Assembly (NCBI RefSeq): GCF_900143625.1
Contig: NZ_FRFF01000019.1
Location: 62,001-126,000 of the forward strand
Direction: 5' to 3'
Origin: Nocardiopsis sp. JB363
Lineage (GTDB): Bacteria; Actinomycetota; Actinomycetes; Streptosporangiales; Streptosporangiaceae
Length of the DNA stretch: 64,000 bases
Part shown: positions 1 to 64,000 of the stretch, in pieces
Position numbering within the stretch: position 1 is the first letter of the stretch
How the letters are laid out: each line of letters opens with the position of its first letter
Notes under the pieces: generated by a model
Database searches by the model: none
Seen by the model: the letters and a program-made list of their open reading frames with translations, nothing else
What the model was told of the DNA's origin: nothing
Translations under genes and position numbers: made by a program

Positions 1-68
1 ACCCTGTCGGGTGTTCGGTCAGATCTCCCCCTGATCACGGAGCGAAACGTCTTGGGTGGACATGGGTA

Positions 69-98
69 AGGGCCCGCCGACAGTGTCGAACGGGCCCT
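69..98. terminator. Hairpin, probable terminator of a gene left of the window
   Basis: A perfect 8-bp stem (AGGGCCCG at 69-76 with CGGGCCCT at 91-98) follows short open frames that end at 34 and at 69. It may terminate a gene whose last codons lie at the left edge. Which frame is the gene cannot be decided from so little sequence. There is no clear T-run. Confidence 0.4.
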
Positions 99-769
99 CG
101 GAGCGTGACGACACCGCGTGGGCGTCGTCAGGCCGATCTGGTTACCACCAGGTCCAACCGTTGTTCTTACGGGAGCTCTGCGCGTGCATGATCATGGCAT
201 CTACCTTTCTTGGTGTTTCCAGCCCATCCCGGAACCAAGATGTCCTATCGCGGCAGAGTCCACAAGGGCCGAGGCCGAATATTCATCATCTTATGGCCGA
301 GGGACGACCAAAGGTTGCACCAGCACTTCGGAAATAACCACAGAAGGCGGAATCGGCGCAGCTCAGGCCGGCTTCCCTCATCGCCCCCGCACGACACGCT
401 CCCCGATGACCTGCAAAGACAACTCCCTTGATAAGCAAAATAAGAAGAGGTCGGCATAACGGAGGGCGACGATCTCGCTATTGTCACCAGGAGTGTTGAA
501 ATCGCTGCGGAGAACCCGATTCCACCTGGCACCGGGACGTGTGACGACGTCAACGGCGGGCGCCCGCATCCACGCATCACCCCAGAAACCCCCACATAGC
601 GGTACTTCTGCGACCCTTCACCCGAAGAGGTCGTCACCTTAAGTGATCGTTTGAAAACCCGGTTCCATTCGGACGCGCGTCCCTGGTGTCCCGGGAACCC
701 CCGTTTGGGACATGACCAAAAGCGAGTTTGGTCCTTCCTTTCAAACCGACCGCTCACCCCGGCAAGGGC
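99..769. other. Gene-poor stretch without a supported gene
   Basis: About 670 bases hold only open frames with unconvincing composition: basic, Ser/Arg/Pro-rich, no domain, no good ribosome site. The part from about 180 to 600 is visibly less G+C-rich than its neighbours. A small inverted repeat (GACCAAA at 714-720 with TTTGGTC at 727-733) lies just beyond the end of the membrane-protein gene on the minus strand and could be a weak terminator. I see no tRNA or other recognisable RNA here. Confidence 0.5.
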
Positions 770-1183
770 TCAGATGAGCGCCACCCCGCCCACGATCAAC
801 GCGACCCCCGCACCGAACAGCCCGACGACCAGGCTCACCGCACCCGCCCAGATGAGGTACCGGAGCCGGTTGGGAGTCCGCGGGTCCCGGCCGACCACGG
901 ACAGGAAGAAGCCCGCGGGGATCAGGATGGCCGCGGCCAGGACCAGGTCGCCCACCGAACGCCCCCAGCCTGGGACGGTGGGCTGATCCAGCAGCAGCCG
1001 CACCACCAACCCGAGGATGACCAGGACCCCGGCATGGGCGTGCCCGGCCCGGAAGTAGGACTTCTGCAGGTCGTTGGCGGGGAACCGTCCGTTGACCACA
1101 CGCAACAGGAATGTACCGCCGTAGGCGATGCCCACGACAGTGAGCAGGACGACCCCGGACGAGATGAGTGTGGACGCCGACAT
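770..1183 (-). CDS. Four-helix integral membrane protein of unknown function
   Basis: A 137-residue protein made almost wholly of four hydrophobic segments (about 8-28, 50-68, 80-98, 112-136). The short connecting loops include the charged stretch RVVNGRFPANDLQKSYFRAGHAHAG. I recognise it only as a conserved actinobacterial membrane protein; no catalytic motif is visible. Its ATG lies two bases after the stop codon of the TetR gene upstream, so the two form an operon. The regulator probably controls this protein, which could act in export or membrane adaptation; that role is inference. Confidence 0.8.
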   Translation of the reverse strand: MSASTLISSGVVLLTVVGIAYGGTFLLRVVNGRFPANDLQKSYFRAGHAHAGVLVILGLVVRLLLDQPTVPGWGRSVGDLVLAAAILIPAGFFLSVVGRDPRTPNRLRYLIWAGAVSLVVGLFGAGVALIVGGVALI

Positions 1184-1185
1184 GA

Positions 1186-1803
1186 TTACTCCACTTCGTT
1201 GTCGGGAGGTGGGTCCGAAGGGCCGAACAGGAGTCCGGCACTGCGTCGGGTGATGGTCGGCAGGTCGGTGTCACCGAACAGTTCACGCACCCCGGAAACG
1301 TCCAGGTTCCCGGTGAGCGCCAGGGTCGCCAGACCGTGCACGATCGACCACCCGGCCACCACCGCGGCCGGCCCGTCGGCGACCCCCCGCCCTTCCTCCG
1401 CCAGGGACTCCACCCCCGAGCGCAGTTCGGCGAAAGCCGCCACACGGGCGGCGCGCAACCCGGGGTCGTCCTGGTCCAACAGGGAGGGTTCGAACATCAC
1501 GGTGAAGTGGGCCGGGAAGTCGATGGCGAAGTCCACGTAGACGACCCCGGCCTCCAGGAAACCGCCGCGAGCGTCCCGGTTGATCCGGAGCCGGTCGGCG
1601 AGCTCGGTGAAGCCTTCGGTGGCCAGCGCGTTGAGCACCCCCTCCCGGCTGCCGAAGTGGTACCTGGGCGCCGTGTGGCTGACCCCGAGGTCCGCGGCGA
1701 GCGATCGCAGGCTGAAGCCGTAGGGGCCCTTCTCCGTGATGACCTCGGCGGCCCGCTCCAGCACTGCGGCCCGTAGGTTTCCGTGGTGGTATCCGTCTGC
1801 CAT
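1186..1803 (-). CDS. TetR/AcrR family transcriptional regulator
   Basis: This 205-residue repressor-type protein has an N-terminal helix-turn-helix (about residues 8-55, with the typical SLRSLAADLGVS followed by YHFGSREGVLNAL) and an all-helical C-terminal ligand domain of the WHG type. ATG at 1803 is chosen because the HTH begins a few residues later and a strong promoter ends right at it. It is followed after two bases by a four-helix membrane protein, the likely regulated partner. The promoter overlaps a palindrome (TTAC-N4-GTAA), consistent with autoregulation. The ligand is unknown. Confidence 0.9.
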   Translation of the reverse strand: MADGYHHGNLRAAVLERAAEVITEKGPYGFSLRSLAADLGVSHTAPRYHFGSREGVLNALATEGFTELADRLRINRDARGGFLEAGVVYVDFAIDFPAHFTVMFEPSLLDQDDPGLRAARVAAFAELRSGVESLAEEGRGVADGPAAVVAGWSIVHGLATLALTGNLDVSGVRELFGDTDLPTITRRSAGLLFGPSDPPPDNEVE

Positions 1804-1839
1804 GTCCGGAACTATACAGCGGCAAGTTACCACTGTAAA
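1804..1839 (-). promoter_or_regulatory. Promoter with operator for the tetR operon; likely leaderless transcript
   Basis: Read on the minus strand, TTTACA (1834-1839) and TATAGT (1811-1816) are separated by exactly 17 bp, a strong vegetative-type promoter. A start about 7 bases after the -10 box falls at 1804-1803, next to the ATG, so the mRNA probably has almost no leader. TTAC-CACT-GTAA at 1827-1838 overlaps the -35 box and spacer and is a plausible autoregulatory operator. Confidence 0.6.
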
Positions 1840-2032
1840 GATTCGGTTTGACGATCCGATTTCCCGAACCCATGGGCGTTCCCGTACTTCGGTGGATAGG
1901 CTGGGACCACATCGGCACCACCCCGCCGCAGGGGATAGACGCTTCGCCGGTGACACTCGGGGCTCAGGTCCGGATGACCTCCCGCGACAGGGAATGGCAA
2001 GCACGGCGTCCGGCCCGAGACGAGCACGAGAA

Positions 2033-2058
2033 AGGGCCCGATCCACGGATCGGGCCCT
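2033..2058. terminator. Long hairpin between tetR and tRNA-Ala
   Basis: A perfect 12-bp stem (2033-2044 with 2047-2058) has an almost zero-length formal loop, so it really folds with a 4-base loop. On the minus strand it is followed by TTTCTCG. It lies downstream of the tRNA-Ala terminator and may be a second backup terminator protecting the tetR promoter region from read-through. Confidence 0.5.
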
Positions 2059-2078
2059 GCTTTCCTGCACGAAAAAAC

Positions 2079-2123
2079 GAAGAGACCCGGGAAAAGGACT
2101 TCGTCCTTTTCCCGGGTCTCTTC
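2079..2123 (-). terminator. Strong intrinsic terminator of tRNA-Ala
   Basis: A perfect 21-bp stem (2079-2099 with 2103-2123) with a 3-base loop lies eight bases downstream of the tRNA on the minus strand. On that strand it is followed by a run of six T (complement of 2072-2077). This is a textbook rho-independent terminator. Confidence 0.85.
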
Positions 2124-2130
2124 TCTTCGG

Positions 2131-2204
2131 TGGAGCTGAGGGGATTTGAACCCCTGACCCCCTCGATGCGAACGAGGTGCGCTACCGGTCTGCGCCACAG
2201 CCCC
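2131..2204 (-). tRNA. tRNA-Ala (anticodon CGC)
   Basis: On the minus strand the sequence starts GGGGCTG and ends CAGCTCCA, giving a 7-bp acceptor stem with one G-T pair. The anticodon arm is CCTCG-TTCGCAT-CGAGG with anticodon CGC. The T arm is AGGGG-TTCAAAT-CCCCT. CCA is not encoded (CCG follows the discriminator A). All four arms are present, so it should be functional. Confidence 0.95.
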
Positions 2205-2239
2205 GAAGACGTCACCAACTTTAGCAGGAAAGTTCGGGT

Positions 2240-2269
2240 GGTCCGAACACCGTGTCCGGTGTTCGGACC
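2240..2269 (-). terminator. Terminator of glpR
   Basis: A perfect 12-bp inverted repeat (2240-2251 with 2258-2269) with a 6-base loop lies five bases beyond the glpR stop codon. It separates glpR from the tRNA-Ala gene, which reads the same way. On the minus strand it is followed by a short CTTTCC rather than a long T-run, as is common in actinomycetes. Confidence 0.65.
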
Positions 2270-2273
2270 GGGG

Positions 2274-2927
2274 TCAGTCTCCGGCGGCCCTCAGGCGGGC
2301 GTCCGCGTACTGGTCGTAGACCTGGCTGCGACGCTCCTTGAGAGCGATCACCTTGGCCAGGCGTTCGGCTTCCCAGGCCTCGTGGTCCTCGCGGTCGCGA
2401 GCCCGACGCGCACGCAGCAAGGCCTGGCGGCGTGCCCTGAGGCGGGCCTGGCGATGCTCGGCGTCAGCCTTGGCGGCTTCCCGGAGCAGCGCGAGGTGCC
2501 CGACGAGCAACAGGACCGGCGGTGCGATCACCCACCAGGGGCCGAGTCCGAAGGTGACGGCCACGATGGTGGCGACGCTGAGCAGGGTGAGCCCACTGGT
2601 ACGTCGGCGACGGCGGGCGATGACCCGGCCCCGGGGTTCGGGTGCGGGGACGCGACGCCGTTCGACGGGACGCGCCTCCTCGACCTCGGCCACGTGTTCC
2701 TCACGTGCCCTCGGGCGGGTGATGACCTGGGTCTCGGTGAGATCCGGGTCCTCCTCGTCCGCCGCATCCTCCTCGAAGGCCTCATCGGCCTCGTCGATGT
2801 CCATTTCGGCGTCGTCGCGACGGGTCTCCTCGTGAACCGGTTCGACCGCGTCCTTGCGCAGCAGCATCGGCACCAAGACGATGAGCCAGACCACCACGAT
2901 GGCGAGGTACAGGGGAGAGCTGCTCAT
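2274..2927 (-). CDS. glpR: GlpR/SepX-type membrane receptor of the gephyrin-like protein Glp
   Basis: A 217-residue membrane protein with an N-terminal transmembrane helix (about 4-22). Next comes a long acidic and then very basic linker (Glu/Asp-rich about 35-75, Arg-rich about 85-110). Two hydrophobic segments (about 113-145) and a basic coiled-coil tail rich in Arg, Ala and Glu complete it. This architecture and its place near a MoeA-like gene match GlpR/SepX, the membrane partner of the gephyrin-like Glp protein in actinobacterial septation and polar growth. ATG at 2927 is preferred over GTG at 2930 because GGAGG is better spaced from it. The function is transferred from Corynebacterium and Streptomyces work. 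Confidence 0.85.
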   Translation of the reverse strand: MSSSPLYLAIVVVWLIVLVPMLLRKDAVEPVHEETRRDDAEMDIDEADEAFEEDAADEEDPDLTETQVITRPRAREEHVAEVEEARPVERRRVPAPEPRGRVIARRRRRTSGLTLLSVATIVAVTFGLGPWWVIAPPVLLLVGHLALLREAAKADAEHRQARLRARRQALLRARRARDREDHEAWEAERLAKVIALKERRSQVYDQYADARLRAAGD

Positions 2928-2936
2928 CACCCCTCC

Positions 2937-3143
2937 TCACGATGACGGCCACTGAACGTTGATCGACACTTCGTCGACACCGCGCCGCGTGTACATGAAC
3001 ACTGTCTCGGGAGTACCGACGTCTCCCGACCCGACCTCGTTCCCGCCCCGTGTCGGGGCGAGAGCGAATCCCGTGTGCCATATCCACGCGTTGCCCGCAT
3101 CGTCAATGCGTCTATGTTCCGCACGGTACGACCCCGTGTCCAT
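2937..3143 (-). CDS. Possible small protein upstream of glpR
   Basis: A 68-residue frame begins with MDTGSYRAEHRR, contains three Trp (two in WIWHTG) and ends nine bases before the glpR start, so its stop sits beside the glpR ribosome site. Third-position bases are mostly G or C but less strictly so than in neighbours. A longer version starts at GTG 3206, where AGGAG stands close to the start codon. No domain is recognised. It could be a genuine leader gene of the glpR operon or a chance frame; I lean slightly towards real because of the balanced residue mix and the tight spacing. Confidence 0.4.
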   Translation of the reverse strand: MDTGSYRAEHRRIDDAGNAWIWHTGFALAPTRGGNEVGSGDVGTPETVFMYTRRGVDEVSINVQWPSS

Positions 3144-3332
3144 AAATGCGCCGCATTCCGACCGGAGTGTCGCAAGATTGTGGACCCTCAGTTTCGGTCG
3201 CCTCACCTCTCCTGTAGAAATCCCAGGTCAGACAGTGACTGCGGAGCGCAGTGCCAATTCAACGCAAAGTAATGAAGCAATGTTCTTAAAGAGAGGTTTA
3301 GGCTTCGGATACACCCGTGCATGCTGCCATGT

Positions 3333-4052
3333 TCAGTTCGGCCCCGGGGGTGGACTCGCCGGATCACGTGGATCCTCGCCACCGTTCAGGCCATGTGGCC
3401 CCAAAGCGGAACCAGGGCCGGAACCACCCTCTGCAGTCGGACCGGAAGACCCTCCGTCGTACCAACGACGCAAAACCCCCCGAGGCGCCTCCTCCGCGGT
3501 GAGCCCGTAGCAAATGTGGTCTCGCCAGGCCCCGTCGATGTGCAGTTGTCTGCGCCGCACGCCCTCGTCCCGGAAACCGAGTTTGACGACCACGCGTCTG
3601 CTGGCACGGTTCTCGGGTCGGATGTTGGCCTCGATCCGATGGAGTCCGATGTTGAAGAAGGAGTGGTCGACGGCCAGCGCGACCGCGGTCGGTGTGATGC
3701 CCCGACCGGCGTAGGCGTTGTCGATCCAGTAACCGACCTGCGCCGACCTGGCCGAACCCCACACGATGGCGCCCACTGTGAGCTGGCCGACGAAACGGTC
3801 GTCATAGGTGACCGCCCAGGGCATGGACAGCCCCTGGCGTGCCTCGCGGCGGATGGCCTGGATCATCGCGAGGTAGGGGGCGACCCCGGTGGTGCGCAAT
3901 GGCATCTCCGGGTACGTGGGCTCCCACGGGCGCAACCACTCGGCGTTGCGCGCACGGGTGTCACGCAGGTCGGGAGCATCGCGCAGCCGCAGCGGACGAA
4001 GCGCGATCGCCCCCTCCCGCAGGGTGACCGGCCACCTCTGTCTGCGATTCAC
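3333..4052 (-). CDS. RimJ/RimL-type GNAT N-acetyltransferase
   Basis: A 239-residue GNAT enzyme predicted to move an acetyl group from acetyl-CoA to an amine, in this subfamily often the N-terminus of a ribosomal protein. It opens with an IALRPLRLRDAPDL strand, has the acetyl-CoA motif region VGYWIDNAYAGRGI (about 105-120), and a typical C-terminal part (EANIRPENRASRRVVVKLGFRDEG). The last 50 residues are a Gly/Pro-rich low-complexity tail. GTG at 4052 is chosen because GGAGGG lies 5 bases upstream and the domain begins soon after. The same gene occupies this place between glpR and mog in many actinomycetes, so it may share their transcription. Confidence 0.85.
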   Translation of the reverse strand: MNRRQRWPVTLREGAIALRPLRLRDAPDLRDTRARNAEWLRPWEPTYPEMPLRTTGVAPYLAMIQAIRREARQGLSMPWAVTYDDRFVGQLTVGAIVWGSARSAQVGYWIDNAYAGRGITPTAVALAVDHSFFNIGLHRIEANIRPENRASRRVVVKLGFRDEGVRRRQLHIDGAWRDHICYGLTAEEAPRGVLRRWYDGGSSGPTAEGGSGPGSALGPHGLNGGEDPRDPASPPPGPN

Positions 4053-4303
4053 GTCGTCCCTCCGTGGCCCTGTGCACCACCCGGCGCGGATACGCCACCG
4101 GACCTCGGGGCGTGGCCGCGCCCGACGCCGGTGAGCCCGTCCAGTATTCCACCCCGCGGACGTGCGGCGGCGGGTGTAGCTTCCGCCACACTGGAATCGG
4201 ATGATTCCAAACTCCATTCACTCCTGCACCGAAAACCGTACTAGGGTCAAGGAATTCTCTGCCTCCGGAATGCCCGGGATGTGATTGTGGTCATTACCGG
4301 GTC

Positions 4304-4828
4304 TCATTCCGACCGAGGGTGGTCACCGCCCCGCATCTGGTCGACCGCGTGTCTCAGAACGGGTGCCAGCACGTCCATTCCGTCACGCACACCGCCCCGG
4401 GAGCCGGGCAGGTTCACCACGAGCATGCTGTGCCCGTCCCGCTCCACGACCCCCGCCAGACCACGGGAGAGGATCGCCGTGGGTATCCCCTTGTCGCGTC
4501 CCGCCGCGCGCAGCGCCTCGGATATCCCGGGGACCTCGAAGGACAGTAGGGGGCGGGTGGCCTCAGGGGTGCGATCCTGCGGAGTGAGGCCGGTGCCACC
4601 CGTGGTGAGCACGGCGTCGGCCCCCTCACCATGCGCGCGCAACAGCGCCGCGGTCACCGGTGGACCGTCCGACACCACCCAGGGCCCCACCACCGTGAAG
4701 CCCAGGTCCCGCAGACGCTCCACGATCACCGGCCCGGAACGGTCCGGGTAGACCCCGGCGGCCGCCCGGTTCGAGGCGGTGACCACGGCGACCCGGTGCG
4801 GCGACCGTTCTCTCGACTCAGTCACCAC
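4304..4828 (-). CDS. mog: MogA/MoaB-type molybdopterin adenylyltransferase
   Basis: A 174-residue protein of the MoaB/Mog domain family, which activates molybdopterin with ATP before molybdenum insertion. The MPT-binding signature is present (TTGGTGLTPQDRTPEAT, about residues 76-92), followed by the conserved GIPTAILSRG and NLPGSRGGV loops. The GTG start lies inside the end of moaC (11-bp overlap), so it is translationally coupled to moaC and in one operon with it. The length is normal for the family. Confidence 0.92.
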   Translation of the reverse strand: MVTESRERSPHRVAVVTASNRAAAGVYPDRSGPVIVERLRDLGFTVVGPWVVSDGPPVTAALLRAHGEGADAVLTTGGTGLTPQDRTPEATRPLLSFEVPGISEALRAAGRDKGIPTAILSRGLAGVVERDGHSMLVVNLPGSRGGVRDGMDVLAPVLRHAVDQMRGGDHPRSE

Positions 4829-5321
4829 GCTTCCAGTGCCCCTTCTTTCCCCCGAGCTTCTCCTCGACCCTGACCGCGGTGACCTCGGCCTCCGGGTCGA
4901 TGGCCTTGACCATGTCGACCAGGCCCAGCGCCGCGGTCATCACGCAGGTGAGCGCCTCCATCTCGACACCCGTGCGGTCGGCGGTACGGACCGTGGCGGA
5001 GATGTCCACGCCGTCATCGAGGACCGTCAGGTCCACGTCGACGCCGTGCACCGCGATGGGGTGGCACAACGGCACCAGGTCCGGGGTGCGTTTGGCCCCC
5101 TGGATGCCGGCGATGCGCGCGACCGCGAGGGCGTCGCCCTTGGGCACCTCACCGCCGCGCAGGGCGGCGATGGTCGCGGTGTTGAGCAGGACCCGACCGG
5201 TGGCGGTGGCACTACGGGCACTGACGTCCTTGCGGGAGACGTCGACCATGCGCGCGGCGCCGGACTCGTCGAGGTGGGTGAGGCCGGAGGGGTGCGCCGC
5301 CGGCTTCGGGGTCTCGGTCAT
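4818..5321 (-). CDS. moaC: Cyclic pyranopterin monophosphate synthase MoaC
   Basis: MoaC converts the MoaA product into cyclic pyranopterin monophosphate in molybdenum-cofactor synthesis. The 167-residue protein shows THLDESGAARMVDVS near the start, the LCHPIAVHGVDVDL segment and the DRTGVEMEALTCVMTAALGLVDM region. The catalytic Lys-rich end KLGGKKGHW is intact. ATG at 5321 is used; GTG at 5330 is an in-frame alternative. The gene overlaps mog by 11 bp and lies downstream of glp. moaA is not in this window. Confidence 0.95.
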   Translation of the reverse strand: MTETPKPAAHPSGLTHLDESGAARMVDVSRKDVSARSATATGRVLLNTATIAALRGGEVPKGDALAVARIAGIQGAKRTPDLVPLCHPIAVHGVDVDLTVLDDGVDISATVRTADRTGVEMEALTCVMTAALGLVDMVKAIDPEAEVTAVRVEEKLGGKKGHWKRGD

Positions 5322-5452
5322 CGGGGTCACCCGTTGTCTTCGCGTGTGGACCACACGGCCATCGGTGCGCCGGCCGCGTGGGGCGCGCGGTGGCGCGTCC
5401 CACGGATGACCGTACTCCTCCACGGTGACAACGGCGTCGGGACCGTCTCAGG

Positions 5453-6682
5453 TCAGTGCCCGGGCAGTGCCAGGACCTCGGCGACCGCGCCGGCCGGCAG
5501 CTCGGTGACCTCTTCCGGAACGACGAGGAGTCCGTTGGCGTCGGCCAGCGCGGACAGTTGATGTGAACCCTGCCGGACCGCGGGCGCGACGGTGTGCGCC
5601 ACTTCGGCGCCGGGGGCCGCCGGTTCCAGCACCGCGCGCAGGTAGGAGCGTCGTCCCTTCGGCGAGGTGACCGCGGTGGACAGCCTGGCGCGCACACCGG
5701 GCAGGGGCCCCGGGTCGAGACCGCGCAGCTTCCGCAGCACCGGCCGTACGAACATCTGGAAGGAGACGAAGGCGCTCACCGGGTTGCCCGGCAGCGTGAT
5801 GATGGGGGTCCTGTCCGGGCCGATCGTGCCGTAGCCCTGAGGCTTGCCGGGTTGCATGGCCACCGAGGTGAACTCGACGGTGCCCTGCCTGCTGAGCACC
5901 TCCTTGACCACGTCGTAGGCGCCCATACTGACGCCGCCGGTGGTGACGACGATGTCGGCGCGGAGCAGCAGCCCGTCCAGGGCGTCGTGGACGCTGACCG
6001 GGTCGTCTCCGACGGAGCCGTGGCGGTGCACCTCACCACCGGCCTCCTTCGCGGCCGCCGCGATCATGTAGCTGTTCGACTCGTAGATCTGGCCGGGGCC
6101 GAGCGGGCGCCCGGGCTCGACCAGTTCCTCCCCCGTGGAGAGAACCACGACCCTGGGCCGGGGGAGGGCCGGAACGGTCCGTCGGCCTACCGCCGCGAGC
6201 ACACCCATCTCCCCCGCGCCGATCAGGCTCCCGGCGCTCAGTACCCTCGCGCCCTCCTCCACGTCCTCTCCGCTCCGGCGTACGAACCCACCGGGCGTGG
6301 CGGGACGTTCGATGAGGACCTCCACGCTCCCGCCGTCGGTCCACTCGACCGGGACGACGGCGTCGGCGCCCGTGGGCATGGGTGCGCCGGTCATGATGCG
6401 CGCGCACAGGCCGGGGCGGATCGCGCTCGGGGACGGGTCGCCCGCCGGGATGTCGGCCACCACCGGCAGTCTGACCGGGGTGGCGGGCGAGGCGTGTTCC
6501 AGATCGGCGGCGTGTACGGCGTAACCGTCCATCGAGGAGTTGTCGAAGCCCGGCAGGGACACCGCGGAGAACACCGGTTCGGCCAGCACCGTCCCGTGGG
6601 CCCGGAGCAGGTCGAGCTCCGTCGCCTCGGGCACGGCGACCAGTGCCAGCAGATCGGAGACGTGCTGTTCGACGCTCTTCAT
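5453..6682 (-). CDS. glp: Gephyrin-like molybdotransferase Glp (MoeA family)
   Basis: The 409-residue protein has the full MoeA/gephyrin E-domain layout: SLPGFDNSSMDGYAV near residue 45, the IMTGAPMPTGAD segment, the MPT-binding TTGGVSMGAYDVVKEVL near 246-262, and TLPGNPVSAFVSFQMFVRP near 290-310. MoeA proteins insert molybdate into adenylylated molybdopterin. In actinobacteria the paralogue linked to glpR is also a FtsZ-binding division protein. The co-occurrence here with glpR, mog and moaC supports the name Glp. The upstream AGGGACCCC near the ATG provides a modest ribosome site. Confidence 0.9.
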   Translation of the reverse strand: MKSVEQHVSDLLALVAVPEATELDLLRAHGTVLAEPVFSAVSLPGFDNSSMDGYAVHAADLEHASPATPVRLPVVADIPAGDPSPSAIRPGLCARIMTGAPMPTGADAVVPVEWTDGGSVEVLIERPATPGGFVRRSGEDVEEGARVLSAGSLIGAGEMGVLAAVGRRTVPALPRPRVVVLSTGEELVEPGRPLGPGQIYESNSYMIAAAAKEAGGEVHRHGSVGDDPVSVHDALDGLLLRADIVVTTGGVSMGAYDVVKEVLSRQGTVEFTSVAMQPGKPQGYGTIGPDRTPIITLPGNPVSAFVSFQMFVRPVLRKLRGLDPGPLPGVRARLSTAVTSPKGRRSYLRAVLEPAAPGAEVAHTVAPAVRQGSHQLSALADANGLLVVPEEVTELPAGAVAEVLALPGH

Positions 6683-6810
6683 GGGGTCCCTCCGGTTCGG
6701 GTGCGCGCTGGGAACGTCCCACTTTCGTGGTCCGTCCCCACCCCATTGTGACCACTGGCACCGCTGGGACGTGCCGACCAGGCCGTCCGGCCTGGTCGGC
6801 TCCGTCGAGA

Positions 6811-7749
6811 TCAGCTCCGATCGGTCCTGTCGTGACGGTCGACGAACTCGCGCAGCCAGGGCAGGAGCTCCTCCGCCAGGTCCGGACGCCGGCAGGCGAA
6901 GTCCACCACTGTGCGGATGTAGTCGGCCTTGTTGCCGGTGTCGTAGCGCTGCCCCTGTAGCAGGACCCCGCGTACGCCACCGCCCTCTTCGGGCTTGGTA
7001 CGGGCGAGTTCGAGCAGGGCGTCCGTCAGCTGGATCTCACCGCCACGGCCCGGCGGGGTGCGGTGCAGGACCTCGAAGACGGCGGGGTCGCACACGTAAC
7101 GGCCGATGACCGCCCAACGACTCGGTGCCTCTTCCCGCGAGGGCTTCTCCACCAGGTCGGTGACCGTGACGACGTCGTCCTCCTCGGTGGGTTCCACCGC
7201 GGCGCAGCCGTAGAGGGAGACCTGCTCGGGCTCCACCTCCATGAGCGCCACGACGCTGCCACCGTGTTCACGGCGCACCTCGATCATGCGCCGCAGCAGG
7301 TCGGCGGTCTCGATGAGATCGTCGCCCAGCAGCACTGCGAAGGGGTTGTCGCCCACGTGCGCTTCCGCGCACAGCACGGCGTGCCCGAGGCCGCGGGGCT
7401 CACCCTGGCGAACGTAGTGGACCTGGGCGAGGTCGCTGGACTCGCGGACCGATCGGAGTCGCTCCGTGTCGCCCTTGGCCTTCAGGGCCACCTCCAGCTC
7501 ATATGCGCGGTCGAAGTGGTCCTCGATGGAGCGCTTACTCCGCCCGGTGATCATGAGAACGTCGTGGAGCCCCGACTCCACCGCCTCCTCCACGACGTAC
7601 TGGATCGCGGGTTTGTCCACGATCGGCAGCATCTCCTTGGGAGTGGCCTTGGTCGCGGGCAGGAAACGGGTGCCCAGACCCGCCGCCGGGACGACCGCCT
7701 TGGTGACGGCGGAGGTCGGGGGACGCGTCTGGTCGATGTCGGCGCTCAT
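6811..7749 (-). CDS. galU: UTP-glucose-1-phosphate uridylyltransferase
   Basis: GalU makes UDP-glucose from UTP and glucose-1-phosphate for wall polymers, trehalose and glycolipids. The 312-residue protein starts the catalytic fold with VPAAGLGTRFLPATK (about 20-34), then KEMLPIVDKPAIQYVVEEAV, RQGEPRGLGHAVLCA, LLGDDLI and the C-terminal RYDTGNKADYIRTVVDF. ATG at 7749 gives the usual family length; the open frame further upstream has no supporting ribosome site. It is divergent from the 5-formyl-THF cyclo-ligase gene, with 174 bp between them. Confidence 0.95.
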   Translation of the reverse strand: MSADIDQTRPPTSAVTKAVVPAAGLGTRFLPATKATPKEMLPIVDKPAIQYVVEEAVESGLHDVLMITGRSKRSIEDHFDRAYELEVALKAKGDTERLRSVRESSDLAQVHYVRQGEPRGLGHAVLCAEAHVGDNPFAVLLGDDLIETADLLRRMIEVRREHGGSVVALMEVEPEQVSLYGCAAVEPTEEDDVVTVTDLVEKPSREEAPSRWAVIGRYVCDPAVFEVLHRTPPGRGGEIQLTDALLELARTKPEEGGGVRGVLLQGQRYDTGNKADYIRTVVDFACRRPDLAEELLPWLREFVDRHDRTDRS

Positions 7750-7923
7750 GGACAGGCACTTTAGGGCAGAGCGAGCCGTTCTCGGGTTGGGTCGACGGAG
7801 GCGGCGACGAGAAGTCCCCACCCTTTCGGATGAAGGCGGAGAAAACGCCACCCGGAGTTCACCCGGACGGGCCGTACGGGCACTCGAAGGCGCGTGCGAG
7901 CGGGCGGTGCCACACTGAGTCGC

Positions 7924-8586
7924 ATGGGTGATCCGAACAACCACGACCGGGCCGACAAGCGCGCACTGCGCGAGCGCGTTCTCGCCGAACGTCGGACCCG
8001 GATGCCGCGGGAGCGCGACCGGGTGGGGTCGGTGGTCCGCGACACCCTGATGGGGCTGCCCTGGCTGGCCATGGGCGGCACCGTGGCCTGTTACCACTCG
8101 GTCGGCGGCGAACCCGACACGCGCAGGCTCGTGCACGCGCTGTGGAAGCGCGGCACGTACGTCCTACTACCGATCTTCCTACCGGACGGCACCCTGGACT
8201 GGGCGTCCTTCGACGGCCCCGACTCCCTCGCCCCGGCCGGGCACGGGCTGGTGGAACCCACCGGGCACCGCTACGGCCCCGAGGTCCTGGGCCGCGCGGA
8301 CGCGGTGATCTGCCCGGCTCTGGCGGTGGACCGTCACGGCGTACGCATGGGGCGCGGGGCGGGCTGTTACGACCGCGCCCTGGCGCACAAGGGACCGCAC
8401 TCCCCGGCCATCGCACTGGTCCACGACGAGGAGTTCGTCGCGGAATTGCCCTCCGAGCCCCATGACCGTCCCGTGGACGGGGTGGTCACCCCGAGCGGAG
8501 GTCTGCACGTGTTCGATCCGGGCTCCCCGGTCTGGCCCACCGGGGGCCGAGATCGGAGCTCGGGCCGAGGTCGGACCCGGGATTAA
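7924..8586 (+). CDS. 5-formyltetrahydrofolate cyclo-ligase
   Basis: The enzyme turns 5-formyl-THF into 5,10-methenyl-THF with ATP, rescuing folate from a dead-end form. The 220-residue protein shows KRALRERVLAERRTR at the start, AVICPALAVDRHGVRMGRGAGCYDRAL near 130-150 (the conserved GxGxGxYDR loop, with Cys where Tyr is common), and ALVHDEEFVAELP near the end. The C-terminal 25 residues are an Arg/Gly/Ser-rich extension. This gene followed by an fmdB-like gene and opposite galU is a common actinobacterial arrangement. Confidence 0.9.
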   Translation: MGDPNNHDRADKRALRERVLAERRTRMPRERDRVGSVVRDTLMGLPWLAMGGTVACYHSVGGEPDTRRLVHALWKRGTYVLLPIFLPDGTLDWASFDGPDSLAPAGHGLVEPTGHRYGPEVLGRADAVICPALAVDRHGVRMGRGAGCYDRALAHKGPHSPAIALVHDEEFVAELPSEPHDRPVDGVVTPSGGLHVFDPGSPVWPTGGRDRSSGRGRTRD

Positions 8587-8760
8587 GCGGTCCGCCCGGG
8601 ACGTTGTCGCTTGCGGTCGTGTCGCCCGGCGATCGAGAAGTGCGATGCCCCTTCCCGCAGGTGAACGCCCCGGAACGAGGGGCGGTCGCGGCCGTGGTCG
8701 GCGAACGCGTACTATTTAGCAGTCAACGGGTGAGAGTGCCAGCAAGGAGGACCCGGAACA

Positions 8761-9135
8761 GTGCCTACGTATCAGTACGCGTGCACCGAGTGCGACGCTC
8801 AGATGGAGGTCGTGCAGAGCTTCAGCGACGACTCGCTGACGGTATGCCCCGAGTGCGAGGGACGCCTGCGCAAGGTGTACTCGGCCGTGGGGATCGTCTT
8901 CAAGGGCTCCGGTTTCTACCGCACCGACAGCAACACGAGCAGCTCCAACAGCTCGACCAAGGCCGGCTCGGGCTCCGCCGAGGGCAAGGACGCCAAGTCC
9001 TCCGACTCCAGCGGGTCCGGAGACTCCGCCAAGTCCGGTGACTCCGCCACCAAGAGCGCCTCCTCCGGCGGCGACTCCTCGAACGGTGGCAAGAGCGCAG
9101 GCAGCACCACCACCGCGAGCAGCAGCACGAGCTGA
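8761..9135 (+). CDS. FmdB-family zinc-ribbon protein with Ser/Gly/Lys-rich tail
   Basis: A 124-residue protein whose first 55 residues form the FmdB/CxxC zinc ribbon: Cys8-x2-Cys11 and Cys29-x2-Cys32, followed by FKGSGFYRTDS. The remainder (about 57-124) is low-complexity Ser/Gly/Lys/Asp and probably disordered. FmdB-like proteins are named after a putative regulator of formamidase in Methylophilus; their role in actinomycetes is not established. The GTG start has AAGGAGG about eight bases upstream. A terminator hairpin follows at 9162-9190. Confidence 0.9.
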   Translation: MPTYQYACTECDAQMEVVQSFSDDSLTVCPECEGRLRKVYSAVGIVFKGSGFYRTDSNTSSSNSSTKAGSGSAEGKDAKSSDSSGSGDSAKSGDSATKSASSGGDSSNGGKSAGSTTTASSSTS

Positions 9136-9161
9136 GCCCCCCTTTTTCCGTTGACCTGTCC

Positions 9162-9190
9162 GCGCCGCCGGGATCCTCCGGCGGCGCTTT
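9162..9190 (+). terminator. Terminator after the FmdB-like gene
   Basis: A perfect 10-bp GC stem (9162-9171 with 9178-9187) with a 6-base loop is followed by TTTCG. It lies 27 bases past the stop codon. Confidence 0.75.
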
Positions 9191-9322
9191 CGCGTGCGTG
9201 AGACCCGTCGAAGTGTCAGGGGTCGGGGCCTCCCGACTGCTCGGCGTCATGTGGACGATCGCTGGGAATCCACCCTGTGGACAACCGTTCCGACCCCCTT
9301 CCGCCGTTCTAGCGTTGAAGGC

Positions 9323-9973
9323 ATGACCACCACCCCCTACCGCCACCGGCGTGGGCTCCTCCGTCTTCTGGACCGGTACCGCCGCGCCGTGGCAGCCCTT
9401 CTGACGGCTCTCGCGGCGATCGCCGCCGTCATGGTCCTGCGACCCCCTCCCGAACCCGCCACGGAGGTCCTGGTCGCCACCCGCGACCTGGACGCCTCCG
9501 GGCCGATGACCGAGGCCGACCTCACCGGCCGGACCGTGCCGGATCGACTGCTCCCCGAGGGCGCCCTCTCCCCCGACGACCCACCCACCGGACTCGTGCC
9601 GAACGCACCCCTGCGCGCGGGCGAGGTGCTGACCGACGCCCGTCTGGGTGAGCCGCCCGCCGCTCCCTATGGTCCCGACATGGTGGCGGTGCCGGTCCGG
9701 GTCTCCGACCCCGGAGCGGTGGCCCTGCTCTCCCCCGGCAGCAGGGTCGACGTATTGGCCGCCGGCGCCATGGACGACCTCGGCGGCCCGCCCGCCCGCG
9801 CGGGGCCGGCGATCGAGGTCGTCGGCGACCGCCCGGTGCTCGGTGTGCCGGCGGAGGACGGCGCCACCGGTGAGGGCGGTGCGCTGATCCTCATCGCGGC
9901 CACCGCCGAGGAGGCTCGCGCACTGGCGGGTCACGCGACCGTTTCACGACTGTCCGTCACCATCCGCGGTTGA
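9323..9973 (+). CDS. SAF-domain membrane protein, CpaB-like
   Basis: A 216-residue protein has a short basic cytoplasmic start, one transmembrane helix (about 23-41) and an extracellular SAF-like domain. The SAF opening TEVLVATRDLDASGPMTEADL is followed by PLRAGEVLTDARL. The C-terminal half resembles the RcpC/CpaB part of Flp-pilus assembly proteins (VAVPVRVSDPGAVALLSPGSRVDVL). No other pilus gene is nearby, so it is either an orphan pilus-associated factor or a repurposed one. ATG at 9323 is chosen because the helix starts soon after. Confidence 0.75.
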   Translation: MTTTPYRHRRGLLRLLDRYRRAVAALLTALAAIAAVMVLRPPPEPATEVLVATRDLDASGPMTEADLTGRTVPDRLLPEGALSPDDPPTGLVPNAPLRAGEVLTDARLGEPPAAPYGPDMVAVPVRVSDPGAVALLSPGSRVDVLAAGAMDDLGGPPARAGPAIEVVGDRPVLGVPAEDGATGEGGALILIAATAEEARALAGHATVSRLSVTIRG

Positions 9974-10058
9974 CCCATGACCAGAGCTGGTGAAAGCTAT
10001 GCGAGGCGCCCACCTGCGGCGTCTTCCGAACATCTCCGAACACGTAGGGCAGTACCCC

Positions 10059-10475
10059 ATGGAAGGCTTCAAGAAGTTCCTGCTCCAGGGAAACCTGGTG
10101 CAGTTGGCCGTCGCGGTCGTCATCGGCTCCGTCTTCGCCAGTCTCATCACCGCGTTCACCGAGGGATTCATCACCCCGCTGCTCGGCATCTTCGGGGGCG
10201 TGCCCACCTTCGGCGACCTCTACTTCGAGATCAACGAGAGCCGGTTCCTCTACGGCTCCTTCATCGACTCCCTGATCTCGTTCCTGATCACCGCGGCGAT
10301 CCTGTACTTCCTCGTGGTGCTGCCGCTCGGCAAGCTCATGGAGAAGTTCATCAAGGCGGAGGAAGCCACCACCCGCGAGTGCCCGCACTGCTTCTCCGAA
10401 ATCGACAAGAAGGCCAGTAAGTGCGCCCACTGCACCAGTGAGGTCACCCCGGAGATCGCGGTGAACCCCGCATAA
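10059..10475 (+). CDS. mscL: Large-conductance mechanosensitive channel with C-terminal zinc ribbon
   Basis: MscL releases solutes when the membrane is stretched by osmotic downshock. The 138-residue protein has the typical start (MEGFKKFLLQGNLVQLAVAVVIG), pore helix 1 (about 13-45), a periplasmic loop and helix 2 (about 70-95). The cytoplasmic end carries a zinc-ribbon motif, CPHC then CAHC about 14 residues later, instead of the plain helical bundle of E. coli MscL. ATG at 10059 gives the normal start; an upstream in-frame start exists but is unlikely. A hairpin at 10480 ends the gene. Confidence 0.93.
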   Translation: MEGFKKFLLQGNLVQLAVAVVIGSVFASLITAFTEGFITPLLGIFGGVPTFGDLYFEINESRFLYGSFIDSLISFLITAAILYFLVVLPLGKLMEKFIKAEEATTRECPHCFSEIDKKASKCAHCTSEVTPEIAVNPA

Positions 10476-10479
10476 GCGT

Positions 10480-10505
10480 GAGGGCGGCCCCGCGGGGCCG
10501 CCCTC
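10480..10505. terminator. Bidirectional terminator between mscL and the M15 peptidase
   Basis: A perfect GC stem (GAGGGCGGCCCC with GGGGCCGCCCTC) lies between two convergent genes, five bases past the mscL stop codon. It can serve both strands. Confidence 0.75.
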
Positions 10506-10521
10506 CGGGTTCACGGGCCGA

Positions 10522-11631
10522 TCAGCCCTCGTACTCCCAGTGCCAGGGTTCGAAGGGGCTGGACTTGGCCCACGCCGGGTGGACCCAGCCGTGCGCCCCC
10601 CCGTTGGTCTCCATCCAGTTCCACTTCTCGGAACGGAAGTTCTGGATACCGCAGCCCAGGTCGATCGCCTGTCCCAGACCGTGGTTGCTCGTGCCCGGGA
10701 CCGCGGCGAAACCGGGCGCCACCTCCCCGTACACGCGGTGTTGGTTGGGCAGGTCGCGGTAGGAGCTGGTGATGCAGATGTTCTCGCCGTACTGCTCGAC
10801 GTGCTCCATGTTGAGTTCGAGGAAGGCCTTCGCGGCGTCCGCTCTCAGGAAGTGCCCTTCGTACATCTCGCACAGGGAATCCTGTGGCAGCAGCCCGTTG
10901 GGGTAGCCGTCCGCCTTGGAACCCGCCGAGGCGTCACAGTCCGCCGCGGCCATGAAGGTGTCGGGGTCCAGACCGCGTGATTCCAGCTCGTCGGTGAGCG
11001 CGTTGGTGCTCTCCTCGGACTGGGCACGCAGGTCGTCCACCCGAGCGGCGAGTTCCGCCTGCTCCAGCTGGGTGAAGGTCTGTAGCTCCTGGGCCTCGCT
11101 CGCCAACCCGACCTGCTCCTCACGCAGGTCCGTGGCGTCCTGGATGAGCGCCTGATTGTCCTCGGACAGCTTGGCGGCGTAGGACTGGGTCTGGAGATCC
11201 TCGTCGAGGTCACCGGTGGCGAGGATGCCGAGCAGTCCGGCGTCGGGCTGCTGGTACATGGTGCTGGCGAGCTGGGCGAGTGGTTCGCGCATCTCACCGA
11301 GGTCGACCTCGATCTGCTGGAGGTCGTGGAGCGTCCCGACCAGGTCCTCCTGGGCCGATTCCATGGCCTCCTGCCGCTCGACGTACTCGTCGGTGGCGTC
11401 TTCCAGCTCCTGGGTCGCGTCCTCGGCGTTGCCCCGAAGATCCTCAAGGCTGGCCTCGGCGGAAGCGGGCGCCAATGCGGCGTGCGGCAATGGGACGACG
11501 AGCAGCGCGGTGACCAGCACGAGCGTCAGCGCCTGCGTCATCCGGACCCGCTGCGACGGGCTCAGGGCGGCCAGCGCCCCGCCACGCGACATGCGGAACC
11601 TGCGCCGCGCCGAATCAGAAGTGAACGGCAC
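10522..11631 (-). CDS. Secreted M15 (VanY-like) carboxypeptidase with coiled-coil domain
   Basis: A 369-residue exported protein. It has a basic N-region and a hydrophobic signal segment (about 31-55). A long Glu/Gln/Leu-rich coiled coil follows (about 60-215), and then a C-terminal VanY/M15 domain that should trim D-Ala-D-Ala peptides in the wall. The zinc site is visible as SNHGLGQAIDLG and the terminal PFEPWHWEY; SSYRDLPNQHRVYG precedes it. The coiled coil resembles that of NlpC/P60 and division-linked hydrolases and may control access. GTG at 11631 is chosen because GGAGG lies seven bases upstream; ATG 11592 is an alternative. Confidence 0.88.
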   Translation of the reverse strand: MPFTSDSARRRFRMSRGGALAALSPSQRVRMTQALTLVLVTALLVVPLPHAALAPASAEASLEDLRGNAEDATQELEDATDEYVERQEAMESAQEDLVGTLHDLQQIEVDLGEMREPLAQLASTMYQQPDAGLLGILATGDLDEDLQTQSYAAKLSEDNQALIQDATDLREEQVGLASEAQELQTFTQLEQAELAARVDDLRAQSEESTNALTDELESRGLDPDTFMAAADCDASAGSKADGYPNGLLPQDSLCEMYEGHFLRADAAKAFLELNMEHVEQYGENICITSSYRDLPNQHRVYGEVAPGFAAVPGTSNHGLGQAIDLGCGIQNFRSEKWNWMETNGGAHGWVHPAWAKSSPFEPWHWEYEG

Positions 11632-12004
11632 GAATGATCCTCCGGCTGCTTTTCCTCGAACATCTACTCGTGGCCGCATGGCAACGTACTACATGTCCAC
11701 ATACGGACACACTGGACAGTTCCATACGGCGGCCACTGCCACGGGCGTCGAGTCGTTCCCCTTCGGGGCGTCCCACTCGACCCCCGGCTGAAGGCCTGGT
11801 CATCGGGTCACCGATAGATGTCACGTCCATCAACCCACAGTGACCGTAACGCTCAAGGCGTCATAATCACGACACGCGACATGAACAACATCACACCGTC
11901 ACCAGGACAACCAATCGTAGGTCAGCGTACTCTGCCGCGCACACAGCGTGCCCCCGCAGTACTGTCGGAACATCAATCGGCATCCCATGCACGCCCATCC
12001 TGAG
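11632..12004. other. AT-richer intergenic region before tRNA-Arg
   Basis: About 370 bases without a supported gene separate the peptidase gene from tRNA-Arg. The stretch 11810-12000 is clearly less G+C-rich. It must hold the peptidase promoter reading leftwards, but I could not assign boxes with confidence. Short frames here lack ribosome sites and coding bias. Confidence 0.5.
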
Positions 12005-12033
12005 TTAGTCTTGACCCCGCGGCGGGGTAACCT
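12005..12033 (+). promoter_or_regulatory. Likely promoter of tRNA-Arg
   Basis: TTAGTC (12005-12010) and TAACCT (12028-12033) are spaced by 17 bp and end 13 bases before the mature tRNA. The GC-rich spacer is typical of stable-RNA promoters in this group. Confidence 0.45.
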
Positions 12034-12046
12034 CCGCCAAAACCAA

Positions 12047-12119
12047 GGCTCCGTAGCTCAGGGGATAGAGCACCGCTCTCCTAAAGCGGGTGCCGCAGGT
12101 TCGAATCCTGCCGGGGCCG
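12047..12119 (+). tRNA. tRNA-Arg (anticodon CCT)
   Basis: The acceptor stem GGCTCCG pairs with CGGGGCC, with one T-G pair. The anticodon arm is CCGCT-CTCCTAA-AGCGG with anticodon CCT. The T arm is GCAGG-TTCGAAT-CCTGC. The discriminator base is G and CCA is not encoded. Confidence 0.95.
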
Positions 12120-12130
12120 CAGTACACAGC

Positions 12131-12176
12131 GTGGGCGCCACCCCTTCATCGGGGAGGGCGCCCACTCTCTTTTACC
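12131..12176 (+). terminator. Terminator of tRNA-Arg
   Basis: A two-part hairpin has an outer 9-bp stem 12131-12139 with 12157-12165 and an inner CCCC/GGGG stem. It is followed by a T-rich stretch (TCTCTTTTA), 11 bases after the tRNA. Confidence 0.8.
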
Positions 12177-12420
12177 GCTCCACGACTTCCCCCACCGACG
12201 GCAAAGTCCCCACAAGTGTTGCGGATCGCACATTCGACACCGATCCGGCCCGAATCACGACCTTCCGGATGTATCCGCTCCACGAAGGCCCCCACCGTGG
12301 GAGATCCCTGGACGGAGTTCGCCGTCCACGTCGTGTCGGGGCGGACTTCCCGGGGCCTCGCCCCCGATCATGGAGACCCGGCCGACCAGGCCGGACGTGC
12401 ATGATCCGGGGCGAACGGGG

Positions 12421-12645
12421 GTGAGCCGGGTGGCGAACGAGGAAGACGGGACCGGACGCGACACCGAGCGGGAGAACGGTCGGACACGAGGGCGGCAGCG
12501 AGGTGGATCGCCCTCGGCGATCGCGTCGGCCCTCAGCAGGGACCCTCACCCGGGGCCGCAGCACTGGGGCGGGCCGCGCCCCCGCCGCGCGGACCCCGAT
12601 ACGTTCTTCCCTCGCAGGTTCCCCAGGCCCGCCCCCGAGGACTGA
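12421..12645 (+). CDS. Doubtful small Arg/Pro-rich protein
   Basis: A 74-residue frame starts with GTG at 12421 and reads VSRVANEEDGTGRDTEREN; it has good G+C bias in third positions but no recognised domain and no clear ribosome site. It would converge on the phospholipase-D gene. The whole 12177-12686 stretch has no better gene, and the opposite-strand frame over it is an Arg/Pro-rich shadow. It may be non-coding. Confidence 0.25.
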   Translation: MSRVANEEDGTGRDTERENGRTRGRQRGGSPSAIASALSRDPHPGPQHWGGPRPRRADPDTFFPRRFPRPAPED

Positions 12646-12686
12646 CCCGGCGGAAGACCCGACGCGCCCGCGGCCCGGGCACACCC

Positions 12687-13925
12687 TCAGAGGAAGCTAC
12701 GCCACGGGGCCAGGACGATCTCGCTGAACTTGGCCATGACGGGGCGGCCGCGCCACTCCTCCTCGGTCAGCTCACGGGCGTTGGTGAGGTCGGTGTCGAA
12801 GACCCGCTCCAGGTGCTCGGCCACACCCTCGTCGAAGAGCTCCACGTTGATCTCGTAGTTGCCGATGAGGCTGAGCCGGTCCACGTTGGCGGTGCCGATG
12901 GTGCTCCACCGGCCGTCCACCGTGGCGGTCTTGGCGTGCACCATCGTGCCCTGGTAGAGCCACAGCCGCACCCCTCCGCGGAGCAGCTCGGAGTAGCGAC
13001 CGCGCGCCAGCCAGTCCGCGACGACGTGGTTGGAGTTCTCCGGGACGAGGACGTTGACGTCCACCCCCCGGCCGGCGGCCCCGATGAGCGCGTTGGTGAG
13101 CTCTTGGTCGGGGATGAAGTACGCCTGGGTGAAGAGCACCCTGTCCTTGGCGCGGTCCAGCGCCTCCAGTAACATCGCCCGAATCGGGTAGATGAGCTGT
13201 TCGGGAATGTTGCGGTGGACACGGATGCGGGGGTCCCACTCGGTCGCGCCCAACCCGTCCAGTTCGGGCTCGTTCGCGGCCTTGTTGCTGTTCCAGAAGT
13301 CGACGAAGGCGTTCTCCAGCTCCCACACCACCGGGCCGGCCACCCGTAGGTGGGTGTCGCGCCACTCCATCGCGTAGGTGGAGCCGACGTTGAACCCGCC
13401 GACGAAACCGACCTCGCCGTCGACGCTGAGGATCTTGCGGTGGTCCCGGCCGGACTTGCGCACGTCCAGGAGCAGCATCCCGAGCCGGAACACCGGGTAG
13501 CGCAGGACCCGTACCGAGGATGGGAACTCGAAGAACCGACGGGGCACCACCAGGTTCGCGAAACCGTCGTAGACGACGTACACCTCGACACCGCGTTCGG
13601 CCGCCTCGATCAGAGCGTCCTTGAATTCTCGGCCGACGGCGTCGGACTTGATGATGAAGGACTCGAAGAGGACGCGACGGCGGGCACCGCGGATGGCCCC
13701 GAGCATGTCCTCGAACAGGTCGGCGCCATAGGTGTAGACGGTGGTGGTGTTGCCCCCGATCGGCAGGGACGTGGGTTCGGTACGGGGAAAGTTCACCCGG
13801 TGCGGGCGCACCTTCTTTCGCCAGTGGTCGATCCCGATGAGGGTCGCCACCACGGCGATCTGAGTGGCGAGGAGCCCCAAGAGCCCTCGCCGAACCCAGG
13901 TCATGACGGTAGAACGTCTCAGCAT
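12687..13925 (-). CDS. Cardiolipin synthase-like phospholipase D family protein
   Basis: A 412-residue membrane-anchored protein with two HKD motifs: DHRKILSVDGEVGFVGG near 155-170 and HAKTATVDGRWSTIGTAN near 327-345, each with a downstream Asn/Gly pair. One N-terminal transmembrane helix (about 11-30) anchors it, unlike bacterial cardiolipin synthases that usually have two. PLD enzymes form a phosphatidyl-histidine intermediate and transfer or hydrolyse the phosphatidyl group. It probably makes cardiolipin from two lipids, but another phospholipid transfer is possible. GGGAGG stands seven bases before ATG 13925. Confidence 0.85.
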   Translation of the reverse strand: MLRRSTVMTWVRRGLLGLLATQIAVVATLIGIDHWRKKVRPHRVNFPRTEPTSLPIGGNTTTVYTYGADLFEDMLGAIRGARRRVLFESFIIKSDAVGREFKDALIEAAERGVEVYVVYDGFANLVVPRRFFEFPSSVRVLRYPVFRLGMLLLDVRKSGRDHRKILSVDGEVGFVGGFNVGSTYAMEWRDTHLRVAGPVVWELENAFVDFWNSNKAANEPELDGLGATEWDPRIRVHRNIPEQLIYPIRAMLLEALDRAKDRVLFTQAYFIPDQELTNALIGAAGRGVDVNVLVPENSNHVVADWLARGRYSELLRGGVRLWLYQGTMVHAKTATVDGRWSTIGTANVDRLSLIGNYEINVELFDEGVAEHLERVFDTDLTNARELTEEEWRGRPVMAKFSEIVLAPWRSFL

Positions 13926-14169
13926 ACGGTCGCCTCCCGGAACAGGCCGTCTGCCGCGGGCCGCCCCTGGGGTGCGGCCCGGCACAGTTTGTGGTCCAAC
14001 CGTATCCGGCCGTGCACGGTAAGCCTCGAACGAACCGTTTCCCCGGGCCGGGTCGGTCCCCTTCGAGACGGTGCTCCCAGAAGTCACAAAGCTCACTGTG
14101 AGCAGCCATGGCCCCGCTCTCACACCGGTTCCCGGGGTCCTCCCGCCACAGCGCCGCCACCGGATCGAC

Positions 14170-14760
14170 TCAGTCCGCCCTGGACGCCACCACGTGCTCG
14201 ACCAGGCCGAACACGGTCCGCCCGTGTTCCAGGACCGTGAACCCCACCTCCTGGGCGATCGCCCTGGGCAGGCGCCTCGGGTTCGCCTTCCGTTCCTCCC
14301 GTTTCCGGCCGGGCCACCGCGTGTACTCGATATGGTCGACGAGCAGGAGCAGTCCGCCGGGGCGCAGCACCCGCCGCATCTGTTCCAGGGCCCGGCGTTG
14401 GTCGGGGATGACGCAGAACGCCAGGGCACAGACCACCGTGTCGAAGTCGGAGTCGGCGAACCCCAGGTCCTGGGCATCGTCCTCCCTCAGGTCCACTTGC
14501 AGGCCCGACCGGGTGGCCCGTTCACGGGCGCGGGCGAGCATCTCCGGGCTGAGGTCGACCCCGCTGAGTTCCACCCCACCGGGGTAGTACGGCAGGTTGT
14601 GGCCGCTACCGACCGCCACCTCCAGCACCCGGCCACGCGCCCGTGCGCACAGCCGTTCCCTGGTCCTTCCGACGAGGAGACGCTGGAGCCGCTCCCCGCG
14701 GTCGTACGTGTTCGCGGCGCGGTCCCAGTCACCGCGCACCCGCCTGGTCCGTTCGTCCAT
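14170..14760 (-). CDS. Class I SAM-dependent methyltransferase
   Basis: A 196-residue UbiE/Methyltransf_11-like enzyme. SAM motif I is VLEVAVGSGHNLPYYP (about 45-60), followed by the acidic loop VDLSPEML, the DDAQDLGFADSDFDTVVCALAFCVI segment and RRVLRPGGLLLLVDHIEY. The substrate is unknown; small molecules such as phospholipids or arsenicals are handled by this family. AGGAGG lies 5-6 bases before ATG 14760. It is divergent from a MerR regulator across 45 bp that hold a MerR-type promoter, so it is very probably that regulator's target. Confidence 0.85.
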   Translation of the reverse strand: MDERTRRVRGDWDRAANTYDRGERLQRLLVGRTRERLCARARGRVLEVAVGSGHNLPYYPGGVELSGVDLSPEMLARARERATRSGLQVDLREDDAQDLGFADSDFDTVVCALAFCVIPDQRRALEQMRRVLRPGGLLLLVDHIEYTRWPGRKREERKANPRRLPRAIAQEVGFTVLEHGRTVFGLVEHVVASRAD

Positions 14761-14784
14761 GTCGGCCTCCTTGACATCGGGACC

Positions 14785-14815
14785 AGTCTGGAACTTCATG
14801 TGGACATGAGGTCAA
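14785..14815 (-). promoter_or_regulatory. MerR-type promoter with 19-bp spacer and central palindrome
   Basis: On the minus strand TTGACC (14810-14815) and CAGACT (14785-14790) are separated by 19 bp. Within the spacer and its edge, TCATGT-CC-ACATGA (14795-14808) is a perfect palindrome. Over-long spacers with a central dyad are the hallmark of promoters activated by MerR-family proteins. The palindrome also covers the merR start codon, so binding should affect merR itself. Confidence 0.7.
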
Positions 14816-15168
14816 GTGAGAAGGAACGCGGAGAGCTTTCCATCGGCGATCTGGCGGCCGAGTACGGGTTGGCCCCGCACGTGCTTCGGCACTGGGAAGA
14901 GGTCGGTGTGCTGATCCCCGCCCGGCGCCAGGGCGGGCGGCGACGCTACACCGAGGAGCATCGATGCCGTGTCGAGGTGGTGCTCAGGGCCCAGCGCGCC
15001 GGGATGAGCCTGGCCCGGATCCGCGAGGTCCTGGACAACCCGGACCCGGCGGAGCGGCGGGCGATCCTGACCGCGCACCTGGCGGACCTGGAGGAGCGCA
15101 TGACCCTGCTGTGCGAGGCCCGGGAAATCGTCGAGCAGGAGATGGTCTGCCGGCACGAACAGCCCTGA
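14806..15168 (+). CDS. MerR family transcriptional regulator
   Basis: A 120-residue regulator with the winged-helix start LSIGDLAAEYGLAPHVLRHWEEVGVLIPARRQGGRRRYTEEH (split: residues about 10-50). A dimerisation helix follows, ending in ARIREVLDNPDPAERRAILTAHLADLEERM. No Cys cluster for metal sensing is obvious; the effector is unknown. ATG at 14806 has no good ribosome site, so the transcript may be leaderless, or the ATG at 14798 may be used. It stands back to back with the methyltransferase gene. The next gene, STM4015-like, follows 80 bp later on the same strand. Confidence 0.88.
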   Translation: MRSSEKERGELSIGDLAAEYGLAPHVLRHWEEVGVLIPARRQGGRRRYTEEHRCRVEVVLRAQRAGMSLARIREVLDNPDPAERRAILTAHLADLEERMTLLCEAREIVEQEMVCRHEQP

Positions 15169-15248
15169 TCCGGCGAGAGTGTCCTCTGGCGCTGCTAGAA
15201 ATAGCGCATCCCCTGGCAGCGGCCCTGGACCCGAGAGAAGGAACGCGC

Positions 15249-16319
15249 ATGAACGGCGAACACCTCACCGAGTACGCGGGACTACCCGTGGTGGACTTCC
15301 TGTCGGAGGGCGTCGAGAAGGACTACCTGCGCGCGGCTTCCCACCAGGCCCGTAGGAACGGCGAGGAGGCACCGACGTCCGTTCCTCAACGGGAGCGAAT
15401 GGACAAGGCCATGGCCGCCCCCGGTGACGTGGCCTGGCGACTGCGCGTCGGTGAGGACGGCGAGGAGCTCGCCGATTATCTGACCCGGTTCGTCCGCGAC
15501 GTGGACACCACCCGGATCGTCGCCCTGGTCATCGGTGACTGGGGGTTGTACGACGACCCCGAGGTCTCCTCCGTCGGGGTGCGGGACGCCCTCATCGAAC
15601 ACGCCGCCGCCTTCCCCGCGCTGCGCTCGCTGTTCTTCGGTGACCTCACGTACGAGGAGGCCGAGATCTCCTGGATCCAGCAGGACGATCTGGCGCCGCT
15701 CGTGGCCGCCTACCCTCGGCTGGCGGAACTGACGGTCCGTGGCACGGGCGACGGCGGCGGCTTCCCGGACGCGAGCACGCTGGCCTTGCGGGTGCCCGAG
15801 CACACCGGTCTGCGCTCCCTGACGCTCCAGAGCGGTGGCCTGCCAGGAAGCCTCGTACGCCAGGTCCTCTCCTGCGGACTACCGAATCTGGAGCACCTGG
15901 AGCTGTGGCTGGGCATCGACCAGTACGGCGGTGACGCCACCCCCGAGGACTTCGCCCCGTTGCTGTCCGGCGACGTCTTCCCGCGCCTGCGTCACCTGGG
16001 TCTGCGCAACGCCCAGGACACCGGCCTGTGGCTGCGCGCCCTGGTCGAGGCGCCCGTGCTCGCCCGTCTGACCACCGTGGACCTCTCCGAGGGTTCGCTG
16101 CGCGGCCGGGACGTGGACCACCTGCTCGCCTCGGTCCCCGCTCTGGCCCATCTGGAGAGCCTGGACCTGCATCACCACTACCTGTCGGAGGAGGACACGG
16201 AGCGGGTGCGCGCCGCGTTCGCGGCGGCAGGCCTGGAGGTGGACCTCTCCGAGCGCGAGGTGCCCGACAGCGACGACCCCGACGACGAGTACGCCTACTA
16301 CCCCTCCGTCACCGAGTGA
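15249..16319 (+). CDS. STM4015 family leucine-rich-repeat protein
   Basis: A 356-residue protein with repeated Leu-rich units from about residue 95 onward (for example LAELTVRGTG, LRSLTLQSGG, LEHLELWLG, LRHLGLRNA, LTTVDLSEGSL, LESLDLHHHYL), a repeat surface for protein binding. The acidic C-terminus ends DDPDDEYAYYPSVTE. There is no signal peptide, so it is cytoplasmic. It is the first gene of the cassette and its stop overlaps the next start by 4 bp. In Salmonella the same five families lie together; no function is known to me. It may be the scaffold or the substrate of the modifying enzymes. AGAAGGA precedes ATG 15249. Confidence 0.85.
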   Translation: MNGEHLTEYAGLPVVDFLSEGVEKDYLRAASHQARRNGEEAPTSVPQRERMDKAMAAPGDVAWRLRVGEDGEELADYLTRFVRDVDTTRIVALVIGDWGLYDDPEVSSVGVRDALIEHAAAFPALRSLFFGDLTYEEAEISWIQQDDLAPLVAAYPRLAELTVRGTGDGGGFPDASTLALRVPEHTGLRSLTLQSGGLPGSLVRQVLSCGLPNLEHLELWLGIDQYGGDATPEDFAPLLSGDVFPRLRHLGLRNAQDTGLWLRALVEAPVLARLTTVDLSEGSLRGRDVDHLLASVPALAHLESLDLHHHYLSEEDTERVRAAFAAAGLEVDLSEREVPDSDDPDDEYAYYPSVTE

Positions 16320-17479
16320 GCGTTCCCCTGGCCGGTCGGCCACTGGTCGTGGTGTGCGTGCCCGGTAACCGGCGCCGCACACTGTTCGCGGAGGCCGCGC
16401 GGGAGGCGGGGTGGCCCGAGCCGATGGTGCTGCCCTGGCACGAGCTGGCCGACCCGGCCGCGTCGCCGTCGCTGCCTCCCGGCGCGGTGGTGCGGGTGGA
16501 CTCACCGGGCGAGGACGTCACCACGGCCCGTCTACTGCGCGGATGGGCGACGGACCCCGACCTGTACCGGGCGGAGGGCACCGCCGACCAGCACCGTGGG
16601 TTCGTCCGCGCCCTGGACCGCCTGTCCGCCCTGGTGGTCGCCACCCCCGGCACGCACCTGGTGCAGGACCCGGCCGATCTGGTCGACATGTGCGACAAGC
16701 GCCGCGCCCACGCGCGTCTGGCGGCGGCCGAGGTACCGGTGGCGGACGCTCTGCCGGATCCGGTCACCGGCTACACGTCCCTGCGCGAGCGCATGGACGA
16801 GCACCGCCTGCGCCGGGTGTTCGTCAAACCCGCGCACGGTTCCTCCGCCTCCGGGGTGATCGCTCTGGCCACCGGAGGGGCGGGCAGGATCAAGGCGGTC
16901 ACCTCCGCCGACCTCACCCGGGCGGAGGACGGGTCGGTGATGCTGTTCAACTCGCTGCGACCGCGCACCTACACCACCGAGGCGGAGGTGGCGGCCGTCG
17001 TGGACGCTTTGGCCCCGGACGGCCTGCACGTGGAACGTTGGCTGCCCAAAGCCGGCTTCGACGGACGTGTGGTGGATCTGCGGGTACTGGTGGTCGCCGG
17101 CCGCGCCACCCACGTCGTGGTGCGTTCCTCACGCTCCCCGCTGACCAACCTGCACCTGGGCAACGCCCGTGGCGACGTGGACACGCTCCGGGAGAGCATG
17201 GGACCGCACTCGTGGCGGGAAGCCATGCTCACCGCGGAGGCGGCGGCCGGGGTCTTCGGTTCGACCCTGCACGCCGGGGTGGACCTGATGCTCTCCCCGG
17301 GGTGGCGCCGTTTCACGATCTGCGAGGTGAACGCCTTCGGCGATCTGCTCCCGCGGGTCCTGCACGAGGGCCGGAGCACGCACACCGAACAGTTGCACGC
17401 GCTCGCGACCGGCCGGTTCCCGTTGCCCTCCCCTCACTCCGACCCGTCACCCTCGACACCCACCTTGGAACACCGTTGA
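16316..17479 (+). CDS. STM4014 family ATP-grasp protein
   Basis: A 387-residue protein with an ATP-grasp-like layout. It has an N-terminal nucleotide-like domain (LVVVCVPGNRRRTLF), a central lid and Lys segment (RVFVKPAHGSSASGVIAL), RVVDLRVLVVAGRATHVVVRSS, and the metal-binding end HAGVDLMLSPGWRRFTICEVNAFGDLLP. ATP-grasp enzymes join a carboxylate to an amine or thiol through an acyl phosphate. GTG at 16316 overlaps the STM4015 stop (GTGA), the reason for this start. The C-terminal 25 residues are Pro/Ser-rich. The substrate is unknown; a peptide or protein carboxylate is a reasonable guess given two radical SAM partners. Confidence 0.82.
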   Translation: MSVPLAGRPLVVVCVPGNRRRTLFAEAAREAGWPEPMVLPWHELADPAASPSLPPGAVVRVDSPGEDVTTARLLRGWATDPDLYRAEGTADQHRGFVRALDRLSALVVATPGTHLVQDPADLVDMCDKRRAHARLAAAEVPVADALPDPVTGYTSLRERMDEHRLRRVFVKPAHGSSASGVIALATGGAGRIKAVTSADLTRAEDGSVMLFNSLRPRTYTTEAEVAAVVDALAPDGLHVERWLPKAGFDGRVVDLRVLVVAGRATHVVVRSSRSPLTNLHLGNARGDVDTLRESMGPHSWREAMLTAEAAAGVFGSTLHAGVDLMLSPGWRRFTICEVNAFGDLLPRVLHEGRSTHTEQLHALATGRFPLPSPHSDPSPSTPTLEHR

Positions 17480-17523
17480 ACACCAGTACGCCCGGGTCCA
17501 CCCGGCCGGGGGCCACCCCGGAC

Positions 17524-18369
17524 ATGAACACCGTGGTGGGCACGCACGACCTCCTCCTGCTCACCCTGGACACGCTGCGGTACGACGTGGCGGTCGAACT
17601 CGCCGCCGCCGGGCGCACGCCCCATCTGGCCCGGTTGCTGCCCGAGGGCGGCTGGGAGGAACGGCACGCGCCGGCGAGCTTCACCTACGCCTCCCACCTG
17701 GCGATGCTCGCCGGGTTCCTGCCCACACCCGCCGCGCCGGGACCGCACCCGCGTCTGTTCGCGGCGTCGTTCCCCGGCAGTGTGTCCACCGCCCCCGGCA
17801 CGTGGACCTTCGAGACCGCCGATCTGGCCTCCGGGCTGGCGGCCGAGGGCTATCACACCGCCTGTGTAGGCGGCACGGGTTTCTTCAATCGCCGGTCGGC
17901 GCTGGGGTCGGTGCTGCCGGACCTGTTCGCCGAGAGCCACTGGGAGGAGTCGTTCGGGGTCACCGATCCCCGTTCCTTCGAGAACCAGGTCGAACGCGCC
18001 GTGCGGATCAGCCGGAGCGTCCCCGCCGAACGTCCCCTGTTCCTGTTGTTGAACGTGGCCGCCCTGCATCAGCCCAACTGGTTCCACCGACCCGGAGCGA
18101 CCCGGGAGGACGGGGACACCCGTTCCAGCCACGCGGCCGCCCTGGAGTACGTGGACCGGCACCTACCGCCGCTCCTGGCGGCGATGGCCGCCCGACGCCC
18201 CTGTTTCGCGATCGTGTGCTCCGACCACGGCACCGCCTACGGCGAGGACGGTCACACCGGTCACCGGATCGGCCACGAGGTCGTGTGGACCGTCCCCTAC
18301 ACTCACGCGGTCCTGCCGCACGGCTACCGTTCCGAGGTCCCCGAAAGCTCCGAGGAGGCAGCGGCGTGA
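17524..18369 (+). CDS. STM4013/SEN3800 family sulfatase-fold hydrolase
   Basis: A 281-residue protein of the alkaline-phosphatase/sulfatase superfamily. Metal ligands are visible as LLLLTLDTLRYD (Asp16) and CSDHGTAYGEDGHTGHRIGHE (Asp234, His235 and following His). The nucleophile region APASFTYASHLAMLAGFLP carries Thr54/Ser57 where sulfatases have Cys/Ser, so it may cleave or transfer a phosphate or phospho-group rather than a sulfate. There is no signal peptide, unusual for sulfatases and consistent with a cytoplasmic biosynthetic role. TTG at 17476, overlapping the STM4014 stop, is a possible longer start. The stop overlaps STM4012 by 4 bp. Confidence 0.82.
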   Translation: MNTVVGTHDLLLLTLDTLRYDVAVELAAAGRTPHLARLLPEGGWEERHAPASFTYASHLAMLAGFLPTPAAPGPHPRLFAASFPGSVSTAPGTWTFETADLASGLAAEGYHTACVGGTGFFNRRSALGSVLPDLFAESHWEESFGVTDPRSFENQVERAVRISRSVPAERPLFLLLNVAALHQPNWFHRPGATREDGDTRSSHAAALEYVDRHLPPLLAAMAARRPCFAIVCSDHGTAYGEDGHTGHRIGHEVVWTVPYTHAVLPHGYRSEVPESSEEAAA

Positions 18370-19715
18370 GTATCGTCCCCATGACCGAAGCGGTGCGCGC
18401 GGACTCCCCGTACCGCTCGTACGTGTACGCCTACCCGCACAAGACCGCCTACCGTCCCTTCGATGATCGGCCCAGGTTGAGCGACCTGTGGCGGGGCGAG
18501 GACGTGAGCGCGCTGTCGTTGTACGCCCACATCCCGTTCTGCGAGATGCGGTGCGGGTTCTGCAACCTGTTGACCCGTTCCACTCCGCCGGCCGAGCAGG
18601 TCACCGCCTTCCTCGACGCCTTGGAACGGCAGGCCGAGGTGGTCGCCTCCTGCCTGCCCGAGGGCGCGTCGTTCGCCCGCGCGGCCCTGGGCGGCGGCAC
18701 CCCCACCTACCTGACCGACGAGGAACTCGTCCGCGTCTACGACCTGCTCGAACGCACCCTCGGTGTGGACCTGACCTCGATCCCCACCTCTGTGGAGACC
18801 TCGCCCGCCACCGCCACCCCGGACCGGTTGAGGGTGTTGGACGAGCGCGGCGCCACCCGGATCAGCATGGGCGTACAGAGCTTCATCGACAGTGAGGCGC
18901 ACGCCGCCGGACGGCCACAGAAGCGCACGGAGGTGGACCGCGCCCTGGCCGACATCCGGGCGTGCACCGACGCCGACCTCAACGTCGACCTCATCTACGG
19001 GATCGAGCGGCAGACCCCGGACACCTGGCGGTACTCGCTGGACACGGCGCTGTCGTGGCGGCCGGAGGAGGTCTACCTCTACCCGTTGTACGTGCGGCCG
19101 TTGACCGGGCTGGGCCGCCGTGCCCGGGAGTGGGACGACCACCGCCTGTCCCTGTACCGACAGGGCCGCGACCACCTGCGTGATCACGGCTACGAGCAGG
19201 TGTCCATGCGTATGTTCCGGCGGGCGGACGCCACCGAGGCGGCCGGCCCCGACTACTGCTGCCAGACCGACGGCATGGTGGGTCTGGGTTGCGGGGCGCG
19301 TTCGTACACCTGCGGCACCCACTACTCGTTCGACTACGCGGTGGGGGTGGGGAAGGTGCGGTCGATCATCGAGGACTACGTGGGTCGCGACGCCGAGGAC
19401 TTCGCCCGCGCCGAGGTGGGGTTCCACCTGGACGGGGAGGAACGTCGGCGCCGCCACGTCCTCCAGTCGCTGCTGAGGGTGGAGGGACTGGACGCGCGGG
19501 CCTACACCGAACGGTTCGGCGCCCACCCCGTGACGGACCTCGCCGAGGAGTTCGGCGCACTGGCCGCGCGCGGGTGGTTGGTCTCCGGGGAGGACTCCGT
19601 CGACGCGACGACGATCCGGCTCACCGAAGAGGGTCTGGCCCATTCCGACGCGATCGGCCCGGACCTGTTCTCGGTTCGGGTGAACCGGCTCATGGCCGAG
19701 TACGAGGCGGGGTGA
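18366..19715 (+). CDS. STM4012 family radical SAM protein (HemN/HemW-like)
   Basis: A 449-residue radical SAM enzyme. The cluster motif CEMRCGFC gives Cys59, Cys63 and Cys66 (CxxxCxxC). GGGTPTYL, SVETSPATATPDRLRVL and ATRISMGVQSF follow, as in coproporphyrinogen dehydrogenase relatives, with a HemN-like C-terminal part (DYCCQTDGMVGLGCGARSY). The chemistry on the substrate is unknown. GTG at 18366 is chosen for the GTGA overlap with STM4013; ATG 18381 is an alternative. It is not HemW itself, since the cassette partners and C-terminal Cys pattern differ. Confidence 0.85.
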   Translation: MSIVPMTEAVRADSPYRSYVYAYPHKTAYRPFDDRPRLSDLWRGEDVSALSLYAHIPFCEMRCGFCNLLTRSTPPAEQVTAFLDALERQAEVVASCLPEGASFARAALGGGTPTYLTDEELVRVYDLLERTLGVDLTSIPTSVETSPATATPDRLRVLDERGATRISMGVQSFIDSEAHAAGRPQKRTEVDRALADIRACTDADLNVDLIYGIERQTPDTWRYSLDTALSWRPEEVYLYPLYVRPLTGLGRRAREWDDHRLSLYRQGRDHLRDHGYEQVSMRMFRRADATEAAGPDYCCQTDGMVGLGCGARSYTCGTHYSFDYAVGVGKVRSIIEDYVGRDAEDFARAEVGFHLDGEERRRRHVLQSLLRVEGLDARAYTERFGAHPVTDLAEEFGALAARGWLVSGEDSVDATTIRLTEEGLAHSDAIGPDLFSVRVNRLMAEYEAG

Positions 19716-19719
19716 ACCC

Positions 19720-20652
19720 GTGCCGTCCGTCTCTCCCGTACCGCTTCCGGACCCGACCGTGGGTCCGCCCGCGCGCACTCCCCTGCCCGCTCACCTGACC
19801 CTGCTCTACCGGGGCCCGTTGGCCAGCTGCGACTACGACTGTCCGTACTGTCCGTTCGCCAAGCGCCGGGACTCCCCCGACACGTTGCGGGCGGACCGGG
19901 CCGCTCTGGAGCGTTTCACCGACTGGGTGGCCGAGCGGGCCGAAGCCGACCCCGGCACCCGGGTCTCGGTGCTGTTCACCCCTTGGGGCGAGGGCCTGGT
20001 CCGTTCCTGGTACCGGCGGGCGATCGTCCGGCTCAGCCGGCTGCCGCACGTGGATCGGGTGGCGATCCAGACCAACGTGAGCGGGCGGGTGGGCTGGCTC
20101 GCCGACTGCGACCTCGCCTCGGCCGCGCTGTGGACCACCTACCATCCCGGTGAGGTCTCCCACGAACGGTTCCTGGCCAAGGCGCGCGAGCTCCTCGACC
20201 TCGGCGTGCGGTTCAGCGTCGGCGTGGTGGGACTGCCCGAGCACCTGGCGGCGGCCGAGCTCATGCGCGCCGCCCTGCCCGAGGAGGTGTACCTGTGGGT
20301 GAACGCGGCCGAGGGTCTCTCCTACACCGACGCCGAAGCGGCGACGTGGCAGCGGATCGACCCGCACTTCCACTACAGCCGGCTGCCCCACCCCAGTCGT
20401 GATCTTCCCTGTCGTACCGGTGACAGTGTGCTGTCCGTGGAGGGGGACGGGAACGTACGGCGTTGCCACTTCGTGGATCGTTCCCTGGGCAACCTGTACG
20501 ACGGGTCCTTCCGTGACCGGCTCGGGCCCTCGGGGTGCCCGCTGACCACCTGCGACTGCCACATCGGGTACGTCCACCTGGAGTCCCTGGACCTGTACGA
20601 GGTGTTCCGGGGCGGGGTGATCGAGCGAATCCCGGATCTCCGTGGTTCCTGA
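19720..20652 (+). CDS. STM4011 family radical SAM protein with SPASM-like end
   Basis: A 310-residue radical SAM enzyme with CDYDCPYC (Cys37, Cys41, Cys44). Its C-terminal part carries Cys231-x12-Gly-x4-Cys249 and then Cys273-x4-Cys278-x-Cys280, a pattern close to the SPASM/twitch auxiliary iron-sulfur domain used by peptide-modifying radical SAM enzymes. That makes a peptide or protein substrate likely. The GTG start lies four bases after the STM4012 stop. The gene ends the cassette; a 67-bp gap follows before the HAD gene. I know of no assigned reaction. Confidence 0.85.
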   Translation: MPSVSPVPLPDPTVGPPARTPLPAHLTLLYRGPLASCDYDCPYCPFAKRRDSPDTLRADRAALERFTDWVAERAEADPGTRVSVLFTPWGEGLVRSWYRRAIVRLSRLPHVDRVAIQTNVSGRVGWLADCDLASAALWTTYHPGEVSHERFLAKARELLDLGVRFSVGVVGLPEHLAAAELMRAALPEEVYLWVNAAEGLSYTDAEAATWQRIDPHFHYSRLPHPSRDLPCRTGDSVLSVEGDGNVRRCHFVDRSLGNLYDGSFRDRLGPSGCPLTTCDCHIGYVHLESLDLYEVFRGGVIERIPDLRGS

Positions 20653-20719
20653 CACATCCGGGTGAGAAGTAGCGACAAACCCTTCGAAACCGTCACCGGG
20701 GACGGCCATAATTCGCCCC

Positions 20720-21526
20720 ATGGTCCTTCCCCGTGTCATCGCCACCGACCTCGACGGCACCCTCCTGGGCCGATCGGGTGAGGTCTCCGAACGCAACCGC
20801 AGGGCACTGAACGACGCCGTCGACGCCGGGGTACGGGTGGTCATCGTGACCGCCCGACCACCCCGTACCACCGCGGCCATCGCCGACCTGTTCGACTGCG
20901 CCGCCGTGGTCTGCGGAAACGGCGCCCACACCCAGAGACCCGACCGCGATCCGCTCGTCAGGGCGATCGACCGCGACACCTCCGGAACCCTCGTGGACAA
21001 GCTTCGAGGCGCTCTGCCCGGGGTCGGGTTCGCGGTGGAGACCGGCGTCGGCTTCTACCACGACGCCGACTACCGGCTGGAATCCTGGATGCTCCCCGAG
21101 TGGGTGAGCGGGGTTCTGGACGACACCGACTCCTTGTTGGCCGCGGCGAACCCCGTCACCAAACTCCTCGCCCGGTCCACCGCTATGCCCGTGCACCTGA
21201 TGCACGACGCGGCGCGCGATTCCGTCGGCCCCCTGGCGGAGGTGACCTACTCCGGTTCGGCCGGGTTGGTGGAGGTGAGCGCGCCCGGCGTGAACAAGGG
21301 GAGCACGCTGGCGCTGCTGTGCGAGGAGTGGGGGGTGTCCCGCGACGAGGTCGTGGCCTTCGGCGACATGCCCAACGACCGGTCCTCGCTCACCTGGGCG
21401 GGTTCCGGGTACGCGATGGAGAGCGGCCACCAGGAATTGCTCGACCCGGAGCTGGGGCTGTTGGTGGCCCCGCCCAGCCACGAGGACGGCGTGGGGCGCG
21501 TGGTGGAGCGACTGCTGCAGGGTTGA
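20720..21526 (+). CDS. HAD-superfamily (Cof-type) phosphatase
   Basis: A 268-residue Cof/class IIB HAD phosphatase, likely acting on small sugar or cofactor phosphates. Catalytic motifs are present: ATDLDGTLLG (nucleophile Asp) near residue 9, IVTARPPRTT, the Lys in GVNKGSTLALL near 195, and AFGDMPNDRSSL near 213. The cap domain lies between. It follows the STM401x cassette by 67 bp; whether it belongs to that operon is open, but no terminator is seen in the gap. Confidence 0.88.
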   Translation: MVLPRVIATDLDGTLLGRSGEVSERNRRALNDAVDAGVRVVIVTARPPRTTAAIADLFDCAAVVCGNGAHTQRPDRDPLVRAIDRDTSGTLVDKLRGALPGVGFAVETGVGFYHDADYRLESWMLPEWVSGVLDDTDSLLAAANPVTKLLARSTAMPVHLMHDAARDSVGPLAEVTYSGSAGLVEVSAPGVNKGSTLALLCEEWGVSRDEVVAFGDMPNDRSSLTWAGSGYAMESGHQELLDPELGLLVAPPSHEDGVGRVVERLLQG

Positions 21527-21531
21527 GGAAC

Positions 21532-21570
21532 CCCCGGCGGAGAGCTTGAAATTCGCCCTCTCCGCCGGGG
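21532..21570. terminator. Convergent terminator between the HAD gene and the SMR gene
   Basis: A perfect 13-bp stem (21532-21544 with 21558-21570) lies just after the HAD stop codon and 11 bases beyond the end of the SMR gene. It can serve both genes. Confidence 0.75.
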
Positions 21571-21580
21571 CCGCGGTGGG

Positions 21581-21895
21581 TCAGCTCAGCACCTTGAGGC
21601 CGACGACGCCGCCGACGATGGCGATGAGGCACAGCGCCTTGGGCACGTTGAAGCCCTCCCCGAGGAAGAAGGCACCGATGAGTGCGGTGCCGACCACGCC
21701 GACGGACACCCACACCGCGTACCCGGTGCCCAACGGGATGGTGCGCAGCGCGTAGGCCAGACCGGCCATGCTCAACACCAGCGTGACCACGAAGGTCACC
21801 GACGGCCACAAGCGGGAGAAACCCTGCGAGGCGTTGAGCGCCGCCGCCCACGCGGTCTCCAGCAGACCGGAGATCACCAGAACGAACCAGGCCAT
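21581..21895 (-). CDS. gdx: SMR transporter, guanidinium exporter type (Gdx/SugE)
   Basis: A 104-residue small multidrug resistance protein with four transmembrane helices. The essential glutamate is Glu13 in GLLETAW, and the helix 2-3 loop GTGYAVWVSVGVVGTALIG is typical. A guanidine-III riboswitch lies upstream, so guanidinium export coupled to protons is the best-supported role rather than broad drug resistance. The gene stands alone, although SMR proteins of this type often act as homodimers. GGAGGT lies eight bases before the ATG. Conversion of guanidinium by carboxylases is not encoded nearby. Confidence 0.88.
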   Translation of the reverse strand: MAWFVLVISGLLETAWAAALNASQGFSRLWPSVTFVVTLVLSMAGLAYALRTIPLGTGYAVWVSVGVVGTALIGAFFLGEGFNVPKALCLIAIVGGVVGLKVLS

Positions 21896-21930
21896 GACCT
21901 GTTACCTCCACGAACGTAGGGAACACATAG

Positions 21931-21971
21931 GCGCCGTCTTGTCATGACCGGGTACGGCGCACCTCGTCCGG
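21931..21971 (-). ncRNA. Guanidine-III riboswitch
   Basis: On the minus strand a 41-base stretch begins CCGGACGAGGTGCGCCGTAC and ends ACAAGACGGCGC. It matches, apart from one base (T for G in the CATGAC segment), the Thermobifida fusca guanidine-III aptamer as I remember it. The pseudoknot-forming CCGG/CCGG and GCGCCGT/ACGGCGC pairings are visible. It ends 35 bases before the gdx start, with the ribosome site GGAGGT (21904-21909) in between. Guanidine binding should free translation of the exporter. Confidence 0.9.
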
Positions 21972-22294
21972 AGTCCACAGGTTCTCGAACGGTACAACGA
22001 CCGGGCGCGGGAGGGTCTTCCGGGGGTGCGCGGAGGGGTCGCTCACCACCGGAAAGCGCATCCCATCGACTCTGGACACGACCATCCGGCGACCGTTCGT
22101 CGTGAATGGAGACCGTTCATCGCACGGTGGGCGACCGCTCGACGCTTCACCCCCGCGTTCGGCGCGCGCCAGGGCGCGCCCTCTGCTCAATTCGGGGTGT
22201 CGCTCCTTACAGTTCCGAGTAATACAGGTCACACCAATGAAGATGTGTCCTGACCAGCGCCACCGTCCCACCCATCCCCCGGAGGTACCGCACC
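21972..22294. other. Upstream region of the DUF485-symporter operon
   Basis: About 320 bases without a gene. They hold the upstream part of the gdx transcript on one strand and the promoter zone of the symporter operon on the other, including the LytTR direct repeats at 22092-22120. The open frames here lack coding character. Confidence 0.6.
22092..22120 (+). promoter_or_regulatory. LytTR-type direct repeats
   Basis: ACCGTTCGT (22092-22100) and ACCGTTCAT (22112-22120) are two perfect matches to the LytTR consensus [TA][AC][CA]GTTN[AG][TG], with an 11-bp spacer and 20-bp periodicity. A third, weaker copy ACCGCTCGA is at 22134-22142. They lie about 175 bp before the DUF485 start. A LytTR response regulator is encoded at 25677, so it probably binds here. 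Confidence 0.65.
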
Positions 22295-22702
22295 ATGGCA
22301 ACCGACAGGCCCACCCAGGATCCAACGCCCCCACCGGAGCACGGGGGCGCGGACGAGCCCATCAAGGATTCCGCCTACGTGACCATGCACGCGGATCCCC
22401 GTTTCATCGACCTGAAGCACCGGCTGTACCGCTTCATCTTCCCGATGAGCATCGCCTTCATGGCGTGGTACCTGCTCTACGTGCTGATGACGGCCTTCGG
22501 CCGCGATGTGATGGGCATCGACCTGTTCGGCGGCGTCAACGTCGCGCTGATCTTCGGGATCCTCCAGTTCGTCTCGACCTTCGGCATCGCGATCCTCTAC
22601 ACGATGTACGCGAACCGGAACTTCGACTCGCGCGCCGCGGAGCTGCGCGCCGAGCTCCAGAACGGCGCCAACGCCGACAATGACCAGGAGGCGGGCCGAT
22701 GA
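22295..22702 (+). CDS. DUF485 membrane protein, partner of the symporter
   Basis: A 135-residue protein with a polar start and two transmembrane helices (about 50-70 and 87-107), plus the family landmark FIFPMSIAFMAWYLLYVLMTAFGRD. DUF485 proteins (YjcH type) are encoded before acetate/solute symporters and are thought to help their assembly or activity. The stop overlaps the start of the symporter gene by 4 bp (ATGA), so they are translationally coupled. GGAGGTACCGC precedes the ATG. Confidence 0.9.
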   Translation: MATDRPTQDPTPPPEHGGADEPIKDSAYVTMHADPRFIDLKHRLYRFIFPMSIAFMAWYLLYVLMTAFGRDVMGIDLFGGVNVALIFGILQFVSTFGIAILYTMYANRNFDSRAAELRAELQNGANADNDQEAGR

Positions 22703-24396
22703 TCCTCGCACAGGAAGCGGCCATGAGTGACAGCAGCCGTCTCGTCACCCTGGTCCTCTTCGGCCTGATGGTCGCGGCCACGATCGGCATCACGATCTGG
22801 GCCAGCCGCAACACCCGTTCGGCCACCGACTTCCACTCCGGCGGTCGCGGTTTCTCGCCGTTGCAGAACGGCCTCGCGATCGGCAGTGACTACATGTCCG
22901 CCGCGTCGTTCCTGGGCATCGCCGGCATGATCGCCCTGTTCGGCTACGACGGCTTCCTCTACTCCATCGGCTTCCTGGTCGCGTGGTTGGTGGCCCTGCT
23001 GCTGGTCGCCGAGTTGCTGCGCAACTCCGGCCGCTACACGATGGGCGACGTCCTCTCCTACCGCATGCAGCAGCGCCCGGTACGGACGGCCGCGGCGGTC
23101 TCGACCGTCGTCGTGTCGATCTTCTACCTGCTGGCGCAGATGGTCGGCGCGGGCGCCCTGATCGCCCTGCTCCTGGGCATCCAGGAGGGTCAGACCTTCC
23201 TGGGCATGGACGCGCCGACCGCGAAGATCGTCGGCATCGTCGTCATCGGCCTGCTGATGACCATCTACGTGGCCTTCGGTGGCATGAAGGGCACCACCTG
23301 GGTGCAGATCGTCAAGGCCGTCATCCTGATGGCCGGCGCCGCGCTGCTCACGATCCTGACCCTGTCGCTGTACGGCTTCAACCTCGGCGCGCTGATGACC
23401 GACGCCGCCAACGCCAGCCAGGCGGCGGCGGACGGTAACGCGGCCGGCTTCCTGGAGCCCGGTCTGCGCTACGGCGTCGAGGTCGCGGGCGACTCGGTCC
23501 AGACCATGTGGAACAAGCTGGACCTGATCAGCCTCGGTCTGGCGCTGGTCCTGGGCACCGCGGGTCTGCCGCACATCCTCATCCGCTTCTACACCGTTCC
23601 CGACTCGCAGAGCGCACGCAAGTCCGTCAACTGGGGCATCGGCCTCATCGGCAGCTTCTACGTGATGACCCTGGTGTTGGGCTTCGGCGCCGCCGCCCTG
23701 GTCGGACACGAGGCCATCACCGCCCAGGACCCGGCCGGCAACACGGCCGCACCGCAGCTGGCCTCGGTGGTGGGTGAGCGCATCGGCGGTGAGATGGCCG
23801 GTGCGATCCTGCTGGCGCTCATCGCGTCGGCCGCGTTCGCGGCGATCCTGTCGACCGTCGCCGGCCTGGTCATCGCCTCGTCGTCCTCACTGGCGCACGA
23901 CTTCTACAACTCGGTCATCCGCAAGGGCAAGGCGAGCGGCACCGAAGAGGTCAGGGTCGCCCGGTTCGCGGCCATCGGCGTCGGTGTGGTGGCGATCGTC
24001 CTGGCGATCTTCGCGCAGAACCTCAACGTGGCCTTCCTGGTCTCGCTGGCGTTCGCGATGGCGGCCTCCGCCAACCTGCCGACCCTGCTGCTGAGCCTGT
24101 TCTGGAAGCGCTTCAACACCTCCGGGGCCCTCGCCGGTATCTACGGTGGTCTGATCAGCGCCGTTGGTCTGGTGTTCTTCTCCCCGGTGGTGTCCGGTTC
24201 GGAGACCGCGCTCATGCCGAACGTGGACTTCGCCTGGTTCCCGCTGCCCAACCCGGCCCTGGTGTCGGTGCCGATCAGCCTCCTGTGCGCCGTCGTCGGC
24301 ACGTACATGTCCAAGGAGCAGGACTTCGACAAGTTCGCGATGCTCCAGGTCCGCGCCCTCACCGGTGCGGGCGCCGAGAAGGCCGGCAGCCACTAG
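22699..24396 (+). CDS. Sodium:solute symporter, acetate/pyruvate permease type
   Basis: A 565-residue SSS-family transporter with about 13 transmembrane helices, close to ActP/MctC. Typical segments are FSPLQNGLAIGSDYMSAASFLGIAG, YLLAQMVGAGALI, YVAFGGMKGTTWVQ, TAGLPHILIRFYTVPDS and ASAAFAAILSTVAGLVIASSSSLAHDFY. It probably imports acetate, propionate or pyruvate with sodium or protons. It follows DUF485 with a 4-bp overlap and precedes a LytS/LytTR pair. The substrate cannot be settled from sequence alone. Confidence 0.9.
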   Translation: MILAQEAAMSDSSRLVTLVLFGLMVAATIGITIWASRNTRSATDFHSGGRGFSPLQNGLAIGSDYMSAASFLGIAGMIALFGYDGFLYSIGFLVAWLVALLLVAELLRNSGRYTMGDVLSYRMQQRPVRTAAAVSTVVVSIFYLLAQMVGAGALIALLLGIQEGQTFLGMDAPTAKIVGIVVIGLLMTIYVAFGGMKGTTWVQIVKAVILMAGAALLTILTLSLYGFNLGALMTDAANASQAAADGNAAGFLEPGLRYGVEVAGDSVQTMWNKLDLISLGLALVLGTAGLPHILIRFYTVPDSQSARKSVNWGIGLIGSFYVMTLVLGFGAAALVGHEAITAQDPAGNTAAPQLASVVGERIGGEMAGAILLALIASAAFAAILSTVAGLVIASSSSLAHDFYNSVIRKGKASGTEEVRVARFAAIGVGVVAIVLAIFAQNLNVAFLVSLAFAMAASANLPTLLLSLFWKRFNTSGALAGIYGGLISAVGLVFFSPVVSGSETALMPNVDFAWFPLPNPALVSVPISLLCAVVGTYMSKEQDFDKFAMLQVRALTGAGAEKAGSH

Positions 24397-24585
24397 TAGG
24401 CCTCTCCCCTGGCCCCCAGCCGCTTACGGGGGCCGCGCACGGAACGTGGACATCTCCCGTCCCCGCACCGTGCGTCCCGGCCCGTCACCCCTCCTCCCGG
24501 GGGTGGCGGGCCCTTCCACATGGATTCGGAGAGGTGAACGGGTCGACGTGACCGTTGACACACTTTGCGGGGATAAGATCAGTGC

Positions 24586-25677
24586 GTGTCGTATCGGTGG
24601 CTGTCGTGGCTTCCCCCTTCCCGGCGCCCCCCGTCTTCGGATCGCCGGGCGAGCATCGAATTGATGCGCCAAGTCCACGCCCTGGGGGTCGATCTTCAGG
24701 ATGGGTTGCACGGCCGCAACGTGGGCGCGGCCGCCAGACGGCTGCGTCGAATCCTCTCCGTGGAGGGTGTCCTGCTGGCCGACCTGGACGGGCCGGTCAC
24801 CGCGAACGGGACCCGGCCGAGCCCCGAGGAGATCGACGGTGTCCTGTCCCAGGTCTTCGAGTACGGCGGAGGCGCTCGCACCCGTCTGGCGGACGGGACC
24901 TCGATCTGCGCGGTCCCGTTGCACGTGGCCGACGAACTCGCCGGCGCGTTGGTGGCCATCGGTGAACCGGTGGAATCCGACGTCGAGGCGGCCGCGGCGC
25001 TGGTCTCGGACAGTCTGGACCACGCGGCGCTGCGCCGGGCACGGTCACGGATCGCCGCCGCCGACCTGCGGACCCTGCGCGCCCAGATCTCCCCGCACTT
25101 CATGCACAACTCCCTCGCAGTGATCGCGGCCCTGGTCCGTACCGACCCAGACCGGGCCCGGGAGTTGCTGTCGGACTTCGCCGACTACCTGCGGTACGGA
25201 TTCTCCGACAAGGGCGACTACGCGACGGTCTCCGACGAGTTGGAGGCCACACAGACCTACCTCGAACTACAGCGCGCCCGTTTCCACGACCGGTTGGACA
25301 TCACCGTGCGCATGGCACCCGAGGTGCTGCCGGTGGCCCTCCCGTTCCTGGTAGTGCAGCCGATCGTGGAGAACGCGATCCGGCACGGGTTGGAGCGTAA
25401 GGAGGGACGTGGTCACATCAGCGTGTCCGGTTTCGGCGAAGGTCCGCTCTGCGTCATCGAGATCGAGGACGACGGTGTGGGCATGCACCCCGAACTGGCA
25501 CGCGCTCTCCTGGCGGGTACCGGACCCGAGGCCCGCAGCGTCGGCCTGGCCAACGTCGACCAGCGGCTGCGAGCGGTCTACGGTCCGGAGTACGGTCTGG
25601 TGATCGAGACCGCACTGGGGGAGGGGACGAAGGTGACCGTGCGCGTACCGAGGTTCGCACCCGGGGTGGTGGTGTGA
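24586..25677 (+). CDS. LytS-type sensor histidine kinase
   Basis: A 363-residue kinase with a GAF-like N-terminal half (about 20-150), no membrane segment, then the His_kinase motif LRAQISPHFMHNSLAVIAALV (split at the phospho-His near residue 172). The ATPase domain has LPFLVVQPIVENAIRHGLE, DDGVGMHP and ARSVGLANVDQRLRAVYG. Family members of this type (BtsS, YpdA, LytS) are usually membrane-bound; this one appears soluble, so it senses a cytoplasmic signal or partners the transporter. Its TGA overlaps the regulator start (TGATG). Confidence 0.9.
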   Translation: MSYRWLSWLPPSRRPPSSDRRASIELMRQVHALGVDLQDGLHGRNVGAAARRLRRILSVEGVLLADLDGPVTANGTRPSPEEIDGVLSQVFEYGGGARTRLADGTSICAVPLHVADELAGALVAIGEPVESDVEAAAALVSDSLDHAALRRARSRIAAADLRTLRAQISPHFMHNSLAVIAALVRTDPDRARELLSDFADYLRYGFSDKGDYATVSDELEATQTYLELQRARFHDRLDITVRMAPEVLPVALPFLVVQPIVENAIRHGLERKEGRGHISVSGFGEGPLCVIEIEDDGVGMHPELARALLAGTGPEARSVGLANVDQRLRAVYGPEYGLVIETALGEGTKVTVRVPRFAPGVVV

Positions 25678-26465
25678 TGAAGCCCGAGCTCCGTGTCCTG
25701 GTGGTGGAGGACGAGGCCTCCACCCGTCAGGAGATGGCCTCCCTCCTCGGTGACATGTCCGAGGTGTCGGAGGTCCTGGTGGCATCGAACGGGGCCTCGG
25801 CGGTACGACTGTTGGGTACGACCAGCATCGACGCCGCCTTCCTCGACATCCTCATGCCCGGGCTGGACGGCATGGACGTGGCCCGGGTGCTGAGCGTCAT
25901 GTCGGAGCCGCCGTCGATCGTGTTCGTGACCGCGTCCGAGGCGCACGCCGTGGAGGCGTTCGGGATCGGTGCGGTGGACTACCTGCTCAAACCGATCCGT
26001 CCCGAGCGGCTGGCCGAGGCCGTGGGCCGGATCGCGCAGTTGCGCGACTCCAACGGCGTTTCCTCCCCCGCCGAGGACCTGCACGTGGTCCAGATCGACA
26101 CCGGCCGGCGCACCGTGTTCGTCAAGCGCGACGACGTGCAGTTCGTGGAAGCCCAGGGGGACTACGTGCGGTTGCACACCTCCGACGGCACCCACCTGAT
26201 CCGGCTGTCGCTGTCGTATCTGGAGGAGGTGTGGTCCTCGGCCGGGTTCCTCCGGGTGCACCGCGGCTTCCTCATCGCCATCCCGTGGGTCCGGGACCTG
26301 CGGGTGACCTCCTCCTCCGGTCTGGTGGCCGGGACCCCCGCCGGCGACGTGCCGGTGAGCCGCCGCCACGGTCGCCACCTGCGGGCGCAGCTTCTGGAAG
26401 CCGCCAAGCACGACCAGCTCGGCCGTTCGGCGGCCGGGCGCCCGGGCACGGCCAAGGAGCAGTAG
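25677..26465 (+). CDS. LytTR response regulator
   Basis: A 262-residue regulator. The receiver domain (residues about 5-125) contains VVEDEAS, the phospho-Asp in AAFLDILMPGLDG near 57, the switch Thr in FVTASEAH and Lys in DYLLKPIRP. A LytTR DNA-binding domain (about 140-245) follows, with VFVKRDDVQFVEAQGDYVRLHT and RVHRGFLI. It is translationally coupled to the kinase. Its probable binding sites are the direct repeats at 22092-22120. A basic tail of about 20 residues follows. Confidence 0.92.
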   Translation: MKPELRVLVVEDEASTRQEMASLLGDMSEVSEVLVASNGASAVRLLGTTSIDAAFLDILMPGLDGMDVARVLSVMSEPPSIVFVTASEAHAVEAFGIGAVDYLLKPIRPERLAEAVGRIAQLRDSNGVSSPAEDLHVVQIDTGRRTVFVKRDDVQFVEAQGDYVRLHTSDGTHLIRLSLSYLEEVWSSAGFLRVHRGFLIAIPWVRDLRVTSSSGLVAGTPAGDVPVSRRHGRHLRAQLLEAAKHDQLGRSAAGRPGTAKEQ

Positions 26466-26873
26466 TTGAGTCCACGTCGTGAGAAGCTCACCAGCCCACA
26501 GACCAGGATCGCGCTGGCCCGGGGCAACCGGCCGGTACAGCACCTGCAGCCGGTGCCCGAACCCGTGGACACCGAGGCGGCCCGCGCCCTGTTCCGAGCA
26601 CAGCGACGCAACGCCGTGCGCACCGTGACGGTGCTGGGCGTACTGCTTTTCGGCCTGAGCGGCTCCTTCGCCCTGTTCCCGACGCTCGGGGACCTTCAGG
26701 TGATGGAAGTCCCGGTCTCCTGGCTGTTGCTCACCGTGGCGATCTACCCGTTGTTGTTCGGACTGGCGCTGTGGCACGTGCGGTCGGCCGAACGCCTGGA
26801 GGACCGGGCCGAGGCCGCGGTGCGGGACGAACCCGGAGACCGGCCGGCCCATCGCGTTGACGGGACCTCATGA
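26466..26873 (+). CDS. Small two-helix membrane protein, DUF485-like
   Basis: A 135-residue protein with a polar basic first half and two transmembrane helices (about 50-72 and 80-102), ending in an acidic tail. It occupies the same position before a symporter as the DUF485 protein earlier in the locus and is probably its functional counterpart, although the sequence similarity is weak. TTG at 26466 follows the regulator stop directly; its stop overlaps the next ATG by 4 bp. A later start cannot be excluded. Confidence 0.75.
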   Translation: MSPRREKLTSPQTRIALARGNRPVQHLQPVPEPVDTEAARALFRAQRRNAVRTVTVLGVLLFGLSGSFALFPTLGDLQVMEVPVSWLLLTVAIYPLLFGLALWHVRSAERLEDRAEAAVRDEPGDRPAHRVDGTS

Positions 26874-28525
26874 CCCTCGCGGTCCTGGCCATCGGCCTGG
26901 TGCTCGTCATGAGCCTGATCATCGGGATCTACGGGGTGCGGGCCGCGCGGTCCACCTCCGACTTCCTGGTGGCCTCGCGACGGGTCTCGCCCAACTGGAA
27001 CGCCCTGGCGATCGCCGGTGAGTACCTGTCCGCCGCCTCCGTGCTCGGATTGGCCGGACTGGTGCTCAAGAACGGGCTGGGCACCATGTGGTACGCGGCG
27101 GGTTTCACCGCCGGGTACGTGGCCGTGGTCGCGCTGGTGGCCGGACCGATGAGGCGTTCGGGCGCCTTCACGGTGCCGGACTTCGCCGAGTACCGACTGG
27201 GCGCGCCTCGCCTGCGCAAACTCTGCGGCTGCGTGGTGCTGGTGATCATGCTGCTGTACCTGGTCCCCCAGTTCAAGGGGGCCGGGGTGGTGCTGAGCCT
27301 GGTCAGCGGGACCCCTTACTGGGTCGGGGTGGTGCTGGCCGGGCTGGTGGTGAGCGGCTCCATCGCGGCGGGCGGCATGCGTTCGGCCACCTACGTGCAG
27401 GCCTTCCACTACGTCGTCAAGTTGACGTTCCTGGCGGTGCCGGCGATTTACCTGGTGGTGCACGCCGGCGCCGATACCCGTGCCGAGGCGTTGCATCCCG
27501 AATGGGGTACGCACTTCCCCCAGACCACACCGGTGGAGTTCACCGTCGGCACCGACTTCACTTTGGACGAACCGGTCACCGTGGTCACCGCGGACGGCGA
27601 GGAGCTGGAACTGGCGGCGGGAGAGCACTCGGTGGCTCAGGGCACGGAATACGTGTTCCCGGAGGGCGCCACCATCCCGCACCCCGAGGGTCTGCCGGAG
27701 CTCGGCGGCGAGCGGTGGAGCACACCCCTGCTGGACGTGGGGGGTTACCCACTGTTCGAGACCTGGTCGACGCTGCTCGCCATCACTCTGGGCTGCATGG
27801 GCCTGCCGCACGTGATCATGCGCTTCCACACCAGCCCGACCGCGCGGATCGCCCGCAGGGTGGCCGTGGGCGTGATCGCGTTGTTGGGGTTGTTCTACCT
27901 GTTCCCCACCGTGTACGGGCTGTTGGGTCGTGTGCTCACCCCACAGCTGGTGATGTTGCAGGGCACCGACACCGTGACGGTGGTGCTGCCGGCCCAGGCG
28001 GTCCCGGGTTCGGTGGGGACCATCCTGACGGCGATGGTCGCCGCGGGTGCCTTCGGCGCGTTCCTGTCCACCTCCTCCGGGCTGCTGCTGGCCCTGGCCG
28101 GGGGGCTCTCGCACGACCTCTTCCAGGGCAGCGTGCCCCGCCTGCGGCTGGCCGTGGTGATCGGCGCCTGCGTGTCCGTCCTGTTGGCACTGCCCGCGCA
28201 GATGATCGACATCAACGCACTGGTGGTGTGGGCGTTCACCGTCGCCGCCTCCACCTTCTGCCCCTTGCTGGTGTTGGGGATCTGGTGGCGCCGGCTGACC
28301 CTGCCGGGCGCCGCCGCCGGACTGATCGTGGGCGGGTCGACCGCCACCGGCGCGGTGGGCTGGTCGATCCTGCTGCCCACGATCCCGGGTTGGGGGACCG
28401 TGCTGTTGGCCCAACCGGCGGCCTGGACGATCCCGCTGGCCTTCTTGACGATGGTGGTCGTCTCACGTTTCACCCGACCACCGGAGTGGGCCGAACACGC
28501 GGTCCTGCGCCTGCACTCCCCCTGA
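26870..28525 (+). CDS. Second sodium:solute symporter (MctC-like)
   Basis: A 551-residue SSS-family transporter with about 13 helices. It has NWNALAIAGEYLSAASVLGLAGL, YLVPQFKGAGVVLSLV, GCMGLPHVIMRFHTSPTARIARR and GAFGAFLSTSSGLLLALAGGLSHDLF. Between about residues 215 and 300 is an acidic extracellular insertion (EFTVGTDFTLDEPVTVVT and onward) that is longer than in ActP. It is coupled to the preceding small membrane gene and lies downstream of the LytS/LytTR pair, so the two symporters flank their probable regulators. Substrate: probably pyruvate, acetate or a related monocarboxylate. Confidence 0.88.
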   Translation: MTLAVLAIGLVLVMSLIIGIYGVRAARSTSDFLVASRRVSPNWNALAIAGEYLSAASVLGLAGLVLKNGLGTMWYAAGFTAGYVAVVALVAGPMRRSGAFTVPDFAEYRLGAPRLRKLCGCVVLVIMLLYLVPQFKGAGVVLSLVSGTPYWVGVVLAGLVVSGSIAAGGMRSATYVQAFHYVVKLTFLAVPAIYLVVHAGADTRAEALHPEWGTHFPQTTPVEFTVGTDFTLDEPVTVVTADGEELELAAGEHSVAQGTEYVFPEGATIPHPEGLPELGGERWSTPLLDVGGYPLFETWSTLLAITLGCMGLPHVIMRFHTSPTARIARRVAVGVIALLGLFYLFPTVYGLLGRVLTPQLVMLQGTDTVTVVLPAQAVPGSVGTILTAMVAAGAFGAFLSTSSGLLLALAGGLSHDLFQGSVPRLRLAVVIGACVSVLLALPAQMIDINALVVWAFTVAASTFCPLLVLGIWWRRLTLPGAAAGLIVGGSTATGAVGWSILLPTIPGWGTVLLAQPAAWTIPLAFLTMVVVSRFTRPPEWAEHAVLRLHSP

Positions 28526-28602
28526 CCACCCCGTTCGCGGGACGGGGCGGGACCCGGCGGAATATGATCACCCCGTGCCCAAGTCCAGTCACGAGGAGTA
28601 GT

Positions 28603-29244
28603 GTGTTCCGCCTGCCGCGTGCGCTTCCCTTCCTGTTCGCCGCCGGAGTCGTGCTGTGCTCCTGCGCGGCCGCCCAGGCCGACGAGTCGGGGGACGTCCG
28701 GCCCCCCGACGTGAGTGTCACGGCCGGGCCCCGGGACGTCCGTGTGGACGCTCCCGACACCTATGTGGAGTCCGCTCCGGAGCGGGTGGTCGTGTGCGTG
28801 GGTGAGGTGAGGGTCGTGATCGGTCCGGGCGGCTGCCCGGTGCCACCGCCCGCTTTCCTCCCCGAACCCGTGCCCGAACCGGGTCGCGTCTTCCCCGAGG
28901 TACTCGCTCCCTCTCCCGTTCCCGAAGCCGCGACCGCGCCGGCACCGGCAGGAGCCGTGGCCGCGCCACCGTCCGCACCGGAATCACCCGGTCCCGAGGG
29001 CCCCGGGCCCGAGACACCATCGGCGCCGGAACCCGCCGAACCCACCGATCCCTTCACGACGGTGGAGGCGGCCCTGGCGGTCGAGACCGTCCACTCCGAA
29101 CCCCTCCTCGCCGCCGACCGACCCACGGCCGACGACACCGCGTCCGGGGTCTTCACCCCGATGCGCACCATGGTCATCATCGCCGTGGTGGGCGCCGTCG
29201 CCGCCTCCGGTGCCGGCCGCGCCGGTGCCACCCGGCGGGGGTAG
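28603..29244 (+). CDS. Secreted Pro/Ala/Glu-rich protein with C-terminal membrane anchor
   Basis: A 213-residue protein has a signal peptide (about 1-24, ending AAAQA). A compact region with two Cys (VVVCVGEVRVVIGPGGCPVP) follows, then a long Pro-rich stretch (about 85-150) typical of wall-spanning spacers. A C-terminal hydrophobic helix with a basic end (VIIAVVGAVAASGAGRAGATRRG) looks like a membrane anchor. GAGGAG precedes GTG 28603; ATG 28564 is an in-frame alternative. Function unknown. It ends four bases before the convergent DUF4239 gene. Confidence 0.75.
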   Translation: MFRLPRALPFLFAAGVVLCSCAAAQADESGDVRPPDVSVTAGPRDVRVDAPDTYVESAPERVVVCVGEVRVVIGPGGCPVPPPAFLPEPVPEPGRVFPEVLAPSPVPEAATAPAPAGAVAAPPSAPESPGPEGPGPETPSAPEPAEPTDPFTTVEAALAVETVHSEPLLAADRPTADDTASGVFTPMRTMVIIAVVGAVAASGAGRAGATRRG

Positions 29245-29247
29245 GAG

Positions 29248-30021
29248 TCAGGGCGTGACGGTCATCGAGTCGACGCGTTCGAACGTGACCAGCGCCGCCG
29301 ACAACCCCTCGGCGTCGGCCTTCAACGCCGACGCGTACGGATCACCGATGTAGAAGAGCAGCGCGATGGTGGCGAACACGAACAGCAGGTTGACGGCGGC
29401 CCACAGGTAGGCCACCCTGGCGCCGCGCTTGATCATCGCGAACGGCATCACCGCGACCACCGCACCGGACGCGGCGGTCAGTACCAGCAGCAGTGTCGGA
29501 ATGCCGTCCCCGGCGGCGTCGGACCTGGCCACACGCGCGTCGCTGAGATTGCCGAGTTCCTGACGCGCGGTCAACCGGTCGAGCCCGTCGCCGGAGTCGG
29601 ACGCCGAGAGCGTGCGCACCGACGTGGTCAGTTCGGCCATCGCCTCGTCCCCCTCGGCGCTGAGTTCCCCCTCGGCCACCATGCGCGGCCAATCGTCCTC
29701 CACCACGGTCGTCAAGTAGGCGCGAAGGTTCTCGCGCACCATGGCGGCCTCGCCCTCGGGCAGGGCGGTGGTGCTCCAGTACAGGGATTGCGCCGCGCCG
29801 GCCTCGGCGACGATCCCGTCCTCCGCGGTGGTGAAGTTCTCCCAGGCGATCACCGCGCCCATGGCGGCGGCCACGAGGTAGAGAGCCAGCACGCAGGGAG
29901 CGATGGTGGCGCCCAGGGCGCCACCGGAGAACTCATCGTCGACCTGGAGGCGTCGGGAGATCAGTACGGCGCCGGCGACCATGACGATCAGGAGGGCGGC
30001 GAGCAGCAGCAGGGTGGACAA
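29248..30021 (-). CDS. DUF4239 (bestrophin-like) membrane protein
   Basis: A 257-residue protein with four transmembrane helices arranged as two N-terminal (about 3-22, 38-60) and two C-terminal (about 180-198, 208-232), separated by a helical extracellular or cytosolic region. This is the DUF4239 layout, described as bestrophin-like, so anion-channel activity is possible but unproven. The start is TTG at 30021 with GGGAG six bases upstream. It converges on the Pro-rich protein gene. Confidence 0.78.
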   Translation of the reverse strand: MSTLLLLAALLIVMVAGAVLISRRLQVDDEFSGGALGATIAPCVLALYLVAAAMGAVIAWENFTTAEDGIVAEAGAAQSLYWSTTALPEGEAAMVRENLRAYLTTVVEDDWPRMVAEGELSAEGDEAMAELTTSVRTLSASDSGDGLDRLTARQELGNLSDARVARSDAAGDGIPTLLLVLTAASGAVVAVMPFAMIKRGARVAYLWAAVNLLFVFATIALLFYIGDPYASALKADAEGLSAALVTFERVDSMTVTP

Positions 30022-30223
30022 TCGGGGCTCCCAACAGGAGAAAGGGGTGTCAACGGATCATCGTTAACACGCCCCGATCGGCTCCACCGCCGGAACGGAT
30101 GAACGCCCGCATTTGTCCCCGCCCCGGCCGCCGAGGCCTCGGCCCTTGGCCCCCCGACCTACCGGTTGGTACGTTCTCAGCACCACTCTCCGCCTCTCCC
30201 CAGCACCCTCGGAAGGACCAGCC

Positions 30224-30766
30224 GTGCCCACCCATCTCTCCCCCGGCGGAGCCTTGTCGCGGTTGACCGCGCTCGCCGCCGCGACCACCGTTTCGATCCT
30301 CCTCGTCCCCTCCGCCGCGGTCGCCGAGGACGACCGCGCGCAGGGTTCCTCCGTGGAGGTCATCATCACCGATGAGGGTTTCTACGAGGTCGGTGAGGAC
30401 GTGGAGAGCCTGGAGGCCTTCCTGGACGAGAACCCCGAGTACACCGACGCCGTGGAGAATCCCGACGAGGTCGGCGCCTTGGCCGCCGGCTCGGCCGCCC
30501 TCACCCACGGGACCCTCCGTGTCCGGACCACCGACTGCACCACCGCGAGGGTGAGCTACTCGAAGGTCTCGGGCAGCCGGATCACCGTGGAGCTGCGCGT
30601 CGGCCAGATCGGTCGCCTGGAACGCAAGGGCGGCCCCCGGGTGATCTCCACGGGTCAGTCCGCGTCCTTCAGCACCGGTATCGCCTCGATCGGCAACGTC
30701 CAGGGGCGCATGCACGTCTCGGAGCAGAGCACGACGTTCCGCACCGACTACGTCTCCTGTAGCTGA
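30224..30766 (+). CDS. Secreted protein of unknown function
   Basis: A 180-residue exported protein. The signal peptide (about 1-34) ends SAAVA before EDDRAQ. The mature part has an acidic region and then a beta-rich domain with two Cys (TTDCTTARVSY and the C-terminal YVSCS), probably disulfide-linked. No family is recognised. AAGGA lies upstream of GTG 30224. A strong terminator follows at 30777. Confidence 0.75.
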   Translation: MPTHLSPGGALSRLTALAAATTVSILLVPSAAVAEDDRAQGSSVEVIITDEGFYEVGEDVESLEAFLDENPEYTDAVENPDEVGALAAGSAALTHGTLRVRTTDCTTARVSYSKVSGSRITVELRVGQIGRLERKGGPRVISTGQSASFSTGIASIGNVQGRMHVSEQSTTFRTDYVSCS

Positions 30767-30776
30767 CCCACGACGA

Positions 30777-30808
30777 AGGGGCGCGGGCACCGTCGTGCCC
30801 GCGCCCCT
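30777..30808. terminator. Bidirectional terminator between the secreted-protein gene and pckG
   Basis: A perfect 14-bp GC stem (30777-30790 with 30795-30808) with the loop CGTC lies between two convergent genes. Confidence 0.8.
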
Positions 30809-30859
30809 CACCGTCGGTCGACTCCCGATACGCGGAAAGGGAGGGGGCGACCTGGATGG

Positions 30860-32680
30860 CTACTGGTCCAGGCGGTTCAGCAGCGCGTGGTACTCGTCCC
30901 AGAGCTCGCTCGGGAGGTTGTCGCCGAAGGTCTTGAAGAACTCGGGGACCAGCGCGGCCTCCTGCTTCCAGACGTCGGTGTCGACGTCGAGGACGAACCT
31001 CATGTCCTCGTCGGACAGGTCCAGCCCCTCGGTGTCGATGCCGTCGGCGGTCGGCACGTGGCCGATCGGGGTCTCCACCGCGTCGGCCTCCCCCTCCAGG
31101 CGCTCGACGATCCACTTGATGACGCGGCCGTTCTCACCGAAGCCCGGCCAGACGATCTTGCCGTCGGCGTTCTTCTTGAACCAGTTGACGTAGAAGATCT
31201 TCGGCAGCTTGGTCTGGTCGGCGCCGGCGCCGATCTTCAGCCAGTGGGCGAAGTAGTCGCCCATGTTGTAACCGCAGAACGGCAGCATCGCGAACGGGTC
31301 GCGGCGCAGTTCACCGACGGAGCCCTCCTGGGCGGCGGTCTTCTCGGAGGAGACGTTGGCGCCGAGGTAGACGCCGTGCTGCCAGCTGAGGGACTCGCTC
31401 ACCAGCGGCACTGCGGTGGCGCGGCGGCCACCGAACAGGATGGCCGAGATCGGCACGCCCGCGGGGTCCTCCCACTCGTCGGCGATCGTCGGGGCCTGCC
31501 CGGCCGGGGTGGTGAAGCGGGAGTTCGGGTGGGCGGCGGGCTCACCGGACTCGGGGGTCCAGGGACGGCCCTTCCAGTCGGTCAGGTGGGCCGGGGGCTC
31601 CTCGGTGAGGCCCTCCCACCACACGTCGCCGTCCTCGGTGAGAGCGACGTTGGTGAAGATGCTGTTGCCCCACAGCGTCTCGACCGCGTTGGCGTTGGTC
31701 TTGGCACCGGTGCCGGGCGCGACACCGAAGAAGCCGGCTTCGGGGTTGATGGCGCGCAGTCGTCCGTCGGCGCCGAAGCGCATCCAGGCGATGTCGTCGC
31801 CGACGGTCTCGACCTTCCAGCCGGGGATGGTCGGCTGGAGCATGGCGAGGTTGGTCTTGCCGCAGGCGCTCGGGAAGGCGGCGGCGACGTAGTGGGACGC
31901 GCCCTGCGGCGAGGTGACCTTGAGGATCAACATGTGCTCGGCGAGCCAGCCCTGGTCGCGGGCCATGACCGAGGCGATGCGCAGCGCGTAGCACTTCTTG
32001 CCGAGCAGGGCGTTGCCGCCGTAGCCGGAGCCGTAGGACCAGATCTCACGGGCCTCGGGGAAGTGCGAGATGTACTTGGTGGAGTTGCAGGGCCAGGCGA
32101 CGTCCTGCTGTCCGGGCTCCAGCGGAGCGCCGACGGAGTGGATCGCCTTGACGAACTCGCCGCGCTCCTCGATGAGGCGCAGGGCGGCGGAGCCCATCCG
32201 GGCCATGATCCGCATGGAGACGACGACGTAAGGGGAGTCGGTGATCTCGACACCGAGTTGGGAGATGTCACCGCCGAGGGGACCCATGCAGAAGGGCACC
32301 ACGTACATGGTGCGCCCGCGCATGGCGCCCTTGAAGACCTCGTCGAAGGTCGCGCGCATCTCGTCCGGGGCGATCCAGTTGTTGGTGGGGCCCGCGTCCT
32401 CTTCACGCTCGGAGCAGATGAAGGTGCGGTCCTCTACTCGGGCGACATCGCTCGGGTCGGACTTGCAGTGGAAGCTGTTGGGACGTTTCTCCGCGTTGAG
32501 CCGGGTGAACGTGCCCTGCGCGACCAGCAGGTCGGTCAGGCGGGTCCACTCTTCCTCGGATCCGTCACACCACACGACCTCGTCGGGCCGGGTCAGCTCC
32601 GCGACGTCGCGAACCCAGGAGATGAGTTCTTCGTTGTCGGTCGGGGCGGCGCCCACGTCAATACCCACGTCAGCAGTCAC
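30860..32680 (-). CDS. pckG: Phosphoenolpyruvate carboxykinase (GTP)
   Basis: PckG converts oxaloacetate and GTP to phosphoenolpyruvate, the entry to gluconeogenesis and an anaplerotic valve. The 606-residue protein is full-length for the GTP class. The kinase-1a P-loop [12 protein letters not shown] is near 268-280 with the catalytic Cys. [27 protein letters not shown] lies near 120-150, and [17 protein letters not shown] and [19 protein letters not shown] follow. The start is GTG. A DasR/GntR-like box lies 64 bp upstream, suggesting control by a sugar-phosphate-sensing repressor. Confidence 0.97.
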
Positions 32681-32738
32681 AACGGCTCCTCTTCGAATGA
32701 CGAGATCTCTCGAATGATGAACGACGAGGAGCAGAACT

Positions 32739-32759
32739 GACCAATTGGTCTAGGCCAGT
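32739..32759. promoter_or_regulatory. GntR/DasR-like operator upstream of pckG
   Basis: GACCAATTGGTC (32739-32750) is a perfect palindrome. Overlapping it, the minus-strand word ACTGGCCTAGACCAAT (32744-32759) matches the DasR element ACTGGTCTAGACCACT at 14 of 16 positions. A further half site GTGGTCTA follows at 32758. It lies 64 bp upstream of the pckG start. Confidence 0.55.
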
Positions 32760-33010
32760 GGTCTAAAACTGTGGACACAGCGCACCCGATTCCGCTGCAC
32801 AGCAAGGGGTTCGGGTGGTCGACCACGGTGCGCGCACCCGTGCTCGGCGCACCCACTCCGGCACTGTTCGGGCCGCTTTTCCCTGCGCTGCGGGCGAGTT
32901 CCGCACCGAAAACGACACGTGGTGCTGTTCGTCACACCATGGCCGGGGGCCACCGGAGAAGACCCATTAGACCTGTGCGGGCCGATCCGCCGACACCCTG
33001 CGGCTTCGCC
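32760..33010. other. Intergenic region between pckG and the stress-protein gene
   Basis: No supported gene lies between the pckG operator and the end of the universal stress protein gene. The region holds mostly GC-rich sequence with short Arg/Pro-rich frames and presumably the upstream part of the pckG promoter. Confidence 0.5.
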
Positions 33011-33913
33011 TCAGCGCAGGATGGCCACCGGGCCTCGGGCACCGTGCAGGACAGAGTGGCTCACCGATCCCAGCAGCAGGCCGCGGAACCCTCCGCGCCC
33101 GCGCGACCCCACCACGATCAGGTCGGCCGGGGTGGCCTCCTCCAACAGGGCGACCACCGGGTGCGCTCGCACCACCCGCGTGTGCACCCGGACGTCGGGC
33201 CGCACCAACCGCAGATCCATCAGTTCGTCGTCCAGGGCCTGCCGGGCGGCCTCCGCCGCCGTGGCGTCGTCGAACAGTTCCGGCGGGATCGGCCCGGTCG
33301 CCGCGGCGAACGCCACCAGCGGCTGCCAGGCGCTGACCGCCACCAGGTCGGTGTCGGCGAACCTCGCCTGGTCGAAGGCGAACGCCAACGCCCGCCGGCT
33401 GGGCTCGGAACCGTCCACCCCCACGATCACCCTGCTGCGCACCCCGTGCGCGGCGGCGTGGTCCCGGGGCAGCACTATCACCGGCACCGGTGAGCGAGCG
33501 GCCAGTTCGATACCCACCGACCCCACGAACGCCGCGGCGATCCCGCTCAGACCGCGCGACCCCACGACGACCGCGGCCACCCCGGGCCCGTGGGACTCCG
33601 TGACCAGGGCCTGGGCGGGTCGGTCGAACGACATCCGGGTGCGGACGGACAGTTCGGGGAACAGCCGGGACACCCAGTCCTGAGCGTGGTCGAGCAGGCT
33701 CCGCGCCCCCACGCCCTCGGCCTTCCCGGCCTGCTCCTCGACGCTCGACCACACGTCGAAACCGTCCGTGGCCAGCGGGCGCGCGGCGGCGACGATCAAC
33801 ACGCCCAGATCCCGGATCATGGCCTGGTACGCCGACCACTCCAACGCGTGCCTGCTGGAGTCACTGCCGTCCACCCCCACGACGATCCATCGTGTCGTGG
33901 TAGCGCCGTTCAT
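33011..33913 (-). CDS. Tandem universal stress protein
   Basis: A 300-residue protein of two USP domains (about 8-147 and 158-300). Each begins VVGVDGSDSS or IVGVDGSEPS and ends with the ATP-binding loop: VVGSRGLSGIAAAFVGSVG in the first, VVGSRGRGGFRGLLLGSVS in the second. ATP-binding USPs help actinobacteria through stress, hypoxia or dormancy. No partner gene is adjacent. ATG 33913 gives the normal N-terminus. Confidence 0.93.
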   Translation of the reverse strand: MNGATTTRWIVVGVDGSDSSRHALEWSAYQAMIRDLGVLIVAAARPLATDGFDVWSSVEEQAGKAEGVGARSLLDHAQDWVSRLFPELSVRTRMSFDRPAQALVTESHGPGVAAVVVGSRGLSGIAAAFVGSVGIELAARSPVPVIVLPRDHAAAHGVRSRVIVGVDGSEPSRRALAFAFDQARFADTDLVAVSAWQPLVAFAAATGPIPPELFDDATAAEAARQALDDELMDLRLVRPDVRVHTRVVRAHPVVALLEEATPADLIVVGSRGRGGFRGLLLGSVSHSVLHGARGPVAILR

Positions 33914-34144
33914 CTGCGTGCGCCCTTTCCGTAGATCTCACCGGTCGCGGGAGCTTCGGCCCCGCCGATGTTCCCGTGCTCTTCCCGATCATGCCGCCCG
34001 AACACGCACCGGCGGATAACAGTGCCGCCGCGAGTTGGGTGACGTAAGGTCCCAGGACGACCAGTGTCCCTGCAGGAACGGAACGTGCGGACGCCAGGGC
34101 GCGTCCGAGAGACATAAGCGAGTCATCGGCGGATGGGGAACGCG

Positions 34145-34873
34145 ATGCCCTACTCGAACACCGCAACCTTGCACTGGGACCACCGCGACGGTCGTGTCGC
34201 CGCGGTGGTGGCCGCCATCGTCTACAGCATGTGGGTACTGGAGGTCGTCTTCCCCGTCGGGTTGGGGGCCGACACCGGAGCGCTCGCCGACCCCGACTCC
34301 ACCTTCGGTCGCATGTTGGACAGCGCCCACCGGACCGCCGCGATCCTGGTCGTACTCGCCGCGGGCCTCGGGCTGGCACTGGGCGCCGAGCGACCTCGCC
34401 GCCTGCTGACGGTGTCGTGGTGGTCGATGGTGGTGTTCGGCGTCGCGTCGCTGGTCTCGTCCTTGCTGCCCGGGCGGTGTGTGGTGTCCACCGACGCGGC
34501 GTGCGCGGTGGAGTCCGTGGTGGAGGGAGTGGGCGGCGTGAGCGTCGTCCAGCCGCCGCTGGCCGTGATCGCGACCCTCGCGGCACTGGTCGCCTCGGCC
34601 TCACTCGCCTGGGACCGTCGCGTGGCGGGTGAACGCACCTGGCCGGTGTTGGCGCTGATCACCGGTGCGCAGGCGGTGGCCGCCGTGGTCGTCCTGGTAC
34701 TCGCCGCCGGGCTGTACCTCTCCTCCGGGGACGGTTCCCCGGGTGTCGCGCTGGGACTGGCCGAGCGGCTCCACCTGGTGACGGTCGCCCTGTGGCTGCT
34801 GGCCGTGGGTTTGGTCCCCGGCCATTGGAAGCGGCGTCGCGGCCCCGTCCGCACACCCGAGCGGCTGCGCTGA
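34145..34873 (+). CDS. DUF998 membrane protein
   Basis: A 242-residue protein with six transmembrane helices and the DUF998 landmarks: WVLEVVFPVGLGADTG near the start, an extracellular-like loop with CVVSTDAACAVESVVEGVGG (two Cys), and a final helix before a basic tail. The function of the family is unknown. ATG 34145 is preferred because GGGGA lies six bases upstream; ATG 34133 is in frame. It ends 10 bases before the convergent TPR gene. Confidence 0.8.
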   Translation: MPYSNTATLHWDHRDGRVAAVVAAIVYSMWVLEVVFPVGLGADTGALADPDSTFGRMLDSAHRTAAILVVLAAGLGLALGAERPRRLLTVSWWSMVVFGVASLVSSLLPGRCVVSTDAACAVESVVEGVGGVSVVQPPLAVIATLAALVASASLAWDRRVAGERTWPVLALITGAQAVAAVVVLVLAAGLYLSSGDGSPGVALGLAERLHLVTVALWLLAVGLVPGHWKRRRGPVRTPERLR

Positions 34874-34883
34874 CCTTCGGAGT

Positions 34884-36548
34884 TCACACCACCCGCCCGG
34901 TGCCCTCCTGCACCTCGGGGGCGTCGGGGGCGTCGGGGGCGTCCAGGCCGCTCTCACGGCCCACGACGAGCCCCAGCCACTCGGTGTAGGCCTCCAGCGC
35001 CGCCCGGGTGCCGGGGGCGTCGGTCCCCAGGTTCTCCACACACCGCCGGTACAGCTCACCCAACTCGGACAGGGCGGTGGACTCGTCCTCGTCCAGGGTG
35101 ATGAGGAGCGCCCGAAACATGACGGTCAGCCCGTGAGTGGGGCCCAACGCCGCGCGGAACTCCTCGAACAGGCCGGTGAGCGCGCGCCGCTCGACCTCCT
35201 CCGAGAGGTCGTCCTCGGTGGCCAGCCGGAGCCGGACCAGCAGGGTGTTGGGGTGGGTCGGTCCCAGGATCCGTTCCCACTCAGCGCACAGGTCGCGGTA
35301 GACGTCGAGAGCGGCGGGGTCGCCCCGTCCCTCCAGTACGTGCGCCCGCGCGAACAGGGTCGTGTGGTGGCTCCGCCCGTATCGATGCCGTAGTCGCGGC
35401 AGCAACGTCTCGGCCTCGATGAGCGCCTCCTCCAGTTCGCCCGTGGTGACCATGGAGGCCGCCAGCAGGAACCACGCCTCCAGTACGTCCTTGTGGTCCT
35501 CCCCCAGCACCCGTCGCAGTTCGGGAAGGGTCTGCGCCAGTTCGGACCGGGTCAGGTCGGTCTCGCCCAACAGGAACAGCAGGCGCGCACGGCCGAACCG
35601 GGTCAGCAGGGTGATGCGGTGGTCCGACGGCAGGGAACCCGTCAGGTCCGGCAGGAGATCCTCGTAGTCCTGTTCGGCCCGCAGCAGGTCCCCGGCCTCG
35701 GCCCTGTGGTGGGCGAGCATCCGGCGGGTGTTGAGGACCTCCCGGTCGCCGGGCGACTTCGTCGTCAGTCGGGCGCGAAGCAGGTCGGCGCAGGCCCACG
35801 CGGCGCCGGCCGGGTCACCGGCCTCCGTGTGCAGCCGCACCGACTGGAGCAGGGCGGCGAGGGTCTCGGGGTGGGAGGGTCCTTGGACACGTTCGCGGGC
35901 AGCGACCTGATCGACGCAGACCCGCGCCGCCCCCGCCGGGTCGCCGGCGGCGGAGCGCCAGCGCACCAGTTCCGCGCGGCTCTCCAACACGTCGGCGTGG
36001 TTGGGCCCCAAAGCCCGGCGCTGCCGGTCGAGCAGGTCGGCGTAGGCGAGCGCGGCCTTCTCGGGCTGTCCGGTCTTCCCGGTCCACCAGGCCCGCCGTT
36101 CTCGGGCGGCGAGGGTGTCGGGGTCGTCCGCGCCACGGTCCTGTTCGAGCAGGTCCACGAGACGGCCGTAGCTGTCGGCGGCCAGGTCCACCAGGTCGGA
36201 CTCTCCCCACAACCGGGCGATTTCGGCCTGAAGGGCGAGCATGTGCGGGTGCAGGGGGCCCACGCTCACGGACAGTTCCCCCCACAGTCCGCTGAGGTCG
36301 ACGGCGGCCCCCACCGGGTCGTCCTGCCGCTCCAGGCACAGCGCCACGTGGACCCGAACGGACAGCGCGTCGGGGTGGTCGGCGCCCACCCGGACCACGA
36401 GTTCCCGGTGCAGTTCGCGCAGGTCATCGATGGTGCGTTCCGGTTCGTCGGTCCATGCCCGCTCCACCGCCCGCCGCAGCCGTCGGTCCAGCTCCGGGTC
36501 CCCCGTGCCCCCCGGCTTCCTGAGATCGTCGAGGACGACTCCCCTCAT
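34884..36548 (-). CDS. Tetratricopeptide-repeat protein
   Basis: A 554-residue soluble protein built of TPR units of about 40-45 residues of the kinesin-light-chain kind. They recur as LGPNHADVLESRAELV, QGPSHPETLAALLQSV, LGEDHKDVLEAWFLLA, LGPTHPNTLLVRLRLA and so on. Such repeats in actinobacteria usually accompany STAND/NB-ARC regulators, but no such domain is fused here. The C-terminus has a short tandem DAP repeat encoded by 9-bp DNA repeats at about 34918-34946. It is a protein-protein interaction scaffold of unknown partner. Confidence 0.85.
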   Translation of the reverse strand: MRGVVLDDLRKPGGTGDPELDRRLRRAVERAWTDEPERTIDDLRELHRELVVRVGADHPDALSVRVHVALCLERQDDPVGAAVDLSGLWGELSVSVGPLHPHMLALQAEIARLWGESDLVDLAADSYGRLVDLLEQDRGADDPDTLAARERRAWWTGKTGQPEKAALAYADLLDRQRRALGPNHADVLESRAELVRWRSAAGDPAGAARVCVDQVAARERVQGPSHPETLAALLQSVRLHTEAGDPAGAAWACADLLRARLTTKSPGDREVLNTRRMLAHHRAEAGDLLRAEQDYEDLLPDLTGSLPSDHRITLLTRFGRARLLFLLGETDLTRSELAQTLPELRRVLGEDHKDVLEAWFLLAASMVTTGELEEALIEAETLLPRLRHRYGRSHHTTLFARAHVLEGRGDPAALDVYRDLCAEWERILGPTHPNTLLVRLRLATEDDLSEEVERRALTGLFEEFRAALGPTHGLTVMFRALLITLDEDESTALSELGELYRRCVENLGTDAPGTRAALEAYTEWLGLVVGRESGLDAPDAPDAPEVQEGTGRVV

Positions 36549-36679
36549 GACCGCTCCCCCTTCGCACGTGTCCTCGCCCCTGTCCGACGTGGGAAGTCGC
36601 CCCGAGGTTTCGCCCGATCCGGTCCTATCCGATCCGAAGGTGTTCCCGTGTCCGCGGCCGTCCTCGTTTCCCGCCCGAC

Positions 36680-38806
36680 TCAGGTGAGTTCGAGCGGCAG
36701 GGGACGTGTGTGGACCACGTGCAGCGCACTCACCGCTCGGGTCAGGACCACGTACAGGCGGTTGGCTCCCCGCTCCTCGGCCTCGACGATGGCGGCGGGC
36801 TCGGCCACCACCACCGCGTCGAACTCCAGCCCCTTGGCCAGGCTCGCCGGGACCGCGATCAGACGTGCCTCGTCCAGACCGACCTCGCCCAACAGGGGCG
36901 CCTCCACCCCCTCGGCGGCCAGGGCCGTCCGCAGCTCCGCGAGTCGATGGTCGGCGGCGATCAGCCCCACCGAACCCTCGCCGTCGAGCGCGGCGCGGCA
37001 GGCCTCCGCTACGGCGGGGGCGAGGTCATCGACGGCCGGGGAGAGCCGCAGCGCGCCCGGTGATCGGCGTACCGCGGACGGTGCCCCCAGGCCGGGGGCG
37101 ATGGTGGGCAGCAGCCGGGCCGCGAAGTCGATGATCTGCGCGGGCACCCGGTAGCCGCGGTCCAGCACGTGCAGGTGGCCGGTGGGTTTGCCCAGGTGTT
37201 CCAGGAGCGTCGACCAGTTTCGCGCCGCCGACGGGCTCGTGCCCTGCGCGATGTCACCGAGCACCGTGAGCGAACCGGAACCGCTGCGTCGCGCGATCGC
37301 CCGGCACTGCATCGGGCTCAGGTCCTGGGCCTCGTCCACGACGACGTGTCCCATCCCGGAGGGGCGTTCGATCAGCGCCACCGCCTCGTCTACCAGGGCC
37401 AGGTCCTCCTCCGACCACTGCGCCGACTTGGGTCCGCGCGGCTTGCCCGGCAGCGGCAGGAGGGCCTGTTCCTCGGCGGTGAGCAGCCCCTCTGCGGCTC
37501 GGGCCAACCGTTCGGGGTCGGTGAGCAGCCCCAGCACCATCTTCATCGGGTCGATCTTGGGCCACAGGGCGGTGACCGCCGAACGGATCGCCGGGTCGCG
37601 TCGCACCCGTGTGTGCGTGCGGTCGTCGCAGATCTGTCCCTCGGCCTCCATCTGCGTGAGGATCACGTGCGCCATCCGGTGTGCGAGCAGATCACGGCCC
37701 GACCCGTAGGCGACCCCTCGTCCGGCCAGCTCGGTGACGAGCGGGCGCACGTCCTCCGGGTACAGGCGCCACCGGCGTGAACCGCCGCGCACCATCACCG
37801 TCTCCTCCGGTTCGCGCAGGTTCGCCCACAGGTCGCGGCGGAGCACCTCCGCCATGACCGCCGAACCCTTGACCCGCGCGGCCTCCGGGGCCTCCACCCG
37901 GCGGATCCACCCCTGGGCGTGCCGGGCCCGCTCCGGCAGGTCCCGGGTGAGCAGGTCGACGACGGTGGTCTGGTGGACGTCCACCTCGCCGAGGGCGGGC
38001 AAGACGTCGCGGATGTAGGAAAGGAAGGACCGGTTGGGTCCGATGATCGCCACCCCGGTCCGGGACAGCCGTGCGCGTTCGGTGTAGAGCAGGTAGGCGA
38101 TGCGGTGCAGGCCCACGACGGTCTTGCCGGTGCCGGGCGCCCCCTGCACGCACAGGGTGGTCTCCAGCGGCGCGCGCACCAGGTCGTCCTGCTCGGGCTG
38201 GATGGTGGCGACGATGTCGCGCATGGGTCCGGTACGCGACCGTTCGATCTCCGCGGTGAGGAGCTCGCCGGTGGGAGCGGGTGTGTCCGGGCCGGCCAGG
38301 AGGTCCTCGTCCTCGAAGGCGGTGAGGTGGGCCTGGGGTTCACCGTCGGCGTCGGGGAGGGTGGTGAAGCCGTAGCGGCGCCGGGATCGCACCAGCATCC
38401 GGTCGGTGGGCGAGGCCCGGTAGTAGGCGATGCTGATGGGCGCGCGCCAGTCCAGGACCATGGGGCGACTGTCGGTGTCGTACACGTGGCGTCGGCCGAT
38501 ACGGATCCGGTCGGGCTCGTCGGTGGCCCTGGGACCGAGTCCGCCCGCCTCGTCCTCCTCCAGGAAGACGGTGCCGGGTTCGAAGTCCAGACGACCGAAG
38601 TACAGGGGCGTGTCGGAGATGTCGACCAGTTCGGCGACGCGCCGTCGCCGGGCCAGGAACAGGGCCTCGTCGTTGTACTCGTCCTTGGAGTCGCCGCTCA
38701 TGACGAGTTCGGCGCCACGCACCCCCTCGTACATCTTCCGGAGGGCGGCGCGGGCCGCGTCGAGGTGGCGGCGTTCGGAGTCGAGTTCGGGATCGGTCGC
38801 GGTCAT
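36680..38806 (-). CDS. helD: HelD-like RNA polymerase-recycling helicase
   Basis: A 708-residue UvrD/Rep-related protein with the HelD layout. A helical N-terminal arm (about 1-60) precedes a Walker A motif QGAPGTGKTVVGLHR near 205, the DEAQD box VVDEAQDLSPMQ near 495, the GDIAQGTSP motif, and the C-terminal KGLEFDAVVVAEP and RLYVVLTRAVSALHVVHT. HelD proteins clear stalled RNA polymerase from DNA and in actinobacteria can give rifampicin tolerance. ATG 38806 is chosen because the coiled arm starts there; the longer frame upstream looks non-coding. It is followed on the same strand by the TPR gene. Confidence 0.88.
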   Translation of the reverse strand: MTATDPELDSERRHLDAARAALRKMYEGVRGAELVMSGDSKDEYNDEALFLARRRRVAELVDISDTPLYFGRLDFEPGTVFLEEDEAGGLGPRATDEPDRIRIGRRHVYDTDSRPMVLDWRAPISIAYYRASPTDRMLVRSRRRYGFTTLPDADGEPQAHLTAFEDEDLLAGPDTPAPTGELLTAEIERSRTGPMRDIVATIQPEQDDLVRAPLETTLCVQGAPGTGKTVVGLHRIAYLLYTERARLSRTGVAIIGPNRSFLSYIRDVLPALGEVDVHQTTVVDLLTRDLPERARHAQGWIRRVEAPEAARVKGSAVMAEVLRRDLWANLREPEETVMVRGGSRRWRLYPEDVRPLVTELAGRGVAYGSGRDLLAHRMAHVILTQMEAEGQICDDRTHTRVRRDPAIRSAVTALWPKIDPMKMVLGLLTDPERLARAAEGLLTAEEQALLPLPGKPRGPKSAQWSEEDLALVDEAVALIERPSGMGHVVVDEAQDLSPMQCRAIARRSGSGSLTVLGDIAQGTSPSAARNWSTLLEHLGKPTGHLHVLDRGYRVPAQIIDFAARLLPTIAPGLGAPSAVRRSPGALRLSPAVDDLAPAVAEACRAALDGEGSVGLIAADHRLAELRTALAAEGVEAPLLGEVGLDEARLIAVPASLAKGLEFDAVVVAEPAAIVEAEERGANRLYVVLTRAVSALHVVHTRPLPLELT

Positions 38807-39014
38807 GGGAGGACCTCTGGTCGGCGGGACAGGACGCGGCTTCGCGCGTGCGCGCGGTCCCGCCCCGGTCACCGTGAAGGCCCGGTTCGTTCCGATCCAT
38901 TGAGCGCGCACAAACGACCCCGTGGGGTCGCGAGGCCGAACGGTCCAGCCTACCCGAGCGGGCACACCCTGCCGCTTTACACCGCCTCTGACCGCTTCTG
39001 ACCGCTTTCGCCAC

Positions 39015-39959
39015 TCAGGTCTTGCGCAGGCGGACCCGGGTGACACGGTGGTCCTCGCCCTTGAACAGCACGAGCGTGGCCCGGCCTCGCGTCGGCCGGA
39101 TGTTCTCCAACAGGTTGACCTCGTTGACGGTGCGCCAGGTGTTGGCCGCGAACTCCAGGGCCTCGTCCTCCTCCGTGGAGGTGGCCATGTGGTGGAAGTA
39201 GGACCGCGGGTCGGAGAAGGCGGTCCGGCGCAGCTCCTGGAACCGATCCAGGTACCAGTTGCGGACGTTCTCCACCTTGGCGTCGACGTAGATGGAGTAG
39301 TCGAAGAAGTCGGCGACGGCCAGGTGCCCGGTGGTGGCCGGTTGTAGGACGTTGATGCCCTCCACGATGAGGATGTCGGGCCGGCGCACGGTCTGGCGTT
39401 CGCCCTGCACCACGTCGTAGTGCAGGTGGGAGTACACCGGAATGTCGAGACGATCCGCGCCGGCCTTCATCTCCGACACGAATCTCACCAGGGCACGCCG
39501 GTCGTAGCTCTCCGGGAACCCTTTGCGCCGCATGAGTCCGCGGGATTGCAGAACGGCGTTGGGGTGGAGGAAGTTGTCGGTGCTGACCAGTTCGACATCG
39601 GGGTGGTTGGGCCACTGGGCGAGCAGGGAGCGCAGGAGTCGCGCGGTGGTGGACTTGCCCACGGCGACGCTTCCGGCCACCCCGATGATGAACGGGGCCG
39701 GGCGATCGGACTCGCCGAGGAACGCGCGCACGGCGGCGTGTCGCTGTTGGGTGGCCCCGACGTACAGGTTCAGCAACCTGGACAGGGGCAGGTAGATGTC
39801 GCTCACCTCTTCCAGGGAGGTGGGGTCGTTGGTCCCGCGAAGCTCGTTGAGGTCGGCTTCGGTCAGGGACAGGGGTGTGGAGGCGCGGAGTGCGGCCCAG
39901 GCCGGGCGGTCCAGCTCCACGTACGGTGAGGAGAAGCCGTTCTTCGTCGCGTGAGACAC
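39015..39959 (-). CDS. coaA: Type I pantothenate kinase
   Basis: CoaA phosphorylates pantothenate with ATP, the first committed step of coenzyme A synthesis. The 314-residue protein shows the P-loop [17 protein letters not shown] near 92-108, [21 protein letters not shown], and the EGINVLQ strand. The end ([25 protein letters not shown]) is typical of the family. The start is GTG. The gene is divergent from glmS across about 290 bp. Confidence 0.95.
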
Positions 39960-40253
39960 GGTTGATCACCCTAGAGCAGCCACTCCGCCATTCCGGGCAG
40001 CCGGCCCCCTCATTGGCCGACCTGGTGCGCGATCGTTCCCGAAACCACACGTTCGCCTCGCCGACTTCGAAGGTTTTTTGTCCGGATTCGGACGGGGTGG
40101 AACCGGTTCCACTCGTGGACCAGACCAGCACCCCCACCTGCGCGACCCACCCCGCGTACACCAAATGGTCTATACCGCTACCTGCGAAAACGGCAAGTGG
40201 TATGGGTCGATGGTTGGTCGGAACAGCGCACTCTTTCGCTTACGCTGACGGCC
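39960..40253. promoter_or_regulatory. Divergent promoter region coaA/glmS with GntR/DasR-like box
   Basis: No gene lies here. AATGGTCTATACCGCT at 40164-40179 matches the DasR element ACTGGTCTAGACCACT at 13 of 16 positions, with the dyad core GGTCTA-TACC, 75-90 bp before the glmS ATG. A comparable box precedes pckG. I do not see a glmS ribozyme, which is a Firmicutes feature. Confidence 0.5.
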
Positions 40254-42107
40254 ATGTGCGGAATCGTTGGCTACGTCGGGCCGCAACCGGCGCTTGAGGT
40301 CGTTGTGAATGGCCTCGCAAGGTTGGAGTACCGCGGATATGACTCCGCGGGTGTCGCGGTGCTGGGCGAGGGCGCCCTGAACACGGACAAGCGGGCCGGC
40401 AAGCTCGCCAACCTGCGTCAAGCCCTTGAAGAGCGCCCCATCTCCGGCGACGGCGCCGGTATCGGGCACACCCGTTGGGCCACCCATGGTGCCCCCAACG
40501 ACGTGAACGCCCACCCCCATGTCGACAACGACAACCGGGTCGCGATCGTCCACAACGGCATCATCGAGAACTTCGCCGCCCTCCGGCTGGAGCTGGAGGA
40601 GCAGGGCTGCAAGTTCCTGTCCGAGACCGACACCGAGGTCGTCTCCCACCTGCTCAGCACCACGCTGGCGAGCCGGGGCGACGGTGACCTGGCCGGTGCC
40701 ATGCGCGATGTCTGCAAGCGCCTGGATGGTGCCTTCACCCTGGTCGCGGTCTCCACCGACGACCCCGACCTGGTCGTCGCCGCCCGCCGCAACTCCCCGC
40801 TGGTCGTCGGCCGGGGCGAGGGTGAGAACTTCCTGGCCAGCGACGTGGCGGCGTTCATCGCCCACACCCGCGAGGCCGTGGAACTGGGTCAGGACCAGGT
40901 CGTGGAGCTGCGCGCCGACTCCGTGCTCGTCACCGACTACGACGGCGAGCCCGTGGACGTCAACGAGTACCACGTGGACTGGGACGCCTCCGCGGCCGAA
41001 AAGGACGGCTACGACTACTTCATGCTCAAGGAGATCGTCGAGCAGCCGCGCGCTGTGGCCGACACCCTCCTGGGCCGGGTGACCGTCGACGGCCAGCTCA
41101 CCCTGGACGAGATGCGTCTGAGCCCCGCCGACCTGCGCGGCGTCGAGAAGATCGTCATCATCGCCTGCGGCACCTCCTACCACGCGGGCCTGATCGCCAA
41201 GTACGCGGTCGAGCACTGGTGCCGGATCCCCTGCGAGGTGGAGGTCGCCAGCGAGTTCCGCTACCGCGACCCGATCCTGGACCAGCAGACCCTGGTCATC
41301 GCCATCTCCCAGTCCGGCGAGAGCATGGACACCCTGATGGCGGTCCGTTACGCCCGCGAGCAGCGCGCCAAGGTCCTGGCGATCTGCAACGTCAACGGGT
41401 CCACCATCCCGCGCGAGTCCGACGGTGTGCTGTACACGCACGCCGGCCCGGAGGTCGGGGTGGCCGCCACCAAGACGTTCCTCACCCAGCTGGCGGCCTG
41501 CTACCTGGTCGGCCTCTACCTGGCGCAGGTCCGCGGGATGAAGTTCGGCGACGAGATCAACGCCGTCATCGCCCAGCTGGCCACCATGCCCGAGCAGATC
41601 GAGAAGGTCCTGGACACGGTCCAGCCGGTCCGTGAGCTGGCCCATTCCCTGGCCGACGCGGACACGGTGCTGTTCCTGGGGCGCCACGTGGGCTACCCCG
41701 TGGCGATGGAGGGTGCGCTCAAGCTCAAGGAGCTGGCGTACATGCACGCCGAGGCGTTCGCCGCCGGTGAGCTCAAGCACGGCCCGATCGCGCTGATCGA
41801 GGACGGTCTGCCGGTCGTGGTCGTGGTCCCCTCGCCCAAGGGGCGCAGCGTGCTGCACGACAAGATCGTGTCGAACATCCAGGAGGTGCGCGCCCGTGGC
41901 GCCCGCACCATCGTGATCGCCGAGGAGGGCGACGAGTCGGTCCGGCCGTACTCGGACGTGCTCATCGAGATCCCGGCGGTGCCGACCCTGCTGCAACCGA
42001 TCGTCGCCACGATCCCGATGCAGGTGTTCGCCTGCGAGCTGGCCCTGGCCAAGGGCAACGACGTCGACCAGCCGCGTAACCTCGCCAAGAGTGTGACCGT
42101 GGAGTAG
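40254..42107 (+). CDS. glmS: Glutamine:fructose-6-phosphate aminotransferase
   Basis: GlmS makes glucosamine-6-phosphate from fructose-6-phosphate and glutamine, the entry to peptidoglycan precursors. The 617-residue protein begins MCGIVGYVG with the catalytic Cys exposed after Met removal. The glutaminase domain has GHTRWATHG and HNGIIEN. Two SIS domains (about 290-430 and 460-600) carry CGTSYHA, SQSGESMDT and KLKELAYMHAEAF. The end NLAKSVTVE is the usual closing motif. ATG 40254 is fixed by the N-terminal Cys. Confidence 0.97.
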   Translation: MCGIVGYVGPQPALEVVVNGLARLEYRGYDSAGVAVLGEGALNTDKRAGKLANLRQALEERPISGDGAGIGHTRWATHGAPNDVNAHPHVDNDNRVAIVHNGIIENFAALRLELEEQGCKFLSETDTEVVSHLLSTTLASRGDGDLAGAMRDVCKRLDGAFTLVAVSTDDPDLVVAARRNSPLVVGRGEGENFLASDVAAFIAHTREAVELGQDQVVELRADSVLVTDYDGEPVDVNEYHVDWDASAAEKDGYDYFMLKEIVEQPRAVADTLLGRVTVDGQLTLDEMRLSPADLRGVEKIVIIACGTSYHAGLIAKYAVEHWCRIPCEVEVASEFRYRDPILDQQTLVIAISQSGESMDTLMAVRYAREQRAKVLAICNVNGSTIPRESDGVLYTHAGPEVGVAATKTFLTQLAACYLVGLYLAQVRGMKFGDEINAVIAQLATMPEQIEKVLDTVQPVRELAHSLADADTVLFLGRHVGYPVAMEGALKLKELAYMHAEAFAAGELKHGPIALIEDGLPVVVVVPSPKGRSVLHDKIVSNIQEVRARGARTIVIAEEGDESVRPYSDVLIEIPAVPTLLQPIVATIPMQVFACELALAKGNDVDQPRNLAKSVTVE

Positions 42108-42120
42108 GGACGTCTCTCGC

Positions 42121-42162
42121 GGGGCGGGTCGAACGGGGGTACCCGGGTGGCCCGCCCCGTTC
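42121..42162. terminator. Terminator between glmS and the STAS gene
   Basis: GC-rich pairing is available in two registers: GGGGCGGG 42121-42128 with CCCGCCCC 42151-42158, or GAACGGGG with CCCCGTTC. TCTT follows. It lies between convergent genes. Confidence 0.6.
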
Positions 42163-42179
42163 GTCCTCTTCGGTGCTTC

Positions 42180-42539
42180 TCAGTGAGCGGCCCAGGCGGC
42201 GTGTGTGGCGCGGGCCGCCACCGTGTCCTGGTGGGTCGGCAGCACGGCGCGCAGTTCGAGTACGTCGAGGATCCGGTGGAGCTGCCGGGGAGCGCTCGCG
42301 ATCAGTAGGTGCCGCTGTCGTCCGGAGGCCAGTCGAGCCGCTCCGATGAGGGCGTTGACCCCGGAGGCGTCGATGAAACCGACTCCGGACAGGTCGACGA
42401 CCGCGCAGGACTCCAGGACGGCGGAGCTCAGCCGGAAGTAGGCGTCCTCGGCTGTGGCGATGTCGATCTCGCCGTCCAGGCGCACAATGATCGTGCCATC
42501 ACAAGAGAAGTGCTCACGGTCGGGGTCCAGTACGGCCAC
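42180..42539 (-). CDS. STAS-domain anti-sigma-factor antagonist
   Basis: A 119-residue SpoIIAA-like protein. The STAS fold is seen in IVRLDGEIDIATAEDAYFRL, then VVDLSGVGFIDASGVNALIGAAR, where the Ser in DASG is the usual phosphorylation site, and LLIASAPRQLHRILDVLEL. Unphosphorylated STAS proteins bind anti-sigma kinases and release sigma factor. An ATPase of the matching kind is encoded just upstream on the same strand, 155 bp away, so the two may form a switch. The start is GTG 42539. Confidence 0.9.
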   Translation of the reverse strand: MAVLDPDREHFSCDGTIIVRLDGEIDIATAEDAYFRLSSAVLESCAVVDLSGVGFIDASGVNALIGAARLASGRQRHLLIASAPRQLHRILDVLELRAVLPTHQDTVAARATHAAWAAH

Positions 42540-42694
42540 GCCTCACTCCCACGCTTCGGGGTTTGTGGGGTTGTTCGTCTACCGCTGCCGGTCGAATACC
42601 GACATGCGTTGACAGCCTACTCGCCCCGAGGAGTCGTATCCGCTCTCCCCGATCGGGTGTGCGTCTCGGGTATATCCAAGGACGCCATTCGAGG

Positions 42695-43225
42695 TCAGAA
42701 GGGGTCTGGCCCGCACTCCGCCCAGACGACTTTTCCGTGTCCGGCGATGGGATTCCATCCCCATTCTCGGGCGAAAGCGGCGACGAGGCCGAGGCCACGA
42801 CCGGATTCGGCGAATTGGTGCGCGGAGACCCGCATCGGTCCCCGTGCCTCGGGGTCGGCGACCATGCAGACCACCGCGTCGACGGAGGGCAGCGGTCGGA
42901 GCTGGAGGAGTACCCGGGTGTCCTCGGGGTCCCGCCCGGCGACGGCGTGTCGACAGGAGTTGCCGACGAGTTCGGAGACGATGAGGCAGAGGTTCTCGGT
43001 GACCTCGACCATCCCCCACTCGTTCAGGCATTTGACGGCGAATCGTCGTGCCGCGCCGACCGAGGTCGGCACCGCGGCGTAGGCGTGCGCGGCCATGCCG
43101 AGCCCCAGGGTGCCCTGTCCGATCCCCAGGCCGCCGAGCCCGACGTCCCACCGACCCCGCGGTAGCGCCGGGTGGCCCCAGGATGCCCTGGCCTGCAACT
43201 CCGAGGGCATCAGATCTGCGTTCAT
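42695..43225 (-). CDS. Anti-sigma-factor-type ATP-binding protein
   Basis: A 176-residue protein with a HATPase_c_2 (SpoIIAB/RsbW-like) domain. The N box is VTENLCLIVSELVGNSCRHAV near 85-105, the G1 region VVCMVADPE, and the G2 region ESGRGLGLVAAFAREWGW. The N-terminal 45 residues are Gly-rich without a fold. Such ATPases phosphorylate STAS partners or act beside WhiJ-type regulators. It lies between a STAS gene and a divergent WhiJ-like gene, which fits the abaA/whiJ style of locus. ATG 43225 has GAGGA six bases upstream. Confidence 0.85.
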   Translation of the reverse strand: MNADLMPSELQARASWGHPALPRGRWDVGLGGLGIGQGTLGLGMAAHAYAAVPTSVGAARRFAVKCLNEWGMVEVTENLCLIVSELVGNSCRHAVAGRDPEDTRVLLQLRPLPSVDAVVCMVADPEARGPMRVSAHQFAESGRGLGLVAAFAREWGWNPIAGHGKVVWAECGPDPF

Positions 43226-43512
43226 CACTGTCCTCACGGGTGATGGCGGTTCGCGAGTCCGTTTCCGCAGTGCCCTCTATGTCGCTTACAGACGTAAGAC
43301 ACAGATGCACGTGCAGATCAACGTTTGGCAACCCTATAGGAAGCTTCGGCCCCATTGGTAGGGGGCATCACGAAGAATTCACCTTCATCGTCATCGATTC
43401 GTAGAACGGGACCTTCGTCCACCGCCGAATCCTCATCGAGGTCTGTCGAGGCGAGAACAGCATCGGTATACTTGGCGGTCGTTCGCGCCAATACCACTCC
43501 TAGGGAGGCGAA
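43226..43512. other. Divergent promoter region ATPase/WhiJ-like gene
   Basis: About 290 bases of lower G+C with no supported gene. They should hold promoters for both divergent genes. I could not assign boxes with confidence. Confidence 0.5.
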
Positions 43513-44439
43513 GTGGTAGCCGACCCCGTCGAGAACCACCAGGCCACACAGGATTTTCTGGCCAATTCCAGTGGTGGGCCCACAGTGCTGCGCATTCTGT
43601 TGGGCACCCAGCTCAGACGGCTGCGCCAGGAGAAGGACATTTCCCGGCACGACGCCGGATACGCCATCCGCGCGTCCCACGCCAAGATCAGCCGAATGGA
43701 GCTCGGTCAGGTCAGTTTCAAACGTCGCGACGTCGACGACCTGCTGAAACTCTACGGAGTGGACGAACGTGAGCAGCGCGAGGCCCTCCTGGGCCTGATC
43801 TCCAGCGCCAACGCCCAGGGGTGGTGGCACAAGTACGGTGACGTGCTGCCCCATTGGTTCGGTGTGTACGTGGGCCTGGAGGAGGCCGCGTCGGTGATCC
43901 GTACCTTCGAGGTGCAGTTCGTCCCCGGGCTGCTACAGACCGAGGGATACGCCCGCTCCGTCATTCGGCTCTCCCGCACCGCCACCTCCGACGACGACGT
44001 GAACAGTCGTGTGAGGATGCGCATGCATCGGCAGCGTCGCTTGTCCGACGGCCCCGACGCGGAGATCCCCGCCCCGCGGCTGTGGGCGGTGATCGACGAG
44101 GCGGTCCTGCACCGGCCCTACGGCGACGCGAAGGTGATGCGCGAGCAGATCGAGCACCTCATCGAGATGGCGCGGCGGCCCAGCGTCACCATCCAGATCG
44201 CCACGTTCGACATGGGCGGTCACCCCGCGGCGGGCGGCCCGTTCAGCATCATGCGGTTCCCCACGCCGCAGTTGCCCGACGTGGTGTACCTGGAGCAGTT
44301 GAACAGCGCGCTGTATTTCGACAAGTACGACGACACGAGCGTCTACGCCCAGACCATGGACCACCTCGCCACCCAGGCCCCGCTGCCGGGGGAGACCGAG
44401 GGCATCCTCAGAAGGTTCCTGGAGCGCTACAGCGACTGA
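43513..44439 (+). CDS. WhiJ/Scr1-like helix-turn-helix regulator (DUF5753)
   Basis: A 308-residue regulator with an N-terminal XRE-type HTH (about 28-85: LGTQLRRLRQEKDISRHDAGYAI then SHAKISRMELGQVSF). A DUF5753 domain follows (about 110-300) with FEVQFVPGLLQTEGYARSV and EQLNSALYFDKYDDTSVYAQ. Such regulators are numerous in actinomycetes and act with small DUF397 proteins in development. GGGAGG precedes GTG 43513. The cognate DUF397 gene lies 386 bp downstream. Confidence 0.92.
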   Translation: MVADPVENHQATQDFLANSSGGPTVLRILLGTQLRRLRQEKDISRHDAGYAIRASHAKISRMELGQVSFKRRDVDDLLKLYGVDEREQREALLGLISSANAQGWWHKYGDVLPHWFGVYVGLEEAASVIRTFEVQFVPGLLQTEGYARSVIRLSRTATSDDDVNSRVRMRMHRQRRLSDGPDAEIPAPRLWAVIDEAVLHRPYGDAKVMREQIEHLIEMARRPSVTIQIATFDMGGHPAAGGPFSIMRFPTPQLPDVVYLEQLNSALYFDKYDDTSVYAQTMDHLATQAPLPGETEGILRRFLERYSD

Positions 44440-44825
44440 CCACCACCTTCCCCTTCCCATCCCCCCGCCTCCCCACCGCCCCGGCCGCTTTGCGCCCGGG
44501 GCTTCGTTCTTGCCCGAAGTGTCCTACTTCGGCCACGAGTGAAGAACGATCCGGGAACGGCGAACCATCGGCGCCTCCCGCGCGTTAGTCCTGACATGCG
44601 GTTCTGCCAACACGGTTTTCTGCGGACACTCATGAGTGCTTGCCGATGCAATCACGTATGCACGTGCATGCACTACGCTTTGGCCTCGCAAGGGGACATC
44701 AGGACCACCCCCGTGGCGCGGCCGACCCGACCGGCGGGACCGTGGCGGCCAGACCCGATGAGCGCGGCGCGCTGGAGCCGTCTGTGGACCACCCCGCGAG
44801 TCCCCGAAGTTCCAGGAGGTTGAGG
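44440..44825 (+). promoter_or_regulatory. Intergenic region with two perfect 12-bp palindromes before the DUF397 gene
   Basis: No gene is supported between the regulator and the DUF397 gene. CACTCATGAGTG (44627-44638) and ATGCACGTGCAT (44658-44669) are perfect palindromes 19 bp apart (31 bp between starts, about three helical turns). They lie about 160-200 bp before the DUF397 start in a locally AT-richer patch. They are good candidates for binding by the WhiJ-like regulator next door. Confidence 0.5.
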
Positions 44826-45059
44826 ATGTATCCGATCTACAACGGCGTTCCCGCGGACCTGCTGCGGGTCGATTGGACCAAGAGCAGCTGGAGCAACCCC
44901 AATGGGAACTGTGTAGAGGTCGCCACCCTCCCCGACGGTGACATCGCCGTGCGGAACTCTCGGGATCCCGAGGGACCCGCCCTCGTCTACACCCCCGCGG
45001 AGATCGAGGCCTTCGTCCGTGGCGCCAAGACCGGCGAATTCGACGCCCTCCTGAGCTGA
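44826..45059 (+). CDS. DUF397 protein, partner of the WhiJ-like regulator
   Basis: A 77-residue protein with the DUF397 pattern: WTKSSWSNPNGNCVEVATLPDGDIAVRNSRDPEGPALVYTPAEIEAFVRGAK, here broken as residues about 17-68. These small proteins are encoded beside XRE-DUF5753 regulators and are thought to modulate them. AGGAGG stands six bases before ATG 44826. Confidence 0.92.
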   Translation: MYPIYNGVPADLLRVDWTKSSWSNPNGNCVEVATLPDGDIAVRNSRDPEGPALVYTPAEIEAFVRGAKTGEFDALLS

Positions 45060-45352
45060 CCCCTCGACCCCCACCCCGGGCACCCACTACCCCCCAGGAA
45101 AAGACCAGCCCGGGAACGTGTGCACGTCGAGGTCCGCGCGGTCCACTCCCGTGCCGCGCGGGCCACCATCCGTCCACGGCGTACACACGAGCGGAGCCCG
45201 GCACCAATCCAGGTGCCGGGCTCCGTGCATGGGAACACCGTTTCGTTTCGCTACGCGGCCGGCGGTAAGGGACCACCGGCCGCTTCGGTCCCGCCCGCCC
45301 TAAGGGGTGGGCCGACGGGACCTCGCGAACCTCCCGCGTCGGACGCTTCGCG
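45060..45352. terminator. Convergent intergenic region with terminator hairpin
   Basis: No gene is supported. The main feature is a 14-bp stem with a 6-base loop at 45192-45225 (GGAGCCCGGCACC with GGTGCCGGGCTCC plus one flanking pair). It sits between the DUF397 gene and the convergent KamA-family gene. A second GC-rich dyad lies at about 45256-45284. Confidence 0.6.
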
Positions 45353-46714
45353 TCAGATGCGGGTGGGGTCGACCAGGCCGTTGGCGCCGACCGGGGCCTG
45401 TTCCCACGGAAGGTGGGTGGCGCCCAGGGCGGGCTTGAGGTCGAACAGCCAGGCCGCCTTCTCGTCGTACTGGGCGAAGAACGGCTTGCCGACCAGCTCC
45501 GGGTCGCGCGCCTGGATGAAGTGGAGGACGAAGACCTTCTCTCCCGCGATCTCCATCACCCCGTCCACGCACACCTTGCCCGGGGTCGCCGACATCGACG
45601 GCCCCCGAACGGTCCGGGCCAGGCCCGAGACCTTCTGGTAGGCACCGCGGAAGATGTCGTAGGCCTCGGCCAACGGCACCGCGAAGTAGTCCTGCGGGCC
45701 GGTGTCACGCTCCACGAACATGTAGTACGGCACCATGCCGTGCCGCACGTGCGTCCGCCACATGCTCTCCCAGGTGGCGGAGTCGGCGTTGATCGTGCGG
45801 ATCAGCGGCGCCTGCGTGCGGATGACGGCGCCGGTCTCGCGGATGCGACGCACGGCCTCCTGCACGAGCGGCGGACGCATCTCGTTCGGGTGCGAGAAGT
45901 GCGCCATGAACGCGAGGTTCTTGCCCGAGGCGACGACCTTCTCGAACAGACGCAGCGTGTCTTCGGCGTCCGGGTCGGTGGTGAAGCGCTGCGGCCAGTA
46001 GGCCAGAGCCTTCGTGCCGATACGGATGGCTTCGAGGTGCTCGATCTCCAGCAGCGGCTCGATGTAGCGGGAGATGACCCCCTCGCCCATGATCATCGGG
46101 TCGCCACCGGTGAACAGGACGCTGGTGACCTCGGGGTGCGAACGCACGTACTCGACCATCTGGTCGATCTCACCGGACGCGAACTTCAGGTCGGCGTCGC
46201 CGACGAACTGCGCCCAGCGGAAGCAGTAGGTGCAGTACGCGTGGCACGTCTGCCCCTGCTTCGGGAAGAAGAGCACCGTCTCCTTGTACTTGTGCTGGAT
46301 GCCCGGGATGGGCTCCTCGTCGCCCGTGGTGGGCACGTTGAGGTCCATCTGGCCGGCGGGGTGCGGGTTGAGCTTGGCACGGACCTGGTTGGCGGCCTCG
46401 TTGAGCTCCTTGCGCCCCGCACCCGCGGTCAGCAGGTCGGCGATCCGGGCGACGTCCGCGGGCGGGAGCATGTCCGACTGAGGGAAGACCAGTCGGTAGA
46501 TCGGATCGTCTGGAGCGGCATCCCAGTCGATGAGCTCGTCGACGACGTAGCTGTTGACGCGGAACGGCAGCACGTGTGCCACCGCCTTGACCGCGAGCTG
46601 CTCGTCGGTCGAGAGACCGGCTCGTGCCGTGAACTCGTCGAGGTGTTTCGTCGTGTAGGCACGAAACCGACGTCCGGCGGACGGGGACTGTGCCGCGTCA
46701 GGCGTAACGCTCAC
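45353..46714 (-). CDS. KamA-family radical SAM aminomutase-like protein
   Basis: A 453-residue radical SAM enzyme with the cluster motif CHAYCTYCFRW near 157-167 and the KamA landmarks FTGGDPMIM, IRIGTKALAYWPQRF, HFSHPNEM and INADSATWESMWRTHVRHGMVPYYMF. Lysine 2,3-aminomutases use PLP on a Lys in a PGGGGK segment; here the region reads PSMSATPGKVCVDG, with the Lys kept but the Gly run changed. It may act on another amino acid. It stands alone, without an acetyltransferase for acetyl-beta-lysine or an EF-P ligase. GTG 46714 follows AGGAGAGG; an earlier TTG is possible. Confidence 0.85.
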   Translation of the reverse strand: MSVTPDAAQSPSAGRRFRAYTTKHLDEFTARAGLSTDEQLAVKAVAHVLPFRVNSYVVDELIDWDAAPDDPIYRLVFPQSDMLPPADVARIADLLTAGAGRKELNEAANQVRAKLNPHPAGQMDLNVPTTGDEEPIPGIQHKYKETVLFFPKQGQTCHAYCTYCFRWAQFVGDADLKFASGEIDQMVEYVRSHPEVTSVLFTGGDPMIMGEGVISRYIEPLLEIEHLEAIRIGTKALAYWPQRFTTDPDAEDTLRLFEKVVASGKNLAFMAHFSHPNEMRPPLVQEAVRRIRETGAVIRTQAPLIRTINADSATWESMWRTHVRHGMVPYYMFVERDTGPQDYFAVPLAEAYDIFRGAYQKVSGLARTVRGPSMSATPGKVCVDGVMEIAGEKVFVLHFIQARDPELVGKPFFAQYDEKAAWLFDLKPALGATHLPWEQAPVGANGLVDPTRI

Positions 46715-47021
46715 GCCTCTCCTCTCCTGCGGTAGATAGGGCGCCAAGAAGGCAGCCCTGAGCCGGTGGCTCCGGTATTACGGGTACCGGTGGACCACCT
46801 GGGGACGAAAATTCGGTTGTCTCCCGTGCACGGAGCGTGCCGAGCAGGGGAGTCGGCGAGCGGGCATACCCCCGCAGGGGGATTTGTACCCACCCCACGC
46901 AAAATCCAGCCCTGACCTGGACATACCGGAAGTATCCTCGCATGAGTGTACGAAAGCGCCCGACACAGGCGTGACAAGGGTGACGCGGTACCATCCCCGG
47001 ACTGTGAGGAAACAACCGACG
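46715..47021. other. Divergent promoter region kamA-like/plsX
   Basis: About 300 bases with no supported gene. The frame leading into plsX extends upstream, but without a ribosome site or conserved sequence. An in-frame GTG at 47004 could add six residues to PlsX. Confidence 0.5.
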
Positions 47022-48095
47022 ATGAGTGGCACACCCGACGCGCAATCCCCCGTTCCGCGCACGTCACCGCCGATCATCGCGGTGGACGCCATGGGTGGCG
47101 ACAACGCACCCCGGGAGATCGTGCGCGGAGCGGTGATGGCCGTACGCGAACTCGGCCTCCGCGTACTGCTGGTGGGCCGACGCACCGAGATCGCGGCGAT
47201 GCTCGCCGAGGAGGGCGCCCTGCGCGACATCCCGGTGGTGCACGCGGAGGACAGCATCGCGATGGACGAGGGCGCTCTGGCGAGCTGGCGGCGCCCCCGC
47301 TCCAGCGCCGCCGTCGCCTGCCGCCTCATCCGGCGAGGCGACGCCGACGCCCTGGTCTCCGCCGGCTCGACCGGAGGGATCGTGGCCACCTCCACCGTCC
47401 GGCTCCGCACGCGAACGGGGGTCCTGCGCCCCGCGCTGGCGGTGACCCTTCCCACCCTGCCCACTCCCACGATCCTGGTGGACGCCGGCGCCAACGCCGA
47501 CGCCAAGCCGGAGATGCTCGTGCAGTTCGCGCACCTGGGTTGCGCGTACGCGCAGACGGCGTTCGGCATCGAGCGCCCACGGGTGGGTGTGCTGACCATC
47601 GGTTCGGAGCCCGGGAAGGGCAACAAGCTGATCCGCCGCACGGTGGAGTTGCTGGCCGAGGTGCCGGAGGTGGACTTCCAGGGCAATGTCGAGGGCGACG
47701 ACCTGCTCGCCGGGAAGGTGGACGTGGTGGTCACCGATGGGCACACCGGCAACGTGGCGCTCAAGACCGTCGAGGGGACCGCGGGGTTCGCCCTCAACGC
47801 CATGAAGGAGGCGATCTCCTCCTCCACCATGGCCAAGGCCGGTGCCGTGTTGCAACGAAGCGCCCTGCGCCGGTTGCGCGAGCGCTTCGACAGCGAGACC
47901 TACGGAGGCGCCGCCCTGCTCGGTCTGAACGGCACGGTGGTGATCGCCCACGGCGACAGCCACCACGTGGGGGTCGCCCACGCCTGTCGGCTCGCGAACG
48001 ACCTGGCGGGCGGCCGCATAGGGGAACGGATCAGCCGCCGGGTGCACCACCGTTCACCGATCTGGCTCCACCGTCGCTCCCCGGACGAACGCTGA
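47022..48095 (+). CDS. plsX: Phosphate acyltransferase PlsX
   Basis: PlsX makes acyl-phosphate from acyl-ACP for phospholipid synthesis. The 357-residue protein shows IIAVDAMGGDNAPREIVRGA near 18-37, SAGSTGGIVATSTVRL, ILVDAGANADAKPEMLVQFA, RVGVLTIGSEPGKGN and the closing LLGLNGTVVIAHGDSH. Unusually for plsX it has no rpmF, fab or rnc genes beside it, so a second copy elsewhere is conceivable. The stop codon lies within the first copy of a 15-bp tandem repeat (48082-48111). Confidence 0.92.
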   Translation: MSGTPDAQSPVPRTSPPIIAVDAMGGDNAPREIVRGAVMAVRELGLRVLLVGRRTEIAAMLAEEGALRDIPVVHAEDSIAMDEGALASWRRPRSSAAVACRLIRRGDADALVSAGSTGGIVATSTVRLRTRTGVLRPALAVTLPTLPTPTILVDAGANADAKPEMLVQFAHLGCAYAQTAFGIERPRVGVLTIGSEPGKGNKLIRRTVELLAEVPEVDFQGNVEGDDLLAGKVDVVVTDGHTGNVALKTVEGTAGFALNAMKEAISSSTMAKAGAVLQRSALRRLRERFDSETYGGAALLGLNGTVVIAHGDSHHVGVAHACRLANDLAGGRIGERISRRVHHRSPIWLHRRSPDER

Positions 48096-48116
48096 TCGGA
48101 CGAACGCTGATCGGAC
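48082..48116. repeat. 15-bp tandem repeat at the end of plsX
   Basis: The unit CGGACGAACGCTGAT occurs twice head to tail (48082-48096, 48097-48111) and is followed by CGGAC of a third copy. The plsX stop TGA lies in the first copy. It is probably a replication-slippage duplication. Confidence 0.85.
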
Positions 48117-48141
48117 CTCCACTGCCAGGTCGGTCCTACCC

Positions 48142-48582
48142 TCACGCCTCGAAGCAGCGGACGTACTCCTCCTGTTCGGTGGTCTCCACCGCGAACGTCG
48201 AGTAGTGCTCTCGTACATAGCCCACCGCGTCCTTCGCGGGGACACCGTCCAGGGCCGTGAGGCAGGCCAGGGCCGTTCCCGTCCGTCCCCGTCCGCCGAG
48301 ACAGGCCAGCTCCACCCGCTGCTCCCTCGAAAGCTCCAGCGCCTCCCTCAACCGTTCCAGGGTGTCCGTGTCGTCCGCGGGCAGCCCGAAGTCCTCCCAG
48401 TGCACCCACCGGGCCATCCATGGGACGCTGGGCGGTTCGTGGTCGAGCAGGTACACCGCGAACTCGGGGCGGGGACCGGCGGGCAGGGGCAGGGCGAGTC
48501 CACGGCCGCGCACCAAGCGTCCGGAGGGCAGGCGCATGACCCCGGGCGAGGCCGGATCCCACAGTTGGTTCCTGTCTCTCAT
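48142..48582 (-). CDS. Protein-tyrosine-phosphatase family protein
   Basis: A 146-residue protein with the Cys-x5-Arg loop of tyrosine/dual-specificity phosphatases, CLGGRGRTG, near residues 100-108 and a general-acid region upstream (HWEDFGLPADDTDTL). The substrate is unknown. ATG 48582 is chosen; ATG at 48600 is in frame and would add six residues. It converges on plsX and is divergent from argS, only 110 bp away. Confidence 0.83.
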   Translation of the reverse strand: MRDRNQLWDPASPGVMRLPSGRLVRGRGLALPLPAGPRPEFAVYLLDHEPPSVPWMARWVHWEDFGLPADDTDTLERLREALELSREQRVELACLGGRGRTGTALACLTALDGVPAKDAVGYVREHYSTFAVETTEQEEYVRCFEA

Positions 48583-48692
48583 GCCGTCGAGCCTAGACAT
48601 CGGCACGGGCGCGGCACAGCCCCCGAAAGTCCTGGATGTGGCCTGCGCCATATCAGTAGGGACGGGTGTGGCCGGTCGGTAGGCTTAGGGTC

Positions 48693-50438
48693 ATGGCCGA
48701 CCCGCAGGAAGTACTCTCGCGACGGGTCCAGTCCGCCCTCGGCGCCGCCTTCGGTCCCGAGTTCGCCGACACCGACCCCGTCATCCGCCCGTCCCAGTTC
48801 GCTGACTATCAGGCGAACGCCGCGCTCGCGCTCGCCAAGCGCCTGGGCCGAAAGCCCCGCGAGGTCTCCGCGGCGATCATGGAACACCTGGACGTGTCCG
48901 ACGTCTGCCGTGACGTCGAGGTCAGTGGCCCGGGCTTCATCAACCTCACGCTTCGCGAGGACTGGATCGCCGACCAGGCGCGTCGACTCCTCGACGACGA
49001 CCGTGTCGGTGTCCCCTTGCAGGAGCGGAAGAACATCCCGCTCGACTACTCCGCGCCCAACGTGGCCAAGGAGATGCACGTCGGGCACCTGCGCACCACG
49101 GTCGTGGGCGACTCCCTGGCCCGCACCCTGGAGTTCCTGGGCCACAACGTCGTCCGGCAGAACCACATCGGTGACTGGGGCACCCCCTTCGGCATGCTCA
49201 TCGAGCACCTGCTGGAGGTCGGGGAGGACTCCCCCGAGGCCGACCTGATCACCACCGACCCCAACGCCTTCTACCAGGCGGCCCGCACCAAGTTCGACTC
49301 CTCCGGCGAGGACCACGGCGACTTCGCCGCGCGCGCCCGCCGGCGGGTGGTCGCCCTCCAAAGCGGCGACGAGGACACCCTGCGGTTGTGGCGCAAGCTG
49401 GTCGGCCTTTCCAAGGTCTACTTCAACAAGGTGTACGCCCGTCTCGGTGTGACCCTCACCGACGAGGACCTGGCCGGGGAGAGCAGCTACAACGACATGC
49501 TCGCCGACGTGTGCGCCGAGCTGGAGACCAAGGGCATCGCCGAGATCAGCGACGGCGCCCTGTGCGTGTTCCTGGACGGCTTCACCGGCCGCGAGGAAAA
49601 GCCGGTGCCGCTGATCATCCGCAAGAGCGACGGCGGCTACGGCTACGGCACCACGGACCTGGCGACCGTCCGGTACCGGGTGGACGACCTCAAGGCCGAC
49701 CGCATCCTGTACGTGGTGGGCGCCCCGCAGGCCATGCACTTCAAGATGGTGTGGTCCACCGCCCGTAAGGCCGGGTGGCTGCCGGAGGACGTGGAGACCA
49801 CGCACGTGCAGATCGGCAACGTGCTGGGGTCGGACGGCAAGATCCTGCGGAGCCGAAGCGGCGCTCCCGTCCGACTGATGCAGCTGCTGGAGGAGGCGGT
49901 CGACCGGGCCGCGGCCGTGGTCGCCGAGACCCGCCCCGACCTGGACGAGGAGAGCCGGGCCGAGATCGCCCGCAAGGTCGGCATCGGCGCGGTGAAGTAC
50001 GCGGACCTCTCCGTCGCACACGACACCGAGTACGTGTTCGACTTCGACCGGATGCTGGCGCTGACCGGCAACACCGGCCCGTACCTGCAGTACGCGCAGG
50101 CCCGGATCCGTTCCATCTTCCGTAAGGGCCAGGTGGACCCGGCCGGGGTGGAGGGTCGGATCACCGTGTCCGAAGGCGCCGAGCGCGACCTCGCTCTGAA
50201 GCTGCTGGGCTTCGGCGCGGCGGTGGAGCAGGTGGGCGATCTCTTGCAGCCGCACCGCCTGTCCTCGTACCTGTTCGAGCTGGCGCAGACGCTCACGGCG
50301 TTCTACGAGCACTGCCCGGTGCTGAGCGCCGAGACCGATGCCGAGCGCGAGTCGCGGCTGGCGCTGGTCGCGGTGGCGCTGCGAGTACTGGTGCGGGGCC
50401 TGGACCTGCTCGGTGTGGAGTCGCCCGAGTACATGTAG
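48693..50438 (+). CDS. argS: Arginyl-tRNA synthetase
   Basis: ArgS charges tRNA-Arg with arginine. The 581-residue protein has the N-terminal Add-1 domain (about 1-100), the class I signature in the form SAPNVAKEMHVGHLRTTVVGD near 124-145, the NHIGDWGTPFG segment, GYGYGTTDLATVRYR, and the anticodon-binding C-terminus (SYLFELAQTLTAFYEHCPVL). ATG 48693 gives the usual start. A terminator follows. Confidence 0.97.
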   Translation: MADPQEVLSRRVQSALGAAFGPEFADTDPVIRPSQFADYQANAALALAKRLGRKPREVSAAIMEHLDVSDVCRDVEVSGPGFINLTLREDWIADQARRLLDDDRVGVPLQERKNIPLDYSAPNVAKEMHVGHLRTTVVGDSLARTLEFLGHNVVRQNHIGDWGTPFGMLIEHLLEVGEDSPEADLITTDPNAFYQAARTKFDSSGEDHGDFAARARRRVVALQSGDEDTLRLWRKLVGLSKVYFNKVYARLGVTLTDEDLAGESSYNDMLADVCAELETKGIAEISDGALCVFLDGFTGREEKPVPLIIRKSDGGYGYGTTDLATVRYRVDDLKADRILYVVGAPQAMHFKMVWSTARKAGWLPEDVETTHVQIGNVLGSDGKILRSRSGAPVRLMQLLEEAVDRAAAVVAETRPDLDEESRAEIARKVGIGAVKYADLSVAHDTEYVFDFDRMLALTGNTGPYLQYAQARIRSIFRKGQVDPAGVEGRITVSEGAERDLALKLLGFGAAVEQVGDLLQPHRLSSYLFELAQTLTAFYEHCPVLSAETDAERESRLALVAVALRVLVRGLDLLGVESPEYM

Positions 50439-50450
50439 GCGCGGGTACGC

Positions 50451-50480
50451 GAAGGGCCGGGGCGGACGCCCCGGCCCTTT
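50451..50480 (+). terminator. Terminator of argS
   Basis: A perfect 12-bp stem (50452-50463 with 50468-50479) has the loop GGAC and is followed by TTCG. It lies 12 bases after the stop codon. Confidence 0.8.
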
Positions 50481-50725
50481 CGTGTGTCGGGCGGAGGCCA
50501 TGGCCGAGGCCCTGTTCCGCGATGGCCGGAACCGGACGGAAGCCCGCCTATGAGAACCTCTCAGAAGGTGTGTCGGCGCTGGTCACGACCGCTTTGAGGA
50601 CTTCCCGGGCAGGGCGAGTCGAATATCTCGTAGCAGGTCGGACCGGAACTCCACGTTGCGGTGGGCCATCACACCTAAGGTGTGTGGACAAAAGTCTCAT
50701 ACCAGACAAACGGGAGATAACGCCG
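50481..50725 (+). other. Upstream region of yceI
   Basis: No gene is supported. The region after 50600 is less G+C-rich and contains AAAGTCTCATACCAGACAAA just before the ribosome site GGAG of yceI. The promoter should lie here, but I cannot assign boxes securely. Confidence 0.45.
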
Positions 50726-51328
50726 ATGACATCCGCTGCGGCCTTCGGCCCCGGTCCGGGCACCTGGTACCTGGACCCGGTCCACTCCAGCCTGATCTTC
50801 GTCGCCCACTACCTGCGCTTCGGTCGGGTTCAGGGCACCCTCGGCGACGCGCACGGCCAGGTCCACGTGACCGACAACCCCACCCTCTCCTCCGTCCAGG
50901 TGGAGATCGCCACGGCCAGCGTCAACACCGGTGTGAACGCCCGGGACGAGCACCTGCGCTCCGCCGACTTCCTGGAGGTCTCGAACTACCCGAAGCTGCG
51001 CTTCACCTCGACCGCCCTGGAGCCGAGCCGCCGGCAGAACTCCTTCCGGATCCACGGCGACCTGGAGCTGCACGGCCGCGCGCGCCCCGTCACCCTGGCG
51101 GCGGAATGGGTCGGCGAGTCCCCCGACTACATCTCACCGGACGACACCTACGGACACTTCTTCTCCGCCACCACCCAGCTGCGCCTGTCCGAGTTCGGCG
51201 TGGGAGACGGTGGCCCGCTCCCCTGGGGCGGCCGACTGGTCGGCGACCTGGTCGACATCGTGTTGGAGGTCCGCGTCCAGAACCAGGACCCCGCCCCCTT
51301 CCTCAAGCAGATCGGGCACACGCCCTGA
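50726..51328 (+). CDS. YceI-family lipocalin-like protein
   Basis: A 200-residue protein with the YceI beta-barrel pattern: GTWYLDPVHSSLIFVAHYLRFGRVQGTL, VEIATASVNTGVNARDEHLRSADFLEVSNYPKLRFTST (given here in its parts near 12-40 and 62-98), and a second repeat of the HGDLELHGRARPVTL type. YceI proteins bind isoprenoid-like lipids. There is no signal peptide here, so it is cytoplasmic, unlike the periplasmic E. coli form. GGAG lies upstream of ATG 50726. Confidence 0.92.
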   Translation: MTSAAAFGPGPGTWYLDPVHSSLIFVAHYLRFGRVQGTLGDAHGQVHVTDNPTLSSVQVEIATASVNTGVNARDEHLRSADFLEVSNYPKLRFTSTALEPSRRQNSFRIHGDLELHGRARPVTLAAEWVGESPDYISPDDTYGHFFSATTQLRLSEFGVGDGGPLPWGGRLVGDLVDIVLEVRVQNQDPAPFLKQIGHTP

Positions 51329-51332
51329 ACCG

Positions 51333-51355
51333 TCCGGGTGCCGTACCCACCCGGA
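51333..51355. terminator. Convergent terminator between yceI and the ribokinase gene
   Basis: An 8-bp stem TCCGGGTG with CACCCGGA and a 7-base loop lies four bases after the yceI stop. Confidence 0.55.
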
Positions 51356-51400
51356 ACCGTCAGGGCGAGCGCCCGACAGAGTGACCCTCGCGTCCTCGGC

Positions 51401-52318
51401 TCAGCCCTTGAGCAGGGCCTGGACCTCTTCCCGCGAGGCCATCGAGGCACTGGCTCCGTGCCGTCCCACGGAGATCGCCGCCGCGGCGGCGGCGAACTCC
51501 ATCGCCTCCCGCGGGGAACGCCCTTCGGCCCGGGCGACCGCGAAGGACCCGCAGAAGGTGTCACCGGCGGCGGTGGTGTCCACCGCCTTCACCCGCCGCG
51601 CCGGAACCGCCACCGGCTCCTCACCGCGACGCCCGTACAGCGAACCCGCCGAACCCAGGGTCAACAGCACCTCCGGAACACGCTCCAGCAGCGCGGCCAA
51701 TGCCGCCGCCGGTTCGTCGTGCCCGGTGATCGCCGCCGCCTCGTGCTGGTTGGGCACCAGCACGTCCACGTCGGCCAGCAGCTCGTCGGGGAGCTCTCGC
51801 GCGGGTGCGGGGGTCAGGTAGACCGGCACACCCGTCTCACGGCCCCACCGCGCCCCGGCCAGCACGGCCTCCATGGGCAACTCCAGCTGAAGCAGCAGCG
51901 CGTCGACGCCCTTCAGCAATCCGCGATCGGACACGGGCACCCCGGTGACCTCACCGTTGGCGCCGGGCACCACGATGATGCGGTTGCCGCCGTCCCCCTC
52001 CACCACGATGTGCGCGATGCCGGAGAGCCCGGGCACGGTGCGCAGCCCGGTGACGTCGATCCCGTCCGCCTCCAGGTTGGTGCGCAGTTCCCGCCCGAAG
52101 GTGTCGTCGCCGACCGCGCCGAGGAAGGCCACCCGGGCGCCGGCCCGTGCGGCGGCCACGGCCTGGTTGGCTCCCTTGCCGCCGGGAACCTGTCGGAAGT
52201 CGGTCCCGGTGACGGTCTCGCCACCGCCCGGCATCTGTCCCACGTAGGCGACCAGGTCCATGTTGACGCTGCCGAAGACCGCCAGGCGCGGTGCGCTGGA
52301 ACTCACGTCGTTGCTCAC
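51401..52318 (-). CDS. rbsK: Ribokinase-like PfkB sugar kinase
   Basis: A 305-residue PfkB-family kinase. The N-terminal signature GGKGANQAVAAARAGARVAFLGAVGDDTFG and the C-terminal DTTAAGDTFCGSFAVA anion-hole/catalytic motif are both present; VLVPNQHEAA and LLTLGSAGSLY lie between. The sequence is close to ribokinase, which phosphorylates D-ribose. There is no ribose transporter nearby, so the substrate is inferred. GTG 52318 overlaps the xthA stop by 4 bp (GTGA), so it is coupled to xthA. Confidence 0.9.
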   Translation of the reverse strand: MSNDVSSSAPRLAVFGSVNMDLVAYVGQMPGGGETVTGTDFRQVPGGKGANQAVAAARAGARVAFLGAVGDDTFGRELRTNLEADGIDVTGLRTVPGLSGIAHIVVEGDGGNRIIVVPGANGEVTGVPVSDRGLLKGVDALLLQLELPMEAVLAGARWGRETGVPVYLTPAPARELPDELLADVDVLVPNQHEAAAITGHDEPAAALAALLERVPEVLLTLGSAGSLYGRRGEEPVAVPARRVKAVDTTAAGDTFCGSFAVARAEGRSPREAMEFAAAAAAISVGRHGASASMASREEVQALLKG

Positions 52319-53139
52319 TTCTTCTCCCGGTCGACCGGCCGACTTTCGGCCCCGTCCAGCGCCACGATGACGGGTGCGTGATCCGAGGCGCCCTTGCCCT
52401 TGCGTTCCTCGCGGTCGATGCTCGCGCCGGTCACCCGGGGCTTGAGCGCCGGCGAGGCGAGTACGAAGTCGATGCGCATGCCCCTGCGCTTGGGGAACGC
52501 CAGCCCCTTGTAGTCCCAGTAGGTGTACACGCCCGGGCCCGGCGTGTACTGGCGCACGACTTCCTCGAAACCGGCCTCGACCAGCCCGGTGAAGGCGGCG
52601 CGCTCGGGTTCGGTGACGTGGGTGTGCCCCTCGAAGGCGGCCATGTCCCACACGTCGTCGTCCTGGGGAACGATGTTGAAGTCGCCCACGTAGGCGATCT
52701 GCGCCTGGGGGTCCTCGGCCAGGCGGGCGGCGCCGGCCTGGCGCAGGGCTTCCAGCCAACGCAGCTTGTAGTCGTAGTGGGGGTGGTCGATCTCGCGCCC
52801 GTTGGGCACGTACAGGCTCCACACCTGGACACCGTCGCAGGTGGCCGCGATGGCGCGGGCCTCTCGTTCCTCGGGGTCGCCGTAGCCGGGCTGGCCGGGG
52901 AACCCGATCTCGACGTCGTCGAGCCCCACCCGCGAGGCGATCGCGACTCCGTTCCACTGGGAGAGGCCGTGGTGAGCGACCTCGTAACCGCGGTCGGTGA
53001 AGACCGACGCCGGGAACTGGTCGTCACGGGCCTTGGTCTCCTGGATGGCCACGACGTCGATGTCGCTGCGGTCCAACCAGTCACCGATCCGTTCGGCCCT
53101 GGCACGGGCACTGTTCACATTCCATGTCGCGATACGCAC
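52315..53139 (-). CDS. xthA: Exodeoxyribonuclease III
   Basis: XthA is the apurinic/apyrimidinic endonuclease and 3'-5' exonuclease of base-excision repair. The 274-residue protein shows RIATWNVNSARAR, VVAIQETKARDDQFP, SLYVPNGREID, YVGDFNIVPQDDDVWD and the closing GKGASDHAPVIV, with all metal and catalytic positions. The start is GTG 53139. It overlaps the downstream ribokinase gene by 4 bp, an unusual operon pairing. Confidence 0.96.
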   Translation of the reverse strand: MRIATWNVNSARARAERIGDWLDRSDIDVVAIQETKARDDQFPASVFTDRGYEVAHHGLSQWNGVAIASRVGLDDVEIGFPGQPGYGDPEEREARAIAATCDGVQVWSLYVPNGREIDHPHYDYKLRWLEALRQAGAARLAEDPQAQIAYVGDFNIVPQDDDVWDMAAFEGHTHVTEPERAAFTGLVEAGFEEVVRQYTPGPGVYTYWDYKGLAFPKRRGMRIDFVLASPALKPRVTGASIDREERKGKGASDHAPVIVALDGAESRPVDREKK

Positions 53140-53399
53140 AGCAGAAGGCTAGATGATCCCGCCGACGTCCCGGCCCCGGGCCAGGCCTGTGACATGAGGA
53201 AACCCCGGTGCGGCCGTCCTCCGCACCGGGGTCGTGCGACTCCCGGCACATGCTCGGTTGTTTTCCGTCGCGTCTCGTTGGACGGCCGAACCCCCCTTAC
53301 GGTTCGCATTGTGCGCAAGGTTTTTTGACGATCGATCGAAAGGCCCCGTTGACCTGCGAAAACCTCCGACTGTCGGTGTCGGAGGTTAGGTTGGGGCGC
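53140..53399. promoter_or_regulatory. Divergent region xthA/ycaQ-like with two hairpins
   Basis: A terminator-like hairpin (ACCCCGGTGCGG 53202-53213 with its complement 53221-53232) stands between two divergent genes, where no gene should end. On the minus strand it is followed by TTTCC and lies about 60 bp before the xthA start. A second perfect 10-bp hairpin (53361-53370 with 53378-53387) lies 12 bases before the ycaQ-like start and contains GGAGG in its 3' arm. Either could be a control element. Confidence 0.5.
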
Positions 53400-54632
53400 A
53401 TGGTCGAACCGCACCCCCGCCGCGACGCCGAGTTCTCCCCGGCCCAAGCCCGTCGGATCGCCCTGGCCGCCCAGGGCTTCGCCGACCCACGCCCCAAGGG
53501 CGAACCCACTCTCGCGCACCTGGCACGGGTACTGCGCCGGATCGGGATCCTGCAGATCGACAGCGTGAACGTGCTCGCCCGCAGCCAGTACCTGCCGGTC
53601 TTCGCCCGGTTGGGCGCCTACGATCCGGCCCTGTTGGACCGGGCGACCACCACCGCCGTCGGGTCGAGCCCGGCTCGGCTGGTCGAGTGCTGGGCGCACG
53701 AGGCCAGTCTGGTGCCACCCGACACCCACCGGCTCATGCGGCACAGGATGGAACGCAACCGCGCCCAGGAACGTGTCGGTTGGTTGAACGGCATCCGCGA
53801 GGAGAAGCCGCATCTGGTCAAGGCCGTGCACGAGGAGGTGGCCCGGATCGGTCCGGCCACCGCCCGCGAGATCGAGGGTGCGCTCGCCCAGGACGCACCC
53901 CGCGCCAAGGAGCACTGGGGCTGGAACTGGTCCGAGGTCAAGAAGTGTCTGGAGTATCTGTTCTGGATCGGCGACCTCACCACCAACGGCCGTAACGTCC
54001 AGTTCGAACGCCGCTACGACCTGCCCGAACGGGTGCTGCCCGCCGAGGTGCACGGGCTCGCCCACCCCACCTCGGAGGAGGCCCACCGGGAGCTGGTGGC
54101 CATCGCCGCCCGTGCGCACGGCATCGCCACCGAACCCGACCTACGCGACTACTTCCGACTCAAGGGCTCCCAGACCCGCGTCGCCATCGCCGACCTGGTG
54201 GACGCCGGTGCACTGATCCCGGTGTCCGTGCGCGGCCGGAACCGCCCCGCCTATCTGCACCAGGACGCCCGCATCCCCCGCAAGGTCGAGGCGCGTGCCC
54301 TGCTGAGCCCGTTCGACTCATTGGTGTGGACGCGCGACCGGGCCGAGGAGCTGTTCGGTTTCCGCTATCGCCTGGAGATCTACGTGCCGGCCGCCAAGCG
54401 CGTACACGGCTACTACGTGCTGCCGTTCCTGCTGGGGGAAGACTTGGTCGCCCGGGTCGACCTCAAGGCCGACCGCGCGTCGGGAACCCTGCTGGCCCGG
54501 CGGATCACCCTGGAGGAAGACGCCCCCGCCGACACCATGCCGGCGTTGGTGGAGCAGCTGACGGAGATGGCCGCGTGGCTCGGCCTGGAGAACGGCGTCG
54601 GCGGCGAAGGGCTCAAGGCACCGATGCGGTGA
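53400..54632 (+). CDS. YcaQ/AlkX-like winged-helix DNA glycosylase
   Basis: A 410-residue HTH_42 protein related to E. coli YcaQ, a glycosylase that unhooks interstrand crosslinks and alkylated bases. The catalytic QxD motif is visible as [22 protein letters not shown] near 51-72. Winged-helix domains follow ([43 protein letters not shown]), with the C-terminal [26 protein letters not shown]. It is opposite xthA, another base-repair gene. ATG 53400 is followed directly by the conserved domain. Confidence 0.9.
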
Positions 54633-54662
54633 CCGTCGGTTATCTCTGGCAAAATCCCCCGC

Positions 54663-55232
54663 ATGCCTGAAACCCCCGTAATCACTACGAAAACGGCGCT
54701 TCTGACCGGAGCCGCACTCCTGCTCATGGTCACCGGATGTACTCAAGACGACAGGGAGTACCTCAAGGTCCCGGCCGGCAGCGACCTCGCCTGGTACGTA
54801 CCGGAAGAGATACCGGGGTGGTACAGCGACAGTGAGTACTGGGACGACAGCGCCTCCTACAGTGGCGACGAATGCGATCTTCGTCTCGCCTACACGGAAG
54901 AACAGGCCGACGCACCTCGATACAACGCCCCAGAGGAGAGCGCCCGGAATTGGATCGGACTCACGGCGATGCAGCTCGGCTCAGATCTGCCCGCGGCCAC
55001 CGTCACCACGCTCGACCCGGTCGAGGTCACCACGGACACGGGCGAGCTCGTCGAGTTCACCACCGTGGAAACCTTCGATGAGGAGGCCGACATCGGAGCC
55101 CGGGTCGGTGTCCACTGGAACGGTTCCGACGAGCTGCGCTTCTTGTACCAATGCGCCACATCCGGCTCTTGGAGCAATGAGGAAGGGGACATGTCCGACC
55201 TATTGGACGAGATGCGGGTGATGCTCCCCTGA
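54663..55232 (+). CDS. Putative lipoprotein
   Basis: A 189-residue protein with a lipoprotein signal (hydrophobic 10-24, lipobox MVTGC with Cys26). An acidic, aromatic-rich mature part with two further Cys (ECDLRLAY and YQCATSG) is probably disulfide-linked. The family is not recognised. Codon use is less G+C-biased than in neighbours, suggesting recent arrival. It starts 30 bases after the ycaQ-like gene and ends 51 bases from the convergent antitoxin-like gene. Confidence 0.8.
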   Translation: MPETPVITTKTALLTGAALLLMVTGCTQDDREYLKVPAGSDLAWYVPEEIPGWYSDSEYWDDSASYSGDECDLRLAYTEEQADAPRYNAPEESARNWIGLTAMQLGSDLPAATVTTLDPVEVTTDTGELVEFTTVETFDEEADIGARVGVHWNGSDELRFLYQCATSGSWSNEEGDMSDLLDEMRVMLP

Positions 55233-55283
55233 CCTTGGGGCGCTTCGGTTCCCGTGAACGAGCCCGGATCCTGGCGAAAACAC

Positions 55284-55580
55284 TCACTCGCGACCTTCCG
55301 ACACCAGATCCTCCGGCAAAGTTCCCCCGCGGGCCGCTCGACGGGCCTTCTCGACGGCCTCCCTGCTCGGTCGAGAGCGCGGGGTACCCGATTCGTCCAG
55401 GAACCCTGCCTGTGCGAGCTTGGCACGGACGCCACCGACCCCATCACTCTCCGGGTTCGGGTCGGTGGCGGCGCGCATCACGCGGGTCACATACTCGTTC
55501 AGGCTGACACCAAGGCGTTCAGCGGAAGACCTGGCTCCGCGCATCAGCTCTTCTTCGGCTCTCCACGTCATCTGACGCAT
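55284..55580 (-). CDS. Ribbon-helix-helix antitoxin-like protein, orphan
   Basis: A 98-residue protein whose first half reads like a ribbon-helix-helix DNA-binding domain (MTWRAEEELMRGARSSAERLGVSLNEYVTRVMRAATD, split near residues 4-40). Its charged C-terminal tail is like toxin-binding tails of VapB/RHH antitoxins. The stop overlaps a GTG by 4 bp, the usual coupling for a toxin start. The frame beginning there reads MSVFARIR and then becomes a shadow of the opposite lipoprotein gene, with no PIN or other toxin. I therefore call it an orphan antitoxin. Confidence 0.7.
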   Translation of the reverse strand: MRQMTWRAEEELMRGARSSAERLGVSLNEYVTRVMRAATDPNPESDGVGGVRAKLAQAGFLDESGTPRSRPSREAVEKARRAARGGTLPEDLVSEGRE

Positions 55581-55640
55581 ACATACAGCTTGGGTGCGGT
55601 CATTCCCGCACTCAAGTGCTTATCCTGGCCCCGACCACGA

Positions 55641-55677
55641 GAACGGGCCGCGCACCCAGTGGGTGCGCGGCCCGTTC
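55641..55677. terminator. Strong terminator between the thiolase and the antitoxin-like gene
   Basis: A perfect 17-bp stem (55641-55657 with 55661-55677) with a 3-base loop lies 11 bases beyond the thiolase stop on the minus strand. Confidence 0.75.
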
Positions 55678-55688
55678 GGGGACGCGGG

Positions 55689-56831
55689 TCAGACGCGTTC
55701 GATGATGGTGACGTTGGCCTGGCCGCCGCCCTCGCACATGGTCTGCAGGCCGTAGCGGCCGCCGGTGCGGTGCAGCTCGTTGACCAGCTTGGTCATCAGG
55801 ACCGAACCGGTGGCGCCCAGCGGGTGCCCCAGGGCGATGGCGCCGCCGTTCGGGTTGACCTTGGCCGGGTCGGCGCCCAGCTCGTCGATCCACGACATCG
55901 GCACCGGCGCGAACGCCTCGTTGATCTCGGTGACGTCGATGTCGTCGATGCTCAGACCGGCCTTCTCCAGGGCGATCCGGGTCGCGGGGATGGGCGCGGT
56001 GAGCATGTAGACCGGGTCGTCGCCGACCAGCGACAGCTGGACGACGCGAGCGAGCGGGGTGAGGTCGTGCTGCTTCACGGCCCGCTCGGAGGCGATGAGC
56101 AGGGCACCGGCACCCACGGAGACCTGGCTGGCGACGGCGGCGGTGAGATCCCAGCCCTCACGCAGCGGCTTGAGCCCGGCCATCTTCTCCAGGGTGGTGT
56201 CGGGGCGTACGCCTTCGTCCCGGGTGACGCCGGCGAGCGGCGCGATCTGAGAGTCGAAGTAGCCGGCTTCCAGCGCCGCTGCGGCGCGCTGGTGGCTCTC
56301 CAGGGCGAACTGCTCCAGGTCCTCGCGCTTGTAGCCCCACTTCTCGCACATGAGCTGGGCGCCGCGGAACTGGGAGATCTCCTGCGTGCCATAGCGCTTG
56401 GCCCAGCCCTCGCCGTACAGCGAGAGGCCGTTGTCGAGGGCGAACTGGACGTTGGCGCCCATCGGCACCATGCCCATGTTCTCCACGCCGGACGCCACGA
56501 CCAGGTCCTGCGTGCCGGACATGACGCCTTGGGCGGCGAAGTGGATGGACTGCTGGGAGGAACCGCACTGGCGGTCGATGGTGACGCCGGCGACGGTCTC
56601 GGGCAGCCCGGCGGAGAGCCACGCGGTGCGGGCCAGGTCCAAGGCCTGCGGACCGGCCTGGCTGACCACGCCCATGATGACGTCCTCGACCGCGGACGGG
56701 TCGACCCCGGTGCGCTCGATGAGTTCCTTGAGGACGTGTGCCCCCAGGTCCGCCGGGTGCACTGCGGCGAGCGCGCCCTTCTTGGTGCCGACGGGGGTGC
56801 GAACTGCGCCGACGATGTATGCCTCGGCCAT
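55689..56831 (-). CDS. Acetyl-CoA C-acyltransferase (thiolase)
   Basis: A 380-residue degradative-type thiolase that splits 3-ketoacyl-CoA with CoA in beta-oxidation (or condenses two acetyl-CoA). The nucleophilic Cys lies in DRQCGSSQQSIHFAAQ near 88, the His motif in NPNGGAIALGHPLGATG near 330-346, and the second Cys in MCEGGGQANVTI near the end. GGAGG lies five bases before ATG 56831. An 11-bp inverted repeat shared with the acyl-CoA dehydrogenase region lies in its promoter, so both are probably under one fatty-acid repressor. Confidence 0.95.
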   Translation of the reverse strand: MAEAYIVGAVRTPVGTKKGALAAVHPADLGAHVLKELIERTGVDPSAVEDVIMGVVSQAGPQALDLARTAWLSAGLPETVAGVTIDRQCGSSQQSIHFAAQGVMSGTQDLVVASGVENMGMVPMGANVQFALDNGLSLYGEGWAKRYGTQEISQFRGAQLMCEKWGYKREDLEQFALESHQRAAAALEAGYFDSQIAPLAGVTRDEGVRPDTTLEKMAGLKPLREGWDLTAAVASQVSVGAGALLIASERAVKQHDLTPLARVVQLSLVGDDPVYMLTAPIPATRIALEKAGLSIDDIDVTEINEAFAPVPMSWIDELGADPAKVNPNGGAIALGHPLGATGSVLMTKLVNELHRTGGRYGLQTMCEGGGQANVTIIERV

Positions 56832-56864
56832 GGGGTCCTCCAAGGGGCTGGGATGTGACGTCCT

Positions 56865-56891
56865 ACTAAACCGAACTGTATTCGGTTTAGT
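56865..56891. promoter_or_regulatory. Inverted-repeat operator upstream of the thiolase gene
   Basis: ACTAAACCGAA-CTGTA-TTCGGTTTAGT is a perfect 11-bp inverted repeat with a 5-bp spacer, 34 bp before the thiolase ATG. The core ACCGAA-N5-TTCGGT recurs at 59148-59168. It is a typical TetR-family operator shape. Confidence 0.7.
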
Positions 56892-56949
56892 GGCCGTGGC
56901 AAGACCCCGCCCTCGGTTTCCCGGTCTCCCCCGGCTCGGAACCGGAGGT

Positions 56950-60354
<3,405 letters not shown>

Positions 60355-60381
60355 AAACCCCCGTCCGGAAGGGTCCCGGTC

Positions 60382-60549
60382 ATGAGCGGAGCGTGGGACG
60401 GCCTCATCGTGATGGGGCTGTTGATCATCCTGCTGGTCCTCGGCGTCCGCAAGCTCCGTCCGAAGGTCCACATCCCGTGGAAGACCGGCGCCATCGTCAT
60501 GGTCTTCATCTTCGTCTGCCTACTGCTGTGGGCCTGGTCCTGGCGCTGA
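60382..60549 (+). CDS. Small two-helix membrane protein (55 residues)
   Basis: A 55-residue protein starting MSGAWDGLIVMGLLIILLV, with a basic middle (GVRKLRPKVHIPWKTG) and a second helix rich in Phe, Cys, Leu and Trp. G+C bias in third positions is strong, and GGAAGGG precedes ATG 60382. It begins 27 bases after the acyl-CoA dehydrogenase, so it is probably in the same transcript. It has no recognised family. It would form a two-helix hairpin with a cytoplasmic or external basic loop. Confidence 0.75.
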   Translation: MSGAWDGLIVMGLLIILLVLGVRKLRPKVHIPWKTGAIVMVFIFVCLLLWAWSWR

Positions 60550-60597
60550 CCGCCGCAGAACCGCGCCCGCGCCGGAGCTCGCGGGCCGAACGCACCG

Positions 60598-60626
60598 AGG
60601 GCCCGCCTCCCCACGAGGCGGGCCCT
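60598..60626 (+). terminator. Terminator after the small membrane protein gene
   Basis: A perfect 12-bp stem AGGGCCCGCCTC with GAGGCGGGCCCT and a 5-base loop lies between convergent genes. Confidence 0.75.
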
Positions 60627-60711
60627 GCGGCGTCCGGGGAATCGGCGAGACACGGACGAACGATCCCCTAGGCGGGTGGGGACCGGCCGTCCGAGCCTCG
60701 GCCTCGATGGT

Positions 60712-61575
60712 TCAGGCGTACGGGTCGAAGTCGATCCCGTCGGGCACGGCCTTGGCGAGCGCGTCACCGAACCGCTCGTCCTTGAGGTCCAGCTGCGCGG
60801 AGCCGTAGTCGGCCGTCACGAAGATGTCCCGGATCCCTTCGGGGTAGCCGTCCCAACCCACCAGCGCCGGGTACTGCCACACCCCGTAGTGGTTCTCTGG
60901 CGGGTCGTCGTGGTCCGCGGCGAACCGGAAGGCGTGGGTGGAGGCGCCGTCCTTGTGGTAGACGATCTTGGGGTGGGTGCCCTCCCACAGCAGGTCCTCG
61001 GCCGCCCGGGTGTCGTAGTCCCCGTGCGCCGAGGCCGACACGTAGCGCGCCTCGTCGTCGAGCACCCACACCACGACGTGTTCCAGGTCGTGCCGGTGCC
61101 CACAGCACCCGGGAAGGACCTGGTCCTTCTCGAAGTAGAGGGCGTACATGTAAGCGCACCAACCGTTGTCGACGCACGTGGCACGAGAATACGAATTGGT
61201 GTTGTCCAGATCGGACTGGTCACGGCAGTTCCCGTTCAACGCCCCCGAGGTGTTCAACCCTTCGGCGACACTCCCGTCAGGGCCGATCGCGGGTGTCGAA
61301 TAACAGCCGTCCGTGTCGTAGTCGAAGGCGGGCTGCCATTTCTCCTCGGCCTCGGAGGAATTCGCGGGGAGAGCGCTCGGGGGTTCGGCGAACGCCGGAG
61401 CCGCGAGGGCGATCACGATCCCGAAGGCCCCGAGGAGGGCCACACCACCCCTCCTGGCGAGCGCCCACGGCCACCGAAGAGACCCGGCGAGCCCATCGGG
61501 ACTTTGTCCCCCAAAATCACCAGTGGAACTCAGGACCAGCTTTCCCGCCCCGGACGACAATGCACACACCACCAT
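60712..61575 (-). CDS. Secreted NPP1/NLP-family necrosis-inducing-like protein
   Basis: A 287-residue exported protein. A long basic N-region and hydrophobic segment end APAFA, followed by a mature domain with the NLP landmarks: two Cys around CVDNGWCAYMYALYFEKDQ, the heptapeptide-like GHRHDLEHVVVW (canonical GHRHDWE, with Leu for Trp), and a C-terminal beta-sandwich. NLPs of plant-associated microbes damage plant membranes by binding glycosyl inositol phosphoryl ceramides. In actinomycetes the role is unclear. The start is uncertain: ATG 61575 or GTG 61602. Confidence 0.85.
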   Translation of the reverse strand: MVVCALSSGAGKLVLSSTGDFGGQSPDGLAGSLRWPWALARRGGVALLGAFGIVIALAAPAFAEPPSALPANSSEAEEKWQPAFDYDTDGCYSTPAIGPDGSVAEGLNTSGALNGNCRDQSDLDNTNSYSRATCVDNGWCAYMYALYFEKDQVLPGCCGHRHDLEHVVVWVLDDEARYVSASAHGDYDTRAAEDLLWEGTHPKIVYHKDGASTHAFRFAADHDDPPENHYGVWQYPALVGWDGYPEGIRDIFVTADYGSAQLDLKDERFGDALAKAVPDGIDFDPYA

Positions 61576-61826
61576 TTCCGTAGCGGGATACCCGTTTACC
61601 ACTGGATAAAGTAACCATCCGACTACAGTAAGGCAAGATGTGCTGAAGGCATTTTTTTCGCACCTCTGAACAGGTTTGGGAGGATACGTTCCCCCACCTG
61701 GGAAAAGGGCGTTGATCGTCGAATCGACCCGGACGGATCCGTAGGCTCCACAACCGGGCCCGGTCGGCGGGACGCCCGGGGCGACGGTGGGCGAGCGGCC
61801 CTACCCGTCACACCGTCGGCACCGTC
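61576..61826. other. Intergenic region between the NLP gene and the phosphatase gene
   Basis: About 250 bases of lower G+C, including a TTTTTTT run at 61653-61659. They hold the NLP promoter (reading leftwards) and the downstream end of the phosphatase gene. No gene is supported. Confidence 0.5.
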
Positions 61827-64000
61827 TCAGGCGTCCTCGTCGACCTTCTCCGCCTCGTCGGACTCGACGTCGTCCGTGGGCGCCTCGGGGGCCTGCATCG
61901 GCATCTCGAACCAGACGGCCTTGCCGTCCGGGGTGGGACGCGAACCCCACCGGCTGGCGAGCTGCTCCACCAGGTACAGGCCACGGCCGCCCTCGTCGTC
62001 GGCGGCGGCGCTACGGATCCGGGGCAGCCGCAGGTCGTGGTCGAAGACCTCCACCCACACGGCGTTGGCCCCGCGCCGCAACCGGAGCAGGAACTCCTTC
62101 TCCCCGGAGTCGTCGCTGGACCCGTCGTCCTCGGCGACGGCCTCCAACAGGTCGCTCCAGTCCTCGTCGAACTCGTCGCTCACCCCGCCGTCGTCCATCG
62201 GGGTCTCCGAGTCCAGCACGCCGCCACCGGTGAACTCTCGGTGCACGGGGCGCGGGGTGGCGTGGATGACCACGTTGGTGACGATCTCCGAGACGAGAAG
62301 ACAGGCCAGTTCGGCCTGGTCCCGATCCACGCCCCACTCCTTGAAGGTGTCCGCGGCCAGGTGCCGGGCCTCCCCCACGGTGGAGGCCTCGGAGGGGAAC
62401 CAGCCCTCGCGCAGCGCCAGTTCCTCGGAGTGCGTGCGCACGACCAACAGCGCGGTGTCGTCCTCCAGTTCGCCCGGCACGCTGTACACGGCCGCCTCGG
62501 CGATCTGGTCGACGTCCTTGTCCGCGACCTCGGCGACGCGTTCGGTCATCTGGGCCAGGGCACGCTCGGGGTCGGCCTTGCCGCCCAGGGGTTTGCGGTC
62601 CACCAGTCCGTCGGTGTACATCACCAGGGTCGCCCCGATGGGCAGGCGCAGGTCGGCCTGGTGGTAGACGATGTCCTCGCCCGAGCCGCCCTTGGCGCGC
62701 ACGCCGAGCATGCGGTCGGTGATCTCCAGGTCCAGGGTCTCCACGGTTTCGGAGGTGACCAGGAGGGGCGACGCGTGCCCGGCGTTGGCGTAGGACAGCT
62801 CCCGGGACCAGGCGTCGTAGACCATGTACAGGCAGCTGACGCTGGGGATCCAGACCCCGCCCTTGCCGTCGGGGGTGCCCAGTTGGCGCACCCACTCGTC
62901 CAGCTCGCGCAGGATGTCGGCGGGTTCGCGGTCGGCCTGGGCGAAGGCGCGCAGAGCGGCGCGCAACTGGCCCATGACGGCGGCGGCGTGCGGGCCACGG
63001 CCCTCCACGTCACCGATGACCAGACCCACCCGTCCGGCGGACAGCGGGATGGCGTCGTAGAAGTCGCCGCCCACCTGGGTCTGCACCCCGTGACCGTGCG
63101 CCTGGAGCGGCCCGGCCGGCAGGTAGCGCTTGGCGACCGTCAACCCGTCCAGGGGTGGGAAGTCACCGGGGAGCAGACTGTTCTGGAAGGCCAGCGCGGT
63201 GGAGCGCTCTTCCTCGAACAGGCGGGCGTTGTCGATGGCCAGGGCGACCCGGGAGGCGATCGCGCCGACCAGGTCGCGGTCGAAACCGCCGTAGCTGCTC
63301 TTCTGCCGCGGGGACAGGCCGGACAGGGCCAGGGTGAGCACGCCCAGCACCTCGCCGCGAGCCCGCAGCGGAGCTGCGATGGCGGAGGTGACGCCGACCT
63401 GGCGGGAGACCCGGTCGGAGCGATCGTTGGGCGAGTTTTCGTACATGTAGTCGCTGCTGACCACGGTCTCCAGTCGACGCAGCGCCTGGGTGACGAAGTG
63501 GCGTTCGGGGTAGCGGACCTCGTCCCCGACGTCGAACCAGGTGTGGGGCGGGGGCGTCCAGCCCTCGGCGTGGACGGAGACCTGCCTGATCAACCGTTCG
63601 TGGTCGTAGAGGTCGATGAAGCAGTGGTCCGCGAACTGGGGAACGAGGATGCCGGCGACGCCCTTGACAGTGGAGTCGAACTCCAGGGAGCCGGCCAGGC
63701 GGCTGCCGATCCGTTCGAGCAGGCCGTACTGCTCCTCGACCCGACCGCTGCGCAGGGCCTCGTTGGCGATGAGGGCTATGCCGTCGATCTCCCCGGAGTC
63801 GTCGCGCATGGGCACGGCCTGGGCCCGTACGTGGATCCAGGTGGAGTCGCCCTTGAGCACCGCGAAGGTGCCTTCCCACGGCTCGCCGCGAAGGACGCGG
63901 CGGGCCAGTTGGGACGCGTGTTCGCGGTCGGACTCATGGATGCCGATGTCCAGCAGGGACAGGCCGATGTGGTCACGACCGCCGACGAACCCGAACAGCT
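61827..64000 (-). CDS. PAS-GAF-SpoIIE phosphatase-ATPase protein (5' end outside window)
   Basis: The visible 723 residues run from a PAS domain (FGFVGGRDHIGLSLLDIGIHESDREH then WEGTFAVLKGDSTWIHVRA) into a GAF domain (about 75-230). A PP2C/SpoIIE phosphatase follows (VQTQVGGDFYDAIPL, VIGDVEGRGPHAAAVMGQLRAALRA, LVMYTDGLVDRK). A HATPase_c_2 anti-sigma-like domain (LACLLVSEIVTNVVIHATP, GGRGLYLVEQLASRWG) and an acidic tail finish the protein. Such fusions dephosphorylate STAS proteins and may also phosphorylate them, tuning sigma-factor activity to a bound signal. The reading frame is open to position 64000, so the start lies beyond the window. Confidence 0.93.
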   Translation of the reverse strand, partial: LFGFVGGRDHIGLSLLDIGIHESDREHASQLARRVLRGEPWEGTFAVLKGDSTWIHVRAQAVPMRDDSGEIDGIALIANEALRSGRVEEQYGLLERIGSRLAGSLEFDSTVKGVAGILVPQFADHCFIDLYDHERLIRQVSVHAEGWTPPPHTWFDVGDEVRYPERHFVTQALRRLETVVSSDYMYENSPNDRSDRVSRQVGVTSAIAAPLRARGEVLGVLTLALSGLSPRQKSSYGGFDRDLVGAIASRVALAIDNARLFEEERSTALAFQNSLLPGDFPPLDGLTVAKRYLPAGPLQAHGHGVQTQVGGDFYDAIPLSAGRVGLVIGDVEGRGPHAAAVMGQLRAALRAFAQADREPADILRELDEWVRQLGTPDGKGGVWIPSVSCLYMVYDAWSRELSYANAGHASPLLVTSETVETLDLEITDRMLGVRAKGGSGEDIVYHQADLRLPIGATLVMYTDGLVDRKPLGGKADPERALAQMTERVAEVADKDVDQIAEAAVYSVPGELEDDTALLVVRTHSEELALREGWFPSEASTVGEARHLAADTFKEWGVDRDQAELACLLVSEIVTNVVIHATPRPVHREFTGGGVLDSETPMDDGGVSDEFDEDWSDLLEAVAEDDGSSDDSGEKEFLLRLRRGANAVWVEVFDHDLRLPRIRSAAADDEGGRGLYLVEQLASRWGSRPTPDGKAVWFEMPMQAPEAPTDDVESDEAEKVDEDA

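Follow-up and report, generated by a model that had tools for sequence, protein, structure and literature searches.

The STM4015-STM4011 gene cassette of Nocardiopsis and a proposed ligation at the terminal glutamate of its leucine-rich-repeat protein

The C-terminus of a protein or peptide serves as the site of enzymatic addition in several described systems. RimK, a protein C-terminal glutamate ligase, acts on ribosomal protein S6, and the PEARL ligases are LanB-like enzymes. In RiPPs the core usually varies while the leader stays, and the graspetide macrocyclases link Ser, Thr or Lys to Glu or Asp of that core. The system closest to the locus described here is that of LysW, a small Zn-binding carrier with an EDWGE motif, in which LysX joins amino compounds to the C-terminal Glu (PMC10433800), the substrate being attached to the Glu gamma-carboxyl. 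In the pearlins (TglA/TmoA, with their PEARL ligases) the chemistry is likewise staged at the carrier C-terminus, and the tmo system includes a radical SAM enzyme (PMC9303977).

The locus lies in a window of 64,000 nucleotides, the whole stretch of DNA that was analyzed, from Nocardiopsis sp. JB363 (GCF_900143625.1, NZ_FRFF01000019.1, positions 62,001 to 126,000 of the forward strand). Its features are as follows, in window coordinates.

14071..15168, + strand: MerR-family regulator upstream of the cassette (Pfam MerR_1)
15249..16319, + strand: STM4015, leucine-rich-repeat (LRR) protein of 356 residues (NF038076, 346 bits, cut-off 275)
16299..16316, + strand: stretch coding for STM4015 residues 351-356, the C-terminal tail YPSVTE and proposed site of action
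16316..17479, + strand: STM4014, LysX/ArgX/RimK-like ATP-grasp enzyme (NF038074, 425 bits, cut-off 175)
17524..18369 (ATG 17524), + strand: STM4013, hydrolase of the alkaline-phosphatase superfamily, NPP-like (NF038075, 402 bits, cut-off 250)
18366..19715, + strand: STM4012, HemN-like radical SAM enzyme (NF006067, 622 bits, cut-off 380)
19720..20652, + strand: STM4011, radical SAM enzyme with auxiliary-cluster-like Cys (NF038073, 394 bits, cut-off 200)
20720..21526, + strand: Cof-type HAD-IIB hydrolase (Pfam Hydrolase_3), probable accessory cassette gene

All five cassette proteins exceed the NCBIfam cut-offs and are thus members of families whose model names are placeholders and give no function. 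A sequence-only reading of the DNA had described five genes in one direction, which they are, joined mostly by 4-bp overlaps, which is true in part: a GTGA overlap is present at STM4015/STM4014 and at STM4013/STM4012, but STM4012 and STM4011 are separated by a 4-base gap, and STM4014 and STM4013 overlap only if the latter starts at TTG 17476, whereas conservation prefers ATG 17524 and leaves a gap of 44 bases. An alternative start of STM4012 lies at ATG 18381. Since the gaps with the chosen starts measure only 44 and 4 bases, there is no room between the cassette genes for a separate small precursor gene, as that reading had also held; a RiPP short precursor with leader and variable core was not found between these genes, the LRR protein having 356 residues and an invariant end. 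Two further genes escaped the earlier reading, namely the HAD gene directly downstream of the cassette and a second STM4015 gene at another place in the Nocardiopsis genome.

The cassette is real and not a chance grouping, as judged from the full five-gene order in 94 of 110 distinct loci and from a search of 61 genomes of the window's family for STM4015, STM4014 and STM4011, in which one and the same set of 21 genomes had all three. The families are thus found together rather than apart. The arrangement 4015-4014-4013-4012-4011 is repeated in Actinomycetota, Salmonella, Methylobacterium, Paenibacillus and Deinococcus; the intact set is found in Salmonella, where the adjacency stated in the earlier reading holds in the same order (flanked by ompL and typA-glnA in the record examined), and in three further bacterial phyla. 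That the genes are mere neighbours without a shared pathway, brought together by chance or selfish clustering, could draw on the fifteen records of a plasmid collection which contain a relative of STM4013, yet this explanation is highly improbable given the conservation of order over four phyla, the identical presence of three families in the 21 genomes, and two split cassettes (G004 and G028) which retain STM4015, STM4014 and STM4011 in one genome. A phylum sample of 149 genomes, searched with STM4013 only, gave three matches over the cut-off, and one scan of viral contigs with STM4013 yielded no relative. The DNA of the Salmonella cassette had no megablast match in ecoli_genomes; one listed homologue, P0175, carries the name Escherichia coli. 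A Bacteroides locus (L131) looked like a minimal cassette without 4013 and 4012, but this reading was rejected: remnants of both genes, the beginning of the former and the last part of the latter, lie in the gap, and the locus is a damaged cassette.

A constant sixth gene, for which the earlier reading had recommended a search, was not found across the loci, although HAD and DUF6745 genes are common. The Cof-type HAD gene adjoins the cassette in 11 other actinobacterial loci and in Salmonella, and in a Bacteroides plasmid HAD is fused to 4011; it is probably an accessory cassette gene. Of 50 comparison loci, 6 have a MerR relative upstream of the cassette, 4 of these on the same strand, and the MerR-family protein possibly regulates the cassette. 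The DUF6745 proteins, frequent but not constant partners, were considered as a second substrate: the 72 among them that neighbour the cassette terminate in YxPxx[QE]T, with Thr as the last residue in 70. This candidate was rejected, since of 14 relatives from other places, drawn from 17 weaker matches, 12 have a Thr end as well, and the tail is therefore not cassette-specific. A His-rich DUF6745 neighbour of about 100 residues was rejected as a precursor peptide, having relatives in nine Microcystis-phage records (PHROG match); by eye, a look-alike stands beside one cassette-free DUF6745 gene (L145). A known anti-phage defence system was also set aside, as the PADLOC models gave no convincing match to seven proteins, the one match being PDC-M51A to STM4012 at 28.8 bits.

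Cassette LRR proteins are roughly 280-360 residues long, and STM4015 was modelled with high confidence (AF2, pLDDT 94.7) and matches by profile the solved protein 2ra8 (Q64V53_BACFR; E 1.1e-67), itself an STM4015-family member by profile, whose entry title gives no function. All 168 distinct cassette-linked copies terminate in Glu, with tails such as YVAVSE and YPSVTE, and the C-termini of enzymes from the same loci vary more. Among distant members, 115 of 120 tails still end in Glu. STM4015 genes often form tandem arrays of 2-5 copies preceding a single enzyme set, and the 21 family genomes hold 45 copies of 4015 against 21 each of 4014 and 4011. The polar residues of the repeats are conserved across phyla; immune-like recognition through LRR hypervariability was rejected, since the presumed concave-side positions, which were located with the help of the LRR consensus and of secondary structure rather than of coordinates, are conserved.

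The second gene does code for an ATP-grasp enzyme, as the earlier reading had it, according to both its family model and its fold matches. In a fold search the STM4014 model was closest to LysX, ArgX (solved with its carrier LysW), the graspetide ligase PsnB, fourth and just behind LysX and ArgX, and RimK, with other ATP-grasp enzymes within 1-3 Z of LysX, ArgX and RimK and a sequence match of E 0.27. From the model, STM4014 is predicted to be a ligase acting at the tail Glu of STM4015. The invariant Glu, the LysX/ArgX/RimK-like fold and the known chemistry of LysX at a C-terminal Glu together lead us to propose, with a probability of about 0.45, that STM4015 is the protein substrate or carrier of the cassette, to whose terminal Glu STM4014 would join an amino compound that the radical SAM pair would then rework. 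The suggestion in the sequence-only reading that the LRR protein may be the substrate thus gains support from this fold, from the invariant Glu and from the multiple copies of 4015 beside single-copy enzymes. The proposal builds on observations of gene content, order and co-occurrence, of copy numbers, of the conserved tail and of the similarity in fold, from which the chemistry is inferred.

As in LysW with LysX or ArgX, a protein with an invariant terminal Glu adjoins an ATP-grasp enzyme. Unlike that system, the candidate carrier is an LRR fold with tails of the YVAVSE/YPSVTE type where LysW is small, binds Zn and has EDWGE; the place of the amino-acid pathway enzymes is taken by a phosphodiesterase-like hydrolase and two radical SAM enzymes, and no peptidase is present among the five genes. 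The dedicated LRR partner and the radical SAM enzymes also distinguish the cassette from RimK. With the pearlins it would share a gene-encoded carrier whose C-terminus is the site of the chemistry, and the participation of radical SAM enzymes (as in tmo), but its ligase candidate is an ATP-grasp enzyme, its carrier is a folded LRR protein and none of the five genes codes for a protease; no PEARL ligase family appeared among the matches of nine proteins from the cassette and its surroundings.

STM4012 is a relative of HemN, as had been suggested, with profile matches to HemN 1olt (185 bits) and to NocN (124 bits), yet it falls under the cut-offs of the HemN and HemW models (TIGR00538, 113.9 versus 324.95 bits; TIGR00539, 129.3 versus 205.4 bits); its CxxxCxxC motif is invariant in 5/5 aligned sequences. 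In STM4011 the CxxxCxxC cysteines (C37, C41, C44) and five further ones (C231, C249, C273, C278, C280) are likewise invariant (5/5), and its C-terminal Cys region matches SkfB by profile (6efn, E 6.7e-5). The protein thus has the sequence features of SPASM/twitch enzymes, a CxxxCxxC motif with C-terminal auxiliary-cluster Cys, the clusters themselves being predicted, and the earlier label of SPASM-like fits it.

The resemblance of the enzymes to graspetide ligases (PsnB, MdnC) and to the sactisynthase SkfB, peptide-acting proteins among their best matches, raises another explanation, in which nothing is added from outside: either STM4014 would close an amide or ester bond within the molecule or STM4011 would introduce a crosslink into the YxAVxE tail, in the manner of graspetides, sactipeptides or cyclophanes, with the LRR domain serving as an oversized leader. 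The frequency of Tyr or Phe at -6 (164 of 168 distinct linked copies) and of Val at -3 (158 of 168) is in line with such crosslinking, which we nevertheless hold to be unlikely. The last eight residues of STM4015 offer no invariant Ser, Thr or Lys to a macrocyclase, and the Tyr is missing from several distant tails which retain the Glu. Furthermore, there is no short precursor gene between the cassette genes, and the tail is conserved where a core would usually vary: tandem copies are on average 59% identical overall and 78% over the last six residues, the opposite of the usual RiPP pattern.

The main evidence against chemistry at the tail is structural. The tail is confidently placed in the model and aligns to the end in 2ra8, where it appears ordered, so that a structural role is possible. 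STM4015 could then be a scaffold or sensor for enzymes which make a free small molecule, its tail an unmodified docking or capping element; the conserved polar LRR residues could bind a partner or ligand, a WGR domain is present on many distant members, and the Glu is kept in five of seven 4015 genes that have no adjacent enzymes. This alternative is doubtful, however, since a capping element should be able to bear residues beyond the last one, yet every distinct linked copy stops at the Glu, and the rise in STM4015 copy number beside single 4014 and 4011 genes better suits a consumed substrate than a regulator. Moreover, every one of the 21 genomes with 4015 over the cut-off also carries both enzymes.

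STM4013 had been called a sulfatase-fold hydrolase, a term which stands as a superfamily name. Its nearest solved relatives by profile are nucleotide pyrophosphatases/phosphodiesterases (NPP 2gsn, E 1.6e-8), and the nucleophile of formylglycine sulfatases, Cys or Ser, is absent in all six aligned members, which have Thr54 at this position, aligned with a Thr of 2gsn. By sequence, STM4013 looks more like the nucleotide phosphodiesterases than the sulfatases. Relatives outside the cassette (L049 and L050) adjoin NUDIX, kinase-like and MoaA-like genes, neighbours suggestive of phosphoryl chemistry.

Under the proposed carrier reading, the LRR domain would be the recognition body that offers the tail to the enzymes, as the conservation of its polar repeat residues suggests. 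STM4014 would use ATP to activate a carboxylate of the tail and couple it in an (iso)peptide bond, the reaction that LysX and ArgX carry out with LysW; the radical chemistry of STM4011 and STM4012 would be directed at the attached group or at adjacent tail residues; and STM4013, with the HAD hydrolase where present, may remove a phosphoryl or nucleotidyl group. Because no peptidase is coded among the five genes, the product would either remain on the protein or be freed by a host peptidase, and tandem copies with the same tail would supply more of the same carrier or variants of it. The notion of a modification system, put forward in the sequence-only reading, is thus supported in part: the co-occurrence, the lack of room for a separate precursor gene and the SPASM-like STM4011 agree with it, its sulfatase label is less well supported, and a constant sixth gene was not found.

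No paper on the function of the STM4011-STM4015 genes or their partners was found in searches of the open literature, nor was one found there for 2RA8/Q64V53; two papers name STM4015 or STM4013, only as table entries. The present analysis places the crystal structure 2ra8 within a family and, by singling out the terminal Glu of STM4015 as the residue and STM4014 as the enzyme, offers for an anonymous cluster a reaction that can be put to the test. If the proposal is true, carrier-protein biosynthesis would reach beyond small Zn proteins and peptides to include LRR proteins, with two radical SAM enzymes taking part. A bolder and rather improbable extension is that the decorated LRR protein is itself the product, a protein-borne cofactor or warhead that Salmonella, Deinococcus, Paenibacillus and soil actinomycetes may share; its Glu would be offered to an ATP-grasp ligase, and two radical SAM enzymes would then build a small group there.

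The five genes lie where the sequence-only reading had placed them, and each passes its NCBIfam cut-off; two upstream neighbours are listed with them:

10522-11679, minus strand: protein with a VanY-like D-Ala-D-Ala carboxypeptidase domain, upstream
12687-14477, minus strand: PLD-type cardiolipin synthase-like protein, upstream
15249..20652, plus strand: STM4015 (leucine-rich-repeat protein), STM4014 (ATP-grasp), STM4013 (hydrolase), STM4012 and STM4011 (radical SAM)

No link to the cassette is seen for the two upstream genes. The 4-bp overlaps reported for most junctions are clear at two of the four; that of STM4014/STM4013 depends on the start chosen, and STM4012/STM4011 are separated by a 4-base gap. 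As argued earlier, the cassette cannot accommodate an additional short gene for a precursor. The host is an actinobacterium with a 7.07-Mb genome, and the closest STM4015 homologues among the matches listed, where named, are mostly from Nocardiopsis.

Gene order was mapped at 112 loci (110 distinct), comprising the best 80 of 457 confirmed in one genome_contigs scan (all those kept being Actinomycetota, judged by title), 28 drawn from genomes of the family and four from named plasmid records. The order 15-14-13-12-11 with a single STM4015 occurs in 47 of the 110, and two to five STM4015 genes precede one 14-13-12-11 set in another 46. One locus has a doubled STM4013 match, two lack STM4014 beside other cassette genes, seven carry STM4015 alone and the remaining seven are partial cassettes. 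The clustering known from Salmonella is borne out by the full order in a named record, found also in those of Paenibacillus, Deinococcus psychrotolerans and Methylobacterium; outside the map, two further Deinococcus records and a Streptomyces plasmid show it with two STM4015 genes each. A Bacteroides finegoldii plasmid cassette (L131:9808-12748) keeps STM4015, STM4014 and STM4011 around a remnant consisting of the STM4013 start and STM4012 end, with STM4011 fused to a HAD domain. The genes surrounding STM4015 on a Calothrix plasmid are mostly annotated hypothetical. Since typA, glnA, glnL and glnG adjoin the cassette in L045 (NZ_CP019203.1, Salmonella, labelled plasmid), this record may be a mislabelled chromosomal piece. 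Salmonella-type STM4015 stretches in four phage-labelled records (H49, H51-H53), two of them below 3 kb and two with the stretch at the record start, are possibly host DNA.

Among 61 family genomes, STM4015, STM4014 and STM4011, the families covered by this comparison (STM4013 and STM4012 were sought in loci only), exceed the cut-off in an identical set of 21, with 45, 21 and 21 copies, respectively. In G004 and G028, STM4014 stands apart from the other enzymes, yet lies elsewhere beside an STM4015 gene or fragment. STM4013-like hydrolases outside the cassette, accompanied by a NUDIX hydrolase (L049:8693-10856 and L050:6768-10184), represent a second cluster type: the Kitasatospora locus also encodes a thymidylate-kinase-like protein together with a radical SAM enzyme resembling MoaA, and that of S. 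albidoflavus a gene annotated lasso peptide B2. Another distant relative (131 bits) is encoded in the window's genome at G000:C167:130819-131676.

The constant sixth gene envisaged earlier did not emerge from 50 loci plus the window (ORFs of at least 90 aa); as neither the HAD nor the DUF6745 partner is constant, the core comprises five genes. The gene after STM4011 encodes a Cof-type HAD hydrolase in the window and at 11 further loci, of which nine are from Nocardiopsis, one is from Streptomonospora and one is labelled Glycomyces, as well as in Salmonella, where the two genes overlap; counting the B. finegoldii fusion, the hydrolase accompanies 14 of 107 loci with STM4011, window included, and D. 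taeanensis has a weak, more distant match. DUF6745 and a His-rich partner of ~100 aa make up a two-gene unit (L047:12013-13334, L048:5489-6814). Of 100 distinct loci with STM4011, 70 have this pair next to the cassette, those of Deinococcus and Methylobacterium among them, its position varying between loci. Thirteen of the 21 cassette genomes have strong DUF6745 matches (at least 330 bits), always on the STM4011 contig, against none of the other 40; the window's genome has no match. DUF6745 is also found away from the cassette, and the His-rich protein has Microcystis phage relatives.

STM4015 ends in a short motif preceded by an acidic linker of variable length. Glu is terminal in all 170 closed cassette-linked copies; among the 168 distinct ones, position -3 is Val in 158, -4 Ala/Ser in 154 and -6 Tyr/Phe in 164. 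Last-residue entropy is 0.10 bits, against 2.73 (STM4014), 3.00 (STM4013), 1.36 (STM4012, the least ragged) and 3.14 (STM4011) for the enzymes of the same loci, which served as internal control. Of 1918 matches in one protein search and 372 in a second, 120 each were listed, with terminal Glu in 117 and 115, respectively; the exceptions were two Asp endings, rows that are fragmentary or altered (P0023, P0171, P0203), one that reads through into STM4014 (P0124), an in-frame STM4015-STM4014 join (P0169) and a seven-member cluster ending in Asn (P0200). In the 372-match search, whose named sources include Parabacteroides, Tannerellaceae, Paenibacillus, Undibacterium and Nostoc, Tyr is not constant among the 120 listed, while Glu nearly is.

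The simplest account using all parts, to which we assign a probability of about 45%, is carrier-protein chemistry at this C-terminus: STM4014 would load an amino compound onto it, STM4011 and STM4012 would rework the compound, and STM4013 and the HAD enzyme would trim phosphoryl groups. Of this, anatomy, distribution, tail conservation and fold similarity are shown. Against it, the fold is common to many ATP-grasp enzymes, the five genes include no peptidase, and DUF6745 has conserved C-termini away from the cassette as well. Crosslinking of the tail is a less likely alternative.

Against the carrier account, Glu is also mostly retained where STM4015 lacks neighbouring enzymes: in five of seven copies, lost in L026 and L028 (the eighth, L027, at a contig end, was left out). 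Loss in 2/7 lone versus 0/170 linked copies gives p 0.001 (Fisher's test, uncorrected for relatedness). One of the seven is the second STM4015 of the window's genome (L007, G000:C179:83230-84093; tail WRFPSATE); the 19 kb read at that locus encode none of the cassette enzymes. Two further lone copies, from S. cadmiisoli (L136) and Calothrix (L132), retain Glu; the latter, a cyanobacterial STM4015 (L132:2014-3288), has a long N-terminal extension and the tail RYCSVAE, and its relatives include a Nostoc protein named GUN4 domain protein. The tail is moreover confidently modelled, and the alignment with 2ra8, by profile a solved structure of the family, covers it completely. That STM4015 is an unmodified scaffold or sensor is as likely as crosslinking.

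No functional paper on the cassette genes or their partners was found in open-licence full texts; other journals may hold some. By analogy, carrier chemistry on STM4015 would work much as in the amino-group carrier systems (LysW with LysX/ArgX). These feature a small Zn-carrier, which is not found here, and the cassette would therefore be a variant, rather than a member, of those systems.
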